NCBI GenBank assembly: GCA_013376995.1
Contig: JACAAZ010000012.1
Location: 62,001-126,000 of the forward strand
Origin: Bacteroidota bacterium
GTDB lineage: Bacteria > Bacteroidota > Bacteroidia > Bacteroidales > UBA4417
Length of the DNA stretch: 64,000 bases
Direction of reading: 5' to 3'
The stretch's first letter is position 1, and every line of letters starts with the position of its first letter. This document shows positions 1 to 64,000 of this stretch, one piece after another. Position numbers and translations under genes: made by a program. The notes beneath the pieces are model-generated. The model saw only the letters and a program-made list of their open reading frames with translations, had not been told where the DNA came from and ran no database searches.

Positions 1-2660
1 GATGGAGGAGCCTTCAATGAAGCATCCTTAACATCACCAGCCTTATCACCGAAGATAGCACGCAGAAGCTTTTCTTCAGGAGTTGGATCGCTCTCTCCCT
101 TGGGAGTGATCTTTCCAATCAGGATATCGCCTTCATTAACCTCAGCACCGATGCGGATCAGGCCATTTTCGTCAAGATCCTTGGTTGCTTCCTGGCTAAC
201 ATTGGGAATATCATTGGTCAATTCTTCAACACCACGCTTGGTATCGCGAACTTCCAGTGTAAACTCTTCTATATGCAGTGAAGTGAAAATATCTTCCTTC
301 ACAACTTTCTCAGAAATTACAATAGCATCCTCAAAGTTGTAACCTTTCCAGGGCATGAATGCAACCATGAGGTTGCGGCCAAGAGCAAGTTCACCTCCGC
401 GGGTAGCATAACCTTCACAAAGCACCTGCCCTTTCTTAACCTTATCACCCTTGCGGACGATAGGCCTGAGGTTGATACAGGTATTCTGGTTGGTCCTTGA
501 GAATTTTGTAAGGTTATACACTTTAACATCATCATCGAAGCTTACAAGACGCTCTTCATCGAGCCTTGCATAGCGGATAACGATCTGGGTTGAGTCAACA
601 TATTCTACCATTCCATCACCTTCAGCATTGATGAGGGCACGGGAATCCTGTGCAACCTTACCTTCCAGGCCGGTTCCAACGATTGGAGCTTCCGGGTTGA
701 GGAGAGGAACTGCCTGACGCATCATGTTCGATCCCATGAGAGCACGGTTGGCGTCATCATGTTCAAGGAACGGGATTAGTGAAGCAGCAATGGAGGCGAT
801 CTGGTTAGGTGCAATATCAATAAGGTCGACCTTTTCCCTCTCAATAAGAGGATAATCAGCCAGGTACCTTACCTTAACTCGCTCTGAAAGCATCATACCT
901 TCCTTATCGATACCGGTAGTTGCCTGGGCAATGATCTTATTCTCCTCTTCTTCAGCACTCAGGTAGATGGTTTCATTCAATGTAACCTTACCTTCAATTA
1001 CTTGCTTATACGGAGTTTCGATGAATCCAAGCTTGTTGATCTTAGCGTAAACGCAAAGTGAGGAGATCAAACCAATGTTCGGCCCTTCAGGGGTTTCAAT
1101 GGTGCAAAGTCTCCCGTAGTGAGTATAGTGAACGTCGCGCACCTCGAAACCTGCCCTTTCCCTTGAAAGACCTCCCGGGCCGAGGGCGGAAACCCTGCGC
1201 TTATGGGTGATCTCACTCAACGGATTGGTTTGATCCATGAACTGCGACAACTGGTTGGTACCAAAGAAAGAATTGATTACGCTTGAAAGCGTTTTTGCAT
1301 TGATTAGGTCCATTGGTGTAAATACCTCGTTGTCACGTACATTCATACGCTCACGAATGGTCCTTGCCATACGGGCAAGACCTACACCAAACTGGTTATA
1401 AAGCTGTTCACCGACGGTACGAACACGGCGGTTACTTAGGTGGTCGATATCATCCACTTCGGTCTTGGAATTGATCAGGCCGATGAGGTACTTAATGATC
1501 GAAATAATATCTTCCTTAGTCAATACCCTGGTTTCCAACTCTGTGTCGAGACCCAGTTTCTTGTTGATCCTGTAACGGCCAACATCTCCCAAGTCATAAC
1601 GCTTATCGGAAAAGAAGAGTTTTTCGATGATTCCCCTTGCGGTTTCTTCATCGGGTGGTTCAGCATTACGCAGTTGGCGGTAGATATATTCCACAGCCTC
1701 TTTTTCGTTGTTTGCTGTATCCTTCTGCAGGGTGTTGAAAATAATTGCGTATTCCTGTGAATTCACATCCTCCCGATGCAACAATATGGACTTGGCGCCT
1801 GAATCGACGATCATATCCACATGGTGGTTATCGAGGGTGGTTTCACGATCGATGATAACTTCGGTACGTTCGATGGACACCACTTCACCGGTATCTTCGT
1901 CACCGAAATCTTCGATCCATGTCTTTAGTACCCTGGCGGCAAGTGTACGTCCGACATATTTCTTGAGCCCGGCCTTGCTGACTTTGATTTCCTCGGCAAG
2001 GTCGAAAATTTCAAGAATATCTTTATCGCTCTCGTAGCCTATGGCTCGAAGCAATGTGGTGACCGGCAATTTCTTTTTGCGGTCGATATAAGCGTACATC
2101 ACATTATTGATGTCCGTAGTAAATTCCATCCAGGAACCTTTGAAAGGTATAATCCTGGCTGAATATAGCTGCTGTCCGTTTGTATGGTAGCTGGTCCCGA
2201 AGAACACGCCGGGTGAACGGTGCAACTGCGATACTACAACACGTTCGGCACCATTGATCGCGAAAGTCCCTTTAGGGGTCATATACGGGATCATACCCAG
2301 GTATACATCCTGGATAATGGTTTCGAAATCCTCATGTTCAGGATCGGTGCAGTAAAGCTTAAGTTTTGCCTTAAGTGGGACACTGTAGGTGAGGCCACGT
2401 TCAAGGCACTCCTCGATAGAATAACGGGGAGGGTCAATATAATAATCAAGAAACTCCAGGACAAAGTTATTCCTGGCATCGGTAATTGGGAAGTTCTCGG
2501 CAAAAACCTTGAACAGTCCTTCGTTTACACGATTGTCAGGATTGGTCTCCAGTTGGAAAAAGTCCTGAAATGACTTAATCTGAATTTCGAGAAAGTCGGG
2601 ATAATCCGCCTTGATTTGCGACGTTCCGAAATTGATCCGTTCGATTTTATTTGAAGCCAA
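1..2660 (-). CDS. rpoB: RNA polymerase beta subunit, 3' part missing
   Basis: This is the beta subunit of RNA polymerase, cut by the window edge. About 886 codons from the N-terminus are present and roughly the last third lies outside. Recognisable blocks on the minus strand are YPDFLEIQ near the N-terminus, the rifampicin-binding region around 1170-1275 ([17 protein letters not shown], then [18 protein letters not shown]), [14 protein letters not shown] around 1070-1110, and [15 protein letters not shown] at the cut edge. The rifampicin region looks wild type. No ATG lies in frame ahead of the conserved N-terminus, so the TTG at 2658-2660 (reading Met-Ala-Ser-Asn-Lys) is the probable start; there is no clear Shine-Dalgarno sequence. 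It is the last gene visible in the nusG-rplKAJL-rpoB order, separated from rplL by 142 bases containing two hairpins. Confidence 0.97.
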
Positions 2661-2708
2661 AGCTGTAAAATTTAGGTTTAAAACAAATAAAGTATTTAAA
2701 CAATTAAT

Positions 2709-2726
2709 CCCGATCAGTGTATCGGG
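2709..2726 (-). promoter_or_regulatory. Small hairpin in the rpoB leader
   Basis: CCCGAT at 2709-2714 and ATCGGG at 2721-2726 form a 6-bp stem with a 6-base loop, lying between the large rplL-rpoB hairpin and the rpoB start. It has no T-run behind it, so it is not a convincing terminator. A role in attenuation or in presenting the rpoB start is possible but is inference. Confidence 0.4.
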
Positions 2727-2731
2727 AAAGT

Positions 2732-2776
2732 AACAGACTACTTATTTACGCGTGAGGCATAAATAAGCAGTCTGTT
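2732..2776 (-). promoter_or_regulatory. Large rplL-rpoB intercistronic hairpin
   Basis: An inverted repeat (2732-2748 with 2760-2776) gives a 17-bp stem around an 11-base loop. The only mismatch in the DNA (A/C at 2740 and 2768) becomes a G-U pair in the minus-strand transcript, which supports the minus strand as the functional one. It starts 26 bases after the rplL stop. In Escherichia coli the same intercistronic position holds an attenuator and an RNase III site. By analogy this may set the ratio of L7/L12 to RNA polymerase. No T-run follows it, so processing or partial attenuation is more likely than full termination. Confidence 0.6.
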
Positions 2777-2802
2777 TGGTAATTGTGCCAAATAGCTTTT
2801 AT

Positions 2803-3183
2803 TTACTTTACCTCAACTTCAGCACCAGCTTCTTCAAGTTGTGACTTGAGTGCATCAGCTTCGTCCTTTGTTACTCCTTCTTTGATTGCTTTTGGAGCTG
2901 CGTCAACGAGGTCTTTTGCTTCCTTGAGTCCAAGGCTTGTTAATTCTTTAACGAGCTTAACAACAGCCAGTTTGGCCTGGCCTGCGCTCTTCAGGATAAC
3001 GTCGAACTTACTTTTTTCTTCCACGGCTGGAGCATCGGAACCACCGGCTGGGCCGGCCATCATTACTGGTGCTGCTGCTGCAGGTTCAATTCCGTATTCT
3101 TCCTTGAGGATTTTAGCCAGTTCGTTTACTTCCTTAACTGTCAGGTTAACTAACTGTTCAGCGAAAGCTTTTAAATCTGCCAT
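2803..3183 (-). CDS. rplL: 50S ribosomal protein L7/L12
   Basis: This is the stalk protein L7/L12, 126 residues, a normal length. It has the helical N-terminal dimerisation part ([20 protein letters not shown]), an Ala/Gly/Pro-rich hinge at about residues 35-55, and the globular C-terminal domain that recruits translation factors ([19 protein letters not shown] and later [19 protein letters not shown]). It sits 69 bases after rplJ, whose product anchors L7/L12 dimers on the ribosome, and is followed by a large hairpin before rpoB. Confidence 0.98.
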
Positions 3184-3252
3184 TTTATTTGATGTTTAAG
3201 TGTTTTACAAAAAAGTTTAATTGGTAATTTTTGGCTCATTGTGCCTGGTTCA

Positions 3253-3774
3253 TTATTCAGGCCGTTCGGATAAGGTCTTGAGCACACCCGATAAAGTTTG
3301 TCCACCTGACTGCAGAGAAGAAATTACATTCTTTGCAGGTGACTGGAGCAGAGCGATGATATCAGCGATAAGTTCATTCTTACTCTTGATTGCGATGAGT
3401 GAATCAAGTTCTTTATCGCCAAGGAAAGTCATCTCTTCTACAAAAGCACCCTTCAACAGGGGTTTATCGGAAGTTTTTCTGAATTCCTTGATCAGCTTGG
3501 CAGGGATGTTTCCCTGGTTAGCGATCATAATGGAAGTGTGGCCTTTCAGAACATCGTACAATGGGCTGAAGTCCTTGCCGGACTGTTCCATTGCTTTCTG
3601 AAGCAAGGAGTTTTTAACGACAATCAACTTCACTTCCCTTTTGAAGCATAAACGGCGGAGACGGTTTGATGTTTCCACGTTCATGTCCGAAATATCGGTA
3701 ATATAAAGGTAATTGGTTGCCTTTAATTCTTCGGTAAGGGTATTGATCAGTTGACTCTTATCTTCTTTTCTCAT
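3253..3774 (-). CDS. rplJ: 50S ribosomal protein L10
   Basis: Ribosomal protein L10, 173 residues, is the base of the L7/L12 stalk. It has the family N-terminus (KSQLINTLTEELKATNYLYITDIS in two overlapping blocks), the central VKNSLLQKAME and LKGHTSIMIA segments, and a C-terminal helix ending TLSERPE that carries the L7/L12 binding sites. It lies between rplA (43 bases upstream) and rplL (69 bases downstream). In many bacteria L10 with L7/L12 represses its own mRNA; I could not identify a leader structure for this in the short rplA-rplJ gap. Confidence 0.98.
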   Translation of the reverse strand: MRKEDKSQLINTLTEELKATNYLYITDISDMNVETSNRLRRLCFKREVKLIVVKNSLLQKAMEQSGKDFSPLYDVLKGHTSIMIANQGNIPAKLIKEFRKTSDKPLLKGAFVEEMTFLGDKELDSLIAIKSKNELIADIIALLQSPAKNVISSLQSGGQTLSGVLKTLSERPE

Positions 3775-3817
3775 ATCGATGTTTGTTCTTAAAGGATCTA
3801 GTACTTACTTACCAGAC

Positions 3818-4513
3818 TTAGGCTGAGATCGATTTTTGATCAATACGGATTCCAGGACTCATGGTACTGGACATAAAAACGCTTTTCATGTATGTTCCTT
3901 TAGCTGAGGAAGGTTTCAGTTTGATAATGGTTGAGATTAACTCTCTTGCATTTTCAACCAGTTTTTCCTGTTCGAAGGAAACTTTGCCAACAGAGGCATG
4001 AATGATCCCGTATTTATCGACTTTAAAGTCAATTTTACCGGCTTTCACTTCCTCTACTGCTTTTCCGATTTCCATAGTAACGGTACCGGTTTTTGGGTTT
4101 GGCATCAGGCCACGGGGGCCAAGGATACGTCCCAGAGCACCGACTTTAGGCATAATGGAAGGCATGGTAATAACCACGTCAACATCTGTCCAACCGTCTT
4201 TTATCTTCTGGATATAATCATCAAGTCCTACATGATCTGCTCCTGCAGCTTTTGCTTCTTCTTCCTTATCAGGAGTACAGAGCACGAGTACCCTCACTAC
4301 TTTGCCGGTTCCATGGGGCAGGGTAACAATACCACGTACCATCTGGTTGGCTTTCCTGGGGTCAACGCCAAGGCGTACATCAATATCAACAGAAGCGTCG
4401 AATTTTGATGTAGTAATATCCTTGACAATTCGTGCAGCATCAGCAAGCGCGTAAGCAGCGTCCTTGTCGTATTTAGCTAAAGCCAGTTTATGATTCTTAG
4501 TCAGTTTAGCCAT
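3818..4513 (-). CDS. rplA: 50S ribosomal protein L1
   Basis: Ribosomal protein L1, 231 residues, binds the 23S rRNA L1 stalk and helps tRNA leave the E site. The two-domain architecture is visible: N-terminal [18 protein letters not shown], the interdomain signature [20 protein letters not shown] at about residues 123-142, and [19 protein letters not shown] after it. It follows rplK by 62 bases. In Escherichia coli L1 is the translational repressor of the rplKA unit; no repressor site was identified here. Confidence 0.98.
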
Positions 4514-4575
4514 TTCACGTAAGGTTAATAGAAATGATACTTTTATTGGATGTAACTTCTTAAAACTTCAATTAG

Positions 4576-5019
4576 TTACATTGCAAAAGGGGCTTCGCCT
4601 TTAACCGTGATACCCATGCTGCGTGCGGTTCCGGCAACCATTTTCATGGCTGATTCCAGAGTAAAGCAATTCAGGTCGGGCATTTTAACTTCGGCAATTG
4701 CCTGAACCTGTTCCCAGGTTACAGATGCCAGTTTTTTACGATTAGGTTCGGCAGAGCCGCTTTTCAGCTTTGTTGCTTCAAGGAGTTGAATGGCTACCGG
4801 TGAAGTCTTGATGATAAATTCAAAAGATTTATCTTTAAAAACAGTAATGATCACCGGGATAACTTTCCCTGCCTGATCCTGCGTACGTGCATTGAACTGT
4901 TTACAAAACTCCATGATATTCACACCCTTGGAACCTAATGCAGGTCCTACAGGGGGTGAAGGATTAGCCGCCCCTCCCTTGATTTGCAGTTTTATTAAGC
5001 CAGCAACTTCTTTTGCCAT
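4576..5019 (-). CDS. rplK: 50S ribosomal protein L11
   Basis: Ribosomal protein L11, 147 residues, belongs to the GTPase-associated centre. It shows the N-terminal domain signature ([20 protein letters not shown], then [13 protein letters not shown]) and the C-terminal rRNA-binding end ([12 protein letters not shown]). The proline-rich [10 protein letters not shown] linker is the thiostrepton/micrococcin contact region in the family. It lies 49 bases after nusG and 62 before rplA. Confidence 0.98.
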
Positions 5020-5068
5020 TTTGCAGTTTTCTTAAAGGATTTGTAATTGCGGAATTTCGTAACTGTAC

Positions 5069-5614
5069 TTATGATTCTTTTGCAACTTGCATGAAGGAGA
5101 GTTCAAGAGGAGTTTTCCTCCCGAAGATCTTCACCATAACTTTCAGCTTTTTCTTCTCTTCGTTGATTTCTTCTATCACGCCGCTGAAGCTGTTGAAAGG
5201 ACCATCGGTAACGGTTACGGTTTCACCAACAATGAAAGGAACACTTAGTTCGGCGCCTTGCTCAGAGAGCTCATCTACCTTACCAAGTATGCGGTTCACT
5301 TCGGCTTGTCTCAGGGGAACGGGTTCATCCTTCGAGCCAAGGAAGCCCAACACCCCCGGGATGTTGCGAATGATGTGCGGAATTTCGCCTACCAATAACG
5401 CTTCAACAAGAACATAACCAGGTAAATAGTTACGTTCTTTACTAATCTTCTTTCCGTTGCGTACCTGGTAAACTTTTTCAGTTGGAATAAGTACTTGCGA
5501 AATCGATTCCTGGAGCCCCAGGCGGTTGATTTCACTTTCAAGGTATTGTTTAACCTTTTTCTCATTCCCGCTGATGGCTCTCACCACGTACCACTTTTTC
5601 AATTGATCGCCCAT
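5069..5614 (-). CDS. nusG: Transcription termination/antitermination factor NusG
   Basis: NusG, 181 residues, binds RNA polymerase and, through its C-terminal KOW domain, Rho or ribosomal protein S10. The NGN domain starts at [20 protein letters not shown] and contains [11 protein letters not shown] and [16 protein letters not shown]. The KOW motif is at about residues 125-155 ([20 protein letters not shown]). It is placed between secE (57 bases upstream) and rplK, the conserved bacterial order. The length is close to the Escherichia coli protein. Confidence 0.97.
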
Positions 5615-5671
5615 GCCGGATGGTGATTTAAAGGTTGTTACTAAAAATATTAGACAGGTTCAAAATGCTTA

Positions 5672-5869
5672 CTAAAACAGTGTATAAAACTGGTTCAGTC
5701 CAAGGCGGAAGACCATATCCATCATATATACGACAAACGCAATAATCAGGGAAGCAATGGATACGACAACAGCACTATTTTGCAATTCACTCCATGTTGG
5801 CCAGGAGACTTTATGCATGAGTTCATCATAACTATCGGCGACGTACTCAACAAACTTATTCTTTGCCAT
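5672..5869 (-). CDS. secE: Preprotein translocase subunit SecE
   Basis: SecE, 65 residues, is the short single-span form found in most bacteria outside the enterics. It has an amphipathic N-terminal part with the conserved KVSWPTWSEL block (residues 19-28) and one membrane helix (residues about 32-52), which clamps SecY in the SecYEG channel. The ATG at 5867-5869 is chosen because the longer frame upstream runs backwards through the tRNA-Trp gene. It sits 16 bases behind that tRNA and 57 bases ahead of nusG. Confidence 0.95.
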   Translation of the reverse strand: MAKNKFVEYVADSYDELMHKVSWPTWSELQNSAVVVSIASLIIAFVVYMMDMVFRLGLNQFYTLF

Positions 5870-5885
5870 GTGATCTAATATTTTG

Positions 5886-5958
5886 CACGGGTGGTAGGAG
5901 TCGAACCCACAGCCTACGGTTTTGGAGACCGCCACTCTACCAATTGAGCTACACCCGT
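5886..5958 (-). tRNA. tRNA-Trp (anticodon CCA)
   Basis: A 73-base cloverleaf on the minus strand. The acceptor arm ACGGGTG pairs with CACCCGT, the discriminator base is G (typical for tryptophan), the D-arm reads GCTCAATTGGTAGAGT, the anticodon loop carries CCA, and the T-arm contains GGTTCGACTCC. CCA is not encoded at the 3' end. The position between tuf and secE matches the arrangement in several other bacterial phyla. Confidence 0.96.
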
Positions 5959-6029
5959 TTAATCCTTGCCTGCTCTGTGATACAGCCTCCAAAACAGGCC
6001 AGACACCAGAAACATTAATTATTATTGGC

Positions 6030-6065
6030 AGGAAAGGTGTTCCTCATGACGGGAACACCATTCCT
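6030..6065 (-). promoter_or_regulatory. Hairpin between tuf and tRNA-Trp
   Basis: AGGAA, one unpaired base, and GGTGTTCC (6030-6043) pair with GGAACACC, one unpaired base, and TTCCT (6052-6065) around an 8-base loop. It lies 15 bases after the tuf stop and before tRNA-Trp. There is no T-run on the minus strand, so it more likely marks mRNA processing or partial termination that separates the abundant tuf transcript from the secE-nusG part. Confidence 0.5.
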
Positions 6066-6080
6066 GTATTCTTACTTTAG

Positions 6081-7268
6081 TTAATCAAGAATTTCAGTTA
6101 CCTGACCGGCACCTACGGTACGACCACCTTCGCGGATAGCGAAACGGAGGTTCATATTCATAGCGATTTCAGCAATCAGCATAACTTCAATGGTGATGTT
6201 GTCACCTGGCATACACATTTCAACACCTGCTGGAAGAGTAATTTCACCAGTAACGTCAGTTGTCCTGAAATAGAACTGGGGACGATATTTATTCTGGAAT
6301 GGAGTGTGACGTCCACCTTCTTCTTTCTTCAGGATATAAACCTCAGCTTTGAAATGCTTGTGAGGAGTGATTGAACCTGGTTTTGCAATGACCATACCAC
6401 GACGGATGGCGTCCTTGTCAATACCGCGGAGTAACAGACCTGCGTTGTCACCAGCTTCTCCTTCGTCGAGGAGTTTGCGGAACATTTCAACACCTGTACA
6501 AACTGATTTCAGTTTTTCAGCACCCATACCAATGATATCAACTGGATCACCAACGTGGATGATACCTGTTTCAATCCTGCCGGTAGCAACTGTACCACGA
6601 CCGGTAATTGAGAACACGTCTTCAATAGGCATAAGGAATGGTTTGTCAACCAAACGCTCTGGCAAAGGAATCCATGTGTCAACAGCATCCATGAGTTCCA
6701 TGATCTTTGCAACCCATTTTGGTTCTTTATTCAGTCCGCCGAGAGCTGAACCCTGGATAACCGGGGTATTGTCACCGTCGAAACCGTAGAATGTAAGGAG
6801 GTCGCGGATTTCCATCTCAACGATCTCAAGAATTTCTTCATCATCAACAAGGTCAACCTTGTTCATGAAAACAACAAGACGGGGAACACCAACCTGGCGA
6901 GCGAGAAGGATATGCTCGCGGGTTTGAGGCATAGGACCGTCAGTAGCAGCAACAACGATAATAGCACCGTCCATCTGGGCAGCACCAGTTACCATGTTCT
7001 TAATATAGTCAGCGTGACCTGGACAGTCAACGTGAGCATAGTGACGATTAGCAGTTTGATACTCAACGTGAGCAGTATTGATGGTAATACCTCTTTCTTT
7101 TTCTTCCGGAGCGTTGTCAATTGAATCGAAAGACCTGTATTCCGAAAGACCTGCGTCAGCCAACACCAGGGTGATAGCAGCAGTAAGCGTGGTCTTGCCA
7201 TGGTCAATGTGACCGATGGTACCTACGTTCACGTGAGGTTTTGAACGATCGAATTTTTCTTTTGCCAT
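6081..7268 (-). CDS. tuf: Elongation factor Tu
   Basis: EF-Tu, 395 residues, delivers aminoacyl-tRNA to the ribosome as a GTP complex. The G-domain motifs are intact: GHIDHGKT (residues 18-25), the switch region [19 protein letters not shown], and the NKVD guanine-specificity motif. Domains II and III follow ([12 protein letters not shown], then [21 protein letters not shown]). The gene sits just behind the four-tRNA cluster and ahead of tRNA-Trp and secE. This is the tufB-type location and the only tuf copy in the window. Confidence 0.98.
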
Positions 7269-7319
7269 GATAATTAATGTTTATGGATTTACTTGTTAAT
7301 GTTTAAACATAAAAATTTG

Positions 7320-7391
<72 letters not shown>

Positions 7392-7462
7392 TTAAAATTC
7401 ATTAATTCAGAAACCAACCGTTTTGACTGCAGGTTCAAACCGGGGTTACTAAATTGTATCTG

Positions 7463-7535
7463 AGCGGAAGACGGGGCTCGAACCCGCCACCTATAGCTTG
7501 GAAGGCTATCGCTCTACCAAATGAGCTACTTCCGC
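7463..7535 (-). tRNA. tRNA-Gly (anticodon TCC)
   Basis: A 73-base cloverleaf on the minus strand with acceptor GCGGAAG/CTTCCGC and discriminator T, as usual for glycine. The anticodon loop is CTTCCAA, giving anticodon TCC, closed by ATAGC/GCTAT. The T-arm contains GGGTTCGAGCCC. It is the third member of the tRNA cluster. Confidence 0.95.
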
Positions 7536-7543
7536 AATTGTTG

Positions 7544-7625
7544 TGGGGGGAGGAGGATTCGAACCTCCGAAGGCTTAGCCAACAGATTTACAGTCTGCCC
7601 CATTTGACCGCTCTGGTATCCCCCC
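7544..7625 (-). tRNA. tRNA-Tyr (anticodon GTA)
   Basis: An 82-base class II tRNA on the minus strand. The acceptor GGGGGGA pairs with TCCCCCC and the discriminator is A. The anticodon GTA lies between CAGACT and AATCTG. The long variable arm reads TTGGCTAAGCCTTCGG and the T-arm GGAGGTTCGAATCCTCC. It is the second member of the cluster. Confidence 0.95.
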
Positions 7626-7641
7626 GCATTTAAAAGAACTG

Positions 7642-7714
7642 AGCCGATAGAGGGACTCGAACCCCCGACCAGCTGATTACAAATCAGCTGCTCTACCAAC
7701 TGAGCTACATCGGC
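7642..7714 (-). tRNA. tRNA-Thr (anticodon TGT)
   Basis: A 73-base cloverleaf on the minus strand with acceptor GCCGATG pairing with TATCGGC (one G-U pair), D-arm GCTCAGTTGGTAGAGC, anticodon TGT between GCTGATT and AATCAGC, and T-arm GGGGGTTCGAGTCCCTC. It is the first gene of the Thr-Tyr-Gly-Thr-tuf unit. The order equals the thrU-tyrU-glyT-thrT-tufB unit of Escherichia coli. Confidence 0.95.
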
Positions 7715-7814
7715 GTATTAACTACTTTGGCTCTATTTAGAGTCGTTTTCATCAAAAGGTACTTACTAACTCTCAATACCACAGATAATTAGAAAGCCTA
7801 TTTATAAAACAAAA

Positions 7815-7837
7815 GCAGTCCTCTTAAAAAGGACTGC
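7815..7837 (-). terminator. Rho-independent terminator after hpf
   Basis: GCAGTCCT at 7815-7822 pairs with AGGACTGC at 7830-7837. On the minus strand the stem is followed by CTTTTGTTTT-like T-rich sequence. It lies 56 bases after the hpf stop and closes the rpsU-xer-hpf group ahead of the tRNA cluster. Confidence 0.8.
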
Positions 7838-7892
7838 AAATTTAGACACTTTATTTGAATTACCAAACGTGTGACGAATATTTTTTTCTATA

Positions 7893-8192
7893 TTATTCTC
7901 CCCTCAGTTTTTCCTTGTGTTTGGTAAGTTGGCGACGTAGTGCTTCAACAGCTGTATCTGCGGCTTCTTCAAATGATTTGCTCTGCTTGCGTGCAAAAAG
8001 ATCGTTACCGGGAACCTGCAGCTTAATTTCGGCTATCTTATTGGCAGGCTGGTCAGTATTATCAACTCTAAGCGTAACTTCAGATCCTATGATTCCATCA
8101 TGCAAACTTATCAGCTTATCAAGCTTCTCAGAAATGAAATCATCCAGTTTTTTGTCAGTCTTAAAATGAACCGAGTTAATCTTCACTCGCAT
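7893..8192 (-). CDS. hpf: Ribosome hibernation-promoting factor, short form (HPF/RaiA family)
   Basis: A 99-residue protein of the HPF/YfiA family, which binds the 30S decoding site of idle ribosomes. Family features are the N-terminal strand MRVKINSVHFKTDKKLDDFI, the LISLHDGIIGSEVTLRVDN block and the C-terminal helix EEAADTAVEALRRQLTKHKEKL. It is the short form without a dimerisation tail. The start is supported by an AGGAGG-type ribosome binding site at 8196-8201, which is unusual because strong Shine-Dalgarno sequences are rare in this phylum. The gene begins 13 bases after the recombinase stop and shares its transcript. Confidence 0.92.
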   Translation of the reverse strand: MRVKINSVHFKTDKKLDDFISEKLDKLISLHDGIIGSEVTLRVDNTDQPANKIAEIKLQVPGNDLFARKQSKSFEEAADTAVEALRRQLTKHKEKLRGE

Positions 8193-8205
8193 AGTTCCTC
8201 CTTTT

Positions 8206-9177
8206 TTATGCCCGTGGATGGGCTTGTTTATAGATCAGTTTAAGTTTTTCAATAGTATTATGAGTATAAACCTGGGTAGCCGCCAGGCTTGTATGTCCAA
8301 GCAATTCCTTAATAGAATTCAGATCCGCCCCGTCATTAAGCATATGGGTAGCAAATGAATGGCGTAATACATGTGGGCTTAATTTTGATTGTGATGATAT
8401 TAATGAAAGATACTTATGGATAATTTCATAAACATTCCGGGCATTTAACTTATGCCCTTTTTCTGAAACAAAAAGTAAGTCGTGATTGTTTTCCTGAGGA
8501 TCAATTTCACTATCCACTTTTAACATCTTTTTGACAAAATCAGCAGTTCCTTCTCCTTCCAACTTCGCAGGACGGTTCAACAATGAATCCCTCTCTTTCA
8601 TATATATTTCCGTTTGACTACAAAGGTAACTGCCCAACGGAATAATTCTTTCCTTGCTCCTCTTACCCATAACCTTCAAGGTAGATTTGGCAAGATCCAA
8701 ATCAGGCATCCTGATGCCAATCAACTCAGATCTACGGATCCCGGTAGCATAAAGCATCATGATCATCAAACGGTCACGGAAGGATTCAAATCCGGACCCG
8801 AAATCTACATCCCTGAAGAGAGTTTCCAGTTTCTCCTTCTCAATAAAAACAGGCAGATGCCTCGATACTTTTGGTGAAGTAACTTTAAGTGTTGGATTAC
8901 TGGTAACAACTCCTATCCGAAGACAAAAATGGAAGAATGACTTGAGAGTAGACAATTTCCGGTTTATTGACCGGGGCGACAGCTTTTGTTCAAGTAATGA
9001 GACAATCCAGGAGCGGATCATGAGATGATCAGCTAAAGCTATATCGATTATATTGTATTGGAAAGACAGGTAGCCTTCAAATTGGCCCAGGTCAGTTCTG
9101 TAAGACTGTATGGTGTGGGGCGAAAATCGCTTTTCGAACCTCAGGAAATCAATAAATCTCTCTTTCAACATCCGCAA
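8206..9177 (-). CDS. Tyrosine recombinase of the XerC/XerD type
   Basis: A 323-residue site-specific recombinase. The N-terminal SAM-like DNA-binding domain covers about residues 5-90 and the catalytic domain about 105-315. The catalytic set is complete: an Arg in ATGIRRSEL (148/149), Lys172, His269 and Arg272 in HVLRHSFATHM, His295 in LGHTSLAAT and the nucleophile Tyr304. Size and position beside rpsU and hpf fit the housekeeping Xer protein that resolves chromosome dimers, rather than a phage or transposon integrase. Whether it is XerC or XerD cannot be settled here. A second possible start is Met3. An insert of about 30 residues (196-230) separates the conserved catalytic motifs. Confidence 0.9.
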   Translation of the reverse strand: MRMLKERFIDFLRFEKRFSPHTIQSYRTDLGQFEGYLSFQYNIIDIALADHLMIRSWIVSLLEQKLSPRSINRKLSTLKSFFHFCLRIGVVTSNPTLKVTSPKVSRHLPVFIEKEKLETLFRDVDFGSGFESFRDRLMIMMLYATGIRRSELIGIRMPDLDLAKSTLKVMGKRSKERIIPLGSYLCSQTEIYMKERDSLLNRPAKLEGEGTADFVKKMLKVDSEIDPQENNHDLLFVSEKGHKLNARNVYEIIHKYLSLISSQSKLSPHVLRHSFATHMLNDGADLNSIKELLGHTSLAATQVYTHNTIEKLKLIYKQAHPRA

Positions 9178-9300
9178 AAATCAACAGGAAGACAACCTTG
9201 CTATCTCAAATGCATAATCTAGCTAACGCTAAAATTACAACATTATTTCGATCAGAGCAAGTTTATCTTCCTGCCGGAAAGTAAAAAAAATCTTTCTAAA

Positions 9301-9495
9301 TCACTTTTCCTCTGCCTGCTGGAGTTGCTGAACGTAAACAGCATGGAGAATTTCTTCCCTACGTTTTACAGAGGGCTTTGTGAACTTCTGCCTTTCGCGC
9401 AGTTCTTTCACAACACCTGTTTTTTCAAATTTACGTTTCAGTTTCTTCAGCGCGCGGTCGATGCTTTCGCCTTCTTTTACAGGAACAATGATCAT
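9301..9495 (-). CDS. rpsU: 30S ribosomal protein S21
   Basis: A 64-residue basic protein of the S21 family (MIIVPVKEGESIDRALKKLK, then FEKTGVVKELRERQKFTKPS). In Bacteroidota S21 has been implicated in the reduced use of Shine-Dalgarno pairing; this is family knowledge, not seen here. It heads a group with the Xer recombinase (123-base gap) and hpf. Confidence 0.95.
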   Translation of the reverse strand: MIIVPVKEGESIDRALKKLKRKFEKTGVVKELRERQKFTKPSVKRREEILHAVYVQQLQQAEEK

Positions 9496-9548
9496 GATGT
9501 GTAAACTTCCTTTCGGTTAGTGATTAATACTGAATTATTTGAGGGGTG

Positions 9549-9556
9549 CAAAGGTA
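9549..9556 (-). promoter_or_regulatory. Candidate promoter for rpsU (-7 element)
   Basis: The minus strand reads TACCTTTG here, an exact match to the Bacteroidota -7 consensus TAnnTTTG, 53 bases before the rpsU start. No good -33 TTTG is present at the usual 19-21 base spacing, so the call rests on the -7 box alone. Confidence 0.4.
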
Positions 9557-9660
9557 TTAAAAGAATTTTATATTCCCATCATACTCATGAAGAAATTATT
9601 TCCAGGTGTTCTATAGTATGGAAGTCAAATTTGTTTCTCTTCATAGAGTCTTCTAAAGTA

Positions 9661-9687
9661 GGAACCACCGCTTATCGCGATGGTTCC
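9661..9687 (-). terminator. Hairpin terminator candidate after the giant lyase gene
   Basis: GGAACCACCGC (9661-9671) faces GCGATGGTTCC (9677-9687) around a 5-base loop. The single DNA mismatch becomes a G-U pair in the minus-strand RNA. It lies 36 bases after the end of the 1740-residue gene. The T-run behind it is poor (TACTTTAG). Confidence 0.5.
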
Positions 9688-9722
9688 TGGAATTGTATTC
9701 AAGCATACTACTTTCAAAAACC

Positions 9723-12700
9723 CTATAGTTTAACGAATTTTTTAGAAATCCGGAACTTATCGGAATGGATCAGGATAAGGTACTGTGAAACAGGATAGGA
9801 TGATACATCGATCGAGAATGAATTTGTATTTTCATAGTGTCTGTTCAGAATGGTCATACCAGCCATATCCATAATTGAAAGGTCAAATTGTTCCTGAATT
9901 CCATTATCAAGTTTTACATTTAATAGGCCATTTGAGACTGGATTAGGATAAACAGTAATCCCTGTAACTTCCTGGTTGCTGTTACTTATTGAAGTTTCCT
10001 TTACCTTCAGAGTGAAGGTTTGTACTGCTTCCAAAAGGCCATCGTTCCCTTTCAGGACTATTTGATAGTCACCTATATCTTCTATTCCAGGTGTTCCTTC
10101 AAGAGTACCAGTACCATTGCTGTGGTCGCTGATCGAAAGCCAATTAGGTAGCGTTGTGGCAGAATATTGCATGATTGAGTTGTTACCTGAAAATCCGATT
10201 AGATCGTAGGTATAGGTTGACCCTACCGAAACAGTATCTTGAGGGGTGCTAACAATGCTGAGCAAATATGTTGATTTGCTTGTAATTAAAGGTGATAATA
10301 CAGCTCCGGGTACAACTTCCGAAGGCAAAGTACCTGTCTGGCCTGGTTTTAACCAACCAATGCAAAGATTGTCACCACCAGAAGCTTCTTTCATCAAAGC
10401 TTCAATATAGTACGTCTGTCCTTGAATAAGACTGATAGCAGCTGATCTCTGGGTTGTGTATTTATTCCATTCCCTTGAATTTGTCCAACCCGTATGGAAT
10501 GCAATTTTTTGTTTGTTCGCAGGTTGGTTATTTGTACTGAGCCATAACTCAGCATTGTCATCAGCAGCAATCCAAAAGATATAATTTCCAGTTGCCGGAG
10601 CACAGATATATCCTGCTATCCTGGCTCCGTAATTATTCGACTGGTTGGTTGCCGCTTCCATGGAAGTTAATGTACTGGTTGAACTGGGGTTATTGGGATA
10701 ATTAATATTGCTGGTTAGGGCACTTACAGCAATACCATTACCGATATTGTTCCAAATCTGATAAGTTATGTAACCCGTTGCACTGCATCCGCTAACTTGA
10801 ACTAAATTTACGATTATTGCAGCCTGACTAAAAAGATTACCGGTTCCATTATCCTGTACTTTTACCATAAGAGTAAATGAAGGATTGGTTTGGTAATTCA
10901 GGGCGGTCGTGTTAGCTACTACTAGATTCCCATTGCTTGAATTCAGCGTAAATGCACCTGACGTATTACCTGATGTGATACTATACGTCAGTATTTGACC
11001 TGCATCCGGATCTGTAGCGCGAACTTTGCCAACTACAGTTCCATTCGCTGCAGATGCAGCAACTGTGAACGACTGCGAGTTTATTACCGGTGGCTCATTC
11101 ACATCCATCAGGTTTATTGAAATAGTTGCCTGGCTGCTAAGAGGAGTAGTGCCATTGTCCTTCACTACAACAGATAAACTGAATGTTAAAATAGCTTCGT
11201 AATTCAATGCGGCTGAATTCGCAACTGTGAGTATCCCGTTGGATGGATTGACAAAAAAAGCTCCATTGATATTTCCACTGGCAATGGAATAAGTCAATGT
11301 TTGACCTGGATCGGGATCACTCGCAACGATTGTACCTAAAACCGTTCCATTCGGCAGGTTTTCATAAACATTGAAGAACTGATTAGAAATGACAGGTGCA
11401 TGATTTACCTGGACAGGCAGAACATTGATTGTCATTGTTGCATCTGTATGCAATGGTCCGTTACCATTATCCGTCACTCTTATGACCATCGAAAACACAG
11501 GGGTAGTTTGATACGATAATGCCGCTGAATTTGCAACCTTGATCAAACCTGTTGAAGCGTTGATTGTAAATCCGCCATTCGTGTTTCCGGAAACGATTGA
11601 ATAGGTTAGTGTCTGGCCCAGATCAGGATCTGTGGCAACAACTGTCCCGACATTCGTACCATTGGCTGCGTGATCTGCAACTGAAAACGATTGATTGTAT
11701 ACAACAGGGTATTCATTAACATCTTGCACAATCTCGGAATCAACAGCCTGGTTGCTCATCGGAGTAGCGCCATTGTCCTGAACTTTGATTACCAGTGAAT
11801 AAGAATTAAGGGTTTCAAAATTCACCTTTGAGGAGTCAGCTATAGTCAGAATACCTGTGTTTGCCCCAATTGCAAAAGCATTTTGAGTATTACCGGACAG
11901 GATAGAGTAAGTGAGGGTTTGTCCGGGGTTTGGATCAGAGGCTACTACAACACCGGCAACAGAACCATTAGGGGAATGCTCAACAACCGTGAATGTTTGG
12001 CTTGTAATAACAGGTGGCAGATTCCCGGTTTGCAATACGTTAACGGTTACTATTCCATTGTCATAAAGATTTCCACTTCCATTGTCAGTTGCCCTGATAG
12101 TAAGGCTAAAAGTTGGATAGATCTGCATATTGAGAGCAGTAGGATTTGCAACGGATAAGACTCCTGTAGCCGAATTAATTGAGAATGCATTGCTTGAATT
12201 ACCAGATAAAAGGGAATAGGTCAGGACCTGCCCTGCATCTGGATCCGTAGCAATTACATTACCAACTATAGTCCCTACCGGTGATAATTCAGTCACATTG
12301 AAAACCTGGTCATTCAAAACCGGCGCTTCATTTACATTGGTAAGGCTTATAGTAATATTAGCCTGGCTGCTGAGAGGACCAGAACCATTATCCTGGACCT
12401 TTACAACCAGGATAAACGTTGGATTTGCCTCAAAGTTCAAGGCTGTTGAACTGGCAACACTGATAACTCCGGTTGAAGCGCTGATGATAAAGGCACTGTT
12501 TGTATTCCCTGACAGTATTGAATAGGTAAGAGTTTGGCCTGCATCCGGGTCTGTTGCAACAACGGTTCCAACATTGCTTCCATTCGTTGAATTTTCAGCA
12601 ATTGAGAAACTCTGGGCAGATATTGAAGGTGGTTCATTCACATTCAGCAGGTTAACTGTAATATTAGCCTGAGAACTAAGTGATCCGGCTCCATTGTCTT

Positions 12701-14945
12701 GTACCTTAACAACCAGTATGAAAACAGGGTTGGTTTCAAAGTTCAATGCGGAAGTAGCTGCAACGGTCAATGCACCTGTCGCAGAATTGATAGCAAATGC
12801 AGAGTTTGTATTCCCCGAAAGTATGGAATAGGTAAGCGCCTGGCCGGCATCTGGGTCAGAGGCTATCACATTTCCAGCCAGAGTTCCGATTGCGGAGTTC
12901 TCAGAAATTGAAAATGCCTGGTTTACAATGACCGGGGGCTCATTCACATTTGAAAGATTTACAGTAACCGTAGCCTGGGAGCTTAATGTCCCGGCCCCGT
13001 TATCCTGTACTTTGACTATTAATGAGAACGCCGGATTTGTTTCAAAATTCAAAGCTGAAGAAGTGGCAACAGTCAAGGCTCCGGTTGCTGAATTTATTGC
13101 AAAAGCAGTTCCAGTGTTTCCTGAAAGAATAGAAAATGACAATGCCTGTCCGGCATCCGGATCGGTTGCTGCAACTGTGCCGACTGACGTACCATTCGAC
13201 GAATTCTCACTTACTGTAAAGGTTTGGGGCGAGATTACAGGAGGTTCATTCAGGTTAATTAAATTCACGGTGACTGTTGCCTGAGAACTGAGCGATCCGG
13301 AGCCATTATCCTGAACTTTTACAACAAGGGCAAATGAAATTATTGCTTCATAATTCAATGCTGCTGAATTCGCAACAACAAGCACCCCTGTACTTGCATT
13401 TATTGTAAAAGCATTGTTCGTATTTCCGGAAAGTATTGAGTATGTAAGGGTTTGTCCGGCATTTGGGTCTGTTGCCACTACTGTACCGACTGTAGTCCCG
13501 TTGGCAGAGTTTTCATTTACTGAGAAACTCTGGTTAAGTATTGTAGGTGCCTGGTTTGCACTTCCGCTGGAATATTCAAAAGCTCCAAGATCAGGTGCTG
13601 TACCTGTATAAGGCAAACCTACATTAACGCCAGCATTTATTAAACCTGAGGTTGATGCTAAATGCAGGAAAGTCAGAACCGGTAAGCTGCCATCAGCTTG
13701 CCTCGGGCCATCCATGCCGGCTGAAGAAACCGATACAAAATCTGAATTGGTAACTGAGATGATCGGACTTCCACTAGCTCCAAATGTATTATGGTCAATT
13801 ATATTACCACTGCCTAAGAATATAGAATTTGACACATCTCCATAGGCTATATTATTCCTGAAAATATGTGCTTTATTCTCAATGACATCAAAGTCAAATC
13901 CCCTTGCTCCATTGTTATAACTCACATTATTATAAAAATAGGCAACAGCATGACAATAATTCTGTGTATACCCCCTCATCCTGTTTTGAAAGGATAGGCA
14001 ATTGGTTGTTTTTCGCTTAAGTACATCATAAACACCGGTTTCACCATATTTGTATCCATTTCCATCACCGCCTGTTGTAACTCCGTCTTCCCGGTATCCA
14101 TTTTTAAATGACCAGCAATTATCAAATTCCACTAATCCATTACTCATCCAGGTATCATATCCATCGTCAGCATTTGACCATGAACGGCATCCTCTTATGA
14201 CATTGGAGGCTCCTGTGATTGCAGCACCATTTATGGATGATATCTCAAATCCGTCACCATCACCATAAGGTGTGGCACTATAGGGGTCGTAATTATTATG
14301 AAAATCACAATTAAGCACTAGGTTGCCTTGGGAATCATGGGCTATCCCCATGCCATGGCCATTGTGATGGCTATTGAGGTTTTCAAATTTGCAGTAATTT
14401 ACATTATCTGCAAACAAGCCTCTCCAGATAGTTGTGGTTCCAGAAGGCTGCGGAAATCCAGTTATTTCTATTCCTTTAACATAGATGTAGTTAACTACGC
14501 TAAGATTGATGCCTGATGGCACTCCGGAATAGCTGTATGTAGACCCTTTGGTAATTTTTGGATATTCTCCGGGGTAGTTCCAGATATTGATGTAATGTCC
14601 GGAAGAACCACTTTTGTTGCGCATATCCTGCATCATGGTATACACATAAGTGCCACCGCGCATATAAATCGTATCACCTGCCGAAACAAGTGTCCAGGCT
14701 TTATTCAATGTATAAAAAGGAGAAGATAACGACCCGGGGTTTGAATCGGATCCGGTTGGTGAGAGGTAGTACTTAGTGGCAGATGCTTCTATTGAAAAAA
14801 GCATCATAGGAAGAAAGACAAATGTTGTAAGAAAGTATGAAAGGTTAAGCGATATACCGCTTTTAGTTTTTGAACCGGACTTCAGAAAAGCGGCGGATAG
14901 TAAGGTAAACCATTCCATTCCAAAACTGGCAATTCTAGTTTTCAT
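9723..14945 (-). CDS. Secreted PL9-like polysaccharide lyase with cadherin repeats, PA14 domain and T9SS tail
   Basis: A 1740-residue surface or secreted protein. A hydrophobic export segment lies at about residues 35-55, preceded by a long N-terminal stretch; Met10 is an alternative start. Residues 58-460 form a right-handed beta-helix opening with YYLSPTGSDSNPGS. They contain DGDGFEIS (229-236), NADDGYDTW (258-266) and GDGNGYKYG (293-301), which match the calcium-binding aspartates and catalytic lysine of family PL9 pectate lyases (here D260, D261, D264 and K299). Nine cadherin-like repeats of about 102 residues follow, then a PA14 domain (around 1385-1540), an Ig-like putative binding domain, and a C-terminal type IX sorting domain starting ITVYPNPVSNG. 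The likely role is binding and cleavage of an acidic polysaccharide outside the cell; the substrate is not known. Confidence 0.85.
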   Translation of the reverse strand: MKTRIASFGMEWFTLLSAAFLKSGSKTKSGISLNLSYFLTTFVFLPMMLFSIEASATKYYLSPTGSDSNPGSLSSPFYTLNKAWTLVSAGDTIYMRGGTYVYTMMQDMRNKSGSSGHYINIWNYPGEYPKITKGSTYSYSGVPSGINLSVVNYIYVKGIEITGFPQPSGTTTIWRGLFADNVNYCKFENLNSHHNGHGMGIAHDSQGNLVLNCDFHNNYDPYSATPYGDGDGFEISSINGAAITGASNVIRGCRSWSNADDGYDTWMSNGLVEFDNCWSFKNGYREDGVTTGGDGNGYKYGETGVYDVLKRKTTNCLSFQNRMRGYTQNYCHAVAYFYNNVSYNNGARGFDFDVIENKAHIFRNNIAYGDVSNSIFLGSGNIIDHNTFGASGSPIISVTNSDFVSVSSAGMDGPRQADGSLPVLTFLHLASTSGLINAGVNVGLPYTGTAPDLGAFEYSSGSANQAPTILNQSFSVNENSANGTTVGTVVATDPNAGQTLTYSILSGNTNNAFTINASTGVLVVANSAALNYEAIISFALVVKVQDNGSGSLSSQATVTVNLINLNEPPVISPQTFTVSENSSNGTSVGTVAATDPDAGQALSFSILSGNTGTAFAINSATGALTVATSSALNFETNPAFSLIVKVQDNGAGTLSSQATVTVNLSNVNEPPVIVNQAFSISENSAIGTLAGNVIASDPDAGQALTYSILSGNTNSAFAINSATGALTVAATSALNFETNPVFILVVKVQDNGAGSLSSQANITVNLLNVNEPPSISAQSFSIAENSTNGSNVGTVVATDPDAGQTLTYSILSGNTNSAFIISASTGVISVASSTALNFEANPTFILVVKVQDNGSGPLSSQANITISLTNVNEAPVLNDQVFNVTELSPVGTIVGNVIATDPDAGQVLTYSLLSGNSSNAFSINSATGVLSVANPTALNMQIYPTFSLTIRATDNGSGNLYDNGIVTVNVLQTGNLPPVITSQTFTVVEHSPNGSVAGVVVASDPNPGQTLTYSILSGNTQNAFAIGANTGILTIADSSKVNFETLNSYSLVIKVQDNGATPMSNQAVDSEIVQDVNEYPVVYNQSFSVADHAANGTNVGTVVATDPDLGQTLTYSIVSGNTNGGFTINASTGLIKVANSAALSYQTTPVFSMVIRVTDNGNGPLHTDATMTINVLPVQVNHAPVISNQFFNVYENLPNGTVLGTIVASDPDPGQTLTYSIASGNINGAFFVNPSNGILTVANSAALNYEAILTFSLSVVVKDNGTTPLSSQATISINLMDVNEPPVINSQSFTVAASAANGTVVGKVRATDPDAGQILTYSITSGNTSGAFTLNSSNGNLVVANTTALNYQTNPSFTLMVKVQDNGTGNLFSQAAIIVNLVQVSGCSATGYITYQIWNNIGNGIAVSALTSNINYPNNPSSTSTLTSMEAATNQSNNYGARIAGYICAPATGNYIFWIAADDNAELWLSTNNQPANKQKIAFHTGWTNSREWNKYTTQRSAAISLIQGQTYYIEALMKEASGGDNLCIGWLKPGQTGTLPSEVVPGAVLSPLITSKSTYLLSIVSTPQDTVSVGSTYTYDLIGFSGNNSIMQYSATTLPNWLSISDHSNGTGTLEGTPGIEDIGDYQIVLKGNDGLLEAVQTFTLKVKETSISNSNQEVTGITVYPNPVSNGLLNVKLDNGIQEQFDLSIMDMAGMTILNRHYENTNSFSIDVSSYPVSQYLILIHSDKFRISKKFVKL
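10800..13560 (-). repeat. Nine tandem cadherin-like repeats inside the lyase gene
   Basis: Nine units of about 307 bases encode copies of a pattern such as NEPPVI..Q.F.V.ENS.NGT.VG, then ATDPDAGQ.LTYSI.SGNT..AF.I...TG.L.VA, then VKVQDNG.G.LSSQA..TV. The copies are diverged at DNA level, so this is an old protein repeat and not a recent DNA amplification. The DP-D and DNG acidic positions are the usual calcium ligands between cadherin domains. Confidence 0.85.
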
Positions 14946-15689
14946 ATTGTGGTTCTTAGTAAGATTAGAAGATGTAGTAGTATAGAAGTGTGCTTATGAA
15001 AAGCAGAACAAGAAAGTAAGCTGGCAAATTTCTGAAATGTTTCAGCAGCTAATTATTGAGCTTTAAATAACTTATCAACTTGTTCGGAATGTTAATCATC
15101 CTATAAAGAACTATGTTATACGAATATTATGTCAATAACTCCAATTTAGAAATACTTGAATCCGATTATAAAAATTGCTCACTAACTAACCAAATCAGAT
15201 GGTCATAAATAATCATTACCTGTCGTTTGACAACGAAAAACATATCAATGTATACATGATATCATCACATGATCTGATATGAGACACTAATAGCCAGAAA
15301 ATAGGCAGGAAGAAATGAAGTATGGAAAACAGAAGTGATCTTGATGTATACTAAATGTCAACCTGAATGCCCCAATAAAAAAAGTAGAAAGTACAATTAC
15401 TTTATAAAAAATATTTCTTAGTCATTCTAAATAAGAAATAAGTATTACAATAAAATGCGATCAACAGGGTAAGAAAATTCTTCTTTTTATGGTTGAAAAT
15501 CAAAATTTCATTTTTTTGTTCTTAACAATATCTCGTTAATTTTGAGATAAACTATTCGCTTTTAGGAGTCATAATTTATACAGATTTCTGATAGACTATG
15601 AATATGAGAAACATGTGTAGATTAATGAACAAAAGAATGATTAGTAATATTTAGTTCTCAAAGCAGGCCAGTTACGTTTATTTGAAACG
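14946..15689. other. 744-base AT-rich intergenic region
   Basis: No reading frame with a recognisable product, tRNA or convincing hairpin is seen. The stretch is AT-rich and lies between two minus-strand genes, so it must hold the promoter of the lyase gene (towards 14946) and the 3' end of the acetyltransferase-like gene. I found no exact TAnnTTTG box close to the lyase start. Confidence 0.6.
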
Positions 15690-16811
15690 CTAGAGTTTCT
15701 TCTGGAATATCCGGTATCGCTTATAGATCACACCTCCCATCCGTTCCATTTCTTTTCTCATTTTAATATTGGTCTCCAGTTCAAGGTGGCTGTCAATATA
15801 ACTTATTCCATGTTTCCTTGCAGTTTCAAGCATCTTTACTCCCATAATCACGTCAAGCCCTCCTCCCCTATGCTCTTCCTTAATGCCACCCAGAAGCAGG
15901 TTTAATTGCTTTGATTTCTTCCTGGCACTGATGATCTGAAATATCCCGAAAGGAAGCACATATCCCTTGCATGCCTGTATTCCTTTGCTAATATCAGGCA
16001 TACCAATAACAAAGGAAAGTATTCTTCCCTCTTTATCCGTAATAACCTTAATGAATTTGGGATCCATCAAAGGCAGGTAACGGTTGGCAAAATCATCCAT
16101 TTCGTAATCTTCGAAAGGAACAAAAGCATAAATGTTAGCAAACGTTTCATTCAGCAAGCGAAGAACATCATGGATCAAGGGTTTGATTTTTTTCCTGCTG
16201 GTAAATTCAAGAATTTCAATGTTGTTCCTCTGGAGGGCTCTTTCATAAATTGCCCTGTAAAAATCAGGTATCTGATCAGGAATATTTACTTTGTATACGA
16301 CGCAATCTACTTTTTTCGAATAGCCTTCCGACTGCAAAAGTTCAGGCATATAGGGCAGATTCCCGTTTGAAGCCAGAACTATGGGCTCACCAAATCCTTC
16401 TACCATGTAACCCTGAGGATCTTTATCTGAAAAACCAAGCGGCCCAACCAGATTGTCTTTCCCCCTTTCTCTAGCCCAATTTTCAATGAAACCAATGAGC
16501 TCATGATGGACCTGTTTATCATTCCAGGTTTCCATGAAACAAAAACGGGCATCATTCTCATTATGAGATTCATTGTACTTATTATTTATAATACCCATTA
16601 TCCGTCCAACACATTCTCCATTTTTCATTGCAATGGCAAGCACGGTGTCGCAGTAAGCAAAACTCTTGTTTTTCTTTGGATTGAAAAATCCCCAGTCGTC
16701 CATATAGATCGGGGGCACCCAATCAGTATGTGAGGCATGTATTCTGGCAGGCAGATGAATGAATTTGCGAAGGTCCTTACGATTGGATACTATCTTAATT
16801 TCTATCTCCAT
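15690..16811 (-). CDS. Acetyltransferase-like (GNAT fold) protein of unknown substrate
   Basis: A protein of 373 residues if it starts at the ATG at 16809-16811. That start is preferred because the 16 residues upstream in the longer frame are hydrophobic and unlike the conserved MEIEIKIVSNRKDLRKFI start. Two GNAT-like regions can be seen: an N-terminal one with AIAMKNGECVGRIMGIIN, and a C-terminal one with LLLGGIKEEHRGGGLDVIMG followed by ETARKHGISYIDSHLELETN, ending in the typical KRYRIFQK strand. Proteins of this kind are common in Bacteroidota and are annotated only as hypothetical or N-acetyltransferase. It stands alone with its own likely promoter. The real substrate cannot be told from the sequence. 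Confidence 0.7.
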   Translation of the reverse strand: MEIEIKIVSNRKDLRKFIHLPARIHASHTDWVPPIYMDDWGFFNPKKNKSFAYCDTVLAIAMKNGECVGRIMGIINNKYNESHNENDARFCFMETWNDKQVHHELIGFIENWARERGKDNLVGPLGFSDKDPQGYMVEGFGEPIVLASNGNLPYMPELLQSEGYSKKVDCVVYKVNIPDQIPDFYRAIYERALQRNNIEILEFTSRKKIKPLIHDVLRLLNETFANIYAFVPFEDYEMDDFANRYLPLMDPKFIKVITDKEGRILSFVIGMPDISKGIQACKGYVLPFGIFQIISARKKSKQLNLLLGGIKEEHRGGGLDVIMGVKMLETARKHGISYIDSHLELETNIKMRKEMERMGGVIYKRYRIFQKKL

Positions 16812-16856
16812 GAATCTGAATCGAAAAAAAATAATGTTTTGATAATGCAATAATAA

Positions 16857-16864
16857 CAAATATA
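16857..16864 (-). promoter_or_regulatory. Candidate promoter (-7 element) for the acetyltransferase-like gene
   Basis: The minus strand reads TATATTTG, matching TAnnTTTG, 45 bases before the chosen start at 16811. A clear TTTG at -33 is missing. Confidence 0.35.
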
Positions 16865-17077
16865 ACAGGATAAATATATGTTAAATATGATACTTTTCGC
16901 TTTGGTTATTCAGGATGCAGTTTCAGGAAATTCAGTGATTAATAAATGATAGCCGTTGAACCTCTTAGCTTTCGGCCTGTTATTGTTCATACTTACAGTA
17001 AGAGTGGAAGAACAAAGCATAAGCGGGCAAGAGTATGCCAGGCTTTGATTCTGAGAATACCATTTGAAATAAAAGGT

Positions 17078-17085
17078 TAATTTTG
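17078..17085 (+). promoter_or_regulatory. Candidate promoter (-7 element) for the ccmF-like gene
   Basis: TAATTTTG fits TAnnTTTG and lies 26 bases before the ATG at 17112. No TTTG is found at the expected 19-21 base distance (the nearest, at 17063-17066, is only 11 bases away), so confidence is limited. Confidence 0.35.
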
Positions 17086-17111
17086 TAGCATAAACATAGA
17101 TCGACACCTAG

Positions 17112-19535
17112 ATGAATATACAATACATTGATGAACACTTGATGCCTGGAATCCTGGGTAATACATTCGTATGGATAAGCCTTATAGCTTTACTATTAGC
17201 GATGGCCTTTTACCTGCAAACACTTAGAAAGAACTCTGCACTCGCTATGGCCGGGAAACTGGCAGACACCTTTTTCATCCTGCATTTTGTTACCCTGATC
17301 GGAGCCATTGGCAGCTTATATTACCTGATCTTCCATCATTACTTCGAATATGCTTATGTTTGGCAATATTCTGCAACAGATCTACCGACCAGGTTCCTGG
17401 TTTCCTGTTTCTGGGCGGGGCAGGAAGGCAGTTTCCTTACCTGGGCTTTGATGCAGGGAATTCTCGGACTCATTTTAATAAAGACCACAAAGGAATGGAA
17501 GTCCTGGGTGATGCCAGTGTTCATTACCGGCCAGCTGTTTCTTATGACGATGGTATTAGGGGTGAGTGTATTTGGGTATATGATTGGAGGCAGCCCATTC
17601 ACGCTCCTGCGCGACATGCCTATGAACCAAGGTGTGGATCTTTTCAGGGAGCCGAATTACCTTTCAATGATTGTAGAAGGAAACGGTTTGAACCCCCTTC
17701 TTGAGAATATCTGGATGATCATTCATCCTCCTTCATTATTTCTTGGTTATGCTGTTTCGCTTGTTCCATTCAGCTTTGCAATAGCCTCACTTTGGAGAAA
17801 ACAATATCACAGCTGGCTTAAACCTGCACTTCCCTGGACAATTGCCTCCATATTTACCCTGGGTTTCGGAATTCTTCTTGGGGGACGCTGGGCTTATGAA
17901 TCGCTTACTTTTGGTGGCTTCTGGGCATGGGATCCTGTTGAGAACGCTTCACTTGTTCCGTGGTTATTCCTGGTAGCATCCCTGCACCTTATGCTTATTG
18001 CTTCCAAGCGTTATCATTCTTATGCTACGATGTACCTTTTCTCTTTCCTGGGATGGATTTTCGTGGTATATGCCACTTATTTGACCAGAAGCGGGGTTTT
18101 AGGCGAAACTTCAGTGCATGCTTTCGGCGATAGTGGGAAATCATTGCAAATGCTTGTCTTTAATGGGATTTACCTTGTATTTCCCTTGCTGTTACTGGTT
18201 TTTAGAAAAAAGGAATTTCCTAAAAAAGACAGTGATGAAGTATTTTCAAGAGAGTTCTGGATGCTGATTGGTTCTATCATTGTTGTGCTTTCTGCATTCC
18301 AGGTTACCCTAACAACTTCAATTCCCGTAATTAACAAAGTTCTGGGAACGACAATTGCTCCACCGGTTGATAATGTCCATTTCTATAATACATGGCAGTT
18401 ACCATTTGCCTTATTGGTAGCCTTGCTCATCGGCTTAAGCCAATATATGCATTATGGGAAAAATGAGTTTGGCCAATTCCTTAAAAAAATATCTCTTACT
18501 GCCGGAATTTCTGTTTTACTTACTGCCATACTTGCACTTGGAGACCACATTATTCGCTTTGACTACATATTTCTCTTGTTTGTAGTAGTTTTTGCAGCCG
18601 TTGTTTCGATAGACTATATTATTCGCTTTTCACGGAAAACATCCAATTATGGGTCATCCATCTCCCATGCCGGCTTTGTAATATTCATAATGGGTGTGAT
18701 ATTAGCATTCAGCAATTCTCAGATAATCAGCAGGAATACTTCCGGTATGGACCTTGGCAAAGAGAAAGACAACCAGGAGAACCTTGTACTTACCAAGGGG
18801 ATCAGCTTGCCCATGGGAGAATACAATGTTACCTATACCAGCAGTGAAGACAAAGGAAGAGAAACCTTTTTCAAGGTTGACTTCTCGCACAAAGATGATC
18901 CTGACAGTAAAGTGGCATTTTCATTATACCCCTCCGTGAATCATAACAGCCGGATGGGCAATGTTTACAACCCAGACACAAAACACTTCCTTGACAAGGA
19001 CATCTATACCTTTATCAGTTTCGCACAGCAAACTACAGGAGCAACTGATTCGACAGGATATACCCGCTCTTTTGTACAACAAATGAATCTTCATGATACA
19101 GTTATTTTCTCGCATAGCTTTGTGATTCTTGACAGCATTCATGCCAATATGAAGGATAAAACTGCGGACAATGCCGAAATCACTGCATTCCTGCGAATTC
19201 TAAGCATGAATTCCGGTTTGCATCATGCTGTCATCTCATACAAGATAATAAATGGTGTATTACAAAGGGAAGATTCTTACATTTCTCCGCTTGAGATAAA
19301 ACTCAGATTCGAAGGGATTTCTCCTGACAGCAAAGACATCCTTGTCGGGATGTATGAAAAAAAGCAGGATTTCATTGTAATAAAGGCCATGCTGTTCCCA
19401 TATATGAATGTTATGTGGATAGGTGCAATAATAATGTTTACCGGATTTACATACTCTATTAGCAGGCGTATCCGTAACAGGAAAGGTAAAGTCAGCACAC
19501 TTCAGAGTTCAGAGGAAGAAGCTTCACAAGCATGA
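17112..19535 (+). CDS. ccmF: Cytochrome c assembly protein, CcmF/CcsA-like heme lyase
   Basis: An 807-residue inner-membrane protein with many hydrophobic helices spread over residues 10-540 and one near the C-terminus (about 760-785). The tryptophan-rich heme-handling motif is present as GGFWAWDPVENASLVPW at about residues 270-285. Two histidines in family-typical positions flank it (MIIHPPSLFLGYA before, LTRSGVLGETSVHAFG after). A large periplasmic domain covers about residues 545-755. CcmF attaches heme to apocytochrome c. The other ccm genes are not in this window. The stop overlaps the next start by ATGA, so it heads the plus-strand run. Confidence 0.88.
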   Translation: MNIQYIDEHLMPGILGNTFVWISLIALLLAMAFYLQTLRKNSALAMAGKLADTFFILHFVTLIGAIGSLYYLIFHHYFEYAYVWQYSATDLPTRFLVSCFWAGQEGSFLTWALMQGILGLILIKTTKEWKSWVMPVFITGQLFLMTMVLGVSVFGYMIGGSPFTLLRDMPMNQGVDLFREPNYLSMIVEGNGLNPLLENIWMIIHPPSLFLGYAVSLVPFSFAIASLWRKQYHSWLKPALPWTIASIFTLGFGILLGGRWAYESLTFGGFWAWDPVENASLVPWLFLVASLHLMLIASKRYHSYATMYLFSFLGWIFVVYATYLTRSGVLGETSVHAFGDSGKSLQMLVFNGIYLVFPLLLLVFRKKEFPKKDSDEVFSREFWMLIGSIIVVLSAFQVTLTTSIPVINKVLGTTIAPPVDNVHFYNTWQLPFALLVALLIGLSQYMHYGKNEFGQFLKKISLTAGISVLLTAILALGDHIIRFDYIFLLFVVVFAAVVSIDYIIRFSRKTSNYGSSISHAGFVIFIMGVILAFSNSQIISRNTSGMDLGKEKDNQENLVLTKGISLPMGEYNVTYTSSEDKGRETFFKVDFSHKDDPDSKVAFSLYPSVNHNSRMGNVYNPDTKHFLDKDIYTFISFAQQTTGATDSTGYTRSFVQQMNLHDTVIFSHSFVILDSIHANMKDKTADNAEITAFLRILSMNSGLHHAVISYKIINGVLQREDSYISPLEIKLRFEGISPDSKDILVGMYEKKQDFIVIKAMLFPYMNVMWIGAIIMFTGFTYSISRRIRNRKGKVSTLQSSEEEASQA

Positions 19536-20320
19536 TACTGCCTCAACATATTAATAAAATAACCATGGTTGGTGCCGGAAATGTTGCCTGGCACCTGGCC
19601 AAGGGGTTATCTCTGAAAGGATACAAAATAGTCCAGGTATGGAGCCGGACAATAGAATCCGCATCGGAACTGGCCCAGAGGGTTAATGCTGAGCCTGCAG
19701 AAGACCTTGATTCCCTAACCCCTGAAACAGATTTATTTATTATTTCCGTAAGTGATTCTGCTATTACCGATGTTGTAAGTCAATTCAATCATTCCGGCTC
19801 CTTGATTGTACATACTTCAGGGTCCGTTTCAATGAATGAACTTGCCGGGAGATCGAATTCCTTCGGCGTATTTTATCCACTGCAAACATTTTCAAAATAT
19901 ATTCCTGTAAATCTTGCTGAAGTTCCTTTTTGCATAGAAGCATCCGGCAATAAGGAGCTTGGACTGATCAGGGAGGTTGCCCAAAGCCTCTCTTCAAATG
20001 TACATGAGATCAACAGTGAGGATAGGTTATTACTTCATCTTTCGGCAGTATTTGCATCGAATTATTCCAATTTCATGTATATGCTTGCCAGCGACATTCT
20101 TGATTCAAGAGGACTTAGTTTTGATTTGTTAAAGCCTTTGGTTGCTGAAACTGCACATAAGGTAATCACTTCTGCACCATCGCGGGTTCAGACAGGGCCT
20201 GCCAAGAGAGGCGATTTAAACACCATCGATAAACATATCAAATTGCTTGCATCCATGCCGGAATATGCCGAAATTTACCGGCTTCTCGCCGATAAGATAA
20301 GGCAGAGGTTTCATTCTTAA
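19532..20320 (+). CDS. Rossmann-like domain and DUF2520 protein, putative oxidoreductase
   Basis: A 262-residue protein with an N-terminal NAD(P)-binding fold shown by MVGAGNVAWHLAKGLSLKGY (residues 11-30) and a C-terminal helical DUF2520 domain with HLSAVFASNYSNFMYMLA and SRVQTGPAKRGD. The family resembles pyrroline-5-carboxylate or 6-phosphogluconate dehydrogenases, but its reaction is not established. It overlaps the ccmF-like gene by four bases and is followed 22 bases later by the kdsC-like gene. This order recurs in Bacteroidota. Confidence 0.85.
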   Translation: MILPQHINKITMVGAGNVAWHLAKGLSLKGYKIVQVWSRTIESASELAQRVNAEPAEDLDSLTPETDLFIISVSDSAITDVVSQFNHSGSLIVHTSGSVSMNELAGRSNSFGVFYPLQTFSKYIPVNLAEVPFCIEASGNKELGLIREVAQSLSSNVHEINSEDRLLLHLSAVFASNYSNFMYMLASDILDSRGLSFDLLKPLVAETAHKVITSAPSRVQTGPAKRGDLNTIDKHIKLLASMPEYAEIYRLLADKIRQRFHS

Positions 20321-20342
20321 TTTATTCAAGCAATTTCCTTCT

Positions 20343-20864
20343 ATGTCGAATTATAAAGAACGCCTGCTGAAGGTCAATACATTCATTTTTGATTATGATG
20401 GTGTCCTGTCTGATGGGATTGTTATCCTAATGAGCAATGGAGAAGCTTTGCGCACTGCAAATGTTAAAGATGGTTATGCCATTCAGCTGGCAATGAAGAA
20501 AGGGTACAGGATTGCAATCATATCTGGAGCATATTCTGAATCTGTTAAGAAAAGATTTGAGAACCTGAAGGTTAGCGATGTATTCCTGGGAGTGGATCAT
20601 AAGATACTAGTGTTTGAAGAGTACCTTACAAAACATTCAATATCTCCGGAGGAAGTCCTCTTTATGGGGGATGATATTCCTGATTATGAGATTATGCTAA
20701 AAGCAGGGGTTCCGACCTGCCCGGCAGATGCAGCTGAAGAGATTCGTTCGCTTGCAGTCTATATCTCACATCATAATGGTGGCCAGGGTTGCGTAAGGGA
20801 TATAATTGAACAGGTTATGAAAGTGCAGGGTAAGTGGATGAATGAAGACGCTTATCATTGGTAG
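20343..20864 (+). CDS. kdsC: KdsC-like 3-deoxy-D-manno-octulosonate 8-phosphate phosphatase
   Basis: A 173-residue HAD-superfamily phosphatase of the cap-less KdsC type. HAD motifs are FDYDGVLSDG (residues 17-26, nucleophile and acid/base aspartates), the threonine/serine motif AIISGAYSES, and GDDIPDYE in the C-terminal half. The family removes phosphate from Kdo-8-phosphate in lipopolysaccharide core synthesis, which fits the lpxB gene a few kilobases downstream. Some family members act on other sugar phosphates, so the substrate is inferred. Confidence 0.85.
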   Translation: MSNYKERLLKVNTFIFDYDGVLSDGIVILMSNGEALRTANVKDGYAIQLAMKKGYRIAIISGAYSESVKKRFENLKVSDVFLGVDHKILVFEEYLTKHSISPEEVLFMGDDIPDYEIMLKAGVPTCPADAAEEIRSLAVYISHHNGGQGCVRDIIEQVMKVQGKWMNEDAYHW

Positions 20865-20865
20865 G

Positions 20866-21060
20866 CGGGAGGCATGAATCGGAAAGCGGGAAACTGGTGG
20901 CTTGGAGGCAGGAGGTAGTAAGCGGTAAGCGAGATGGCGAAATAGAGGTATGACTGGGAAAAGCAGTCATTACATAACAGCCAGGTTGAACATGGCACAG
21001 GGCACATCGAATATGGCACACAGTGCACGCCACAAGGCAAACGGAATATTTGTTTCAAAT
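20866..21060. repeat. Degenerate GC-rich word repeat after kdsC
   Basis: This spacer is unlike its AT-rich surroundings. It contains repeated short words such as GGAGGCA, AAGCGG and GTAAGCG, ending in GAGATGGCGAAATAG, then ATGGCACAGGGCACAT and ATGGCACACAGTGCACG. It ends 70 bases before the UbiA start. It codes for nothing recognisable. A shorter piece with similar words is at 53648-53677. I interpret it as remains of a dispersed intergenic repeat family. Confidence 0.45.
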
Positions 21061-21129
21061 TCAAACTCACATATCTTTATTATGAATAACTGCTGATTCT
21101 GCAATTCTAATAACTAATCCCCAACTGAA

Positions 21130-22065
21130 TTGTTATCTATTCTCAAACTTATCCGATTCCCTAACCTGGTAATGATAGCTATTACCATGTATGCTTTTCG
21201 CTTTTTGGTAATTAAGCCCTACTATGGAATGAGTGGCACAGAATTCCAAATGGATTCTATTTCTTATGGATTGATGACATTCGTAACTATGTTGATTGCA
21301 GTTTCAGGGTATGTCAGCAATGATTACTTTGACCGGGAGATAGACCTTATCAACAAGCCTGGCAGGCCTTCTGTTTCAGGTAAAATAAAGGATGGTAGCC
21401 TGCTTGCCTCTGCTTCTATGGTTAGCATTTTCTGCCTGGCAGGAATGATTTACTTGTCGATCCGTTTGAATTCGGTTATCCCCTCAATAGTTCTGGGATT
21501 TGCCCTTTTTACAACCTGGTGGTACTCCTTAGTCCTCAAAAGAAGTTTCGTATGGGGAAACCTGGCAGTTTCGTTCATGACTTCCTGTACGCTTGGAATG
21601 GCCTGGTTCTTTGAATGGCTGTTATTAAAAGAATCTAAACCAGGACTTTATGAAACAGCAACCATTACTGCCATAGCAATCGGTATTTGTTTCTTCGCCT
21701 TCCTGCTCAGCATGATGCGCGAACTGGTCAAAGATCTGGAGGATATTGATGGAGACAAGGCTTTCGGATGCCGATCAATACCAATTGTAATGGGTATCAG
21801 CCGGTCGAAGATGCTTATATATATCATCAGCATCTTATTATATTTTAGCTTGATATATTGCCAATTATGGCTAAAGAACAACAACTTCCTGCTTGTGATA
21901 ATATGGCTTGTTCTTGCAGTTGAACTTCCATTATTATTTTTCCTTATCAGGTTAAGGTCAGCAGAAACATCATTACAATTTCACAAGGCCAGTAGTCAGC
22001 TAAAGAGGATAATGGCCGGTGGCATTGCGACCATGGCAGTAATCTGGTTAAACCTGAGGTTTTAG
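21130..22065 (+). CDS. UbiA-family prenyltransferase
   Basis: A 311-residue membrane prenyltransferase with eight or nine predicted helices. Both aspartate-rich motifs that bind magnesium and the prenyl diphosphate are present: NDYFDREIDLINKP (residues about 68-81) and DLEDIDGDKAFGCRS (about 202-216). In Bacteroidota such genes are often named geranylgeranylglycerol-phosphate geranylgeranyltransferase, but a role in quinone or heme-side-chain synthesis is equally possible. The start is probably the TTG at 21130, because the first ATG (21172) would cut into the first membrane helix. The Maf gene follows 15 bases later. Confidence 0.85.
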   Translation: MLSILKLIRFPNLVMIAITMYAFRFLVIKPYYGMSGTEFQMDSISYGLMTFVTMLIAVSGYVSNDYFDREIDLINKPGRPSVSGKIKDGSLLASASMVSIFCLAGMIYLSIRLNSVIPSIVLGFALFTTWWYSLVLKRSFVWGNLAVSFMTSCTLGMAWFFEWLLLKESKPGLYETATITAIAIGICFFAFLLSMMRELVKDLEDIDGDKAFGCRSIPIVMGISRSKMLIYIISILLYFSLIYCQLWLKNNNFLLVIIWLVLAVELPLLFFLIRLRSAETSLQFHKASSQLKRIMAGGIATMAVIWLNLRF

Positions 22066-22080
22066 AAAAAAAGAAGATAA

Positions 22081-22686
22081 ATGATTTCAGAAAAATACAA
22101 TCAATATCATTTTATACTTGGTTCAAAGTCTCCCCGAAGGCAACACCTGCTAAAAGAATTAGGCTTGCGATTTGAGATTGCAACCATTGACCTGGATGAG
22201 CATTATCCATCAGAATTGAAAGCAGAAAATATTGCCCGTTATCTTTGCGGAATAAAGGCAGATGCCTTTAACCTGGAATTATATCCGGATAATACAGTAC
22301 TAATCACAGCTGATACCATTGTGTGGCTGGAAGGTCAATGTATTGGCAAACCCAAGGATAAAACTGATGCAATACGCATGCTGTCATTACTCTCCGGCAA
22401 ACAACATACTGTCTATTCAGGTATCTGCCTTATGACGAAAGAACGAAAGCATATCTTTCATTCAGCAACTACGGTTAATTTCAAAAAGCTGCAGCCTGAG
22501 GAGATTGAGTACTATATTGCTCATCACAGGCCTTATGATAAAGCCGGATCCTATGGGATCCAGGATTGGATAGGTTATAGCGGTATAACCGGAATCAATG
22601 GTTGCTATTACAATGTGATGGGATTCCCTGTCCAGAGGTTTTCAGATGAGCTTGAAGCATTTCTTGGAGGGGAATTAAAGGAATAA
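22081..22686 (+). CDS. maf: Maf-type nucleoside triphosphate pyrophosphatase
   Basis: A 201-residue Maf/YhdE family protein. These hydrolyse dTTP, UTP and modified nucleotides to monophosphates and act in house-cleaning and division control. Motifs are LGSKSPRRQHLLKELGL at residues 13-29, ADTIVWLEGQCIGKPKD, LLSGKQHTVYSG, and DKAGSYGIQDWIG near the C-terminus. The last is typical of the dTTP/UTP-specific branch. It sits in the UbiA-Maf-DUF502-SurE run. Confidence 0.92.
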   Translation: MISEKYNQYHFILGSKSPRRQHLLKELGLRFEIATIDLDEHYPSELKAENIARYLCGIKADAFNLELYPDNTVLITADTIVWLEGQCIGKPKDKTDAIRMLSLLSGKQHTVYSGICLMTKERKHIFHSATTVNFKKLQPEEIEYYIAHHRPYDKAGSYGIQDWIGYSGITGINGCYYNVMGFPVQRFSDELEAFLGGELKE

Positions 22687-22742
22687 GCATCATTACTTAT
22701 CAGGAGTATTTTTTCAACTGTTACCAGGACATCCCTCAACCT

Positions 22743-22774
22743 GTTTTCCCGTGGCAATTAAATCCGTAATTTTG
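22743..22774 (+). promoter_or_regulatory. Candidate internal promoter before the DUF502 gene
   Basis: TAATTTTG at 22767-22774 matches the -7 consensus, and TTTT ends 19 bases upstream (22744-22747) as a weak -33 element. The start codon is at 22798. This would let DUF502, surE and lpxB be expressed independently of the upstream genes, from which they are separated by 111 bases. Confidence 0.45.
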
Positions 22775-22797
22775 CCTGAGATTTCAATCTGATCATA

Positions 22798-23409
22798 ATG
22801 TCAAAACTCATCCGGTATTTCCTTCAGGGGCTTTTATTGTTGGCACCAATAGCCATAACAGTTTATGCCCTGGTAGTGTTGTTTGAATTTGTTGACGGGC
22901 TCCTGATCAGCTACCTTACCGAATTGATAGGCTTCAGAATCCCGGGACTCGGACTCATAATTATTTTGGCTACCATTACCCTGGTAGGATTGATGGGCTC
23001 CACCATTCTGTTTAAGCCTATTATTAACTCCATCGACCGTCTCGTAAGCCAGGCTCCGTTAGTCAACATTATTTACACTTCTATCAAGGATTTCATGTCT
23101 GCTTTTGTCGGGAAGGACAAAAAATTCAATGAGCCTGTCCTCGTAAAAGTGAACAAGGATTCTGAGCTTGAGAAACTTGGGTTCATTACCCAACACGATC
23201 TTACCAAGCTTGGGCTTGAAAAGGGTAAAGTAGCAGTCTACCTGCCACATTCCTATAATTTTTCCGGGAACTTGTTTATTGTATCCTCCGAAAATGTAAG
23301 GCCTATTGATGCTTCACCCGCTGAAGTTATGAAATTTATTGTAACAGCAGGAGTTACCAGCATACCGGGCAGCCTGCATCCGGAGGGTTCTGAAGAAAAA
23401 CCTGTATAA
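22798..23409 (+). CDS. DUF502 family membrane protein
   Basis: A 203-residue protein with two N-terminal membrane helices (about residues 8-30 and 50-75) and a conserved soluble part with VSQAPLVNIIYTSIKDFMSA, AVYLPHSYNFSGNLFIV and a C-terminal SIPGSL segment. The family is widespread in bacteria and its function is unknown. It is followed 30 bases later by surE. Confidence 0.85.
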   Translation: MSKLIRYFLQGLLLLAPIAITVYALVVLFEFVDGLLISYLTELIGFRIPGLGLIIILATITLVGLMGSTILFKPIINSIDRLVSQAPLVNIIYTSIKDFMSAFVGKDKKFNEPVLVKVNKDSELEKLGFITQHDLTKLGLEKGKVAVYLPHSYNFSGNLFIVSSENVRPIDASPAEVMKFIVTAGVTSIPGSLHPEGSEEKPV

Positions 23410-23439
23410 CCCCTGCCCTATCCAACGTGTGACTTAATA

Positions 23440-24225
23440 ATGAGTAAACCTAAAATATTGATCACCAACGACGATGGCATATCTGCCCCGGGCTTGCGTT
23501 ATCTCATTGAGGTAATGAAAGAACTTGGAGATTTGGTCATCATTGCGCCTGATAAACCACAATCAGGCATGGCACATGCCGTGACTATTCAAACGCCTCT
23601 CAGGATTCATGAAATTGTCAATACTCCTGGTTACCAGGAATATTCATGCAGTGGAACACCTGTCGATTGTGTTAAACTTGGCCAGAAGGTGATTATGAAA
23701 TGTAATCCCGACCTTATCGTTTCTGGTATTAATCATGGATCCAACTCTTCAATTAATGTGTTGTACTCAGGGACCATGGCTGCAGTAATAGAGGGAGCAA
23801 TGGAGGACATTCCAGCAATAGGGTTTTCACTCAACGATTATGCCTATCATGCAGATTTCAGTCATTGTGCACCCTATATCCTAACTATATCAAAACAAGT
23901 GCTTGGAAATGGACTGCCGGATGGTGTTTGCCTGAATGTAAATTTTCCGGAAAAAAACAGTTCTCCAATCAAGGGTATCAAGGTTGTCAGGCAAGCCAAG
24001 GCTTTTTGGGATGAGAGTTTCGATGAAAGAAAAGACCCTCACCGGCGCAGCTATTTCTGGCTACAGGGGGAATTTGTATGCAAGGATACAGCCGATGATA
24101 CTGACCAATGGGCGCTTAAGAATAATTATGTAAGCCTTGTTCCCGTGAGCATTGACCTTACAGCTCATCATGCCATGAAAGAAATCAAGAAATGGGATTT
24201 CCCGGCAAATACCAGTAATCAATAA
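23440..24225 (+). CDS. surE: 5'/3'-nucleotidase SurE
   Basis: A 261-residue SurE phosphatase, a metal-dependent enzyme that dephosphorylates nucleoside monophosphates. The metal-binding start ILITNDDGISAPGL (residues 6-19), the IIAPDKPQSGMAHAVT block, SGTPVDCVKLG and SGINHGSNSSINVLYSGTMA are all conserved. In many bacteria surE lies with stress or envelope genes. Here a small membrane protein gene and lpxB follow. Confidence 0.95.
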   Translation: MSKPKILITNDDGISAPGLRYLIEVMKELGDLVIIAPDKPQSGMAHAVTIQTPLRIHEIVNTPGYQEYSCSGTPVDCVKLGQKVIMKCNPDLIVSGINHGSNSSINVLYSGTMAAVIEGAMEDIPAIGFSLNDYAYHADFSHCAPYILTISKQVLGNGLPDGVCLNVNFPEKNSSPIKGIKVVRQAKAFWDESFDERKDPHRRSYFWLQGEFVCKDTADDTDQWALKNNYVSLVPVSIDLTAHHAMKEIKKWDFPANTSNQ

Positions 24226-24235
24226 CAGATCTTGC

Positions 24236-24550
24236 ATGAATCTACGGAAACTGCTTCGGTCGAACACTTACCTAACCGGGATACTTATTGGAATCATCAG
24301 TCCCATTCCAACTATTGCTATTCTTGCTTTATTGTTCAGGCTGATAATGCACCTCACAGGGAACCACACCTTTATTGATGACCGGGGAATCCTTCTGCTG
24401 GGCATTGTACCTGATATTTTGTTAATAAGGTACTTCCTGATCAAAGCCAATGATGAAAAAACTGCAAGAAGCCTTGTCTTTGTAACTGCCGTGCTAGTCA
24501 TTCTCTTTTTTATGTTCATCCATAACCAACCTTTTAATTTACCCTTCTGA
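24236..24550 (+). CDS. Small membrane protein of unknown function
   Basis: A 104-residue protein with three predicted membrane helices (about residues 13-38, 48-66 and 80-97) and few charges. I do not recognise a family. It starts 10 bases after surE and ends 26 bases before lpxB, so it is probably a real member of this operon. Possible roles linked to lipid A or the envelope are only inferred from its neighbours. Confidence 0.7.
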   Translation: MNLRKLLRSNTYLTGILIGIISPIPTIAILALLFRLIMHLTGNHTFIDDRGILLLGIVPDILLIRYFLIKANDEKTARSLVFVTAVLVILFFMFIHNQPFNLPF

Positions 24551-24576
24551 GTCCACCAGTCAGTTAAGTTCCAGGA

Positions 24577-25698
24577 ATGAAATACTACGTAATTGCCGGT
24601 GAAGCCTCAGGTGATCTTCATGGATCAAGGCTGATCAGGGAGATAAAAATACAGGATTCTGATGCCCAATTCCGTTGCTGGGGAGGAGATCGTATGCAAA
24701 AGGCTGGTGGAGTTATCGTCAAACATTACCGTGACCTGGCATTTATGGGCTTCCTCGAAGTAATTCTAAATATCAGGACCATTCTGAAAAACATCCGTGA
24801 TTGCAAAAAAGATATCTTAAGTTGGAGGCCTGATGCAATCATACTTGTCGATTACCCGGGATTCAATATGCGAATTGCTCAATTTGCCCGAGATGCCGGT
24901 TTCAAGGTTATCTACTATATTGCTCCGCAAATGTGGGCATGGAACCAAAGCCGGGTGCACAAGGTTCACAAAAGGACCGACCTAGCATTTGTGGTACTTC
25001 CTTTTGAAAAGGAATTTCACGCCAAATTCGGATACCATGTTGAATTTGTAGGACATCCCTTGCTTGATTCCATCGACGAATTTAAACCAGATCCGAATTT
25101 TCGTGAGAGAAATAAACTTTCTTCCAAACCTATCATTGCTATTGTTCCAGGAAGCCGTAAGCAGGAAATCTCAAGGATCTTGCCTATCATGGCCAGCGTG
25201 ATTCCTGATTTTCCGGATTACCAATTCATAATTGCAGGAGTTAGTTCTCTGGAGGAGAAGTTCTACAGGAAATTCCTGGATAGTAACCAATTGAAGATAA
25301 TCACAGGACAAACCTATGATTTGCTCAGTAATTCAGAGGCTGCACTTGTAACTTCAGGAACCGCAACACTGGAAACCGGTTTATTAGGCACCCCACAGGT
25401 GGTTTGTTATAAGATGAGTTTCTTAACGGCATTGTTAGCCTGGATTTTTATCAAAGTTGAGCACATTTCACTGGTAAACCTCGTGCTTGGGAGAACAGCG
25501 GTAACCGAACTTATCCAGTACCGGTTCACACGAAAAAGTGTAGGCAAGGAACTTGGCCAGCTCCTTAAAAATCCTGAAAACAGGAGGCGTATGATGGATG
25601 ACTATGATGAAATGCGTGAAAAACTAGGTAAAAACGGTGCTTCAGCCAAAGCTTCCAAACTCATAGTTCCCCTTGTTAAAAATGATAAAAAACTCTAA
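24577..25698 (+). CDS. lpxB: Lipid-A-disaccharide synthase
   Basis: A 373-residue GT19 glycosyltransferase joining UDP-2,3-diacylglucosamine and lipid X to form the lipid A disaccharide at the inner face of the inner membrane. Signatures are YYVIAGEASGDLHGSRL (residues 3-19), CWGGDRMQKAGG, DYPGFNMRIA, YYIAPQMWAWNQSR and VPGSRKQEI, with TSGTATLETGLLGTPQVVCY in the nucleotide-binding part. Together with the kdsC-like gene it shows that the host makes lipopolysaccharide. The TPR lipoprotein gene follows 10 bases later. Confidence 0.96.
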   Translation: MKYYVIAGEASGDLHGSRLIREIKIQDSDAQFRCWGGDRMQKAGGVIVKHYRDLAFMGFLEVILNIRTILKNIRDCKKDILSWRPDAIILVDYPGFNMRIAQFARDAGFKVIYYIAPQMWAWNQSRVHKVHKRTDLAFVVLPFEKEFHAKFGYHVEFVGHPLLDSIDEFKPDPNFRERNKLSSKPIIAIVPGSRKQEISRILPIMASVIPDFPDYQFIIAGVSSLEEKFYRKFLDSNQLKIITGQTYDLLSNSEAALVTSGTATLETGLLGTPQVVCYKMSFLTALLAWIFIKVEHISLVNLVLGRTAVTELIQYRFTRKSVGKELGQLLKNPENRRRMMDDYDEMREKLGKNGASAKASKLIVPLVKNDKKL

Positions 25699-25708
25699 AT
25701 AACACAAG

Positions 25709-26758
25709 ATGAAAAAACTCATTGATTTAGGCATTCTTTCCATTACAGGCCTGACTCTGTTTGCTTGTGGAGGAAATGCCACAACACAAAAAATATCACA
25801 TACTGATACTGTCATTACCCCTCCTGATACGATTCACAGGATAGATTCAATCAATAAAGCATCAGTCCTGACAGATACAAGCTGGAGCAAAGCAGCTAAA
25901 ACCATGACTGATGAAAAAGGGTTAAAGATGGCTCCGGGCAATAAAAAAGGTGAGATTGTAAAAGGGAATCTTTCAAAACCGAACTCCGGCCCTCCTACAA
26001 TGGTTAATCCTTTCAGGCCGCAAGAACTAATGGATGGTATTAAGAAGGCGCAATCAGGTGACGTGAAAGGGTCGATTCCATTCTTTACAGAAGCTATTAA
26101 GAAGAATCCCAAGAATTATAATGCTTATTTCTACCGTGCCAAGGCAAAGGTTGAAACAGGTGACAACCAGGGTGCACTTGAAGACATTAATCTTGCTATT
26201 CAGAACAATAGTCATGAGGCCCTGTATTTTTATTACAGGGGTAAGCTCTATAGTGACCGTGCTGAAAGTAACCTGGCAATGAATGATTTTAATATGGCCA
26301 TAAAGTTAAAACATGACTTTACGGATGCCTTAAATTACCGTGGTGTAGAAAAAGCTAAACTAGGTAAGCACCAGGATGCAATCCAGGATTATGATTCAGC
26401 AATACTTACAAATCCCAATTATGCACTTTGCTATTATAATAAAGGAACATCCCAGGCATCCCTTGGAGATTATAAAGGAGCCATTGAAACATTAACCAAA
26501 GCACTTGGTATTGATGCCAAGCATAAACTAAGTTTGCTGAACAGGGGAAATTGTTATGTGCAGCTTGGGAATTACAAGCTTGCCATTGCAGACTTTACTG
26601 CTGTTATACAAATGGACCCAAAGAATGGAGATGCATACTTTAATCGTGGGGCGGCATATTACCTCGAAGGCGACAAGAATATGTGCACAGACTGGAAGAT
26701 GGCTTTGAAACTTGGGAATACAAAGGCAAAGGATATGCTTAACAAAAATTGCAAATAG
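25709..26758 (+). CDS. TPR-repeat lipoprotein
   Basis: A 349-residue lipoprotein with signal peptide MKKLIDLGILSITGLTLFAC; the cysteine at residue 20 is the likely lipidation site. A low-complexity linker leads to six or seven tetratricopeptide repeats from about residue 108 to the C-terminus (for example AYFYRAKAKVETGDNQGALEDI and AYFNRGAAYYLEGDKN). Such proteins act as periplasmic or outer-membrane scaffolds. The partner is unknown. It is the last gene of the lpxB run and is followed by a terminator. Confidence 0.85.
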   Translation: MKKLIDLGILSITGLTLFACGGNATTQKISHTDTVITPPDTIHRIDSINKASVLTDTSWSKAAKTMTDEKGLKMAPGNKKGEIVKGNLSKPNSGPPTMVNPFRPQELMDGIKKAQSGDVKGSIPFFTEAIKKNPKNYNAYFYRAKAKVETGDNQGALEDINLAIQNNSHEALYFYYRGKLYSDRAESNLAMNDFNMAIKLKHDFTDALNYRGVEKAKLGKHQDAIQDYDSAILTNPNYALCYYNKGTSQASLGDYKGAIETLTKALGIDAKHKLSLLNRGNCYVQLGNYKLAIADFTAVIQMDPKNGDAYFNRGAAYYLEGDKNMCTDWKMALKLGNTKAKDMLNKNCK

Positions 26759-26839
26759 TCTTTATAATTTGAATTCAGGAGATATCTTTCATTGTTTCAA
26801 TGTGAATTTGTAAACCTGAACAGGTAATCAAACCAAAAT

Positions 26840-26869
26840 AAAGCAGCGGCTCAAACTTGCTGCTTTTTT
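26840..26869 (+). terminator. Rho-independent terminator of the surE-lpxB-TPR operon
   Basis: AAAGCAGC at 26840-26847 pairs with GCTGCTTT at 26859-26866 around an 11-base loop and runs into TTTTTT. It lies 82 bases after the TPR gene. Confidence 0.8.
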
Positions 26870-27135
26870 CATGTAACTGACCATTCGGATGCTCATCCAA
26901 ATGAGATGTTATATAAAGCAAAAACCTTTGTCTGAAGCGAAGGTTAAAATCAAGACACAACAATCCCAGGTTCTCTCCATAAATTCTAACACTGCTGCTT
27001 AATCTGCGTTCCGCAACAAGGTAGATTGGCCTGGCTGCGTCTCATAAGACCGATTCGTAGAGTTCTATGAATAACATCAATTGATAAAGTGCTTAGCTCC
27101 GTCAGCAGCTGATCAGAAAATTTAGTCCGATGAAT
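26870..27135. other. Intergenic spacer between convergent genes
   Basis: This is the rest of the 426-base gap between the TPR gene and the giant repeat protein. I see no gene, tRNA or repeat here apart from the two terminators listed at its edges. Confidence 0.6.
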
Positions 27136-27171
27136 AAAAAAAGGGGCTGTCAAAAATTGGCAGCCCCTTTT
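27136..27171 (-). terminator. Strong terminator of the giant repeat-protein gene
   Basis: AAAAGGGGCTGTC (27139-27151) pairs with GGCAGCCCCTTTT (27159-27171) around a 7-base loop. On the minus strand the stem is followed by a run of seven T residues. It lies 14 bases after the stop at 27185. The symmetrical A and T runs let it also stop plus-strand transcripts. Confidence 0.85.
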
Positions 27172-27184
27172 ATACAGTTAATGA

Positions 27185-30100
27185 TTAATCAACTACAATC
27201 TTCCTGACAATTTGCTTATCGGAATTGCTCAGAATGATAGAATAGATTCCCTTAGGAATATTGTTCAGTTCGATCTTTTCTTTCAGAGTTCCATCAATAA
27301 CCATGTCTTTACGATCATAAACCATAACTCCCAGGTTGTTCACAATCCTCAGGTCAAACTTCTCTGCAGACGCTGTTGTGACAGACAAGGTGAAACGGCC
27401 ATCATTCGGGTTTGGATAAACCTCAACTTTCTGGACTTTTACCAAATCATTAACACCAACATAAATTACAAAGACATTATTCGAAGTATCCGAACTACAA
27501 CCGTTTAGGGTAACTACTGAATAATAGTTTCCAGTATGAAGCGCAGTGTAGGTCTGTCCATTAGCACCGGCAATGATTTCACCATTATAGTACCATTGGT
27601 TACCTGCCGGGGCGCTGCTGGTTAACAGGAATCCGCTTAAGGTAATCACAGGAGCCTGAGGTATAGGATTCAGAGTTACATTAATTGATGAAGCTGCGCC
27701 ATCGCCACAAGCATTGGTTCCATAGACTGTTATTACACCCGAAGAAGCTGTCGCGTCAAAGTCAACTGTGACACTGTTCGTATTGCTTCCTGAAACAATG
27801 GTAGCACCGGTTGGAACTGTCCAATGATATCCGGTGGCATTGGTGATAGCACCAACAGTATAAACAACAGATTGTGTTCCCTGGCAAACTGCACCCGGGC
27901 CTGTTATGGCACCAGCAGCAGATGGTAGCGGATTTATTGTTACAGCAAATGCAGGTGAAGTTGGGCCGTTTCCGCAATCATTGACAGCTGAAACAGTAAT
28001 GCTACCAGATATAGCTGAGGTTCCAAAGCTTACAGTGATAGTGTTGGTTGTTGCACCAGCGGTAATTGAAGCTCCAGTCGGAACTGTCCATGCATAGGAT
28101 GTAGCATTGGCAACCGTGGCAACTGAATAAGTAATTCCAGTTGCACCTGCACATACTGTAGCAGTTCCTGTTATTGCACCTGCAGCAGCTGGCAAAGGAT
28201 GAACTGTTACATTGTACACTGTTGGAGTAGCAGCAGTACATCCGCCTGGATTCGTGTATGATACACTTACCCAATGCGCACCAGGAGAATTCCAGTAGAT
28301 CATCACCTGGTTACTTCCCGTAACCCATGTAATGGTTCCGCTGTTTGGACTTATGTTCCACACATAATTGGTCATTCCAGCCTCAGTAGTATAATAGTAG
28401 TAATCAGAGTTCTGGCAAAGATCATTATCACCAGTAATAGTTGGAACCGGTGCAGACAATACTGTAACACTGAAGTTTGGTGAAGGAGCACCATTTCCAT
28501 AAGAGTTGGTTCCCATAACAGTGATCACACCTGATACTGCAGTATTTGAGAAATTAACAGTGATGGAATTGGTATTGGCACCTGTTGCAATTGTAGCGCC
28601 TGCAGGTAAGGTCCAGGTATAGCCTGTTGCATTAGGAATGGCAGCAACTGAGTAAGTAACACCGGTTGCACCCTGGCATACAGTAGAAACACCTGTAATA
28701 GGGCCTGCTGGCGGAGGTACAGATATTACAGAAACTGGGAAGACCGTTGCAGAAGCTGCTGAACATCCAGCTGCATTAGTATAATTAACACTTACACTTT
28801 GTGCACCAGCAGTAGTCCATTGCACAGTAACTGTATTGCTTGTGGCTGTACCACCTGCCGTAACTGTGCCTCCTGCTGAAACTGTCCATATATAGTTGGT
28901 CATACCAGCCTGGGTTGTATAAACCTGGGTTGAACCGACACCGGCAGGTGTTGTTCCGGTAATAGTAGGAACTGGAAGTGCATTAACAGTAACATTATAG
29001 ATGGTTGCAGATGCAGCAGTACAGGAATTACCATTAGTATAGTTTACAGATACAGTTTGAGCACCTGCAGTATTCCATGTAACTGTTATGGCATTGGTTC
29101 CGGCTCCGGCAGTGATGGCACCGCCAGCAGAAACTGTCCAGGTGTATCCTGTCATACCAGCTTGTGTTGTATAAACATTACCTGTTGTCCCGGCACAAAT
29201 CGACGCCGGGCCAGTAATTGTTGGAACAGGCAGTGCATTTACCGTTACATTGTATACCGTTGCAGCAGCCGCTGTACAACTATTTCCATTGGAATAGTTT
29301 ACAGAAACAGTCCTGGCACCAACTGTATTCCAGCAGACAGTTACACTGCTGCTTGTTGCGGTTCCTCCGGCAGTTATCGTACCACCAGCTGAAATTGTCC
29401 ATGTATAATTTGTCATACCTGCTTCTGTAACATACACATTTGTGCATGAATTCACACAAACAGAACTTGGTCCTGAAATGGTGGGAACAGGAAGAGCATT
29501 AACCGTTACATTGTAAATAGTAGCGGCAGCTGCAGTACAGGAGTTACCGTTGGTGTAGTTAACTGAAACAGTCTGTGGACCAGTAGATATCCAATTAACA
29601 GTAATGGAATTAGTTCCATTACCAGCTGTAATGACACCTCCGGCAGAAATATTCCAGGTATATCCACTCATACCGGCTTGGGTTGTATAAACGTTTCCGG
29701 TTGAATTAACACATACTGAGGCTGGTCCTGTAATTGTAGGAACTGGCAGTGGGTTAACTGTTACGTTGTATATGGTTGCTGAGGCTGCAGTACAAGAATT
29801 GCCATTGGTATAGTTAACTGAGACAGTTTGAGCACCGGCTGTATTCCAGGTTACAGTAACGGAATTTGTTCCTGATCCTGCAGTAATAGTACCGCCAGCT
29901 GAAACATTCCATATATAACCACTCATCCCTGCCTGTGTTGAGTAAACATTACCGGCAGAACTAACACAAGCTGATGCTGGACCAGTTACGGTTGGCACCG
30001 GCAAAGCATTAACAGTCACATTATAGACTGTCGCACTGGCAGCAGTGCAGGAATTGGCATTAGAATAGTTAACACTAACAGTTTGAGCACCGGCAGTATT

Positions 30101-33100
30101 CCAGCATACTGTAATTGAATTGGTTCCTGCACCGGCAGTAATTGTACCGCCAGCAGAAAGGCTCCAGCTATAGCCGGTCATACCAGATTCAGTTGTATAA
30201 ACATTGCCACAGGCTCCGGCACATACAGCAGCAGGGCCTGAAATTGTTGGAACAGGCAGTGGGTTAACCGTAACATTGTAAACTGTAGGTGAAACCGCTG
30301 TACAACTATTTGCATTGACATAGTTAACAGAAACAGTCTGAGGCCCTGCAGTTGTCCAGGTCACAGTCACAGTATTGCTCGTTGCAGTACCACCCGCGGT
30401 TATTGTTCCACCGGCAGGCACTACCCAGGCATAATTGGTCATTCCAGCCTGTGTTGTATAAACATTTCCGGTTGAATTCAGACATACCGATGCAGGCCCA
30501 GTGATAGTAGGAACTGGCAGAGGATTAACCGTCACATTGTAAACAGCTGGTGATGCTGCTACACAGGAGTTAGCCGAATAAGTAACATCAACGGTTTGAG
30601 CTCCTACAGATGTCCAGGTAACTGTAACAGTATTATCGGTTGAAGTACCACCTGAAGTGATTGTTCCTCCGACTGAAACATTCCATACATAATTGCTCTT
30701 TCCTGCTTCTGTTGAATATACATTCCCGCTGGAATTGATACAAACTGATGCTGGTCCGGCCAACGTAGGAACAGGGATAGGATTAACCGTCATTGTTGCT
30801 ACTGCAGATGTGGCAGGGTTCGGAGTTGCACAACCCCAAACCGGAGTAAGAACAACATATACCTGGTCATTATTGGATGGTGTGAAAGTATATGTATCCA
30901 GGTTGGTTCCAACTGCAACTGAGTTTTTATACCACTGGTAGCTGGAGGCTGCAACATTTGATAATGCCGTGAATGTTACCGGTGTACCTGCGCATACAGG
31001 GTTGGCGGATGGTGTTATAATGAGTGTAACAGGAACAGTAAGCAGAACACTCATTGTAACTGTATTGGATGTAGCAGGATTTCCTGTTGTACAGGCATGA
31101 TCAGAGGTCATCACCACATATACCTGGTCACCATTAACTGGTGTATACGTATAAGTGCTTAATCCGGTGCCAACAGGTAGTGTATTTACATACCATTGGT
31201 AAGTTGGAGTGCCACCATTAACAGGGGTTGCCGTTAATGTTACACTATTGCCTGAACAGATAGGGTTAGCTGATGGGCTGATGCTGACACTAACTGCATA
31301 AATCGGATTCACTGTCATCGTTATGATGTTCGATGTTGCAGGTGATCCGGATGGACAAGTAATATTAGCTGTCATTACAACATATACCTGGTCATTATTT
31401 GCAGGTGTATAAGTGTAAGAAGTTGCATCTGTTCCAACAGGAGCTCCATTAACATACCATTGGTATGAGTTGGATGGCGTTTTTCCAGCTGCGACTGAAT
31501 AAGTGACCGATGTACCAGCACAAACCGGATTAGCTGAAGCATTGATACTTACAGAAACCGGAATGAGAGGGTTAACAGTCATGGTAACTGTGTTCGAAAG
31601 TGAAGTAGTATTAAGAACACAAGTCAGGCTTGTGGTTAATTCAACTGCAACCAGGTCACCGTTTACCGGGGCATAAGTATAAGTAGCCCCACCGGTGCCA
31701 ACTGGAAGAGAGTTAACAAACCATTGGTAAGAAGGCGTTGGTCCTCCATTAACCGGGGTAGCGGTATACGTTACCTGGTTTCCGGCACATACTGGATTAG
31801 CATTTGCTGCCATAGTAACTGAAACTGCAACGGGATCATTAACGATCATAGTTACAGTATTGGAAGTTGCAGGAGATCCGCTAATACAACTTAGGCTGGA
31901 GGTCATAATTACATATACCTGGTCACCGTTCACCGGTACATAAGAATAGGTATTCTGATCTAATCCAACTGGCAATGAATTCAGGTACCATTGGTAAGAA
32001 GCTGTACCACCGTTGGTTGGAGTTGCTGTAAAAGTTACGGTTGAACCAGCACATACATTATTACTGGATGGAGCTACACTTACACTTACCGGCAAAGGAT
32101 TATTAACCACCATTGTAATAGTGTTTGAAGTTCCTGGCACTGTACATGGGATTGACTCTGAGTACACTACATAAACCTGGTCATTATTGGCAGGAACATA
32201 TGAGTAAGTTGACGTCCCGGTCGTTACTAAGATGGTATTTACATACCATTGATAATTAGCAGCAGACTGGGGAGCCTTTGCAGCCACAGAGGCTGTAAAT
32301 GTGACCGAAGCACCAAGACATACCGGGTTTGCTGAAGCTGAAATGCTAACTGATAAAGGTATGAGAGGATTGACGATCATTGTAACAGTATTGGATGTGG
32401 CAGGGCTACCGGTGATGCAACCCAGGCTGGAGGTCATGATAACATATACCTGGTCACCTGTAAGAGGTGCATAGGTATAAGTAGCCTGGTTTGTTCCAAC
32501 AGGGAGAGAGTTCACATACCATTGATAAGCAGGCGTTCCGCCATTGGTCGGAGTTGCGGTAAATGTGACCTGGGTTCCGGCACACACAGTGTTTGCAGAC
32601 TCTGAAATTGATACACTAACCGGATCAGGAGTATTAACTACCATGGTTATGGTATTCGAAGTTGCAGGGTTTCCAGTAGTACAGGTAAGACTGGAAGTCA
32701 TAACCACATGAACAATGTCTCCATTAACAGGAACATATGAATAGGTATTCTGGTCTGTCCCTACAGGTAAGGAATTCACATACCACTGATACGATGGAAC
32801 ACCACCGTTGGCAGGAGTAGCTGTGAAAGTAACTGAAGTGCCATTACAAACATTATTGTTACTTGCTATAATTGTCACAGCTGCTGGGCCTCCCGGGATC
32901 ACAGTCATTGCAACCGTGTTTGAAGTTGCTGGGTTACCTGAAATACAAGCAGCAATTCCAGAGTTCAAGACAACATAAGCCTGGTCTCCATCAATTGGCA
33001 CAAATGAATATGTTGCTGAATTAGTTCCAACTGGAAGGCTGTTAAGGTACCATTGATAAGTTGGAGTACCACCATTGGTCGGGGTGGCTGTCATCACAAC

Positions 33101-36100
33101 GGTTGAACCAGCACATACCGGGTTTGCGGAAGCAGCAATGCTTACACTAACAGGTAATATTGGATTAACAGTCATTGTGAGAACGTTTGAAGTTGCCGGA
33201 TTTCCTGAAATGCAGGTAAATGATGATGTCATTACTACACTAACCTGGTCATTATTTAAAGGTGTGAAAGTGTAGGAATCCTGGTTTGTTCCAACTGGCA
33301 AAGAGTTAACATACCACTGGTATGATGCAACTCCACCATTTACAGGTAAAGCGGTGAATGTAACAGATGTGCCGTTACAAACAGGATTAGCCGTAGCAAC
33401 AATGCTTACGCTTACAGGATCCGGAGCATTAACTGACATCGAAACAACATTGGAGCTTGCAGGGTTGCCTGAAACGCATCCAAGTCCTGAGGTCATGCTT
33501 ACATATACCTGATCATTATTTAAAGGAACATATGTGTATGTCGCCTGGTTTGTTCCAACAGGTAAGGAATTAACATACCATTGGTATGATGCAACACCTC
33601 CGTTTGTTGGGCTTGCTGTGAATGTAACAGATGTTCCTTGACAAACAGGGTTCTCTGAAGGTAACACGAGCACACTTACAGGAAGAGGAGATGTTACAGA
33701 TATTGTAATTGTATTTGATGTTCCAGCTACGGTACAAGCTGCTCCTGTCGAGTAAACAACATAAACCTGGTCGTTGTTGGAAGGAACATAGGTATAGGTA
33801 GAACTTCCGCTACCTACAGGACTTCCGTTCAGGTACCATTGGAAATTGAGAGGAGATGCAGGAGCTTTTGCGGTAGAAGCAGTAAATGTTACACTGCTGC
33901 CACTGCAAATAGGATTCTCGGATGCCACTATGCTAACACTAAGGTTAACAATAGGATTAACAATCATGGTTACCGTATTGGAAGTTGCAGGGTTGGAAGC
34001 AACACAGCCCAATGTTGAGGACATCACTACATAAACCTGGTCGTTATTTAGAGGAACATACGTATATGTGTCCTGGTTATTACCAACTGGAAGTGAATTC
34101 ACATACCATTGATATGTAGGCGTTCCCCCATTTCCAGGAGTTGCCGTAAAAGTAACTGAAGTACCAGCACATACTGTTGTAGCTGATGCTAAAACCGAAA
34201 CACTTACTACTAATGGAGTTGTAACTGACATCGTAATAGTATTGGATGTAGCAGGGCTGCCGGTAGCGCAAGGATCGCTGGAAGTCATTGAAACACTTAC
34301 AAGGTCACCATCAACCGGAACATAGGATAAAGTAGAAGAATTTGTCCCGACTGGTAATGCGTTCACATACCATTGATAGGCTGGTGTTGGACCTCCGAAT
34401 ACAGGAGTTGCAGTATATGTGACTGAATTGCCTCCGCAGGAAGGATTAGATCCTGCAGCAACAGAAACCGAAGCAGCGCCAATTGGGTTGACTGTTAAAG
34501 TAACTGTGTTTGAAGTTGCCGGATTTCCAACCACACAGGTGGTGAGGCTTGAAGTCATAACGACATGAACCTGGTCACCAGTTGCAGGAACATAGGAATA
34601 GGTTGCCTGATCAGTGCCAACCGGCAGATTGTTGACGTACCATTGGTAAGCTGGTGTTCCTCCATTAGTAGGTGTAGCCGTGAATAAAACAGCAGAACCT
34701 GCACAAACCGGGTTCACATCTGCAGCAACGGAAACACTTATTGGAACAGTTGGGATAACTGTCATGGTAACTGTATTGGAAGTCGCAGGAGAACCTGTAA
34801 CGCAGGTAATGCTCGACGTCATCACAACATAAACCTGATCACCGTTTACTGGGACAAAGGAGTATGTTGGTGAGTTTGTTCCAACTATGGAGGCATTCTT
34901 ATGCCATACATAAGTAGGAGTGCCTCCATTTACAGGAGTTGCTGTAACTACTACAGTAGTTCCTGCACAAACTGAGTTTGCATCTTCAGCAATTGTAACA
35001 CTTACAGGAACATTCGGGGTTTCCGTGATAGTAACGCTGCCAAGCATTGCAGTGGTACCGCCGAGGTTAGTCCCTGATACAGTATAAGTTCCGGCTAGCT
35101 GGTTTCCGAAAGTTATTGGCGTTCCATTCCCACCTGGTACAGGAGAACCAATAGGTGATCCACCCTGGTAAAGAGTGTATTGGGTATTTGCCTCAGAACT
35201 GGCCAATCCAACAGGAGCGCCACTTCCACCTTGACAATATGATCCGCCGCCCGTAACAGCAAATGCAGTAGGAGGAGGAATAATCATTACGGTCATGGTA
35301 ATAACATTGGAAGTTGCGATAGCAGGTGTTACGCAGGTTTCGCTGGAATATAATTCACATTTCAGCTGGTCGCCATTTACCGGGGTGTAGATATATGTAG
35401 AATTGAAACCATTTACATAATCTGCAACATTATTTACATACCATTGGTAGGTTGGTGTAGGTCCGCCGTTAACAGGGGTTGCAGTATAAGTACATGAATA
35501 CCCAGGAGGAACTGTAGTTGCAGGAGATGCATTGATTGCTACACTTGCATTAAGAGGTTGAGTAGATGTCAAACTAATGGTATTGGCCATACTTACCAAT
35601 CCTGTACATGAAGGACTTTTTACTGACATGGTTGCACCGGTTGCAAGAGTGGCAAAGGATACAGGACCTGATCCCGTTCCAAATACAACTCCACCGATTC
35701 CTGTCACTTGTGTGCCATTGCTATAGAGATAATATGTATAACCTAATTGAGTATTTGCCAGGGAGATGGTTGCTCCGGCACCAGGGAGGTTACAATACTG
35801 TGTAACATCTGAAGTAACTGTTTGAGCTATAGGATCAGGGAAACCTCCGGCAAAAACCGGGTTAGCGGGTGCTACGAGAGTATGTGATGCATTCACCGTA
35901 ATATTGGTATTGGTTGAACCAACATAGGCAAACATCTTGGTCTGATATCCATTACTCAGGACAAAATTCCAGGTGTGATTGGGATTAGTACCAGTATTGA
36001 AGGCTGCTGTACAGGCAACGCGAATCCTGGTAAGGCGGGTACCTGCTGCAGCATTCGAAATTATAGTTGCTCCCGCGGCTCCCGGAGGAGCAACTGGTGT

Positions 36101-36442
36101 AACCTGGATGCAATTCTTGGTTGCATCGAATGAGAATTTTTCCGGGCCAGGTTGTTGAGCTGCTAAAAGCTCGGAACTACCTGGTACTGGAGCAACATTA
36201 ATGATTCCGCCCGATGGAATAATAGCAGGATCCAGGAGTATCCCCAACTGGAATTGAGCCAGTTTCAGAACAGTTCCACCTGTCCGTTGCATTACAACAT
36301 CGAATTCATAAACATTGCAAGATACCTGCGCTGCATTTGTAATTCTGCATTGGTAGGTAGGAGTCTGAGCCTTAATTCCAATGCTGATAAGCATGAACAA
36401 AAGGCTTGAAATCCAAAGGACAATGCGTTTTTGGTTTTTCAT
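27185..36442 (-). CDS. Giant secreted Ig/PKD-like repeat protein with T9SS tail
   Basis: A 3085-residue protein, the largest in the window. The signal peptide is residues 1-26, ending GIKAQ. Residues 27-190 resemble a cohesin-like or adhesin beta-sandwich. An isolated Ig-like unit and a second domain (about 300-475) precede 16 tandem Ig-like repeats of about 86 residues (479-1887) and eight repeats of about 85 residues beginning VPTITGPASVC (1888-2570). A mixed stretch with three PKD-like units opening with a ...GAITG or ...GPITG strand follows, and then the type IX sorting domain starting VEVYPNPNDGRF. Most repeats carry two cysteines, probably one disulfide each. The domain set suggests a long surface adhesin or matrix protein. 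No enzymatic domain was seen. Confidence 0.85.
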   Translation of the reverse strand: MKNQKRIVLWISSLLFMLISIGIKAQTPTYQCRITNAAQVSCNVYEFDVVMQRTGGTVLKLAQFQLGILLDPAIIPSGGIINVAPVPGSSELLAAQQPGPEKFSFDATKNCIQVTPVAPPGAAGATIISNAAAGTRLTRIRVACTAAFNTGTNPNHTWNFVLSNGYQTKMFAYVGSTNTNITVNASHTLVAPANPVFAGGFPDPIAQTVTSDVTQYCNLPGAGATISLANTQLGYTYYLYSNGTQVTGIGGVVFGTGSGPVSFATLATGATMSVKSPSCTGLVSMANTISLTSTQPLNASVAINASPATTVPPGYSCTYTATPVNGGPTPTYQWYVNNVADYVNGFNSTYIYTPVNGDQLKCELYSSETCVTPAIATSNVITMTVMIIPPPTAFAVTGGGSYCQGGSGAPVGLASSEANTQYTLYQGGSPIGSPVPGGNGTPITFGNQLAGTYTVSGTNLGGTTAMLGSVTITETPNVPVSVTIAEDANSVCAGTTVVVTATPVNGGTPTYVWHKNASIVGTNSPTYSFVPVNGDQVYVVMTSSITCVTGSPATSNTVTMTVIPTVPISVSVAADVNPVCAGSAVLFTATPTNGGTPAYQWYVNNLPVGTDQATYSYVPATGDQVHVVMTSSLTTCVVGNPATSNTVTLTVNPIGAASVSVAAGSNPSCGGNSVTYTATPVFGGPTPAYQWYVNALPVGTNSSTLSYVPVDGDLVSVSMTSSDPCATGSPATSNTITMSVTTPLVVSVSVLASATTVCAGTSVTFTATPGNGGTPTYQWYVNSLPVGNNQDTYTYVPLNNDQVYVVMSSTLGCVASNPATSNTVTMIVNPIVNLSVSIVASENPICSGSSVTFTASTAKAPASPLNFQWYLNGSPVGSGSSTYTYVPSNNDQVYVVYSTGAACTVAGTSNTITISVTSPLPVSVLVLPSENPVCQGTSVTFTASPTNGGVASYQWYVNSLPVGTNQATYTYVPLNNDQVYVSMTSGLGCVSGNPASSNVVSMSVNAPDPVSVSIVATANPVCNGTSVTFTALPVNGGVASYQWYVNSLPVGTNQDSYTFTPLNNDQVSVVMTSSFTCISGNPATSNVLTMTVNPILPVSVSIAASANPVCAGSTVVMTATPTNGGTPTYQWYLNSLPVGTNSATYSFVPIDGDQAYVVLNSGIAACISGNPATSNTVAMTVIPGGPAAVTIIASNNNVCNGTSVTFTATPANGGVPSYQWYVNSLPVGTDQNTYSYVPVNGDIVHVVMTSSLTCTTGNPATSNTITMVVNTPDPVSVSISESANTVCAGTQVTFTATPTNGGTPAYQWYVNSLPVGTNQATYTYAPLTGDQVYVIMTSSLGCITGSPATSNTVTMIVNPLIPLSVSISASANPVCLGASVTFTASVAAKAPQSAANYQWYVNTILVTTGTSTYSYVPANNDQVYVVYSESIPCTVPGTSNTITMVVNNPLPVSVSVAPSSNNVCAGSTVTFTATPTNGGTASYQWYLNSLPVGLDQNTYSYVPVNGDQVYVIMTSSLSCISGSPATSNTVTMIVNDPVAVSVTMAANANPVCAGNQVTYTATPVNGGPTPSYQWFVNSLPVGTGGATYTYAPVNGDLVAVELTTSLTCVLNTTSLSNTVTMTVNPLIPVSVSINASANPVCAGTSVTYSVAAGKTPSNSYQWYVNGAPVGTDATSYTYTPANNDQVYVVMTANITCPSGSPATSNIITMTVNPIYAVSVSISPSANPICSGNSVTLTATPVNGGTPTYQWYVNTLPVGTGLSTYTYTPVNGDQVYVVMTSDHACTTGNPATSNTVTMSVLLTVPVTLIITPSANPVCAGTPVTFTALSNVAASSYQWYKNSVAVGTNLDTYTFTPSNNDQVYVVLTPVWGCATPNPATSAVATMTVNPIPVPTLAGPASVCINSSGNVYSTEAGKSNYVWNVSVGGTITSGGTSTDNTVTVTWTSVGAQTVDVTYSANSCVAASPAVYNVTVNPLPVPTITGPASVCLNSTGNVYTTQAGMTNYAWVVPAGGTITAGGTATSNTVTVTWTTAGPQTVSVNYVNANSCTAVSPTVYNVTVNPLPVPTISGPAAVCAGACGNVYTTESGMTGYSWSLSAGGTITAGAGTNSITVCWNTAGAQTVSVNYSNANSCTAASATVYNVTVNALPVPTVTGPASACVSSAGNVYSTQAGMSGYIWNVSAGGTITAGSGTNSVTVTWNTAGAQTVSVNYTNGNSCTAASATIYNVTVNPLPVPTITGPASVCVNSTGNVYTTQAGMSGYTWNISAGGVITAGNGTNSITVNWISTGPQTVSVNYTNGNSCTAAAATIYNVTVNALPVPTISGPSSVCVNSCTNVYVTEAGMTNYTWTISAGGTITAGGTATSSSVTVCWNTVGARTVSVNYSNGNSCTAAAATVYNVTVNALPVPTITGPASICAGTTGNVYTTQAGMTGYTWTVSAGGAITAGAGTNAITVTWNTAGAQTVSVNYTNGNSCTAASATIYNVTVNALPVPTITGTTPAGVGSTQVYTTQAGMTNYIWTVSAGGTVTAGGTATSNTVTVQWTTAGAQSVSVNYTNAAGCSAASATVFPVSVISVPPPAGPITGVSTVCQGATGVTYSVAAIPNATGYTWTLPAGATIATGANTNSITVNFSNTAVSGVITVMGTNSYGNGAPSPNFSVTVLSAPVPTITGDNDLCQNSDYYYYTTEAGMTNYVWNISPNSGTITWVTGSNQVMIYWNSPGAHWVSVSYTNPGGCTAATPTVYNVTVHPLPAAAGAITGTATVCAGATGITYSVATVANATSYAWTVPTGASITAGATTNTITVSFGTSAISGSITVSAVNDCGNGPTSPAFAVTINPLPSAAGAITGPGAVCQGTQSVVYTVGAITNATGYHWTVPTGATIVSGSNTNSVTVDFDATASSGVITVYGTNACGDGAASSINVTLNPIPQAPVITLSGFLLTSSAPAGNQWYYNGEIIAGANGQTYTALHTGNYYSVVTLNGCSSDTSNNVFVIYVGVNDLVKVQKVEVYPNPNDGRFTLSVTTASAEKFDLRIVNNLGVMVYDRKDMVIDGTLKEKIELNNIPKGIYSIILSNSDKQIVRKIVVD
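28730..30780 (-). repeat. Eight tandem repeats of about 85 residues (B type)
   Basis: Eight coding units of about 256 bases share the pattern VPTITGPASVC...GNVYTTQAGM..Y.W.VSAGGTITAG, then VTV.W.TAGAQTVSVNYTN.NSCTAAS. Neighbouring units are more alike than distant ones, which suggests expansion by unequal crossing-over. Confidence 0.85.
30780..35010 (-). repeat. Sixteen tandem Ig-like repeats of about 86 residues (A type)
   Basis: Sixteen coding units of about 260 bases share PVSVSI.ASANPVCAG, then SVTFTATPTNGGTPTYQWY, NSLPVGTNQATYTYVPLNND and QVYVVMTSSL.C..GNPATSN. Two units carry an alanine/proline insertion instead of NGGTP, and several end with a shorter loop. The fold is an Ig-like sandwich with the usual Trp and Cys core. 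Confidence 0.85.
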
Positions 36443-36787
36443 GTTATTTTGGTTTTGATTAGTATATGGTTATTGTGTCTTGAATATTCGAATGATAGGT
36501 GGTTTGAATGGGTAAATATAAGGTAATTCAGGGTTTCCGTGGTTATTGATTGAAGCTTTTTTACAGGTAGAAAGCAATTTTCAACTTGAGCCCGACGCAT
36601 TAAAATGAGAATATCAAAATTTACCTCCAGCTAACTGATTATCAGCCAGAAATCTCTTTTGATTCATTACCTTCTAATGAAATAAAATGATTATTCTAAT
36701 TTTAGTATAAAAATATGGAAGAAATTTGAAATATGCAAAACATGTCGCCAGATATTTTGGCCAAAATCGAAAGGTTCCTAATTCAGA
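36443..36787. other. Intergenic region between divergent genes
   Basis: This AT-rich spacer between the giant repeat-protein gene (minus) and the ABC operon (plus) should hold both promoters. Only the ABC promoter at 36788-36818 could be matched to the Bacteroidota consensus. No exact CAAAnnTA was found on the plus strand ahead of the giant gene. Confidence 0.5.
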
Positions 36788-36818
36788 TTTGAAGAAATCA
36801 ACAGATGGACTATTTTTG
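36788..36818 (+). promoter_or_regulatory. Promoter of the ABC exporter operon
   Basis: TTTG at 36788-36791, a 19-base spacer, and TATTTTTG at 36811-36818 match the Bacteroidota -33/-7 consensus exactly. The ATG of the ATPase gene is 28 bases further on at 36847. Confidence 0.75.
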
Positions 36819-36846
36819 TGAATTACATCACACCTAATCATTCATC

Positions 36847-37620
36847 ATGGATCCGATTATCAGCATTCAGAATCTCTGCAAATTTTTTGGTTCTAAGCAA
36901 GTTCTAAATCAGATTTCTTTCGACATTATGCCTGGCCAGGTAATAGGCTACATCGGCCCGAATGGCGCCGGGAAAAGCACTACAGTAAAGATACTGTGCG
37001 GGCTTTTATCCGACTATTCAGGACAAGTTTTTATAAAAGGGAAAGATATCAGGGAAAACCCTGTCGAATCAAAGCGACTTATTGGCTTTGTCCCTGAAAT
37101 TGCAGAATTGTATGATGTTCTTACTCCTTCAGAATTCCTGGGACTTATTGGCGCACTATATGATCTGTCGCCTGAAACAGTATCCGAACGAGCTGACCGC
37201 ATGCTTGATGCCTTTGGTCTTGCCGGGAACAAGGACCAGCGAATGGATACCTTCAGCAAGGGAATGAAACAGAAAGTCCTGATTACGTCGGGTTTATTGC
37301 ATAACCCTGATATCATTATACTGGACGAACCATTAAGCGGCCTGGATGCCAACAGCGTTATCATTGTAAAAGAACTCATCAGTAAAATGGCTGACAGTGG
37401 AAAGACAATTTTTTACTGTAGCCACATGATGGATATAGTAGAAAAAGTAAGTGACAGGATCATACTTATCAACGAAGGAGTAGTAGTTGCTGATGGATCC
37501 TTCGAGGAGTTGAAGCAAAAACAGGGTGACAGCAGCCTTGAACAGATTTTTGCCCACTTAACAGCAACAACATCCTTATCCGAAGCCAGTGATAAACTGA
37601 TGAATGCATTTGAGAATTAA
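36847..37620 (+). CDS. ABC transporter ATP-binding protein
   Basis: A 257-residue ABC ATPase with all nucleotide-binding motifs: Walker A GPNGAGKST (about residues 38-46), the signature FSKGMKQK, Walker B IIILDEPLSGLD and the switch histidine in YCSHMMD. It resembles the ATPases of multidrug, antibiotic or Na+ exporters. The permease gene starts 9 bases after its stop, so the two form a transporter. The substrate is unknown. Confidence 0.92.
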   Translation: MDPIISIQNLCKFFGSKQVLNQISFDIMPGQVIGYIGPNGAGKSTTVKILCGLLSDYSGQVFIKGKDIRENPVESKRLIGFVPEIAELYDVLTPSEFLGLIGALYDLSPETVSERADRMLDAFGLAGNKDQRMDTFSKGMKQKVLITSGLLHNPDIIILDEPLSGLDANSVIIVKELISKMADSGKTIFYCSHMMDIVEKVSDRIILINEGVVVADGSFEELKQKQGDSSLEQIFAHLTATTSLSEASDKLMNAFEN

Positions 37621-37629
37621 GAATTTATC

Positions 37630-39360
37630 ATGAACATCTTTGACTCATTGTTTCTGTATATATACCTTATGCCCTCAGGTCTTTATAAGAGGCTAGGCAT
37701 AAACATTGTGCACCTGAGGGCAATCCTGATGGCCAAATTGACCATGGATAACCGCCGTCCTGCAGCTTTTCAGCAGATGCGGCATTCGAAAGAAAAAAAG
37801 GAATTGAACAAAGCAACATTAAAAACCATGCTTGCTTCCTTTTTTATGGGATTGCTGTTCCTGTTTGCTTTTGGCATTGGTCATGATTTGACGACCAAAC
37901 TCACCTTGTTCTTTTCCATGTTCATTTTTATGCTCGCAGCCACCCTGATTACTGACTTTACTTCTGTTCTCATTGACATCCGCGATAATCTTATTATTCT
38001 TCCAAAACCTGTTAATGATTCTACATTCCTGACAGCAAGGTTGCTTCATATAGCTATTCATGTCAATAAGATGGCTTTGCCTATGGCCTTCCCAGCTATG
38101 ATTGCAGTCATATTGATAAGCGGTTTCTGGACCCTCATCCCCTTCCTGTTTTTCCTGTTATTAGCAACAATGGTGAGCATCTTCCTGATAAACGCTGTAT
38201 ATATCCTGATTTTAAAAATCACTACCCCCTCCAAGTTTCAGTCTATCATCAGCTATATCCAGATTGGCTTTGCCATACTAATTTATGGTGGCTACCAACT
38301 GGTACCCAGGATTATGGAAAACAGCGTCATGAAGGATATAAGCATCTCAAGTGTGCAATATATCCGATTCTTCCCTCCATTTTGGTTTGCTGAAGCTTGT
38401 AATAGCCTCAGCTGTTTCACCTTCGGACCAAACGCCTGGATTAGCACAGGGCTGGCCGTATTTGTTCCCCTTGGAAGTATATACCTGGTGATGAAATACT
38501 TCGCTCCGGCTTTCAATCAAAAACTTGGCCTTATTAATAGCAGCACTGTTGAATCCAACAAAATCATTAAAAAGAAACAGGGTTTCAACCCCGCTTACTC
38601 CCGAATTGAAAAGCTGGCTACCATGCTTACAAAAGACCGCCGCGAATATATGGGCTTTGTCTTTGCCTGGAAAATGATGGGGCGAAGCAGAGAGTTTAAA
38701 CTGAAAGTTTATCCTGCTTTTGGATATGTAATTGTGCTTCTCGCGATGCTTCTGCTGAAATCAGGCTCTCAATTGTTCTCTGATTTTGCTGATATGACAT
38801 CAAAGGGAAAATCCTTATTCCTGATGATTTTATATTTCAGTAGTTTTATTCTTATTACTGCTATTGCTCAATTATCGTATTCGGATAAATCGAAAGCTGG
38901 TTGGATTTTCTTAACAGCACCATTGGTGAATCCCGGAAATGTAATTGTAGGAGCTGTGAAAGCAGCTATGATTCAGTTCTACACCCCTGTTATTCTTATT
39001 TTTACTATTGCAGGAACACTGATTGTGGGGCCTGGCATCCTGCCCAACCTTCTGCTGGGATGCTTTAATGTACTTAGCATCTGCTCGCTCATAGCCTATT
39101 TCAATCTCCGGGAGTTGCCATTTTCCGTTGCCACCAGCGAAGCAGCTAAAGGGCGAACTGTTATACGCTCCATGATAACACTGATAATCCCCGCTGCATT
39201 TGGATTTTTTCAGTGGCTGATCTTTGACTACCTATGGATTGTAGCCATCTTCGCTACCTTGTCAATAATAGCAACATGGATGGTATTAGGTTCAATACGA
39301 AACCTTGGATGGGAACGACTTGGAAGTTACTCAAGAAACAACGCACAAGGTCCAAACTAA
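37630..39360 (+). CDS. ABC transporter permease
   Basis: A 576-residue integral membrane protein with about 12 hydrophobic helices in two clusters (residues 65-290 and 370-560), separated by a basic cytoplasmic loop containing STVESNKIIKKKQGF. No known substrate-specific domain is visible. It is the obvious partner of the ATPase just upstream. It converges on the adenylate kinase-like gene with only 12 bases between the stops. Confidence 0.85.
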   Translation: MNIFDSLFLYIYLMPSGLYKRLGINIVHLRAILMAKLTMDNRRPAAFQQMRHSKEKKELNKATLKTMLASFFMGLLFLFAFGIGHDLTTKLTLFFSMFIFMLAATLITDFTSVLIDIRDNLIILPKPVNDSTFLTARLLHIAIHVNKMALPMAFPAMIAVILISGFWTLIPFLFFLLLATMVSIFLINAVYILILKITTPSKFQSIISYIQIGFAILIYGGYQLVPRIMENSVMKDISISSVQYIRFFPPFWFAEACNSLSCFTFGPNAWISTGLAVFVPLGSIYLVMKYFAPAFNQKLGLINSSTVESNKIIKKKQGFNPAYSRIEKLATMLTKDRREYMGFVFAWKMMGRSREFKLKVYPAFGYVIVLLAMLLLKSGSQLFSDFADMTSKGKSLFLMILYFSSFILITAIAQLSYSDKSKAGWIFLTAPLVNPGNVIVGAVKAAMIQFYTPVILIFTIAGTLIVGPGILPNLLLGCFNVLSICSLIAYFNLRELPFSVATSEAAKGRTVIRSMITLIIPAAFGFFQWLIFDYLWIVAIFATLSIIATWMVLGSIRNLGWERLGSYSRNNAQGPN

Positions 39361-39372
39361 TTCTCCGAGAAC

Positions 39373-40542
39373 TTAACGGAGGCTCTTAATTCCGTTTTCG
39401 ATCTCTTCTGCTATTCGCTGGAAAACCTCATCAAATGAACCCAATCCATCTACTTTGGTAACCCCATGCAATTGCTTGTATTTATCAATTACAGGCACTG
39501 TTTTGGTCTCATGTTCCTGAAGTCGCTTAACGATTTTGGAAGTACTGTTATCATAGGGCATACACCTGTCAGTTTTACTCCTTTCATCCAAACGATTGAT
39601 AAGTTCAAGGGTCGGTACATCAATTTCGATAATCTGGGAAATGGATGAGCCATGTTTCCTAAGAAGCCCGTCCAGGATATAGGATTGAACAAGAGTGCGG
39701 GGAAAACCTTTGAAGATAAATCCCTTAATGTCCTTGCTATCAGCAAGTTTTTTCTCAATGAGTTGCACAACGATCTCATCCGGAACCAATTGACCGTTTT
39801 CATAAAGCTCATTAATTTTCCTTCCTGTTTCAGTGTCATCTTTTATTTCCTGGTCCAGCATCGGGCCAGTTGCAACATACTCCAGTCCGAAATGACGGGC
39901 CAGGGCCTTTCCCTGTGAACCTCTCCCCGATCCGGGATATCCAAACAAAACAATATTGAAAAGACTTTTGCTTAACTCATGACTGATGATCTGGGTGATC
40001 TGGTCATGAACGTTTTCAATACTTTTGGTTCCATCCACCTCAATATATATTCCCTTATCCTTATAAAACTGAAGCACAGGAAGGGTCTTATCATTATATT
40101 CCCTGAGCCTGTTGCGGATTACTGCTTCATTATCATCACTCCTGCCGGAAGTAAGCCCCCGGTTTAACAGCCTCTTTACTGACTCTTCCTCCGGAACACT
40201 TAGGCTGATCAGGCAGTTAAGCGAAGTGTGCAGTTTGATCATTAATCCTTCCAGGATGTATGCCTGGATATAGGTTCTTGGAAACCCATCAAAGAGAAAA
40301 CCGTTTGAGCCCGGGTTATCGGTGATGGTTTTTTCGATGATCTGGACGATGATCTCATCAGGCACAAGGCCTCCGGAGGCAATGATACTCTGAGCTTCAA
40401 GTCCTAACTTGGTCTTCCCGGCCATCTCCTTCCTCAAAAGGTCCCCGGTGGATATATAGAATAAGTTATACTTTTTAGTAAGAAATTCAGATTGTGTCCC
40501 TTTCCCGGCACCCGGAGGTCCAAATAGTGCAACGTTCAGCAT
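39373..40542 (-). CDS. Tandem adenylate kinase: active-looking first half, degenerate second half
   Basis: A 389-residue protein made of two adenylate kinase-like halves (about 1-190 and 194-389), each close to the size of a whole short-LID adenylate kinase. The first half has an intact P-loop GPPGAGKGT (8-16), TGDLLR (32-37), FDGFPRT (84-90), GRSDD (133-137) and RLREYNDKT. In the second half the P-loop lysine is Arg207 (GYPGSGRGS), the AMP-site arginine is replaced (TGPMLD, 225-230), FDGFPRT has become FKGFPRT and the LID motif is DRCMPYDN. The second half is therefore probably catalytically dead or altered, and may be regulatory or structural. Whether this is the cell's only adenylate kinase cannot be told from this window. 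Confidence 0.9.
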   Translation of the reverse strand: MLNVALFGPPGAGKGTQSEFLTKKYNLFYISTGDLLRKEMAGKTKLGLEAQSIIASGGLVPDEIIVQIIEKTITDNPGSNGFLFDGFPRTYIQAYILEGLMIKLHTSLNCLISLSVPEEESVKRLLNRGLTSGRSDDNEAVIRNRLREYNDKTLPVLQFYKDKGIYIEVDGTKSIENVHDQITQIISHELSKSLFNIVLFGYPGSGRGSQGKALARHFGLEYVATGPMLDQEIKDDTETGRKINELYENGQLVPDEIVVQLIEKKLADSKDIKGFIFKGFPRTLVQSYILDGLLRKHGSSISQIIEIDVPTLELINRLDERSKTDRCMPYDNSTSKIVKRLQEHETKTVPVIDKYKQLHGVTKVDGLGSFDEVFQRIAEEIENGIKSLR

Positions 40543-40579
40543 AACGAAAGATTTTATTAGGTTCCTTGAATCCTTACGC

Positions 40580-40587
40580 CAAATTTA
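40580..40587 (-). promoter_or_regulatory. Candidate promoter (-7 element) for the tandem adenylate kinase
   Basis: The minus strand reads TAAATTTG, an exact TAnnTTTG match, 37 bases before the start at 40542. No TTTG was found at the standard spacing. Confidence 0.4.
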
Positions 40588-40729
40588 TAAGGAATTGAAA
40601 TGCCCCGACTTTTTTATTACAAAATATTTTTCTCTTTTCACTGATATTCATATGTTTATCTTTAGATAGGTTGATACTTCGAGCCATAAAAACATAGGTT
40701 ACTAGAAACAAGAATATTTATTACCACTA

Positions 40730-40760
40730 TTGCATCTCAGCCGTCAATTGAGTAATTTTG
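40730..40760 (+). promoter_or_regulatory. Candidate promoter for comEC
   Basis: TTG at 40730-40732, a 20-base spacer and TAATTTTG at 40753-40760 fit the Bacteroidota pattern. The distance to the start at 40897 (136 bases) would give a long leader, in which I see no structured element. Confidence 0.45.
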
Positions 40761-40896
40761 ATATAAGAATCAATTATAGCAGATTATAGAAAATTTGATT
40801 TTAAATTACTGATATCCTGATCTTTATTTTTCATATCTATTTTTAACCCAAGCTGAGTTCAACTAAAATTCTGAATCAGCTTTATTATGTTTTCAT

Positions 40897-43029
40897 ATGC
40901 ATTTGAGGCATCAGTATCCAATTTTGCGGTTATTAAGCCCATTTATTGTTGGCATCATCGCAGCCATCTATTCTGATATCAATGCTAAATTCCTCATCCA
41001 GTTGATGATGATCACCCTTGTGTGTATGACATTCTGGATTATAAAAAATCCGAGGAAGGCCAATTATTCAAATCGCTGGTTTTTTGGAGTATTGGGTAAT
41101 GTATTCCTGGTGTTGATGGGAATAAACATTGTAAACCTGAATAAAATAAATCACGATCCTCTTCATTTTTCAAATTTTGGAAATGAGAAGTTCCTGGCAA
41201 CTGTAGCTGATCTTCCGCGTGAGAAAGAGCATTCATGGAAAGTAATCCTCAATGTGAACACAGTTATCATAGGGAACAGGTCTAAGGCTGTCCGTGGTAA
41301 ACTATTAACTTATTTTGCAAAAGATAGCCTTTTAAAAATACCCTGTTATGGCGACCTTTTCATATTCCAGGCAAAGATTATTCCTGTGCCTCTGCCTCAA
41401 AATCCGGGGTCATTCAATTACAAACGTTACCTTGAACATACAGGCATTTATCACCAGGTTTATCTCAGAAGATCTGAGTGGAAACTCCTTAAATCTTACT
41501 CTGGTTTATCTCTGAAGAGTCTTTCCTTAAGAATCAGGGCATACTCAATGGGAGTACTTCAAAGAAGCAATCTTGACGGAAAAGAGCTTGCAATAGCTTC
41601 TGCACTGCTACTTGGCCAGGATGAAGTACTGGATTCGGATACCAGAAGTGAATTCAGCAGTGCAGGAGTTGTTCATATACTTGGCATCTCCGGGCTGCAT
41701 GTAGGAATCATTTACCTCGTTCTAAATTTCTTTCTCCGTTTTCTGGACAAGCGCAGGAATGGACTTATAGCAAAACAAGCCCTGGTGATTCTGCTCATTT
41801 GGTTCTATGCACTTGTTACTGGATTATCTCCTGCAGCATTGCGTTCGGCAGCAATGTTCAGCTTTGTTTCATTGGGCAACCTTGGAAAAAGAAATGTTCA
41901 TATAATCAATTCACTCGCTACATCTGCACTTGTATTATTACTATACGATCCTTTTCTGGTCACCAATATTGGCTTCCAGTTCAGCTATATTGCCGTAATT
42001 GGAATCATCCTTTTCCATCCTACTCTATATGGAATATGGCAATCTCGATTCTGGCTCTTAAACCAAGCCTGGAATCTAACAGCAATGTCATTAGCTGCGC
42101 AGTTTGTAACCTTACCAATAACCCTCTATTATTTCCATCAATTTCCCGTTTATTTCCTACCTGCAAACCTGATTGCAATTCCATTATCCAACCTGATCAT
42201 ATACACAGGGATGGCTGTTTTGGGAACCTCCTTCCTCCCACTTCTAAGCTACTGGCTAGGAAGCCTAACTTCTTTACTGATCCGCATCCTGGGCATAAGT
42301 ATTCATTTTATTGAGCGTTTCCCGTTATCTGTTATCAGGGACATCCCTTATGATTTGCCAAATGTTCTGAGTTACTATCTCCTGATAGGGATTTGCATTC
42401 TATATATAAAATTCAGAAAGAAAAGCTACATCTATTCAGCATCCTTTGTCATATTAGCTCTTGTTAGTTGGAATACCTATCAAAAAATCAGGATAGCAAC
42501 CCAGGAAAAATTTGTAGTTTACTCTTTTAACAAATATAGCGCCCTGGGCCTGATTAGCGGCTCAAAATGCTTACTGCTAGCGGACTCAGCTATCCTTTTG
42601 AATACCCGTCTAAAAGCACTGAATATCCATTCAAGTGATGTCTATTTAGGTATTCAGACTTACAATGAGCTTAGCATAAGCAATTATTCATCAGTTGTGG
42701 ACCGCTCTGTTTCAGCTATTGTTTATTCCCAGGACTCTGTATTATACCTGAGAAAAAGTAAGTTTCTCATAGCCATAATCTCCGGCCATCCTAGCAGGAA
42801 AATTACAATTCCGACTATGCAGCTTGATGCGTTAGTTGTAAGAAACAACGCAATCATCCCTGCCAAAGAACTTGTCAACTTTTATAAAATAAAGGTGGTA
42901 ATACTGGATACTTCCAATAACTATGCAACTATCAAGAAATGGAGAGAAACCTGCTGGGTAGCAGGCATACAGCTTTATGATGTAAGATCCTCAGGCGCCT
43001 ATATTTCTGATTTTTCAAATCTGAAATGA
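40897..43029 (+). CDS. comEC: ComEC/Rec2-family DNA uptake channel protein
   Basis: A 710-residue multi-span membrane protein of the ComEC family, which moves single-stranded DNA through the inner membrane during transformation. An N-terminal DUF4131-like soluble part (about residues 75-190) is flanked by helices. The competence domain begins near LLGQDEVLDSDTRSEF and contains the hallmark HILGISGLHVGIIYLV (about 260-275). The C-terminal 200 residues occupy the place of the metallo-beta-lactamase domain but lack an HxHxDH zinc motif. Whether the cell is competent is not known. Confidence 0.9.
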   Translation: MHLRHQYPILRLLSPFIVGIIAAIYSDINAKFLIQLMMITLVCMTFWIIKNPRKANYSNRWFFGVLGNVFLVLMGINIVNLNKINHDPLHFSNFGNEKFLATVADLPREKEHSWKVILNVNTVIIGNRSKAVRGKLLTYFAKDSLLKIPCYGDLFIFQAKIIPVPLPQNPGSFNYKRYLEHTGIYHQVYLRRSEWKLLKSYSGLSLKSLSLRIRAYSMGVLQRSNLDGKELAIASALLLGQDEVLDSDTRSEFSSAGVVHILGISGLHVGIIYLVLNFFLRFLDKRRNGLIAKQALVILLIWFYALVTGLSPAALRSAAMFSFVSLGNLGKRNVHIINSLATSALVLLLYDPFLVTNIGFQFSYIAVIGIILFHPTLYGIWQSRFWLLNQAWNLTAMSLAAQFVTLPITLYYFHQFPVYFLPANLIAIPLSNLIIYTGMAVLGTSFLPLLSYWLGSLTSLLIRILGISIHFIERFPLSVIRDIPYDLPNVLSYYLLIGICILYIKFRKKSYIYSASFVILALVSWNTYQKIRIATQEKFVVYSFNKYSALGLISGSKCLLLADSAILLNTRLKALNIHSSDVYLGIQTYNELSISNYSSVVDRSVSAIVYSQDSVLYLRKSKFLIAIISGHPSRKITIPTMQLDALVVRNNAIIPAKELVNFYKIKVVILDTSNNYATIKKWRETCWVAGIQLYDVRSSGAYISDFSNLK

Positions 43030-43049
43030 CCGGATAACGCTAACTGAAT

Positions 43050-43583
43050 TTAAAACTGAACACGATCGCCCTCTTTAATGCCATGCCTTTCAGCATATCC
43101 GGCGTTCACTTCAACAACATAGAGTGCCGGCTTATTTGATGGAATCTGATCAAGGGAGTAAGGTTTTGTATTTTTCGCTATGCTTACAATCACCCGGTTT
43201 GAATTAACATAAATGATATCAAGCGAAAACCGGGTATTTTTCATCCAGAAATTCAAAGGTTCTTCATTTGCAAACAAGAAGAGCATTCCATCCTTCTCAG
43301 GCATTGAATCCCTGTACATCAGGCCCTGGATACGCTTTGCTTCTTCGCCGGCAATCTCAATATTGATCTTAGCCAATTTTCGCTCAGTTTTTGCATCCAA
43401 AAAGACGAGTTCGCCATCCTTTTGAAAGACCGGCTTTGGTTCTGCAATATTATCTTCCTGCATTTCAATCCTGTGTACTCCTTTTTTGGATGGTTTTACG
43501 AACAGAAGCAAGGCCGCCAATCCAAGAATAGTAATGATAATCAGGGTCAGAGCTATGTTGAAAAGTGTAATCTTCTTCTTCAT
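43050..43583 (-). CDS. DUF192 family protein
   Basis: A 177-residue protein with one N-terminal membrane helix (about residues 9-30) and a C-terminal DUF192 domain (about 68-177) containing RIQGLMYRDSMPEKDGMLFLF and NFWMKNTRFSLDIIYVN. It is probably anchored in the inner membrane with the domain outside. Family function is not established. It starts 28 bases after the phosphatase-like gene and is probably in the same transcript. Confidence 0.88.
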   Translation of the reverse strand: MKKKITLFNIALTLIIITILGLAALLLFVKPSKKGVHRIEMQEDNIAEPKPVFQKDGELVFLDAKTERKLAKINIEIAGEEAKRIQGLMYRDSMPEKDGMLFLFANEEPLNFWMKNTRFSLDIIYVNSNRVIVSIAKNTKPYSLDQIPSNKPALYVVEVNAGYAERHGIKEGDRVQF

Positions 43584-43611
43584 GTATTTTGAGTATAAAT
43601 TGTTTGCCGGG

Positions 43612-44718
43612 TCAATAAGCCAGGTCTAAATAAATGGGCAGGTGGTCACTGAATCCCCCGATATACTTCGGGCCATAATAAGTTCTGAATGGCTTGCTGC
43701 CAAACCAGGCATCATCATCCTGCAGCAGGAAAGGAGCATCCAGGATATGAGCCGAATGAGGGGTTGCGTGGAGATGCCCTGTTTCCTGAAGAATCGATGC
43801 TGAGACTATAAATTGGTCAATGGTCAGCCAAAGTTCCTTGTCCTTAATTGTACCCCTGTTCCAGGAAGTACCGGCCCCTGTCATCATATTATAAAGATCA
43901 GTGGGCGCCAGGTTAATGGAATCCCGCTTTGCCTTCAATACCTGGTCCACTGACTCATCCGTTGATTCATCGTTAAAGTCACCCATGATAATGATCTTTG
44001 ACATTGGGTTGATCTTCTGGAGAGAGTCAACATTCGCTTTTAGAACCGAAGCGACAAATTTTCTTTTTGGAATTGTTTCCAGGTATCCACCAAATCTTGA
44101 TGGCCAGTGATTGACGAAGATATCAACAGTATCCCTGTTTAGCACAACACCTTCTACCAAAAGAATATCCCGGGTTTTTGACATTGTATCCGATGGAAAG
44201 TCTATTCCAATAAACTTTGTACTAAGAGGTTTAAACTTATCAGGCAGGTATAGAAGGGCTACATCAATTCCCCTGGGATCAGGAGAATCCCTGTGTATAA
44301 TCTTGTAACCAATATTCTTTAAGGCTGAGCCAGTTGTTAGTTCAGATAGCACATACCTGTTCTCCACTTCACACAAGCCGATGATTTCAGGAGCTTCCCA
44401 CCCGCCCAGGCGAATGATTACTTTCGAGATATTATTTATTTTTCTTTGCAAACGATTATAGGTCCATCCACGCATTCCTGTCGGAGTATATTCATCATCT
44501 GAGGTAAGGCTATCATTAAGAATATCGAAAAGGTTTTCAACATTATAAAACATGATCCTTACTGCCTTATTCCCTCTTCTGACATCCCCTTTATGAATTT
44601 CCGAAAATGGGTTTTTTGATGCAGGAACCTGATCCTGCTGGCTAAATGCGGGATTAACTGCTGAAAGCAGTAATAAAAAAGAAAGGTTCTTTACAGTAAA
44701 TAAATTAAAGGGATTCAT
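43612..44718 (-). CDS. Endonuclease/exonuclease/phosphatase family protein, exported
   Basis: A 368-residue protein with a signal peptide (residues 1-26, ending NPAFSQ) and one EEP domain. Recognisable active-site blocks are FYNVENLFD, GLCEVENRYVL, NHWPSRFGG, IIMGDFNDEST and GFSDHLPIYLDL. The magnesium-binding Glu, the DFN pair and the SDH histidine are present. Substrates of this superfamily range from DNA to phospholipids and inositol phosphates. Export suggests a scavenging phosphodiesterase or nuclease. Confidence 0.88.
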   Translation of the reverse strand: MNPFNLFTVKNLSFLLLLSAVNPAFSQQDQVPASKNPFSEIHKGDVRRGNKAVRIMFYNVENLFDILNDSLTSDDEYTPTGMRGWTYNRLQRKINNISKVIIRLGGWEAPEIIGLCEVENRYVLSELTTGSALKNIGYKIIHRDSPDPRGIDVALLYLPDKFKPLSTKFIGIDFPSDTMSKTRDILLVEGVVLNRDTVDIFVNHWPSRFGGYLETIPKRKFVASVLKANVDSLQKINPMSKIIIMGDFNDESTDESVDQVLKAKRDSINLAPTDLYNMMTGAGTSWNRGTIKDKELWLTIDQFIVSASILQETGHLHATPHSAHILDAPFLLQDDDAWFGSKPFRTYYGPKYIGGFSDHLPIYLDLAY

Positions 44719-44737
44719 CTGAATGAATAATTAAGTT

Positions 44738-44745
44738 CAAAGATA
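44738..44745 (-). promoter_or_regulatory. Candidate promoter (-7 element) for the EEP-DUF192 pair
   Basis: The minus strand reads TATCTTTG, matching TAnnTTTG, 19 bases before the start at 44718. No clear -33 element is visible. Confidence 0.4.
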
Positions 44746-44911
44746 TAAAATGAGAATGAGTCAGGTTAAGTGCCGGCTCAGGAAACTGGAATTATTCTAA
44801 ATTGTGTGCTGTAAGACTTGGCTATGATTGTTTCTTTAATTTCGGCAAATTAGACTGAAATGATCTTAATACTTGATCGATATATAAAACTTCAGTAAAG
44901 AAAAGAAATTT

Positions 44912-46855
44912 ATGCGAAAGAACCCGAAAAAAAGGATCAATTATTTGAGATATGGCTTACAGGGATCAATCCTAGTTATGCTTGCATATTTAGTTATCCG
45001 TCCATTGCTGGATAAAAATTACGGTGCCGATTTCGAAGCTTACTGCCCATTTGGTGGAATGCAGGCATTAGCCAGTTTCTTTTCAAGCAATACCCTTACC
45101 TGCTCGATGACGACGGTCCAGATAGCTACCGGCCTTGCAGTTTTGTTTGGAGTTATTGTCGTAAGCAAACTCTTTTGCAGTTATATCTGCCCTATCGGCA
45201 CAGTTACCGAATGGATAGGTGAACAGGCAAGGAAGATGAAAATGCAGGTTACGTTGAGTGGCAAACCTGACAGGTTTATCAGGATACTGAAATATTCTCT
45301 CCTTTTCATAACCTTTTATTATTCGGTAAGCAGCAGCGAATTATTCTGCCGGAAATTTGATCCCTATTATGCTTCTTTTACCGGCTTTTCCGGTGATGTT
45401 GTTTGGTATTTTGCACTCCCGGCCTTAATCCTGACAATGGTCGGTTCATTTTTTATCCGGCAGTTCTGGTGCAAATATCTTTGTCCGCTGGGTGCAATTA
45501 CCAACCTTGCTGCATACGCTCTTCCTTCAGTATCACTGGCGCTTATATGGGTCCTGGCAAATAGTATTTTCCCTGGAACTATAAGTTGGATTTGGCTGGC
45601 TGCTTGTATATGCTTATTAGGCTTTCTTTTGGAAGCCACCACCCTCAAATTTCTCATTTTCCCTCCATTACGCATTACTAGGAATTCGGGTATCTGCACA
45701 AGTTGCCGCATTTGTGATAAAAAATGCCCTATGTCTATTCCGATTTCAACAGTTGACAAGGTAAACCATATCGACTGTCATTTATGTGTTGAGTGTGTAG
45801 TGAAATGCCCTGAGAAAGCAGCGCTTACCATTAATAATAAACAATGGAACTGGCTCCCGTCAGCAGCATCCGTAATTTTGATTGCTTCCGCTCTTATCAT
45901 TTCATCTGCTTATGAATTACCAACAATTAGTGAAAGATGGGTAGAAACCAGCAGGATAAAGGAAGCCGGTGTTTTTGAAATGTCAGGCCTGAAAAACATC
46001 AAATGTTTCGGCAGTTCCAGATCCTTCGCCAACCAGATGAAAGAAGTTCCAGGAGTATTGGGAGTTGAAACTTATGTAAAACATCACAAAGTCCGGGTAT
46101 ATTTTGACACAAAACTCACTGGCAGCGAGAAAATCAAAGAGGCAATCTTCAGCCCGTATTCTGAATTCCTAAATTCACCAGCAGCAGGACTTACAACGAT
46201 TAAAACTTTTTCGGTTGGTATTGATCACTGTTTTGACCCTAATGACCAATCTCTTCTTGCCGAGCTGTTTCGCGACCAGAAAGGCGTTATGTCTTTAGAA
46301 ACTACTTTTGGTGAGCCCATTCAGGCAACATTCTATTATGATCCCGGATTGATAAGTTCCGAAAAGATAAAATCCAGGATTGAGCAAAAATCAGTAGAAC
46401 TGAAGGGTGAGGAAGGAACATTCACGGTTGAACCAGGTTTTGCAATCAATTCCAAAGGCCAATCAGAAGGAACTATGGAAAAGGCAGCCTTCCTTGAGCG
46501 CTATTTTGAATCCCGGGATGTTAAGTTTAATAAGTTTGACAGCTATTCCGCTTCATCAGTAAAAACGCTCAATCTTCCTTTCCCATCAGCCATGGATCCT
46601 GAAATGCAGGATTGGATTCCATACCTGGTATCTCAGTTATCGAATGATGATGGAGTTATTCGATTTAAAATTGAATTTACATCCTCTGATCCCCTCTTAT
46701 TGATTTCATATGTTCCGACCATGACAACTAGGGATAAGATCATTAAACTCATGAATGAGCCAACCTTTATGGTACATTATCCCGATAAATCTGTTAAGAA
46801 AGTCAAAAATCCATTTCCTATAGTTTTATCAGGATCCGGAAAGGAAAGTAAATAG
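44912..46855 (+). CDS. NapH/CcoG-like polyferredoxin with C-terminal HMA-like domains
   Basis: A 647-residue membrane iron-sulfur protein. The first 260 residues hold five or six membrane helices and cytoplasmic cysteine motifs CPFGGMQAL, CSYICPIGTVTEW and CKYLCPLGAITNLAA. A two-cluster ferredoxin domain follows at about 265-310 (CTSCRICDKKCPMSIPIS and HIDCHLCVECVVKCPEKA). After one more helix come two or more HMA-like beta-alpha-beta units (about 350-420 and 432-510), in which the usual CxxC metal site is reduced to a single cysteine. Relatives transfer electrons in nitrate reduction (NapH), or reduce copper for cbb3 oxidase assembly (CcoG). The HMA-like tail makes a link to metal handling plausible, but it is inference. 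Confidence 0.82.
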   Translation: MRKNPKKRINYLRYGLQGSILVMLAYLVIRPLLDKNYGADFEAYCPFGGMQALASFFSSNTLTCSMTTVQIATGLAVLFGVIVVSKLFCSYICPIGTVTEWIGEQARKMKMQVTLSGKPDRFIRILKYSLLFITFYYSVSSSELFCRKFDPYYASFTGFSGDVVWYFALPALILTMVGSFFIRQFWCKYLCPLGAITNLAAYALPSVSLALIWVLANSIFPGTISWIWLAACICLLGFLLEATTLKFLIFPPLRITRNSGICTSCRICDKKCPMSIPISTVDKVNHIDCHLCVECVVKCPEKAALTINNKQWNWLPSAASVILIASALIISSAYELPTISERWVETSRIKEAGVFEMSGLKNIKCFGSSRSFANQMKEVPGVLGVETYVKHHKVRVYFDTKLTGSEKIKEAIFSPYSEFLNSPAAGLTTIKTFSVGIDHCFDPNDQSLLAELFRDQKGVMSLETTFGEPIQATFYYDPGLISSEKIKSRIEQKSVELKGEEGTFTVEPGFAINSKGQSEGTMEKAAFLERYFESRDVKFNKFDSYSASSVKTLNLPFPSAMDPEMQDWIPYLVSQLSNDDGVIRFKIEFTSSDPLLLISYVPTMTTRDKIIKLMNEPTFMVHYPDKSVKKVKNPFPIVLSGSGKESK

Positions 46856-46966
46856 GATTTAACTGACAGACTTATGTCAGACAATACTTACGCTCATTCC
46901 TGGTTTTGAGTGTGAAGTTTGCTTGTTAGCACAGAATTAGCCAAATATGGATTTAATTAAAATAAA

Positions 46967-46999
46967 AACAGATGCCTGTTAAAGAAACGAGCATCTGTT
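46967..46999 (-). terminator. Terminator between convergent polyferredoxin and lipoprotein genes
   Basis: AACAGATGC (46967-46975) and GCATCTGTT (46991-46999) form a perfect 9-bp stem with a 15-base loop. On the minus strand it is followed by a T-rich run (TTTATTTTAATT), so it best serves the lipoprotein gene ending at 47059. It may also stop the plus-strand gene ending at 46855. Confidence 0.7.
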
Positions 47000-47058
47000 A
47001 TTGTAATTATATTAAGCAAAGAATAATATTGGCTAGAAACCAATTTGGCCTGTAATCC

Positions 47059-47532
47059 TTAATTACTCTTGAATGTTAAGGTCAGGGTGTAGTTGGTCCC
47101 AAACAGGTTTTCAACTGTCTTCATCTTTAAGGTTGACGAAGATAATTCGAGAATATCATAACTGACAGGATTGTTACCGGAATTAACAGTCAGAATGGTT
47201 TGGTCAGTATTGAATAACCAGGTACCGGTAGTTGTCTGGGGAGAAGCCGGATCACATTTTGTTGCGCCTTCATCATTAATCATAACACCATCAGTATTAA
47301 ACTTGGTCAAATCATCTTTACTACAATCTTCCATTTGTGCCAGCATGTCTGAGGTATAACCAATGATATTCCCGCCACCATCAGTAACCGGCAAACTAGG
47401 ATCAACAGTGTAGACAGATATCTTCCAGTTCTTGGCTGTTAACATTTCCATTTTTGTGGGTTGACTGTCTTTTTTACAGGCTCCGACTAAGAGAAGAGAC
47501 AGAATGGGTAGGAAAAGAAGCAGTTTTTTCAT
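47059..47532 (-). CDS. Small lipoprotein of unknown function (lipocalin-like)
   Basis: A protein of 157 residues if it starts at the ATG at 47530-47532. That start gives a clean lipoprotein signal, MKKLLLFLPILSLLLVGAC, with cysteine 19. The longer frame would add 15 hydrophobic residues. The mature part has KNWKISVYTVDPSLPV, TTGTWLFNTDQTILTVNSG and a C-terminal YTLTLTFK strand. This pattern is seen in small lipocalin-like Bacteroidota lipoproteins of unknown role. Confidence 0.75.
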   Translation of the reverse strand: MKKLLLFLPILSLLLVGACKKDSQPTKMEMLTAKNWKISVYTVDPSLPVTDGGGNIIGYTSDMLAQMEDCSKDDLTKFNTDGVMINDEGATKCDPASPQTTTGTWLFNTDQTILTVNSGNNPVSYDILELSSSTLKMKTVENLFGTNYTLTLTFKSN

Positions 47533-47672
47533 GATAAAAAATATTAAGGTTAAAATTAATGTGTGAATTATTAACAAATGGAAGGGTGAGGAGTTATTGC
47601 GTGAATAGCATGGCTAAATAATTATGTAAAGATATTCAAAGTAACTATTAAAAAAAGTTTGTAAGATAATTG

Positions 47673-47723
47673 TGCGTTGTACTGGATTCGAATCCGTCAG
47701 CTGACGGAACCCCTACCCTGTCA
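47673..47723 (-). pseudogene. Modified 3' half of tRNA-Val, copy 1
   Basis: The plus strand matches the intact tRNA-Val from its 3' end (20 bases, 47673-47692) and again over ACCCCTACCCTGTCA (47709-47723), which reaches into the anticodon loop. Between them the tRNA's 5' T-stem bases are replaced by the 16-base palindrome TCCGTCAGCTGACGGA (47693-47708). The 5' half of the tRNA is absent, so it cannot be a functional tRNA. Its innermost TGA is the stop codon of the nuclease gene. Confidence 0.8.
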
Positions 47724-47975
47724 GGCCTTATTCGTCCTGAGGATTTCCCTGATAAAACTCCTGCCCCGGGATGTTTTCAATTCTCTTTCCCTTTTCATGG
47801 CTTGTTTGCGGTCTGAATATAATTCAGCATAAACAATAACCCATGGCTGGTATTTCCGGGTCCATCCTGCATTATCAATATCATTATGCTGTTTGAGTCT
47901 TTGTTGAAGATTGGAACTTTGTCCAATATAAATCTTCTGATATTCTGTTGAATACAAAACGTATGTATAAAACAT
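47721..47975 (-). CDS. GIY-YIG nuclease-family protein, copy 1
   Basis: An 84-residue single-domain GIY-YIG protein of the UPF0213/YhbQ-like type. The GIY strand is present as YTYVLYS (residues 3-9) and YIG (16-18). The catalytic Arg26 is in LQQRLKQHN, Glu63 in the helix KRERELK, and the C-terminal basic SRGRSF segment is present. It has no separate DNA-recognition domain. The stop TGA (47721-47723) lies inside the tRNA-Val homology. It is identical to the copy at 48052-48306. Transcription probably comes from the tRNA-Val promoter. Confidence 0.85.
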   Translation of the reverse strand: MFYTYVLYSTEYQKIYIGQSSNLQQRLKQHNDIDNAGWTRKYQPWVIVYAELYSDRKQAMKRERELKTSRGRSFIREILRTNKA

Positions 47976-48003
47976 ATCAATAATAAAAAACTGATAATAA
48001 TTG

Positions 48004-48054
48004 TGCGTTGTACTGGATTCGAATCCGTCAGCTGACGGAACCCCTACCCTGTCA
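48004..48054 (-). pseudogene. Modified 3' half of tRNA-Val, copy 2
   Basis: It has the same structure as the fragment at 47673-47723: 20 bases of tRNA-Val 3' end, the palindrome (48024-48039), and 15 bases reaching the anticodon loop. It separates the two nuclease genes. It cannot form a cloverleaf alone. Confidence 0.8.
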
Positions 48055-48306
48055 GGCCTTATTCGTCCTGAGGATTTCCCTGATAAAACTCCTGCCCCGG
48101 GATGTTTTCAATTCTCTTTCCCTTTTCATGGCTTGTTTGCGGTCTGAATATAATTCAGCATAAACAATAACCCATGGCTGGTATTTCCGGGTCCATCCTG
48201 CATTATCAATATCATTATGCTGTTTGAGTCTTTGTTGAAGATTGGAACTTTGTCCAATATAAATCTTCTGATATTCTGTTGAATACAAAACGTATGTATA
48301 AAACAT
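48052..48306 (-). CDS. GIY-YIG nuclease-family protein, copy 2
   Basis: An 84-residue protein identical to the distal copy. Its ATG at 48304-48306 lies 28 bases after the 3' end of the intact tRNA-Val in the same direction, so it has almost no room for its own promoter and is probably read from the tRNA transcript. The GIY-YIG residues listed for copy 1 are intact, so nuclease activity is possible. Confidence 0.85.
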   Translation of the reverse strand: MFYTYVLYSTEYQKIYIGQSSNLQQRLKQHNDIDNAGWTRKYQPWVIVYAELYSDRKQAMKRERELKTSRGRSFIREILRTNKA

Positions 48307-48334
48307 ATCAATAATAAAAAACTGATAATAATTG

Positions 48335-48409
48335 TGCGTTGTACTGGATTCGAACCAGTGACCCCTACCCTGTCAAGGTAATGCTCTAAACCAACTGAGC
48401 TAACAACGC
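48335..48409 (-). tRNA. tRNA-Val (anticodon GAC)
   Basis: A 75-base intact cloverleaf on the minus strand with acceptor GCGTTGT/ACAACGC, discriminator A and D-arm GCTCAGTTGGTTTAGAGC. The anticodon loop TTGACAG (anticodon GAC) is closed by TTACC/GGTAG, and the T-arm is ACTGGTTCGAATCCAGT. It is the parent of the two 3'-half copies downstream of it. Confidence 0.93.
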
Positions 48410-48418
48410 TTGATGTGG

Positions 48419-48449
48419 CAAATGTAAATCTTTCTTTGATAATGTCAAA
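48419..48449 (-). promoter_or_regulatory. Consensus promoter of tRNA-Val and the GIY-YIG modules
   Basis: On the minus strand TTTG (48449-48446), a 19-base spacer and TACATTTG (48426-48419) match the Bacteroidota promoter exactly. The tRNA 5' end follows 9 bases later at 48409. No other promoter is seen up to 47666. Confidence 0.8.
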
Positions 48450-48568
48450 ACGTATATCTGAAAGGTAAACTTCATTCTGATAATATTAACGAGAGTGGAA
48501 ATGTTGGTTCATGAGTGTCAGCTTCACAAATCAATACTATATTATTTCATCTTCTTGACCTAAAATTC

Positions 48569-48576
48569 TACATTTG
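48569..48576 (+). promoter_or_regulatory. Candidate promoter (-7 element) for the dipeptidyl peptidase gene
   Basis: TACATTTG matches TAnnTTTG and lies 19 bases before the ATG at 48596. A TTG occurs at 48555-48557 but too close to serve as -33. The short distance supports the downstream ATG over the upstream one at 48515, which would start before this box. Confidence 0.45.
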
Positions 48577-48595
48577 GAAACAAATTAGAAAGACA

Positions 48596-50806
48596 ATGAA
48601 AATTCAAACTCTTAAGAGATTATTTCTTGCAGCTGGTGTTATCATCATGATCCAGGCCAATGCTCAACACGGCACTAAAGCTTTTCAATTCGACGACTTT
48701 TTCAAGGATTATACTTTTTCCCAACGAACCGCAAGGGGGCTGAAATCCATGAAGGACGGAATGCATTATACAACCTCAGAAGGGAAAAGCACAAGGATAG
48801 TAATAAGAAGCTATGAAACGGGAGATACTCTTAAAACCATACTTGACCTTAAGAATTTCAAAGATATCGGAATATCCTCTTTTACTTCCTATTCCTTCAA
48901 TACTGATGAAAGCAAAATCCTGCTTGAAACTGACCAGGAAGCAATCTACAGAAGGTCATACACAGCAAATTACTATGTTGCTGATTTGATTGCCGGGACT
49001 ATTAAACCGGTCTCTCCAAACGGCAGGCAAAAACTTGCCACATTTTCACCGGATGGATCCAAGGTAGCATTTGTCCGGCAAAATAACCTTTTCTATACAG
49101 ATTTGACAGCTGAAAAGGAAGTACAGGTAACCAATGACGGGCGGTTCAATTTTGTAATCAATGGGGCGCCTGACTGGGTATACGAGGAAGAATTTGAATT
49201 CAACAGGGCCTTTGAGTGGTCACCTGACAGTAAGACTCTTGCCTGGATCAGGTTTGATGAAAGCAATGTACCGGAATTCAGCATGACTATGTACCAGGGC
49301 GCTGAGCCATCAATCGATGAAAACAAACTATACCCGCATTGCAGCACCTTTAAATATCCCAAGGCCGGGGAACCGAACTCAACTGTCAGTGTTCACACCT
49401 ATAATCTTAGCACTGCTTCTTACAAAATCATGGATATCGGTAAAGACACTGACATCTATATTCCAAGGATCCGATGGACCCAAAATCCTGATAAACTTGC
49501 AATCTTCAGGCTGAACCGCCTTCAGAATCACTTTGAGATCCTATACGCAAATCCGGCTTCAGGAGTAACAAATGTGATTTATGATGAAAAATCTGAATAT
49601 TATATTGATGAGAAAAGCTTTGATGATATTCAATTCCTTGATGACAACAAGCATTTTATCCTGCGCTCCGAAAGAGATGGCTGGGATCACATTTTCCTTT
49701 ACACCAACGAAGGAAAGCTTGAAAGCACCATAACCAGTGGAAATTACGATGTTATTGATTATATAGGCTGTGATACCAAAAACAAGCTGGTTTATTACAT
49801 AGCTTCCGAAGTTGTTCCCTACCAGCGCGAAGTATATTCTGCAAAATGGGATGGAACATCAAAAAAGAAATTATCTGACAAAGCAGGCATCAACAGTATC
49901 AGGAATAGTGAAGGCTTCAATTACTACACAATTACCTGGAGCAATTCATCTACACCCTCTCAAACAACACTTTATAATTCCAGAGGTAAAATGGTCAGGG
50001 TAATAGAAGACAATAAAGCCCTGGTTACGACCCTCAAAGCTTATAAATTCAATACCAAGCAATTCTTCTCATTCCTCACTACAGATAATGTAAAGTTGTA
50101 TGGCTGGTTGGTTATGCCACCAAATGCTGATTCATCCAAAAAGTACCCGGTACTGATGACTCAATACAGTGGTCCGAATTCCCAGAGTGCTTTGGACCGA
50201 TGGGAAATGGATTGGGAAGATTACATTGCCCAGCAGGGCTATATCATTGCCTGTGTTGATGGAAGAGGTACAGGAGCCCGTGGTGTTCCGTTCAGAAAGA
50301 TGACCTATCTCCAATTGGGTAAATACGAAACCATCGACCAGGTGGAAGCCGCCAAATACCTGGGAACACTACCATTTGTTGACGCAAGCCGCATAGGTAT
50401 CTGGGGATGGAGTTTCGGAGGATATATCTCTTCCTCTTGCATGGTGAAAGGTGATGGCGTTTTTAAAGCTGCAATAGCAGTCGCTCCGGTGACCAATTGG
50501 CGCTACTATGACAATATCTATACTGAACGTTTTATGCGTACACCACAGGAAAATCCTGATGGATATGATCAGAACTCCCCTCTTAACTTTGCAGAGAATC
50601 TAAAAGGTAAATTACTTATCTGCCATGGCCTGGGTGACGACAATGTTCACGTTCAAAACAGCATTGAATTTGCCGAACGCCTGGTCCAGGCCAACAAACA
50701 ATTCGAAGAACAGTTCTACGCCAACAGGAACCATGGTATATATGGAGGAAATACTACCTACCACCTATATACAAGAATGACAAGGTTCCTTTTACAGAAT
50801 TTGTGA
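48596..50806 (+). CDS. Dipeptidyl peptidase IV (S9B family), exported
   Basis: A 736-residue exported serine peptidase. It cleaves Xaa-Pro or Xaa-Ala dipeptides from peptide N-termini, probably in the periplasm for peptide nutrition. The signal peptide is residues 1-24 (ending IQANAQ) with the start at 48596; a frame 27 codons longer exists but lacks a signal at its end. An N-terminal beta-propeller covers about residues 90-490, including the DWVYEEEFEF double-glutamate motif that anchors the substrate amino terminus. The hydrolase domain has GWSFGGY (nucleophile Ser), GDDNVHVQNS (Asp) and NHGIYGG (His). Confidence 0.93.
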   Translation: MKIQTLKRLFLAAGVIIMIQANAQHGTKAFQFDDFFKDYTFSQRTARGLKSMKDGMHYTTSEGKSTRIVIRSYETGDTLKTILDLKNFKDIGISSFTSYSFNTDESKILLETDQEAIYRRSYTANYYVADLIAGTIKPVSPNGRQKLATFSPDGSKVAFVRQNNLFYTDLTAEKEVQVTNDGRFNFVINGAPDWVYEEEFEFNRAFEWSPDSKTLAWIRFDESNVPEFSMTMYQGAEPSIDENKLYPHCSTFKYPKAGEPNSTVSVHTYNLSTASYKIMDIGKDTDIYIPRIRWTQNPDKLAIFRLNRLQNHFEILYANPASGVTNVIYDEKSEYYIDEKSFDDIQFLDDNKHFILRSERDGWDHIFLYTNEGKLESTITSGNYDVIDYIGCDTKNKLVYYIASEVVPYQREVYSAKWDGTSKKKLSDKAGINSIRNSEGFNYYTITWSNSSTPSQTTLYNSRGKMVRVIEDNKALVTTLKAYKFNTKQFFSFLTTDNVKLYGWLVMPPNADSSKKYPVLMTQYSGPNSQSALDRWEMDWEDYIAQQGYIIACVDGRGTGARGVPFRKMTYLQLGKYETIDQVEAAKYLGTLPFVDASRIGIWGWSFGGYISSSCMVKGDGVFKAAIAVAPVTNWRYYDNIYTERFMRTPQENPDGYDQNSPLNFAENLKGKLLICHGLGDDNVHVQNSIEFAERLVQANKQFEEQFYANRNHGIYGGNTTYHLYTRMTRFLLQNL

Positions 50807-50836
50807 GATCGCTGAAAAGGATTGTTGAATACATTT

Positions 50837-50884
50837 ATTCGTGCATTCGTGGCATACAATTTATCTTGCCACTAATGCACGAAT
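50837..50884. terminator. Long hairpin between convergent genes
   Basis: ATTCGTGCATT (50837-50847) with GTGGCA (50849-50854) pairs with TGCCAC (50867-50872) and AATGCACGAAT (50874-50884), giving 17 pairs with one mismatch and a 12-base loop. It lies 30 bases after the peptidase gene and 19 before the end of the thioredoxin gene. There are no T-runs, so it may be a mobile palindromic repeat used as a two-way transcript end. Confidence 0.55.
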
Positions 50885-50903
50885 GCTCTTAAATAGAGAA
50901 ATA

Positions 50904-52241
50904 CTAATGATTGACTGCATTTTGCAATTCCTTTATATTCATTGGTTTAGCCAGGATTTTATCGTCCTTATCCAATAGTAACATGGTGGGAGTTGCATAG
51001 ATATTATAATCGAGCACTGCCTTTGAGTTCCATTTCTTAAAATCCACCAATACTGGCCAGGGAATATTCAATTTGGCAATAGCGTTTTCCAGGTCCTTCT
51101 TATTATCATCAAGACTGACAGGAATTATCCTGATTCCCTTGTTTGCAGCCTGCCCTGACCAATTTACGAGTTGAGGTATAAGTTCCTGGCAATGAGGACA
51201 CCAGCTTGCCCAAAAAATCAACAACTTACGGGATCTGACTTCGATAAGCGAAAATTCATTGCCATTAAGGTCCTGCATTTGAATATCAGGAGCAATCTTC
51301 CCGGGAGCAAGCAATTTATACTTTTCAAGCCTTGCCTGGGTCTCTGACTGCTGTTCATTTTCACACTGCTGAGCAGATGAATAATTGGTGGCTATGTGAA
51401 GTATTACATCATCAAAGCCATACCGTTCAAATCCCCGAACCAGGTATTTTATCGTAAAATCGTTTATTGATGGATTTTGTGCGGATAAGGGAAGGATGAT
51501 ATCAACTGCATCCTCAAAAGCTTTTTCCAATTCTGGTTTCTTAAAATTTGGATTTGAATACAATCCGAGGTAGGATGTAATCTTTCGCGTGAGCACATCG
51601 GAATTCATCATGCTGTTATCCATCCAATCAACTCCATCAAACCAATGTTCCCTGAAAAATTTCTTTTGATCTGAAAGGCTCATACCTGCTGAAATCCGGG
51701 GTTTGATATCAGTCTTGATATAATGCACGAGGAAGCTATTGTCATTGAGATGGCTAATGGAATCAATCCATCTAAAGAATCCATCCTGGATAGAAGTAAA
51801 TTCATGCAGTGTTGTTTGATAGAATTCAGTAGAATGATCATAATACTGAAGTACCTGGTTAAGCAAATCCATCTGCATGTAAATCTTATCCCTTCTCTGC
51901 TGATATTGCCGGTAAAGCAGATTTTCCGGAGATTTGATTATCTTAAGGCTATCCTGTAAAGCATTTCCATATGTTTCCATTTCAATTGAGGGTTCATCCA
52001 GGATGAAATCAAAATTGGATTTCCCATCACCAACCTGGTAAATACCAGCTTGAAATGGCTGAGGAATCTGGAAAACAAGTTTATTATCCTTGATTACAAC
52101 GCTGTCTATCTTCTTATATCCATTAATAGAAAAGGATTGCAGGTAATAATTTGACACAGGAGCATTCCTGATTGTAACATTAACCTGGCTATTTCCAGTA
52201 AAGTATGTTACCACGAAACCGACAATGAATAGTAACTTCAT
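50904..52241 (-). CDS. TlpA-like thioredoxin-fold protein, exported
   Basis: A 445-residue protein with a signal peptide (residues 1-19, ending FTGNSQ). The N-terminal part has a DUF4369-like beta-sandwich, the middle is helical (about residues 120-300), and the C-terminal thioredoxin domain (about 315-445) has the redox centre WASWCPHC and the cis-proline motif IYATPTMLLLD. Such proteins reduce disulfides in the periplasm, for example for cytochrome c maturation or stress response. The gene lies between the peptidase and enolase. Confidence 0.87.
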   Translation of the reverse strand: MKLLFIVGFVVTYFTGNSQVNVTIRNAPVSNYYLQSFSINGYKKIDSVVIKDNKLVFQIPQPFQAGIYQVGDGKSNFDFILDEPSIEMETYGNALQDSLKIIKSPENLLYRQYQQRRDKIYMQMDLLNQVLQYYDHSTEFYQTTLHEFTSIQDGFFRWIDSISHLNDNSFLVHYIKTDIKPRISAGMSLSDQKKFFREHWFDGVDWMDNSMMNSDVLTRKITSYLGLYSNPNFKKPELEKAFEDAVDIILPLSAQNPSINDFTIKYLVRGFERYGFDDVILHIATNYSSAQQCENEQQSETQARLEKYKLLAPGKIAPDIQMQDLNGNEFSLIEVRSRKLLIFWASWCPHCQELIPQLVNWSGQAANKGIRIIPVSLDDNKKDLENAIAKLNIPWPVLVDFKKWNSKAVLDYNIYATPTMLLLDKDDKILAKPMNIKELQNAVNH

Positions 52242-52273
52242 GAAAATAGAGGATGTTATAACGAATATTAAAG

Positions 52274-52301
52274 ATAAAAAAAGGCCGGATCGACCGGCCT
52301 T
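52274..52301 (-). terminator. Rho-independent terminator of enolase
   Basis: AAGGCCGG (52281-52288) pairs with CCGGCCTT (52294-52301) around a 5-base loop. On the minus strand it runs into seven T residues. It lies 21 bases after the eno stop. Confidence 0.88.
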
Positions 52302-52322
52302 AATTCTCGATAAAATTCAGAA

Positions 52323-53636
<1,314 letters not shown>

Positions 53637-53647
53637 TTATATTTATG

Positions 53648-53677
53648 AGCTGAGCGCTAAGCGCCAAGCGCATGGCG
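53648..53677. repeat. Short degenerate GC-rich word repeat before eno
   Basis: GAGCGCTAAGCGCC followed by AAGCGCATGGCGAATAT lies in the rplQ-eno spacer. It repeats AAGCG words and the ending ATGGCGAA, which also occur in the island at 20866-21060. It has partial inverted symmetry (GGCGCTTAGCGC). The function is unknown. Confidence 0.4.
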
Positions 53678-53703
53678 AATATATTAGCAGGTTATAGCTT
53701 TGA

Positions 53704-53711
53704 CAAATCTA
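53704..53711 (-). promoter_or_regulatory. Candidate promoter (-7 element) for enolase
   Basis: The minus strand reads TAGATTTG, matching TAnnTTTG, 91 bases before the eno start. No TTTG lies at the standard spacing upstream. Confidence 0.35.
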
Positions 53712-53743
53712 TGTGCATTAGATATAAATCGCCATGACACGCG

Positions 53744-53781
53744 AAAAGGATAAAGCAAAGTAGGCTTCACTTTATCCTTTT
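53744..53781 (-). terminator. Terminator of the ribosomal spc/alpha operon
   Basis: AAAAGGATAAAG (53744-53755) pairs with CTTTATCCTTTT (53770-53781) in a 12-bp stem. It starts 15 bases after the rplQ stop and has T residues at its minus-strand end. Confidence 0.75.
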
Positions 53782-53796
53782 ACAGAAAATATTGCA

Positions 53797-54447
53797 TTAT
53801 TGGTTGTCTTCAGTTTCTTCTTTTGCTTCAGCAGCAGGTTCATCTGTTGATTCTGCAACTGCAGTATCTTCAACAACAGCTGTAGTTTCTTCAGCAACAA
53901 CAGGTTCCACTTTTTCTTCAACAGGAGCAACAACTGTTTCTTCAACTACAGGAGCCTTATCCTTGGTTTTAGCTTTTGGAGCTACCACTTTTGGAGCTTC
54001 AGCAACAACGGTTTCGTCAGTTTTCTTAGTTGAGCGGCGACGACGTGTAGCTTTCTTAGGAGCTGCTTCTTTTGCAGCAAGTAATGCCTGGTTGTAATCT
54101 ACCAGTTCGATGATGCACATATCAGCATTATCACCTAAGCGGAAGCCGGTCTTCAGGATACGTGTATATCCTCCGGGACGGTTGGCAACCTTCACTGATA
54201 CTTCGCGGAAGAGTTCTGTTACAGCTGCTTTATCCTGCAGGTAACTAAAAACCAGACGGCGAGATGCTGTTGAATCTTCTTTTGCCTTGGTGATGAGTGG
54301 TTCAACATATGAACGGAGTGCTTTAGCCTTAGCGAGGGTGGTATTGATACGCTTGTGCATTACCAGCGAGCTTGCCATATTGGCCAGCATGGCTTTACGG
54401 TGAGCACTGGTTCTACCCAGGTGGTTAACTGCTTTCTGATGTCTCAT
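53797..54447 (-). CDS. rplQ: 50S ribosomal protein L17 with long C-terminal extension
   Basis: L17 lies at the exit of the peptide tunnel. Residues 1-117 form the normal L17 core ([20 protein letters not shown], then [19 protein letters not shown]). The remaining 99 residues are a low-complexity tail: first basic ([13 protein letters not shown]), then rich in Ala, Val, Glu and Thr and strongly acidic at the end (EETEDNQ). Tails of this kind are common in Bacteroidota L17. It is the last gene of the ribosomal operon, 5 bases after rpoA. Confidence 0.96.
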
Positions 54448-54452
54448 TTCGC

Positions 54453-55445
54453 TTATTCCTTATCTAATTTATACTTCGCGGTATTCATTCCGAATTCCAG
54501 GTTCTTCGATTTAACCAGTTCTTCCAGTTCTGTAAGTGATTTCTTCCCGAAGTTCCTGAATTTCAGCAGGTCATTCTTGTTGAATGATACCAGGTCGCCC
54601 AGGGTTTCCACGTCTGCAGCCTTGAGGCAGTTAAGCGCCCTGACCGAGAGGTCCATATCGACCAATTTTGTTTTCAGCAATTGACGAATGTGAAGAGTAT
54701 TTTCATCAAATTCTTCAGCTACTGCTTTTTCTTCAGTATCCAATGTGATCTTTTCATCACTGAAGAGCATGAAGTGATGGATCAGAATCCTGGCAGCTTC
54801 TTTCAAAGCCTCCTTAGGATGAATGGAACCATCGGTCTTAATGTCAAGAATGAGTTTTTCATAGTCGGTCTTCTGCTCAACGCGGAAATTCTCGATGGTA
54901 TACTTTACATTCTTGATCGGGGTATGGATAGAATCGATAGCAATGGTTCCAAGCAGAGCATTGGCCACCTTATTTTCTTCAGCCGGGATATAACCCCTAC
55001 CCTTATTAATATTAACCTCCATGTTGAGTTTAACACTCGGTTCCATATGGCAGATCACGACTTCCGGATTCAATACCTGGAAAATGGAGAGATGCTTGGC
55101 AATGTCGCCAGCAGTTACAATATCCTTACCGGTTATGGTAAAGTTAACCTTCTCGTTTTCTTCCGATTCAATTTGCTTGCGGAATCGAACCTTCTTGAGG
55201 TTCAGAACGATATCGGTTACATCTTCCACAACGCCTTTGATGGAGGAGAATTCATGATCAACTCCGTCAATACGAACCGAGGTAATCGCATAACCCTCAA
55301 GTGATGAGAGGAGTATCCTGCGAAGAGCATTACCGATAGTGATACCAAAACCGGGTTCGAGCGGACGAAATTCAAAGATACCGTCGAACTCGTCGGCTTG
55401 TATCATGATCACCTTGTCAGGCTTCTGGAATGCTAAAATGGCCAT
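54453..55445 (-). CDS. rpoA: RNA polymerase alpha subunit
   Basis: The 330-residue alpha subunit. The N-terminal assembly domain has [18 protein letters not shown]-like sequence (here [18 protein letters not shown]), [13 protein letters not shown] and [11 protein letters not shown]. The C-terminal DNA- and activator-binding domain (about residues 245-325) has [20 protein letters not shown] and [12 protein letters not shown]. It lies between rpsD and rplQ as in most bacteria. Confidence 0.98.
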
Positions 55446-55483
55446 AGATGTCCTTTCTTGGTTGATTGTTGAAAGATAAACTA

Positions 55484-56089
55484 TTACTTTGAATACAATT
55501 CAACGATGAGCTGTTCCTTGATATTTTCAGGAATTTCGTCACGTTCAGGATAGTTGATAAATTTCCCGCTCATGCTGGCATCATCCCATTCAAGCCATGA
55601 AAAACGATGAGGCCTTCCGGTAAGTGAATTCACAATAACTTCCAGAGATTTTGAACGTTCCCTAACAGCTACTACGTCTCCCTTGTTAACCTCATAGGAA
55701 GGTACATTAACCACTTTCCCATTCACGGTGATATGCCTGTGAGCTACAAGCTGGCGTGCACCATCGCGGGTTGGTGAAATACCAAGGCGGAATACTACAT
55801 TGTCCAATCTTGCTTCGATTAACTGGAGAAGGATAACACCTGTAACTCCACTTTTACTTGATGCTTTCAGAAAGGTATTTTTGAATTGTTTTTCAAGAAT
55901 ACCATAGGTGTACTTTGCCTTTTGTTTTTCGTTAAGCTGAATTCCATACTCCGACGTTTTACGCCTGCGTTTGCTTTGCCCGTGTTGTCCGGGAGGATAA
56001 TTCTTCTTTTCGAAAGAGCGGTCGGGGCCGTAGATAGCTTCCTTAAATCTCCTGGCTATCCTTGACTTGGGACCAATGTATCTTGCCAT
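55484..56089 (-). CDS. rpsD: 30S ribosomal protein S4
   Basis: S4, 201 residues, is a primary 16S rRNA binder and assembly initiator. [15 protein letters not shown] opens the protein, and the RNA-binding S4 domain (about residues 92-155) contains [20 protein letters not shown] and [15 protein letters not shown]. There is no zinc-binding cysteine cluster at the N-terminus. It is located between rpsK and rpoA. Confidence 0.98.
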
Positions 56090-56148
56090 AAAGCCTTATT
56101 TATTATTGTTAAACTATATTATTTTGAACCGAAGTTTCCATTCAGGAA

Positions 56149-56538
56149 TTATACCCTTCTGCGTTTTGGAGGCCTGCAACCGTTGTGTGGCAAAGGAGTA
56201 ATATCCATGATCTCGCTTACTTCAATCCCCGAAGAGTGAATGGTACGGATAGCTGATTCACGGCCTGAGCCCGGACCTTTAACGTATACTTTTACCTTGC
56301 GTAAACCAAGATCATAAGCAACCTTGGAACAATCTGTTGCTGCCATCTGAGCTGCATAGGGAGTATTCTTTTTTGAACCTCTGAAGCCCATCTTCCCTGC
56401 TGAAGCCCAGGAAATCACCTGCCCGGCGCTGTTGGTCAGGGAAATGATGATGTTGTTGAAAGAAGCGAAAATATAAGCTCTTCCAATAGCGTCAACCTTA
56501 ACGACTTTTTTCTTAGAAACTTTGGTGGTCTTTGCCAT
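56149..56538 (-). CDS. rpsK: 30S ribosomal protein S11
   Basis: S11, 129 residues, sits on the platform of the small subunit. A short lysine-rich N-terminus precedes [19 protein letters not shown]. The signature block [20 protein letters not shown] and the end [18 protein letters not shown] are typical. It follows rpsM by 32 bases. Confidence 0.98.
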
Positions 56539-56570
56539 ATTGAATTTGTTTCAACTGTGATTCTTACTTT

Positions 56571-56951
56571 TTAACCTTTCGTAGCCTTTTTCTTATTGGC
56601 AACGGTTTTCTTCCTTCCTTTACGGGTACGGGCATTATTCTTTGTGCTCTGTCCGCGGAGTGGAAGACCTAAACGGTGACGGATTCCACGGTAGCAACCG
56701 ATGTCCATCAATCGTTTAATGTTAAGTTGTGTTTCGGAACGGAGCGCACCTTCAACCTTGAAACTGTCATTGATGACAGTACGGATCCTGTTCTGCTCGT
56801 CATCGGTCCAGTCCTGAACTTTCTTATTCAATTCAACACCGGCTTCGGCGAGAATTTTTTGAGCCGAAGGACGACCAATCCCGTAGATGTAGGTTAAACC
56901 TACTTCTCCACATTTATTTTTCGGTAAGTCAATACCAGCAATACGTGCCAT
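56571..56951 (-). CDS. rpsM: 30S ribosomal protein S13
   Basis: S13, 126 residues, contacts the P-site tRNA and the large subunit. It has [20 protein letters not shown], the helix-two-turn-helix region [19 protein letters not shown], and the C-terminal [20 protein letters not shown] with a basic tail. It follows rpmJ. Confidence 0.98.
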
Positions 56952-56985
56952 ATATTTTTATTGCTTTTGAAAAATTACACAATGA

Positions 56986-57102
56986 TTAACCTTGTCTTTG
57001 CTTGTATTTGGGATTCTTCTTATTAATAATATAGATTCTCCCTTTCCTTCGCACGATTTTGCAATCAGGCGTTCTTTTCTTGACGGATGCTCTGACTTTC
57101 AT
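56986..57102 (-). CDS. rpmJ: 50S ribosomal protein L36
   Basis: A 38-residue protein reading [20 protein letters not shown] and then [18 protein letters not shown]. The zinc-binding positions of the classic form (C-x2-C...C...H) are mostly lost: only one cysteine remains, so this is the zinc-free type. It is located between infA (31 bases upstream) and rpsM (34 bases downstream). Confidence 0.96.
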
Positions 57103-57133
57103 TGCTTGTATGATTATTTATTTCGTTTGGTTT

Positions 57134-57352
57134 CTATTTATAACGGAAGATGATTCTTCCTTTGCTCAAGTCGTAAGGCGACATTTCTATTTTCACTTTA
57201 TCACCAGGCAATATTTTTATATAATGCATTCGCATTTTGCCGGAAATGTGTGCGGTAATCATATGCCCGTTTTCAAGTTCTACTCTGAACATGGCATTGC
57301 CCAGTGATTCCCTTACTACACCATCCTGCTCAATTACCAATTGTTTGGCCAT
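57134..57352 (-). CDS. infA: Translation initiation factor IF-1
   Basis: IF-1, 72 residues, is a single OB-fold protein that blocks the ribosomal A site during initiation. It has [40 protein letters not shown], and the end [16 protein letters not shown]. It starts 3 bases after map and is part of the spc operon. Confidence 0.97.
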
Positions 57353-57355
57353 TCG

Positions 57356-58147
57356 CTACCTGATTATATGTATGTTTCCGTTACTTACCTGCTCAATTTC
57401 ATTGAAGCTCGACAAGATATCAGCCCTTTCCCTTCCAATTGCTATAGCATGCTCAAAATGTGCCGATGGTTTCAGATCAGAAGTCCTGATCGTCCATCCA
57501 TCCCTTTCCTGAACTACTGTCCGCCCCCCAAGGTTAATCATTGGTTCTATACAAATGACCATGCCCTCTTCAAGTTTGGAACCGCTTCCGCGTTTCCCGT
57601 AATTAGGCACCTCAGGCTTTTCATGAAGGCTGGTTCCTAATCCATGGCCAACCAGGTCACGGACCACAGAGTAACCAAACTCTTCAACATACGATTGAAC
57701 CTCGAATCCAATATCTCCTATCCTCTTTCCAGCCATAGCGGCTGATATTCCGCGGTAGAGTGATTCTTTGGTCCGCTCCATCAATTTCAGGACTTCTTCT
57801 GCAATTTCACCAACTCCAAAGGAGAAGGCTGAATCACCGTAATATCCATCGATGATAGTTCCACAATCAATTGAAACCAAATCCCCGTCAACCAACTCCC
57901 TTTTCCCGGGAATCCCATGCACAACAACTTCGTTAATTGATATGCATAAGGTATTAGGGTAACTGTGATATCCCTTGAAAGCCGGCAAAGCACCATGATC
58001 ACGGATAAAAGTCTCAGCGACTTTATCCAGCTCGATGGTTGAAATGCCTGGTCGCATATGGCGAGCCACTTCAGCTATCGTCTTTCCAACAAGTAAAGAA
58101 CTGTTACGTATTTTTTCAATCTCAATATCGGACTTAACCTGGGCCAT
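57356..58147 (-). CDS. map: Methionine aminopeptidase, type I
   Basis: A 263-residue enzyme removing the initiator methionine from new proteins. The five metal ligands are recognisable: the aspartates of VSIDCG and YGDSAFSF, the histidine of VGHGLG, and the glutamates of ICIEPM and VVQERDGW. The substrate histidine is in VVVHGIPG. It lies between secY and infA, a usual order in Bacteroidota and Firmicutes. Confidence 0.97.
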   Translation of the reverse strand: MAQVKSDIEIEKIRNSSLLVGKTIAEVARHMRPGISTIELDKVAETFIRDHGALPAFKGYHSYPNTLCISINEVVVHGIPGKRELVDGDLVSIDCGTIIDGYYGDSAFSFGVGEIAEEVLKLMERTKESLYRGISAAMAGKRIGDIGFEVQSYVEEFGYSVVRDLVGHGLGTSLHEKPEVPNYGKRGSGSKLEEGMVICIEPMINLGGRTVVQERDGWTIRTSDLKPSAHFEHAIAIGRERADILSSFNEIEQVSNGNIHIIR

Positions 58148-58170
58148 TGTTCTCCCTAATTAAGACCGCA

Positions 58171-59532
58171 CTAGTATGCTGCAACACCTGCAGAACGACC
58201 CTTAATACGACCTGACTTAGTCAAGCCTTCATAATGGCGCATCAACAGATGGCTTTCAATTTGTTGCAATGTATCAAGCACTACCCCTACCAAAATCAGC
58301 AGCGATGTACCTCCATAGAACTGAGCAAACTGCGAACTTACCCCTGTCATACGGACAAGTGCAGGCATGATAGCAACCAGCGCAAGGAACATGGAACCCG
58401 GGAACGTGATCTTCGACATTACCGAATCTATAAAGTCAGCAGTTTTCTTACCAGGCTTAACACCTGGAATAAAACCGTTGTTCTTCTTCATATCTTCTGC
58501 CATTTGGTTAGGATTAACAGTAATAGCAGTGTAGAAGTATGTAAACACGATAATCAGCATTGCATAGGTAAAGTTGTACCAGAAACCGTTGATATCGGTG
58601 AAGGTAGCTGCAAATCCACGCAAACTGTCACTATTGGCGAAACCGGCAATAGTAAGAGGCAGGAACATAATTGCCTGGGCAAAAATAATTGGCATTACGC
58701 CGGCTGCATTAACCTTAAGAGGAATATACTGCCTTACGCCACCATACTGCTTATTTCCGACAATGCGCTTGGCATACTGTACAGGAATTTTCCTTGTGCC
58801 CTGCACCAGAAGGATACAGAGTAGGATAACCAGTATCAGGATAACAAGCTCAACTATAAAGAACACAAGTCCGCCACCTTTCATTTCCATCCGTGAAGCA
58901 AATTCACTGAAAAGAGCAAAAGGCAACCTGGCCATAATACCCACCATGATGATGAGGGAAATACCATTTCCAAGACCTTTATCTGTAATCTTTTCTCCTA
59001 ACCACATTACGAACATAGTTCCTGAAACCAGTATCACCACTGAGGAGAACCAGAAGAAAGCACTAGGGCTGGTAACATTAGGGTCAAAAGGAGAAATAGC
59101 CTGCGGAGGTAATTGGGAGATCAGGTTGGCAATATAGGCCGGAGCCTGCAATGCTGTAATGATAACCGTAAGATAACGTGTAATCTGGTTGATCTTTTTC
59201 CTTCCGCTTTCACCTTCCTTTTGTAATTTCTGGAAGTAAGGAATTGCCATTCCCAACAACTGAACTACGATGGATGCCGAAATGTAAGGCATGATCCCCA
59301 AAGCAAAAATGGAAGCATTTCCGAAAGCACCTCCTGAAAACATGTTCAGAAGACCTAATAATCCGGATGATCCCTGATTCTTTAAGGCGGCCAGCTGACC
59401 TGGGTCAACGCCTGGAAGAACTACATAGGATCCAAGCCTGTAGAGAGCAATAATGCCTACAGTGTAGAAAATCCTCTTACGGAGTTCCTCGATCTTGTAA
59501 ATATTACGTAAAGTCTGTATGAAGCGCTTCAT
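58171..59532 (-). CDS. secY: Preprotein translocase subunit SecY
   Basis: SecY, 453 residues, is the channel of the Sec translocase and has ten membrane helices. It has the N-terminal RIFYTVGIIALYRLGSYVVL, the plug region after LGLLNMFSGGAFGNASIFALG, the loop GNKQYGGVRQYIPLKVNAAG and the C-terminal LLMRHYEGLTKSGRIKGR. The start ATG shares its first base with the stop of rplO (TAATG), showing tight translational coupling. Confidence 0.98.
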   Translation of the reverse strand: MKRFIQTLRNIYKIEELRKRIFYTVGIIALYRLGSYVVLPGVDPGQLAALKNQGSSGLLGLLNMFSGGAFGNASIFALGIMPYISASIVVQLLGMAIPYFQKLQKEGESGRKKINQITRYLTVIITALQAPAYIANLISQLPPQAISPFDPNVTSPSAFFWFSSVVILVSGTMFVMWLGEKITDKGLGNGISLIIMVGIMARLPFALFSEFASRMEMKGGGLVFFIVELVILILVILLCILLVQGTRKIPVQYAKRIVGNKQYGGVRQYIPLKVNAAGVMPIIFAQAIMFLPLTIAGFANSDSLRGFAATFTDINGFWYNFTYAMLIIVFTYFYTAITVNPNQMAEDMKKNNGFIPGVKPGKKTADFIDSVMSKITFPGSMFLALVAIMPALVRMTGVSSQFAQFYGGTSLLILVGVVLDTLQQIESHLLMRHYEGLTKSGRIKGRSAGVAAY

Positions 59533-59984
59533 TAACGTTCTATTTTAGTTGCTGTACCACCAACTGATTCAATAGCCTGAATTGCCTTTGAGGAAAAAGC
59601 ATGAGCTTTAACTTCAATTTTTGCTTTCAATTCTCCACGTCCCAGGACTTTCAGGAGATCCCTCTTACCAAGGAGACCATTTTCGTATAAAATGGTAGGA
59701 TCAATTGCTGTAAGGCCTTTTGATTCTGCCAGTCTCTGGAGAACGTCCACATTGATACCGCTGTACTCAATCCTGTTAATGTTCTTGAACCCGGATTTGG
59801 GGACGCGACGATAAAGAGGCATCTGACCACCTTCAAAACCTATCTTACGGCTGTAACCTGAACGGGATTTTGCTCCCTTATGACCACGGGTAGAAGTTCC
59901 GCCTCTACCTGAGCCTTGTCCACGTCCCAGACGCTTGTTTGTTTTTACAGATCCCTTGGCTGGTTTAAGATTGCTAAGATCCAT
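59532..59984 (-). CDS. rplO: 50S ribosomal protein L15
   Basis: L15, 150 residues, is a late assembly protein of the large subunit. It has [40 protein letters not shown] and [17 protein letters not shown], which are typical. It follows rpmD by 28 bases and overlaps secY by one base. Confidence 0.98.
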
Positions 59985-60012
59985 GATTATATCTTTCTGT
60001 AATTGTTTACAA

Positions 60013-60192
60013 TTAAATTTCTTCTACTTTCAACAGGTGACTAACGGCCTTTATCATGCCTTCTACCTGTGGGGTGGCTTCTATATCTGTCGGGCGTCCC
60101 ATTTTTGTGATTCCCAATGCCCTAAGGGTCCTTTTCTGACGCTCAGGTTGCTTAATGCCACTTTTTATCTGGGTTATTCTAACTGTCTTCAT
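60013..60192 (-). CDS. rpmD: 50S ribosomal protein L30
   Basis: A 59-residue protein beginning [20 protein letters not shown], followed by [13 protein letters not shown] and the end [15 protein letters not shown]. The fold and length match bacterial L30. It starts 21 bases after the rpsE stop and ends 28 bases ahead of rplO. Confidence 0.95.
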
Positions 60193-60213
60193 CTCGATTC
60201 AGTCTATTTCGAT

Positions 60214-60732
60214 TTAACCATTGAAAACCTTGTCGAGGCTAATGCCACGAAGCTGGGCTATTGTATAAGGATCTTTCATCTGCACCAGTGCATCGATAGT
60301 AGCTTTTACCACGGAATGCGGGTTAGATGACCCTTTCGACTTGGCCAGCACGTCTTTCACGCCAACGCTTTCCAGTACGGCACGCATAGCACCTCCGGCG
60401 ATTACACCGGTACCGGGAGCTGCGGGCTTCAGGAATACAAGTGCTCCACCGTATTTACCATACTGTTCGTGAGGAATGGTAGATTTTAGCACAGGAACCT
60501 TGATAAGGTTTTTCTTGGCATCTTCTATACCCTTGGTGATAGCGGCCTGAACTTCCTTCGCTTTACCTAATCCGTATCCTACGACACCGCTTTCATTACC
60601 AACCACAACAATGGCGGAAAAACTGAAAGTACGGCCCCCTTTGGTAACCTTGGTAACACGCTGGATGGCGACGAGCCTGTCCTTGAACTCGATTTCGCTC
60701 GATTTTACTCTTTTAATATTAACGTTTGCCAT
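60214..60732 (-). CDS. rpsE: 30S ribosomal protein S5
   Basis: S5, 172 residues, is at the mRNA entry channel and contributes to decoding accuracy. The double-stranded-RNA-binding-like N-terminal domain has [40 protein letters not shown] and [18 protein letters not shown]. The C-terminal domain has [20 protein letters not shown]. It follows rplR by 8 bases. Confidence 0.98.
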
Positions 60733-60740
60733 AGTCGTTA

Positions 60741-61103
60741 TTAGAATTTGATGCCACCTTCTCTGGCTGAATCGGCAAGTGCCTTGATCCTACCATGATA
60801 TAAATAACCATTACGGTCGAAAACTACTGTCTGAATTCCTGCTTCAAGTGCACGTTCAGCTGCCAGTTTGCCAACAAGCTTGGCTTGTTCGGTCTTCGTA
60901 ACCTTATTTGCGCTAACACCCTTATCGCGTGATGATGCGGCTACCAGGGTCTTACCTGCCAGGTCGTCAATCAATTGAACGTAGATCTCCTTGTTGCTGC
61001 GGAAAACCGTCATGCGCGGACGCTCAGTGGTTCCGGAAACATTCTTGCGGACCCTTTGCTTGATCTTAAACCTTCTGTATTCTTTATCTACCTTAAAAGA
61101 CAT
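60741..61103 (-). CDS. rplR: 50S ribosomal protein L18
   Basis: L18, 120 residues, binds 5S rRNA. It has a basic N-terminal tail, [40 protein letters not shown] and the end [17 protein letters not shown]. It follows rplF by 30 bases. Confidence 0.98.
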
Positions 61104-61133
61104 TGCTCGATGGTATTATGCTGTTCTCAATTA

Positions 61134-61691
61134 TTATTTATCGGATGCTGATTTTCCAGCTTTGCGTTTCAGAATTTCACCCTGGAACTTGATACCCTTG
61201 CCTTTGTAAGGTTCCGGTTTCCTGAGTGAGCGGATCTTGGCAGCAACTTGTCCAAGAAGTTGTTTGTCATGCGAAATCATGGTAATGGTAGGATTCTTAC
61301 TTCTTTCCGTAACCGTAGTCACCTGGATTTCTGCAGGCATTTCAAAAAAGATATTGTGTGAATATCCAAGTGAAAGCTCCAGAAGTTGACCGGTAGCAAC
61401 AGCTTTGTAACCAACACCTACTAATTCCTGTACCGTTTTGAATCCTTCGCTTACACCTTTAACCATGTTTGCAAGAAGCGAACGGTAAAGCCCATGATAA
61501 GCGCGATGTTTCTGTTGGTCAGATGGACGTTGAACAAGCAGGTGTCCATCTTCAACTTTTACTATGATCTCTGGGTCAACCTGCTGTTTGAGTTCACCCA
61601 TTTTTCCTTTGATTGTCACCAAATTCGTGTCCGAAATTGTTATCTGTACTCCGGACGGAATTGCAATCGGCAGTTTTCCTATTCTCGACAT
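61134..61691 (-). CDS. rplF: 50S ribosomal protein L6
   Basis: L6, 185 residues, lies near the factor-binding site. It has two repeated alpha/beta domains: the N-terminal MSRIGKLPIAIPSGVQITIS with TIKGKMGELKQQV, and the C-terminal one with the signature PEPYKGKGIKFQGEILKRKAGK. It follows rpsH by 16 bases. Confidence 0.98.
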   Translation of the reverse strand: MSRIGKLPIAIPSGVQITISDTNLVTIKGKMGELKQQVDPEIIVKVEDGHLLVQRPSDQQKHRAYHGLYRSLLANMVKGVSEGFKTVQELVGVGYKAVATGQLLELSLGYSHNIFFEMPAEIQVTTVTERSKNPTITMISHDKQLLGQVAAKIRSLRKPEPYKGKGIKFQGEILKRKAGKSASDK

Positions 61692-61707
61692 GCTTCAGCC
61701 CTCCTTA

Positions 61708-62106
61708 TTAACTAACAAAACAAATAACTTCGCCACCAACTCCCAGTGTCCTGGCTTCCTTGTCGGTCATGAGACCCCTGGAAGTAGAAACAATAGCTAC
61801 ACCAAGTCCGTTGAGTACCCTGGGAAGGTCTTCAGCTCCCACATACCTGCGGAGACCGGGTTTGCTTATCCTCTCAATCTGTGTAATAGCAGACTGTTTG
61901 GTAATAGGGTGATACTTGAGCGCTATCTTAATCATGCCAGGCTTGGTTTCTTCCTCAAATTTGAAGTTGAGGATGTACCCCTTGTCGAAAAGGATTTTGG
62001 TTATTTCCTTCTTGAGATTAGATGCAGGAATTTCAACAACCCTATGGTTGGCCATCACGGCATTCCTTATTCTAGTAAGATAATCTGCAATCGGATCTGT
62101 GATCAT
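61708..62106 (-). CDS. rpsH: 30S ribosomal protein S8
   Basis: S8, 132 residues, binds the central domain of 16S rRNA and in Escherichia coli represses its own operon. It has [19 protein letters not shown], the [20 protein letters not shown] segment and the signature [20 protein letters not shown]. It starts 35 bases after rpsN. Confidence 0.98.
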
Positions 62107-62141
62107 TGTTTGTATGAAGTATTAATTTTTCAAATGGTTGG

Positions 62142-62411
62142 TTACCAGCTTGATTTAGTCACGCCGGGGATAAGGCCATCCAAAGCCATGAAGCGGAAGT
62201 TGATACGGGAAATCCCGAACTGCCTCATATATCCTTTGGGCCTTCCAGTGATCTTGCAACGATTGTGCAGGCGCACCGGTGATGCATTTTTAGGTAATTT
62301 CTGAAGTCCGACGTAATCACCTGCAGCTTTCAGGGCAGCCCTTTTAGCAGCATATTTGGCAACCATTTTTTGCCTTTTGACTTCTCTTGCCTTGATGGAT
62401 TCTTTTGCCAT
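62142..62411 (-). CDS. rpsN: 30S ribosomal protein S14
   Basis: S14, 89 residues, is the longer zinc-independent form. It has [40 protein letters not shown] and [17 protein letters not shown]. Only one of the four zinc cysteines of the short form is present. It follows rplE by 12 bases. Confidence 0.98.
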
Positions 62412-62423
62412 GATATGATATGG

Positions 62424-62972
62424 TTATTTCTTGAATGGTAATCCGAATTCTTTTAACAGGGCCAGACATTCTTTATCTGTGCGGGCAGTGGTCACAAAAG
62501 TGATATCCATGCCGTTGATCTTCATAACCTTGTCGATCAGGATTTCGGGGAAAATGATCTGTTCAGTTACACCCATGGTATAGTTACCACGGCCATCAAA
62601 ACCTTTTTCATTGATCCCACGGAAGTCGCGAACACGTGGGATAGCTACTGAAATCAAACGATCGAGGAATTCATACATCCGTTGGCCGCGAAGGGTAACC
62701 CTAACTCCGATAGGCATGCCTTTACGAAGTTTGAAGTTGGAGATATCTTTCCTTGACTTGGTTGATACTGCTTTCTGTCCGGCAATGGATGTCATTTCAG
62801 TAATACCGGCTTCGATAAGTTTCTTATCTGCAATGGCGGTTCCGAGTCCCTGGTTGATAGAAATCTTCACAAGCCTTGGAACTTGCATTGTATTTTTGTA
62901 CTGGAATTGTTCCTTTAAGGCAGGAACTACTTCTGCATAGTACTTTTCTCTGAGGCGTTCTGTGTAGCTCAT
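62424..62972 (-). CDS. rplE: 50S ribosomal protein L5
   Basis: L5, 182 residues, binds 5S rRNA and contacts the P-site tRNA. It has [20 protein letters not shown], the signature [20 protein letters not shown] and the block [20 protein letters not shown]. The start overlaps the rplX stop by one base (TAATG). Confidence 0.98.
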
Positions 62973-63289
62973 TATTTAATTACCTCCCCGGTTTTTTTAG
63001 AAACACGTACACTTTTGTTTGTTTTTGGGTCGATCTGGCGGCCAACGCGGGTTGGTTTTCCATTGGAATCAACCAGCATAAGGTTTGAGATATGGATTGG
63101 CATTTCCTGCTTAACCAGGCCACCTTTGGTATTCTTGGCATTCGGCTTGGTATGTTTGGTAGCCAGGTTCACATTCTCAACGATTGCCCTGTATTTTTCA
63201 ACTTCCACTTCCAGTACTTTACCTGTACGGCCTTTGGAGTCGCCGGCAACCACCATCACGTTATCGCCTTTTCTAATATGGAGTTTCAT
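62972..63289 (-). CDS. rplX: 50S ribosomal protein L24
   Basis: L24, 105 residues, is an assembly initiator with an N-terminal KOW motif. It has [20 protein letters not shown] followed by [20 protein letters not shown]. The end has [20 protein letters not shown]. It starts 18 bases after rplN. Confidence 0.98.
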
Positions 63290-63307
63290 AGCTAGATTCC
63301 TTATCGA

Positions 63308-63676
63308 TTAAAGCACTTCGGGTGCAAGTGAAACAATCTTCATATACTGTTTTTCCCTGAGTTCCCTGGCAACGGGCCCGAAGATACGGGTTCCGATCAT
63401 TTCGCCTCCATTATTGAGGAGAACAACGGCGTTGTCGTCGAAGCGGATGTAAGAACCATCAGCACGGCGGATCTCTTTTTTGGTACGAACTACAACTGCT
63501 TTTGCAACAGTACCCTTTTTGATATTGCCGGAGGGAATGGCATTTTTTACCGAACAGATGATCTTGTCGCCCACGGAAGCATATTGCTTGCGTGTGCCAC
63601 CTAGCACCCTGATACAAAGAACTTCTTTTGCACCACTGTTATCGGCAACTGTTAGTCTTGATTCCTGCTGTATCAT
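63308..63676 (-). CDS. rplN: 50S ribosomal protein L14
   Basis: L14, 122 residues, is at the subunit interface. It has [20 protein letters not shown], the signature around [20 protein letters not shown] and the end [20 protein letters not shown]. Only 2 bases separate it from rpsQ upstream. Confidence 0.98.
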
Positions 63677-63678
63677 AA

Positions 63679-63936
63679 TTATTTAGCTCTTTCAATGATT
63701 TCAACTAATCTCCAACATTTTGTCTTGCTCAACGGCCTGGTCTCTGAGATGCGAACTGTATCCCCGATACCACACTCATTCTTTTCATCATGAGCGGCGA
63801 AAGTGGAAGTTTTCTTTACGAATTTTCCATATTTTGGGTGCTTTACACGTCTCTCAACCTGAACTACAATGGATTTCTCCATTTTATTGCTGATGACTAC
63901 ACCAATCTTTTCTTTTCTAAGGTTTCTTTCTTCCAT
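63679..63936 (-). CDS. rpsQ: 30S ribosomal protein S17
   Basis: S17, 85 residues, is an OB-fold protein and a primary 16S binder. It has [40 protein letters not shown] and the signature [20 protein letters not shown]. It starts 11 bases after rpmC. Confidence 0.98.
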
Positions 63937-63947
63937 TGCTGAGCAGA

Positions 63948-64000
63948 TTACTTGTTACTGTCCTTTTTTATACCGGCAGCTTCCTTATTCCGTTTAACCA
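63948..64000 (-). CDS. rpmC: 50S ribosomal protein L29, C-terminal end only
   Basis: The last 16 or so codons of a gene entering from the right edge. The minus strand reads [16 protein letters not shown] and then TAA at 63950-63948. Position directly ahead of rpsQ in the S10/spc gene order and the basic tail identify it as L29. The rest is outside the window. Confidence 0.8.

Follow-up and report, generated by a model that had tools for sequence, protein, structure and literature searches.

Within the window (the whole stretch of DNA analysed, 64 kb long), an intact tRNA-Val(GAC), a host tRNA gene placed by ARAGORN at 48334..48409 on the minus strand, is followed in its own direction by two 331-bp units that are identical at 331 of 331 nucleotides. 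Unit 1 (47997..48327, minus strand) adjoins the tRNA and unit 2 (47666..47996, minus strand) comes after it; both were delimited as an exact repeat, and two exact copies of this length are far beyond chance. Each unit contains a gene for an 84-aa GIY-YIG nuclease, copy 1 at 48052..48306 and copy 2 at 47721..47975 (both minus strand). Both were called as ORFs, and the Pfam match (PF01541, E = 8.4e-18) was obtained for copy 2 and carried over to the identical copy 1. The protein is a single small GIY-YIG domain, with PF01541 spanning residues 1–70, and the spacer from tRNA-Val to the start codon measures 27 nt.

Head to tail, each unit runs spacer, GIY-YIG gene, tRNA piece, palindrome, tRNA 3′ end: after the gene come TGACAGGGTAGGGGT, then TCCGTCAGCTGACGGA, then TTCGAATCCAGTACAACGCAC, and then the first bases of the spacer again. 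The tRNA-derived part is a pseudo tRNA-Val 3′ half that starts at the GIY-YIG stop codon and extends from the anticodon loop to the 3′ end of the tRNA (48003..48054 in unit 1 and, with the same letters, 47672..47723 in unit 2, both minus strand). Within it, a 16-nt perfect palindrome, TCCGTCAGCTGACGGA, which a palindrome scan located without strand at 48024..48039 (copy 1) and 47693..47708 (copy 2), stands for six nucleotides (CACTGG) of the T arm of the intact tRNA. As read from its letters, the array has the intact tRNA at its front and a palindrome-interrupted tRNA copy closing every unit. An earlier sequence-only reading had described the intact tRNA, the two identical units, the 84-residue nuclease genes and a modified tRNA 3′ half beginning in the anticodon loop, all of which the analyses bear out; it overlooked the nature of the modification, a perfect palindrome, which is the important part of that half. 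It was also correct that the unit does without an integrase: no integrase ORF lies in the 331-bp unit, which besides the GIY-YIG gene holds only overlapping frames of 51 and 61 codons.

A scan of the 64-kb window for palindromes (arms ≥7, loop ≤4, G+C content at least half) returned only the two TCCGTCAGCTGACGGA copies and one palindrome at 23625. The single-strand fold energy of the window's tRNA half was no better than that of shuffles (z = –0.31) and is uninformative. Elsewhere in the window, at 5885–7714, lie five other tRNA genes (Trp, Thr, Gly, Tyr and Thr), where a search of the own genome gave no GIY-YIG match.

Identical units in the window are also what an assembly artefact or a chance repeat would leave. 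We regard this as very improbable: arrays in other genomes (L141, L082, L087 and L142) contain diverged units, which cannot be assembly doubles and establish that such arrays are real, and identical unit pairs also occur on a 3.3-Mb contig of G274, a genome in 5 contigs.

Recurrence behind tRNA genes

Matches to the window protein (E 1e-6) were found in 20 of 60 genomes, its own included, and a profile of 13 proteins like it, several of them beside tRNAs (profile A1), matched 196 of 295 sampled genomes of the window's class (E 1e-8). We tallied 119 GIY-YIG loci containing 177 GIY-YIG frames, a set that is not random, the part fetched from the class list being the best-scoring 89 loci in list order. 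Duplicates were dropped (L033, L036 and other loci from our own searches that overlap L082–L100), and L007, L008, L035, L041, L042 and L048 were left out; at L041 and L042 no tRNA lies beside the GIY-YIG gene. An intact tRNA on the same strand stood no more than 500 nt upstream in 83 of the 119 loci and in that interval was missing from 36. These tRNAs fall into 20 types by anticodon, led by Met(CAT) with 25, Val(TAC) with 18 and Asn with 13. The first GIY-YIG copy lay at most 100 nt behind the tRNA in 69 of the 119 loci, compared with 2 of 182 other ORFs (at least 150 aa) in the same loci. A tRNA 3′ copy followed the GIY-YIG gene in 53 of the 119, and a G+C-rich palindrome was found at the stop in 73 and not found in 46; counted by ORF, 95 of 172 had such a palindrome near the stop, compared with 5.7 once the letters were shuffled and 3 at positions within the gene. 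At least two GIY-YIG frames were present in 29 of the 119 loci (a count that takes in a few possibly single broken genes, L037, L130 and L132), with a maximum of ten near-identical copies in L138. The arrangement is real and recurrent in Bacteroidota.

The sequence-only reading had proposed a minimal tRNA-targeting mobile element and had called for a comparison of occupied and empty loci and for a look behind other tRNAs. Among 29 fetched tRNA-Val(GAC) loci of relatives (the best matches out of 60 genomes), none had a tblastn match to the window protein in the fetched flanks (E 1e-4); a DPP-type peptidase gene takes the window's arrangement at 12 of the 29, and a 13th has the peptidase on the other side. 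Behind other tRNAs the same kind of unit does occur, in varying copy number. With relatives' tRNA-Val loci empty, other tRNAs occupied, copy number varying and no integrase ORF in the unit, the proposal withstood the comparison that it had called for. We consider it partly supported: recurrence, absent loci and varying number speak for it, whereas movement is something we infer, and a host signal (below) points to vertical descent.

One pair of loci could be aligned within a genus. Between G274 and G073 an alignment covers tRNA-Met together with its two flanks (79% over 898 nt; 77% over 707 nt). At this place G274 carries two units plus a third that breaks off after 36 nt of the gene, and G073 carries none. 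G073 keeps ATGTACA, the first letters of the G274 gene, after the terminator, so that it is doubtful as a virgin site and ATGTACA may be a scar of loss. In the comparison for L142, no tRNA lay beside the matched flank in three congeners.

These distributions bear on the alternative of a vertically inherited host gene behind tRNAs, perhaps serving DNA repair or uptake, whose tandem copies would come from recombination between tRNA 3′ halves and whose palindromes would be terminators or other host signals. Comparisons of species show the coding sequence to be constrained (pN/pS 0.19 and 0.23; pS is close to saturation), a point that we count both for such a gene and for the nuclease–palindrome cassette proposed below, and the identical units in arrays also favor a host gene; its patchy presence, with none of the 29 tRNA-Val loci occupied and only 20 of 60 genomes matched, argues the other way. 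Overall we judge this alternative rather unlikely.

Other origins were rejected. The 14 phage-record matches to the window protein were all below 60% identity and none covered 80% of the query; only two records of the plasmid collection matched, at 34–35% identity; and of 92 pattern stretches scanned in IMG/VR, not one was confirmed. Families known from defence or phage gave weak partial matches only, and the group I intron-type GIY-YIG homing endonuclease model (TIGR01453) scored 20.0 bits against a cut-off of 56.05.

Palindromes inside and outside tRNA copies

An intact tRNA lay no more than 300 nt away in 82 loci; in 37 of these, the sequence of that tRNA directly flanked the palindrome on both sides, compared with 11 of 1107 random positions (38 had been listed, and L110, where the match was the tRNA's own T arm, was dropped). 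The palindrome lies mostly on the downstream side; an uncontrolled count put one upstream of the tRNA in 27 of the 82. The replaced segment recurs within a tRNA type: in 11 of 13 Met copies it is the 10 nt (ACCC..AGGT) directly following CATA, in 6 of 9 Asn copies the 10 nt that precede TTAATCA, and in both Asp copies the 12 nt that follow GTCA. In L087, L089, L099, L126, L130, L133 and L160 the replacement takes in the entire 17-nt anticodon arm, and in L094 three palindromes lie inside one tRNA-Asn-like copy.

Searching by flanks alone (CATA, insert, C), we found 52 pseudo tRNA-Met sites with 18 different inserts. All 52, which are partly non-independent because several lie within one locus or in related genomes, kept six of six outer pairs, with both-sided changes at pairs 2, 5 and 6; eight more matches to the flank pattern showed no such pairing and were rejected as Met copies of this kind. 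Because the outer pairing held over 18 different inserts, the hairpin is kept more than its letters.

A constant interruption point in Met and Asn copies is also what one would expect of a homing element whose nuclease recognizes the tRNA gene of recipients (at the anticodon or T arm), with the palindrome merely marking an interrupted, uncuttable site. Against it, 83 of 119 loci have an intact tRNA, and with it the complete target, next to the gene; taken with the tree results below, we think this explanation unlikely. The position of the palindromes also speaks against their being the terminators of a host gene, since they lie within tRNA arms, a distinct terminator-like hairpin often follows beyond them, and some genomes hold many of them at other places.

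Several loci carry tRNA-like sequence in other forms. At L048:150–900 and L206:380–1100, tandem pseudo-tRNA minisatellites (period ~112 bp) with palindromes in their arms repeat without a GIY-YIG gene, and are possibly non-autonomous relatives. In L086:794–2535, successive tRNA-Val-like copies have an altered anticodon arm; ARAGORN calls these copies tRNA-Phe(aaa) or undetermined, and annotation might count them as tRNA genes. In L031, L136 and L178, of the Asn lineage, the nuclease frame continues through the palindrome into the tRNA, giving tRNA-derived C-terminal tails.

The window's own genome (G000) gave eight matches to the window protein, both window copies included. At L003, near a contig end, a GIY-YIG gene comes after the 3′ portion of a tRNA whose anticodon is TAC; another lies between two TCCCGATAGCTATCGGGA copies set in tRNA-like sequence (L004); two in tandem stand behind tRNA-Asp with the palindrome TCTCGTCA...TGACGAGA (L005); and two matches are decayed, one at a distance of 1.35 kb from a tRNA that the contig end truncates (L007) and one immediately before tRNA-Leu (L008). 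L003, L004, L005 and L007 all lie within 1.5 kb of contig ends, and such arrays may break assemblies.

In G000, TCCGTCAGCTGACGGA occurs 31 times as a 16-mer and 33 times as a 14-mer, and its reversed control does not occur there at all. Of 32 distinct sites examined, 25 lie outside any stop-to-stop frame of at least 100 codons, and by eye many fall within short A+T-rich tandem repeats. One such stretch, L101:1–450 on contig C18, has four window palindromes in a AATGACTATTG-type tandem repeat, each preceded by GAATGA and followed by AATG. Two of 59 relatives contain the window palindrome, in 5 copies and 1 copy, and none of the 15 same-genus relatives among the 59 does; G021 has the 5 copies, yet no GIY-YIG match at E 1e-6. 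By comparison, TCCCGATAGCTATCGGGA occurs in 12 of 60 genomes, and a GIY-YIG match was present in 10 of those 12 compared with 10 of the other 48.

Copy number elsewhere varies widely. A palindrome present 35 times in G185 lies in another tRNA-Met copy of the locus, and the copy behind the gene differs from it by one pair. Locus palindromes are found at the locus only in G119 (3 copies), G337 (5) and G072 (once); G319 has 2 copies and G274 has 3, and in both genomes a single copy lies away from the locus. General dispersal of the palindrome is ruled out by these five genomes, in which 1 to 5 copies are confined, or nearly so, to the locus, a pattern that favors a host gene. The G274 palindrome occurs also in G116 (2 copies) and G073 (4 copies), and no matching locus was found for the palindromes in G073, G116 and G021.

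Nuclease lineages, palindrome classes and tRNA types

We mapped palindrome class, tRNA type and host onto a tree of 137 nuclease proteins, in which columns are few and many forks are unresolved. Palindrome class required 4 changes, compared with 22.4 when shuffled (minimum 17); this test covers 59 loci and four classes, which were defined after the palindromes had been seen, and leaves out rows with no palindrome or an unclassed one. tRNA type required 25 changes compared with 49.8 (80 loci, 20 types), and types with at least two members required 7 compared with 29.5 (n = 55). Both signals are strong, and allowing for the number of states, that of palindrome class is not clearly tighter.

The window lies in a clade of 36 rows (SH-aLRT 98) whose other members have Met tRNAs, where a tRNA was found, and it keeps the palindrome class of its clade despite its Val tRNA. 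Conversely, L084 stands beside tRNA-Met with another palindrome class and groups in the clade of that other class. Three loci run contrary to this partnership, L160 (tRNA-Met) and L144 and L170 (Val) having window-class palindromes outside the window clade. Because the class labels had been made after the first data, a better test of partnership is a named set of 35 loci found by protein likeness with three window-clade proteins as queries (two query loci, L222 and L238, were already in the tally, and L231 and L233 are duplicates). This set had an upstream tRNA in 25 of 35 loci, a 3′ copy in 13 and a palindrome in 22. All 22 palindromes were of the TCCG class, that of the window, as were 18 of 18 once L222, L238, L231 and L233 were set aside. 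The tRNAs were Met, Val(GAC), Asn (in Ignavibacteriota) and Ala (in Harrisoniibacteriota); in the window and L213 (Val), L223 (Asn) and L240 (Ala), the tRNA differs and the palindrome class is the same. In these sequences, that pattern argues that enzyme and palindrome belong together and that the tRNA is the address.

The same constancy across different tRNAs tells against homing into the tRNA gene, for which the retention of one tRNA type by whole lineages (25 compared with 49.8 changes, and 7 compared with 29.5) and L160, which pairs tRNA-Met with a window-class palindrome outside the main Met clade, would otherwise be points in favor. Host signal inside the lineages weighs against it as well and in favor of a host gene. 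Over the whole tree, host family required 67 changes compared with 77.8 in shuffles (minimum 73, 97 loci). Within the Met lineage it required 5 compared with 7.9 (12 loci), a value as low being reached in a fraction of 0.002 of 500 shuffles, and within the Val lineage 3 compared with 5.6 (10 loci), reached in none of 500. Host genus gave 2 compared with 3.6 for Met (0.036) and 3 compared with 3.5 for Val (0.43). No recent transfer was seen, the top identity between different genera being 0.73.

Together, the tRNA-type signal and the family signals within lineages lead us to view the nuclease lineages as tied to one tRNA and largely descending with their hosts, with losses and some switches. 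The data suggest much vertical descent within tRNA lineages, and ancient lineages that stay at one tRNA by inheritance, undergoing loss and tandem duplication, would explain much of what we see. Strong horizontal spread, hinted at by the predominance of tRNA over host signal, was weakened by the host-family test within lineages and was rejected. Three Niabella loci, which share at least 4 kb at 99%, were discarded as evidence of movement, being segmental duplicates.

Known systems and a proposed mechanism

tRNA-integrating elements such as islands and ICEs restore the tRNA where they begin, and a displaced 3′ half remains where they end. The units described here likewise have an intact tRNA at one end and a duplicated tRNA 3′ end; they differ in size (0.3 to 0.46 kb, compared with tens of kb), in having no integrase and in that the displaced half is interrupted by a palindrome. 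Closer in kind is the Ssn family of site-specific single-strand GIY-YIG nucleases with the NTS repeat in Neisseria, in which a small GIY-YIG protein is matched by a short repeat in the same genome and the recognition sequence differs per homolog. The small GIY-YIG protein is shared, as is, in some genomes, a short repeated sequence (31 copies in G000 and 35 in G185, compared with 1 to 5 in G119, G319, G274, G072 and G337), and the window palindrome is of the form TCCG...CGGA rather than of the TCCC...GGGA type. We know of no tRNA nesting, tRNA 3′ halves or tandem arrays in Ssn systems. The nearest solved relatives by sequence are UPF0213 proteins (PDB 1zg2, E 1.3e-12; 1ywl, E 4.7e-11), whose record names make no mention of a tRNA or palindrome context.

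In REPtrons, a tnpA-REP (RAYT) gene is bordered by REP palindromes, enzyme groups co-evolve with their palindromes, and the palindromes reach high copy elsewhere, according to passages of PMC8266576. A DNA-processing enzyme gene with a neighboring palindrome is common to both systems, here mostly on the downstream side and of a class that follows the nuclease tree; the REPtron enzyme is HuH, whereas the window protein is GIY-YIG and does not qualify as a HuH transposase, and the present palindromes are embedded in a tRNA copy, amplified in tandem behind tRNAs and at high copy in some genomes only. A further comparison is dRS3, ATTCCC(N8)GGGAAT (in a passage of PMC3898611), which a passage of PMC3733652 equates with the CGTC-1 REPs, of families reported in Bacteroidetes too. 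Palindromes of the sister class TCCCG...CGGGA agree with dRS3 in its inner part (PMC3898611, in part); the window's own TCCGTCAGCTGACGGA contains no TCCC...GGGA, and a dRS3 core was rejected for it. Nesting in tRNA genes is not described in those passages of PMC3898611 and PMC3733652, and a term search found no "GIY-YIG" in the latter. Nor did we recognize the arrangement in the portions of the searched literature that were available, including PMC1564403, PMC2267715 and PMC12306157. Within that literature, then, the nuclease-plus-palindrome kind is already known, and tRNA nesting with a palindromic tRNA copy was not found described.

By analogy with these systems, the nuclease–palindrome unit most likely works like a REPtron or an Ssn/NTS pair. 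The palindrome would fold as a hairpin in single-stranded DNA, during replication or DNA uptake, and the folded hairpin would be the cognate site of the neighboring GIY-YIG enzyme, whose nick or cut there would start recombination or repair. With the repeated tRNA 3′ halves as homology, units could be duplicated or lost, and might arrive at the corresponding tRNA gene of another cell; some genomes would see the palindrome multiply at other places as REP-like repeats. The tRNA gene would serve as a conserved address, and one that stays unbroken because every unit carries its own 3′ half. Cognate cutting and active transposition are what we infer from the sequences.

We give an even chance to the explanation that a GIY-YIG nuclease and its cognate hairpin form a cassette nested behind tRNA genes and amplified through repeated tRNA 3′ halves, and go no higher because the palindrome-class signal is not clearly tighter than that of tRNA type and L160, L144 and L170 are contrary. 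More speculatively, and with less than an even prospect of being right, such units may be among the smallest autonomous mobile elements: about 0.3 kb with one 84-residue nuclease, one hairpin and no recombinase, which would home into tRNA genes by hairpin cutting, rebuild the tRNA via the carried 3′ half, at times switch tRNA while a lineage keeps its hairpin class, and shed hairpins that become REP-like repeats.

This GIY-YIG group is common in the window's class and poorly understood; the findings link it to a specific partner, namely a palindrome lying within tRNA-gene copies. The predicted substrate of each enzyme is written beside its gene, which makes specificity directly testable. The units may account for unusual tRNA pseudogenes in Bacteroidota genomes and for some of the contig breaks there, and they offer a possible non-HuH route for the origin of REP-like palindromes.
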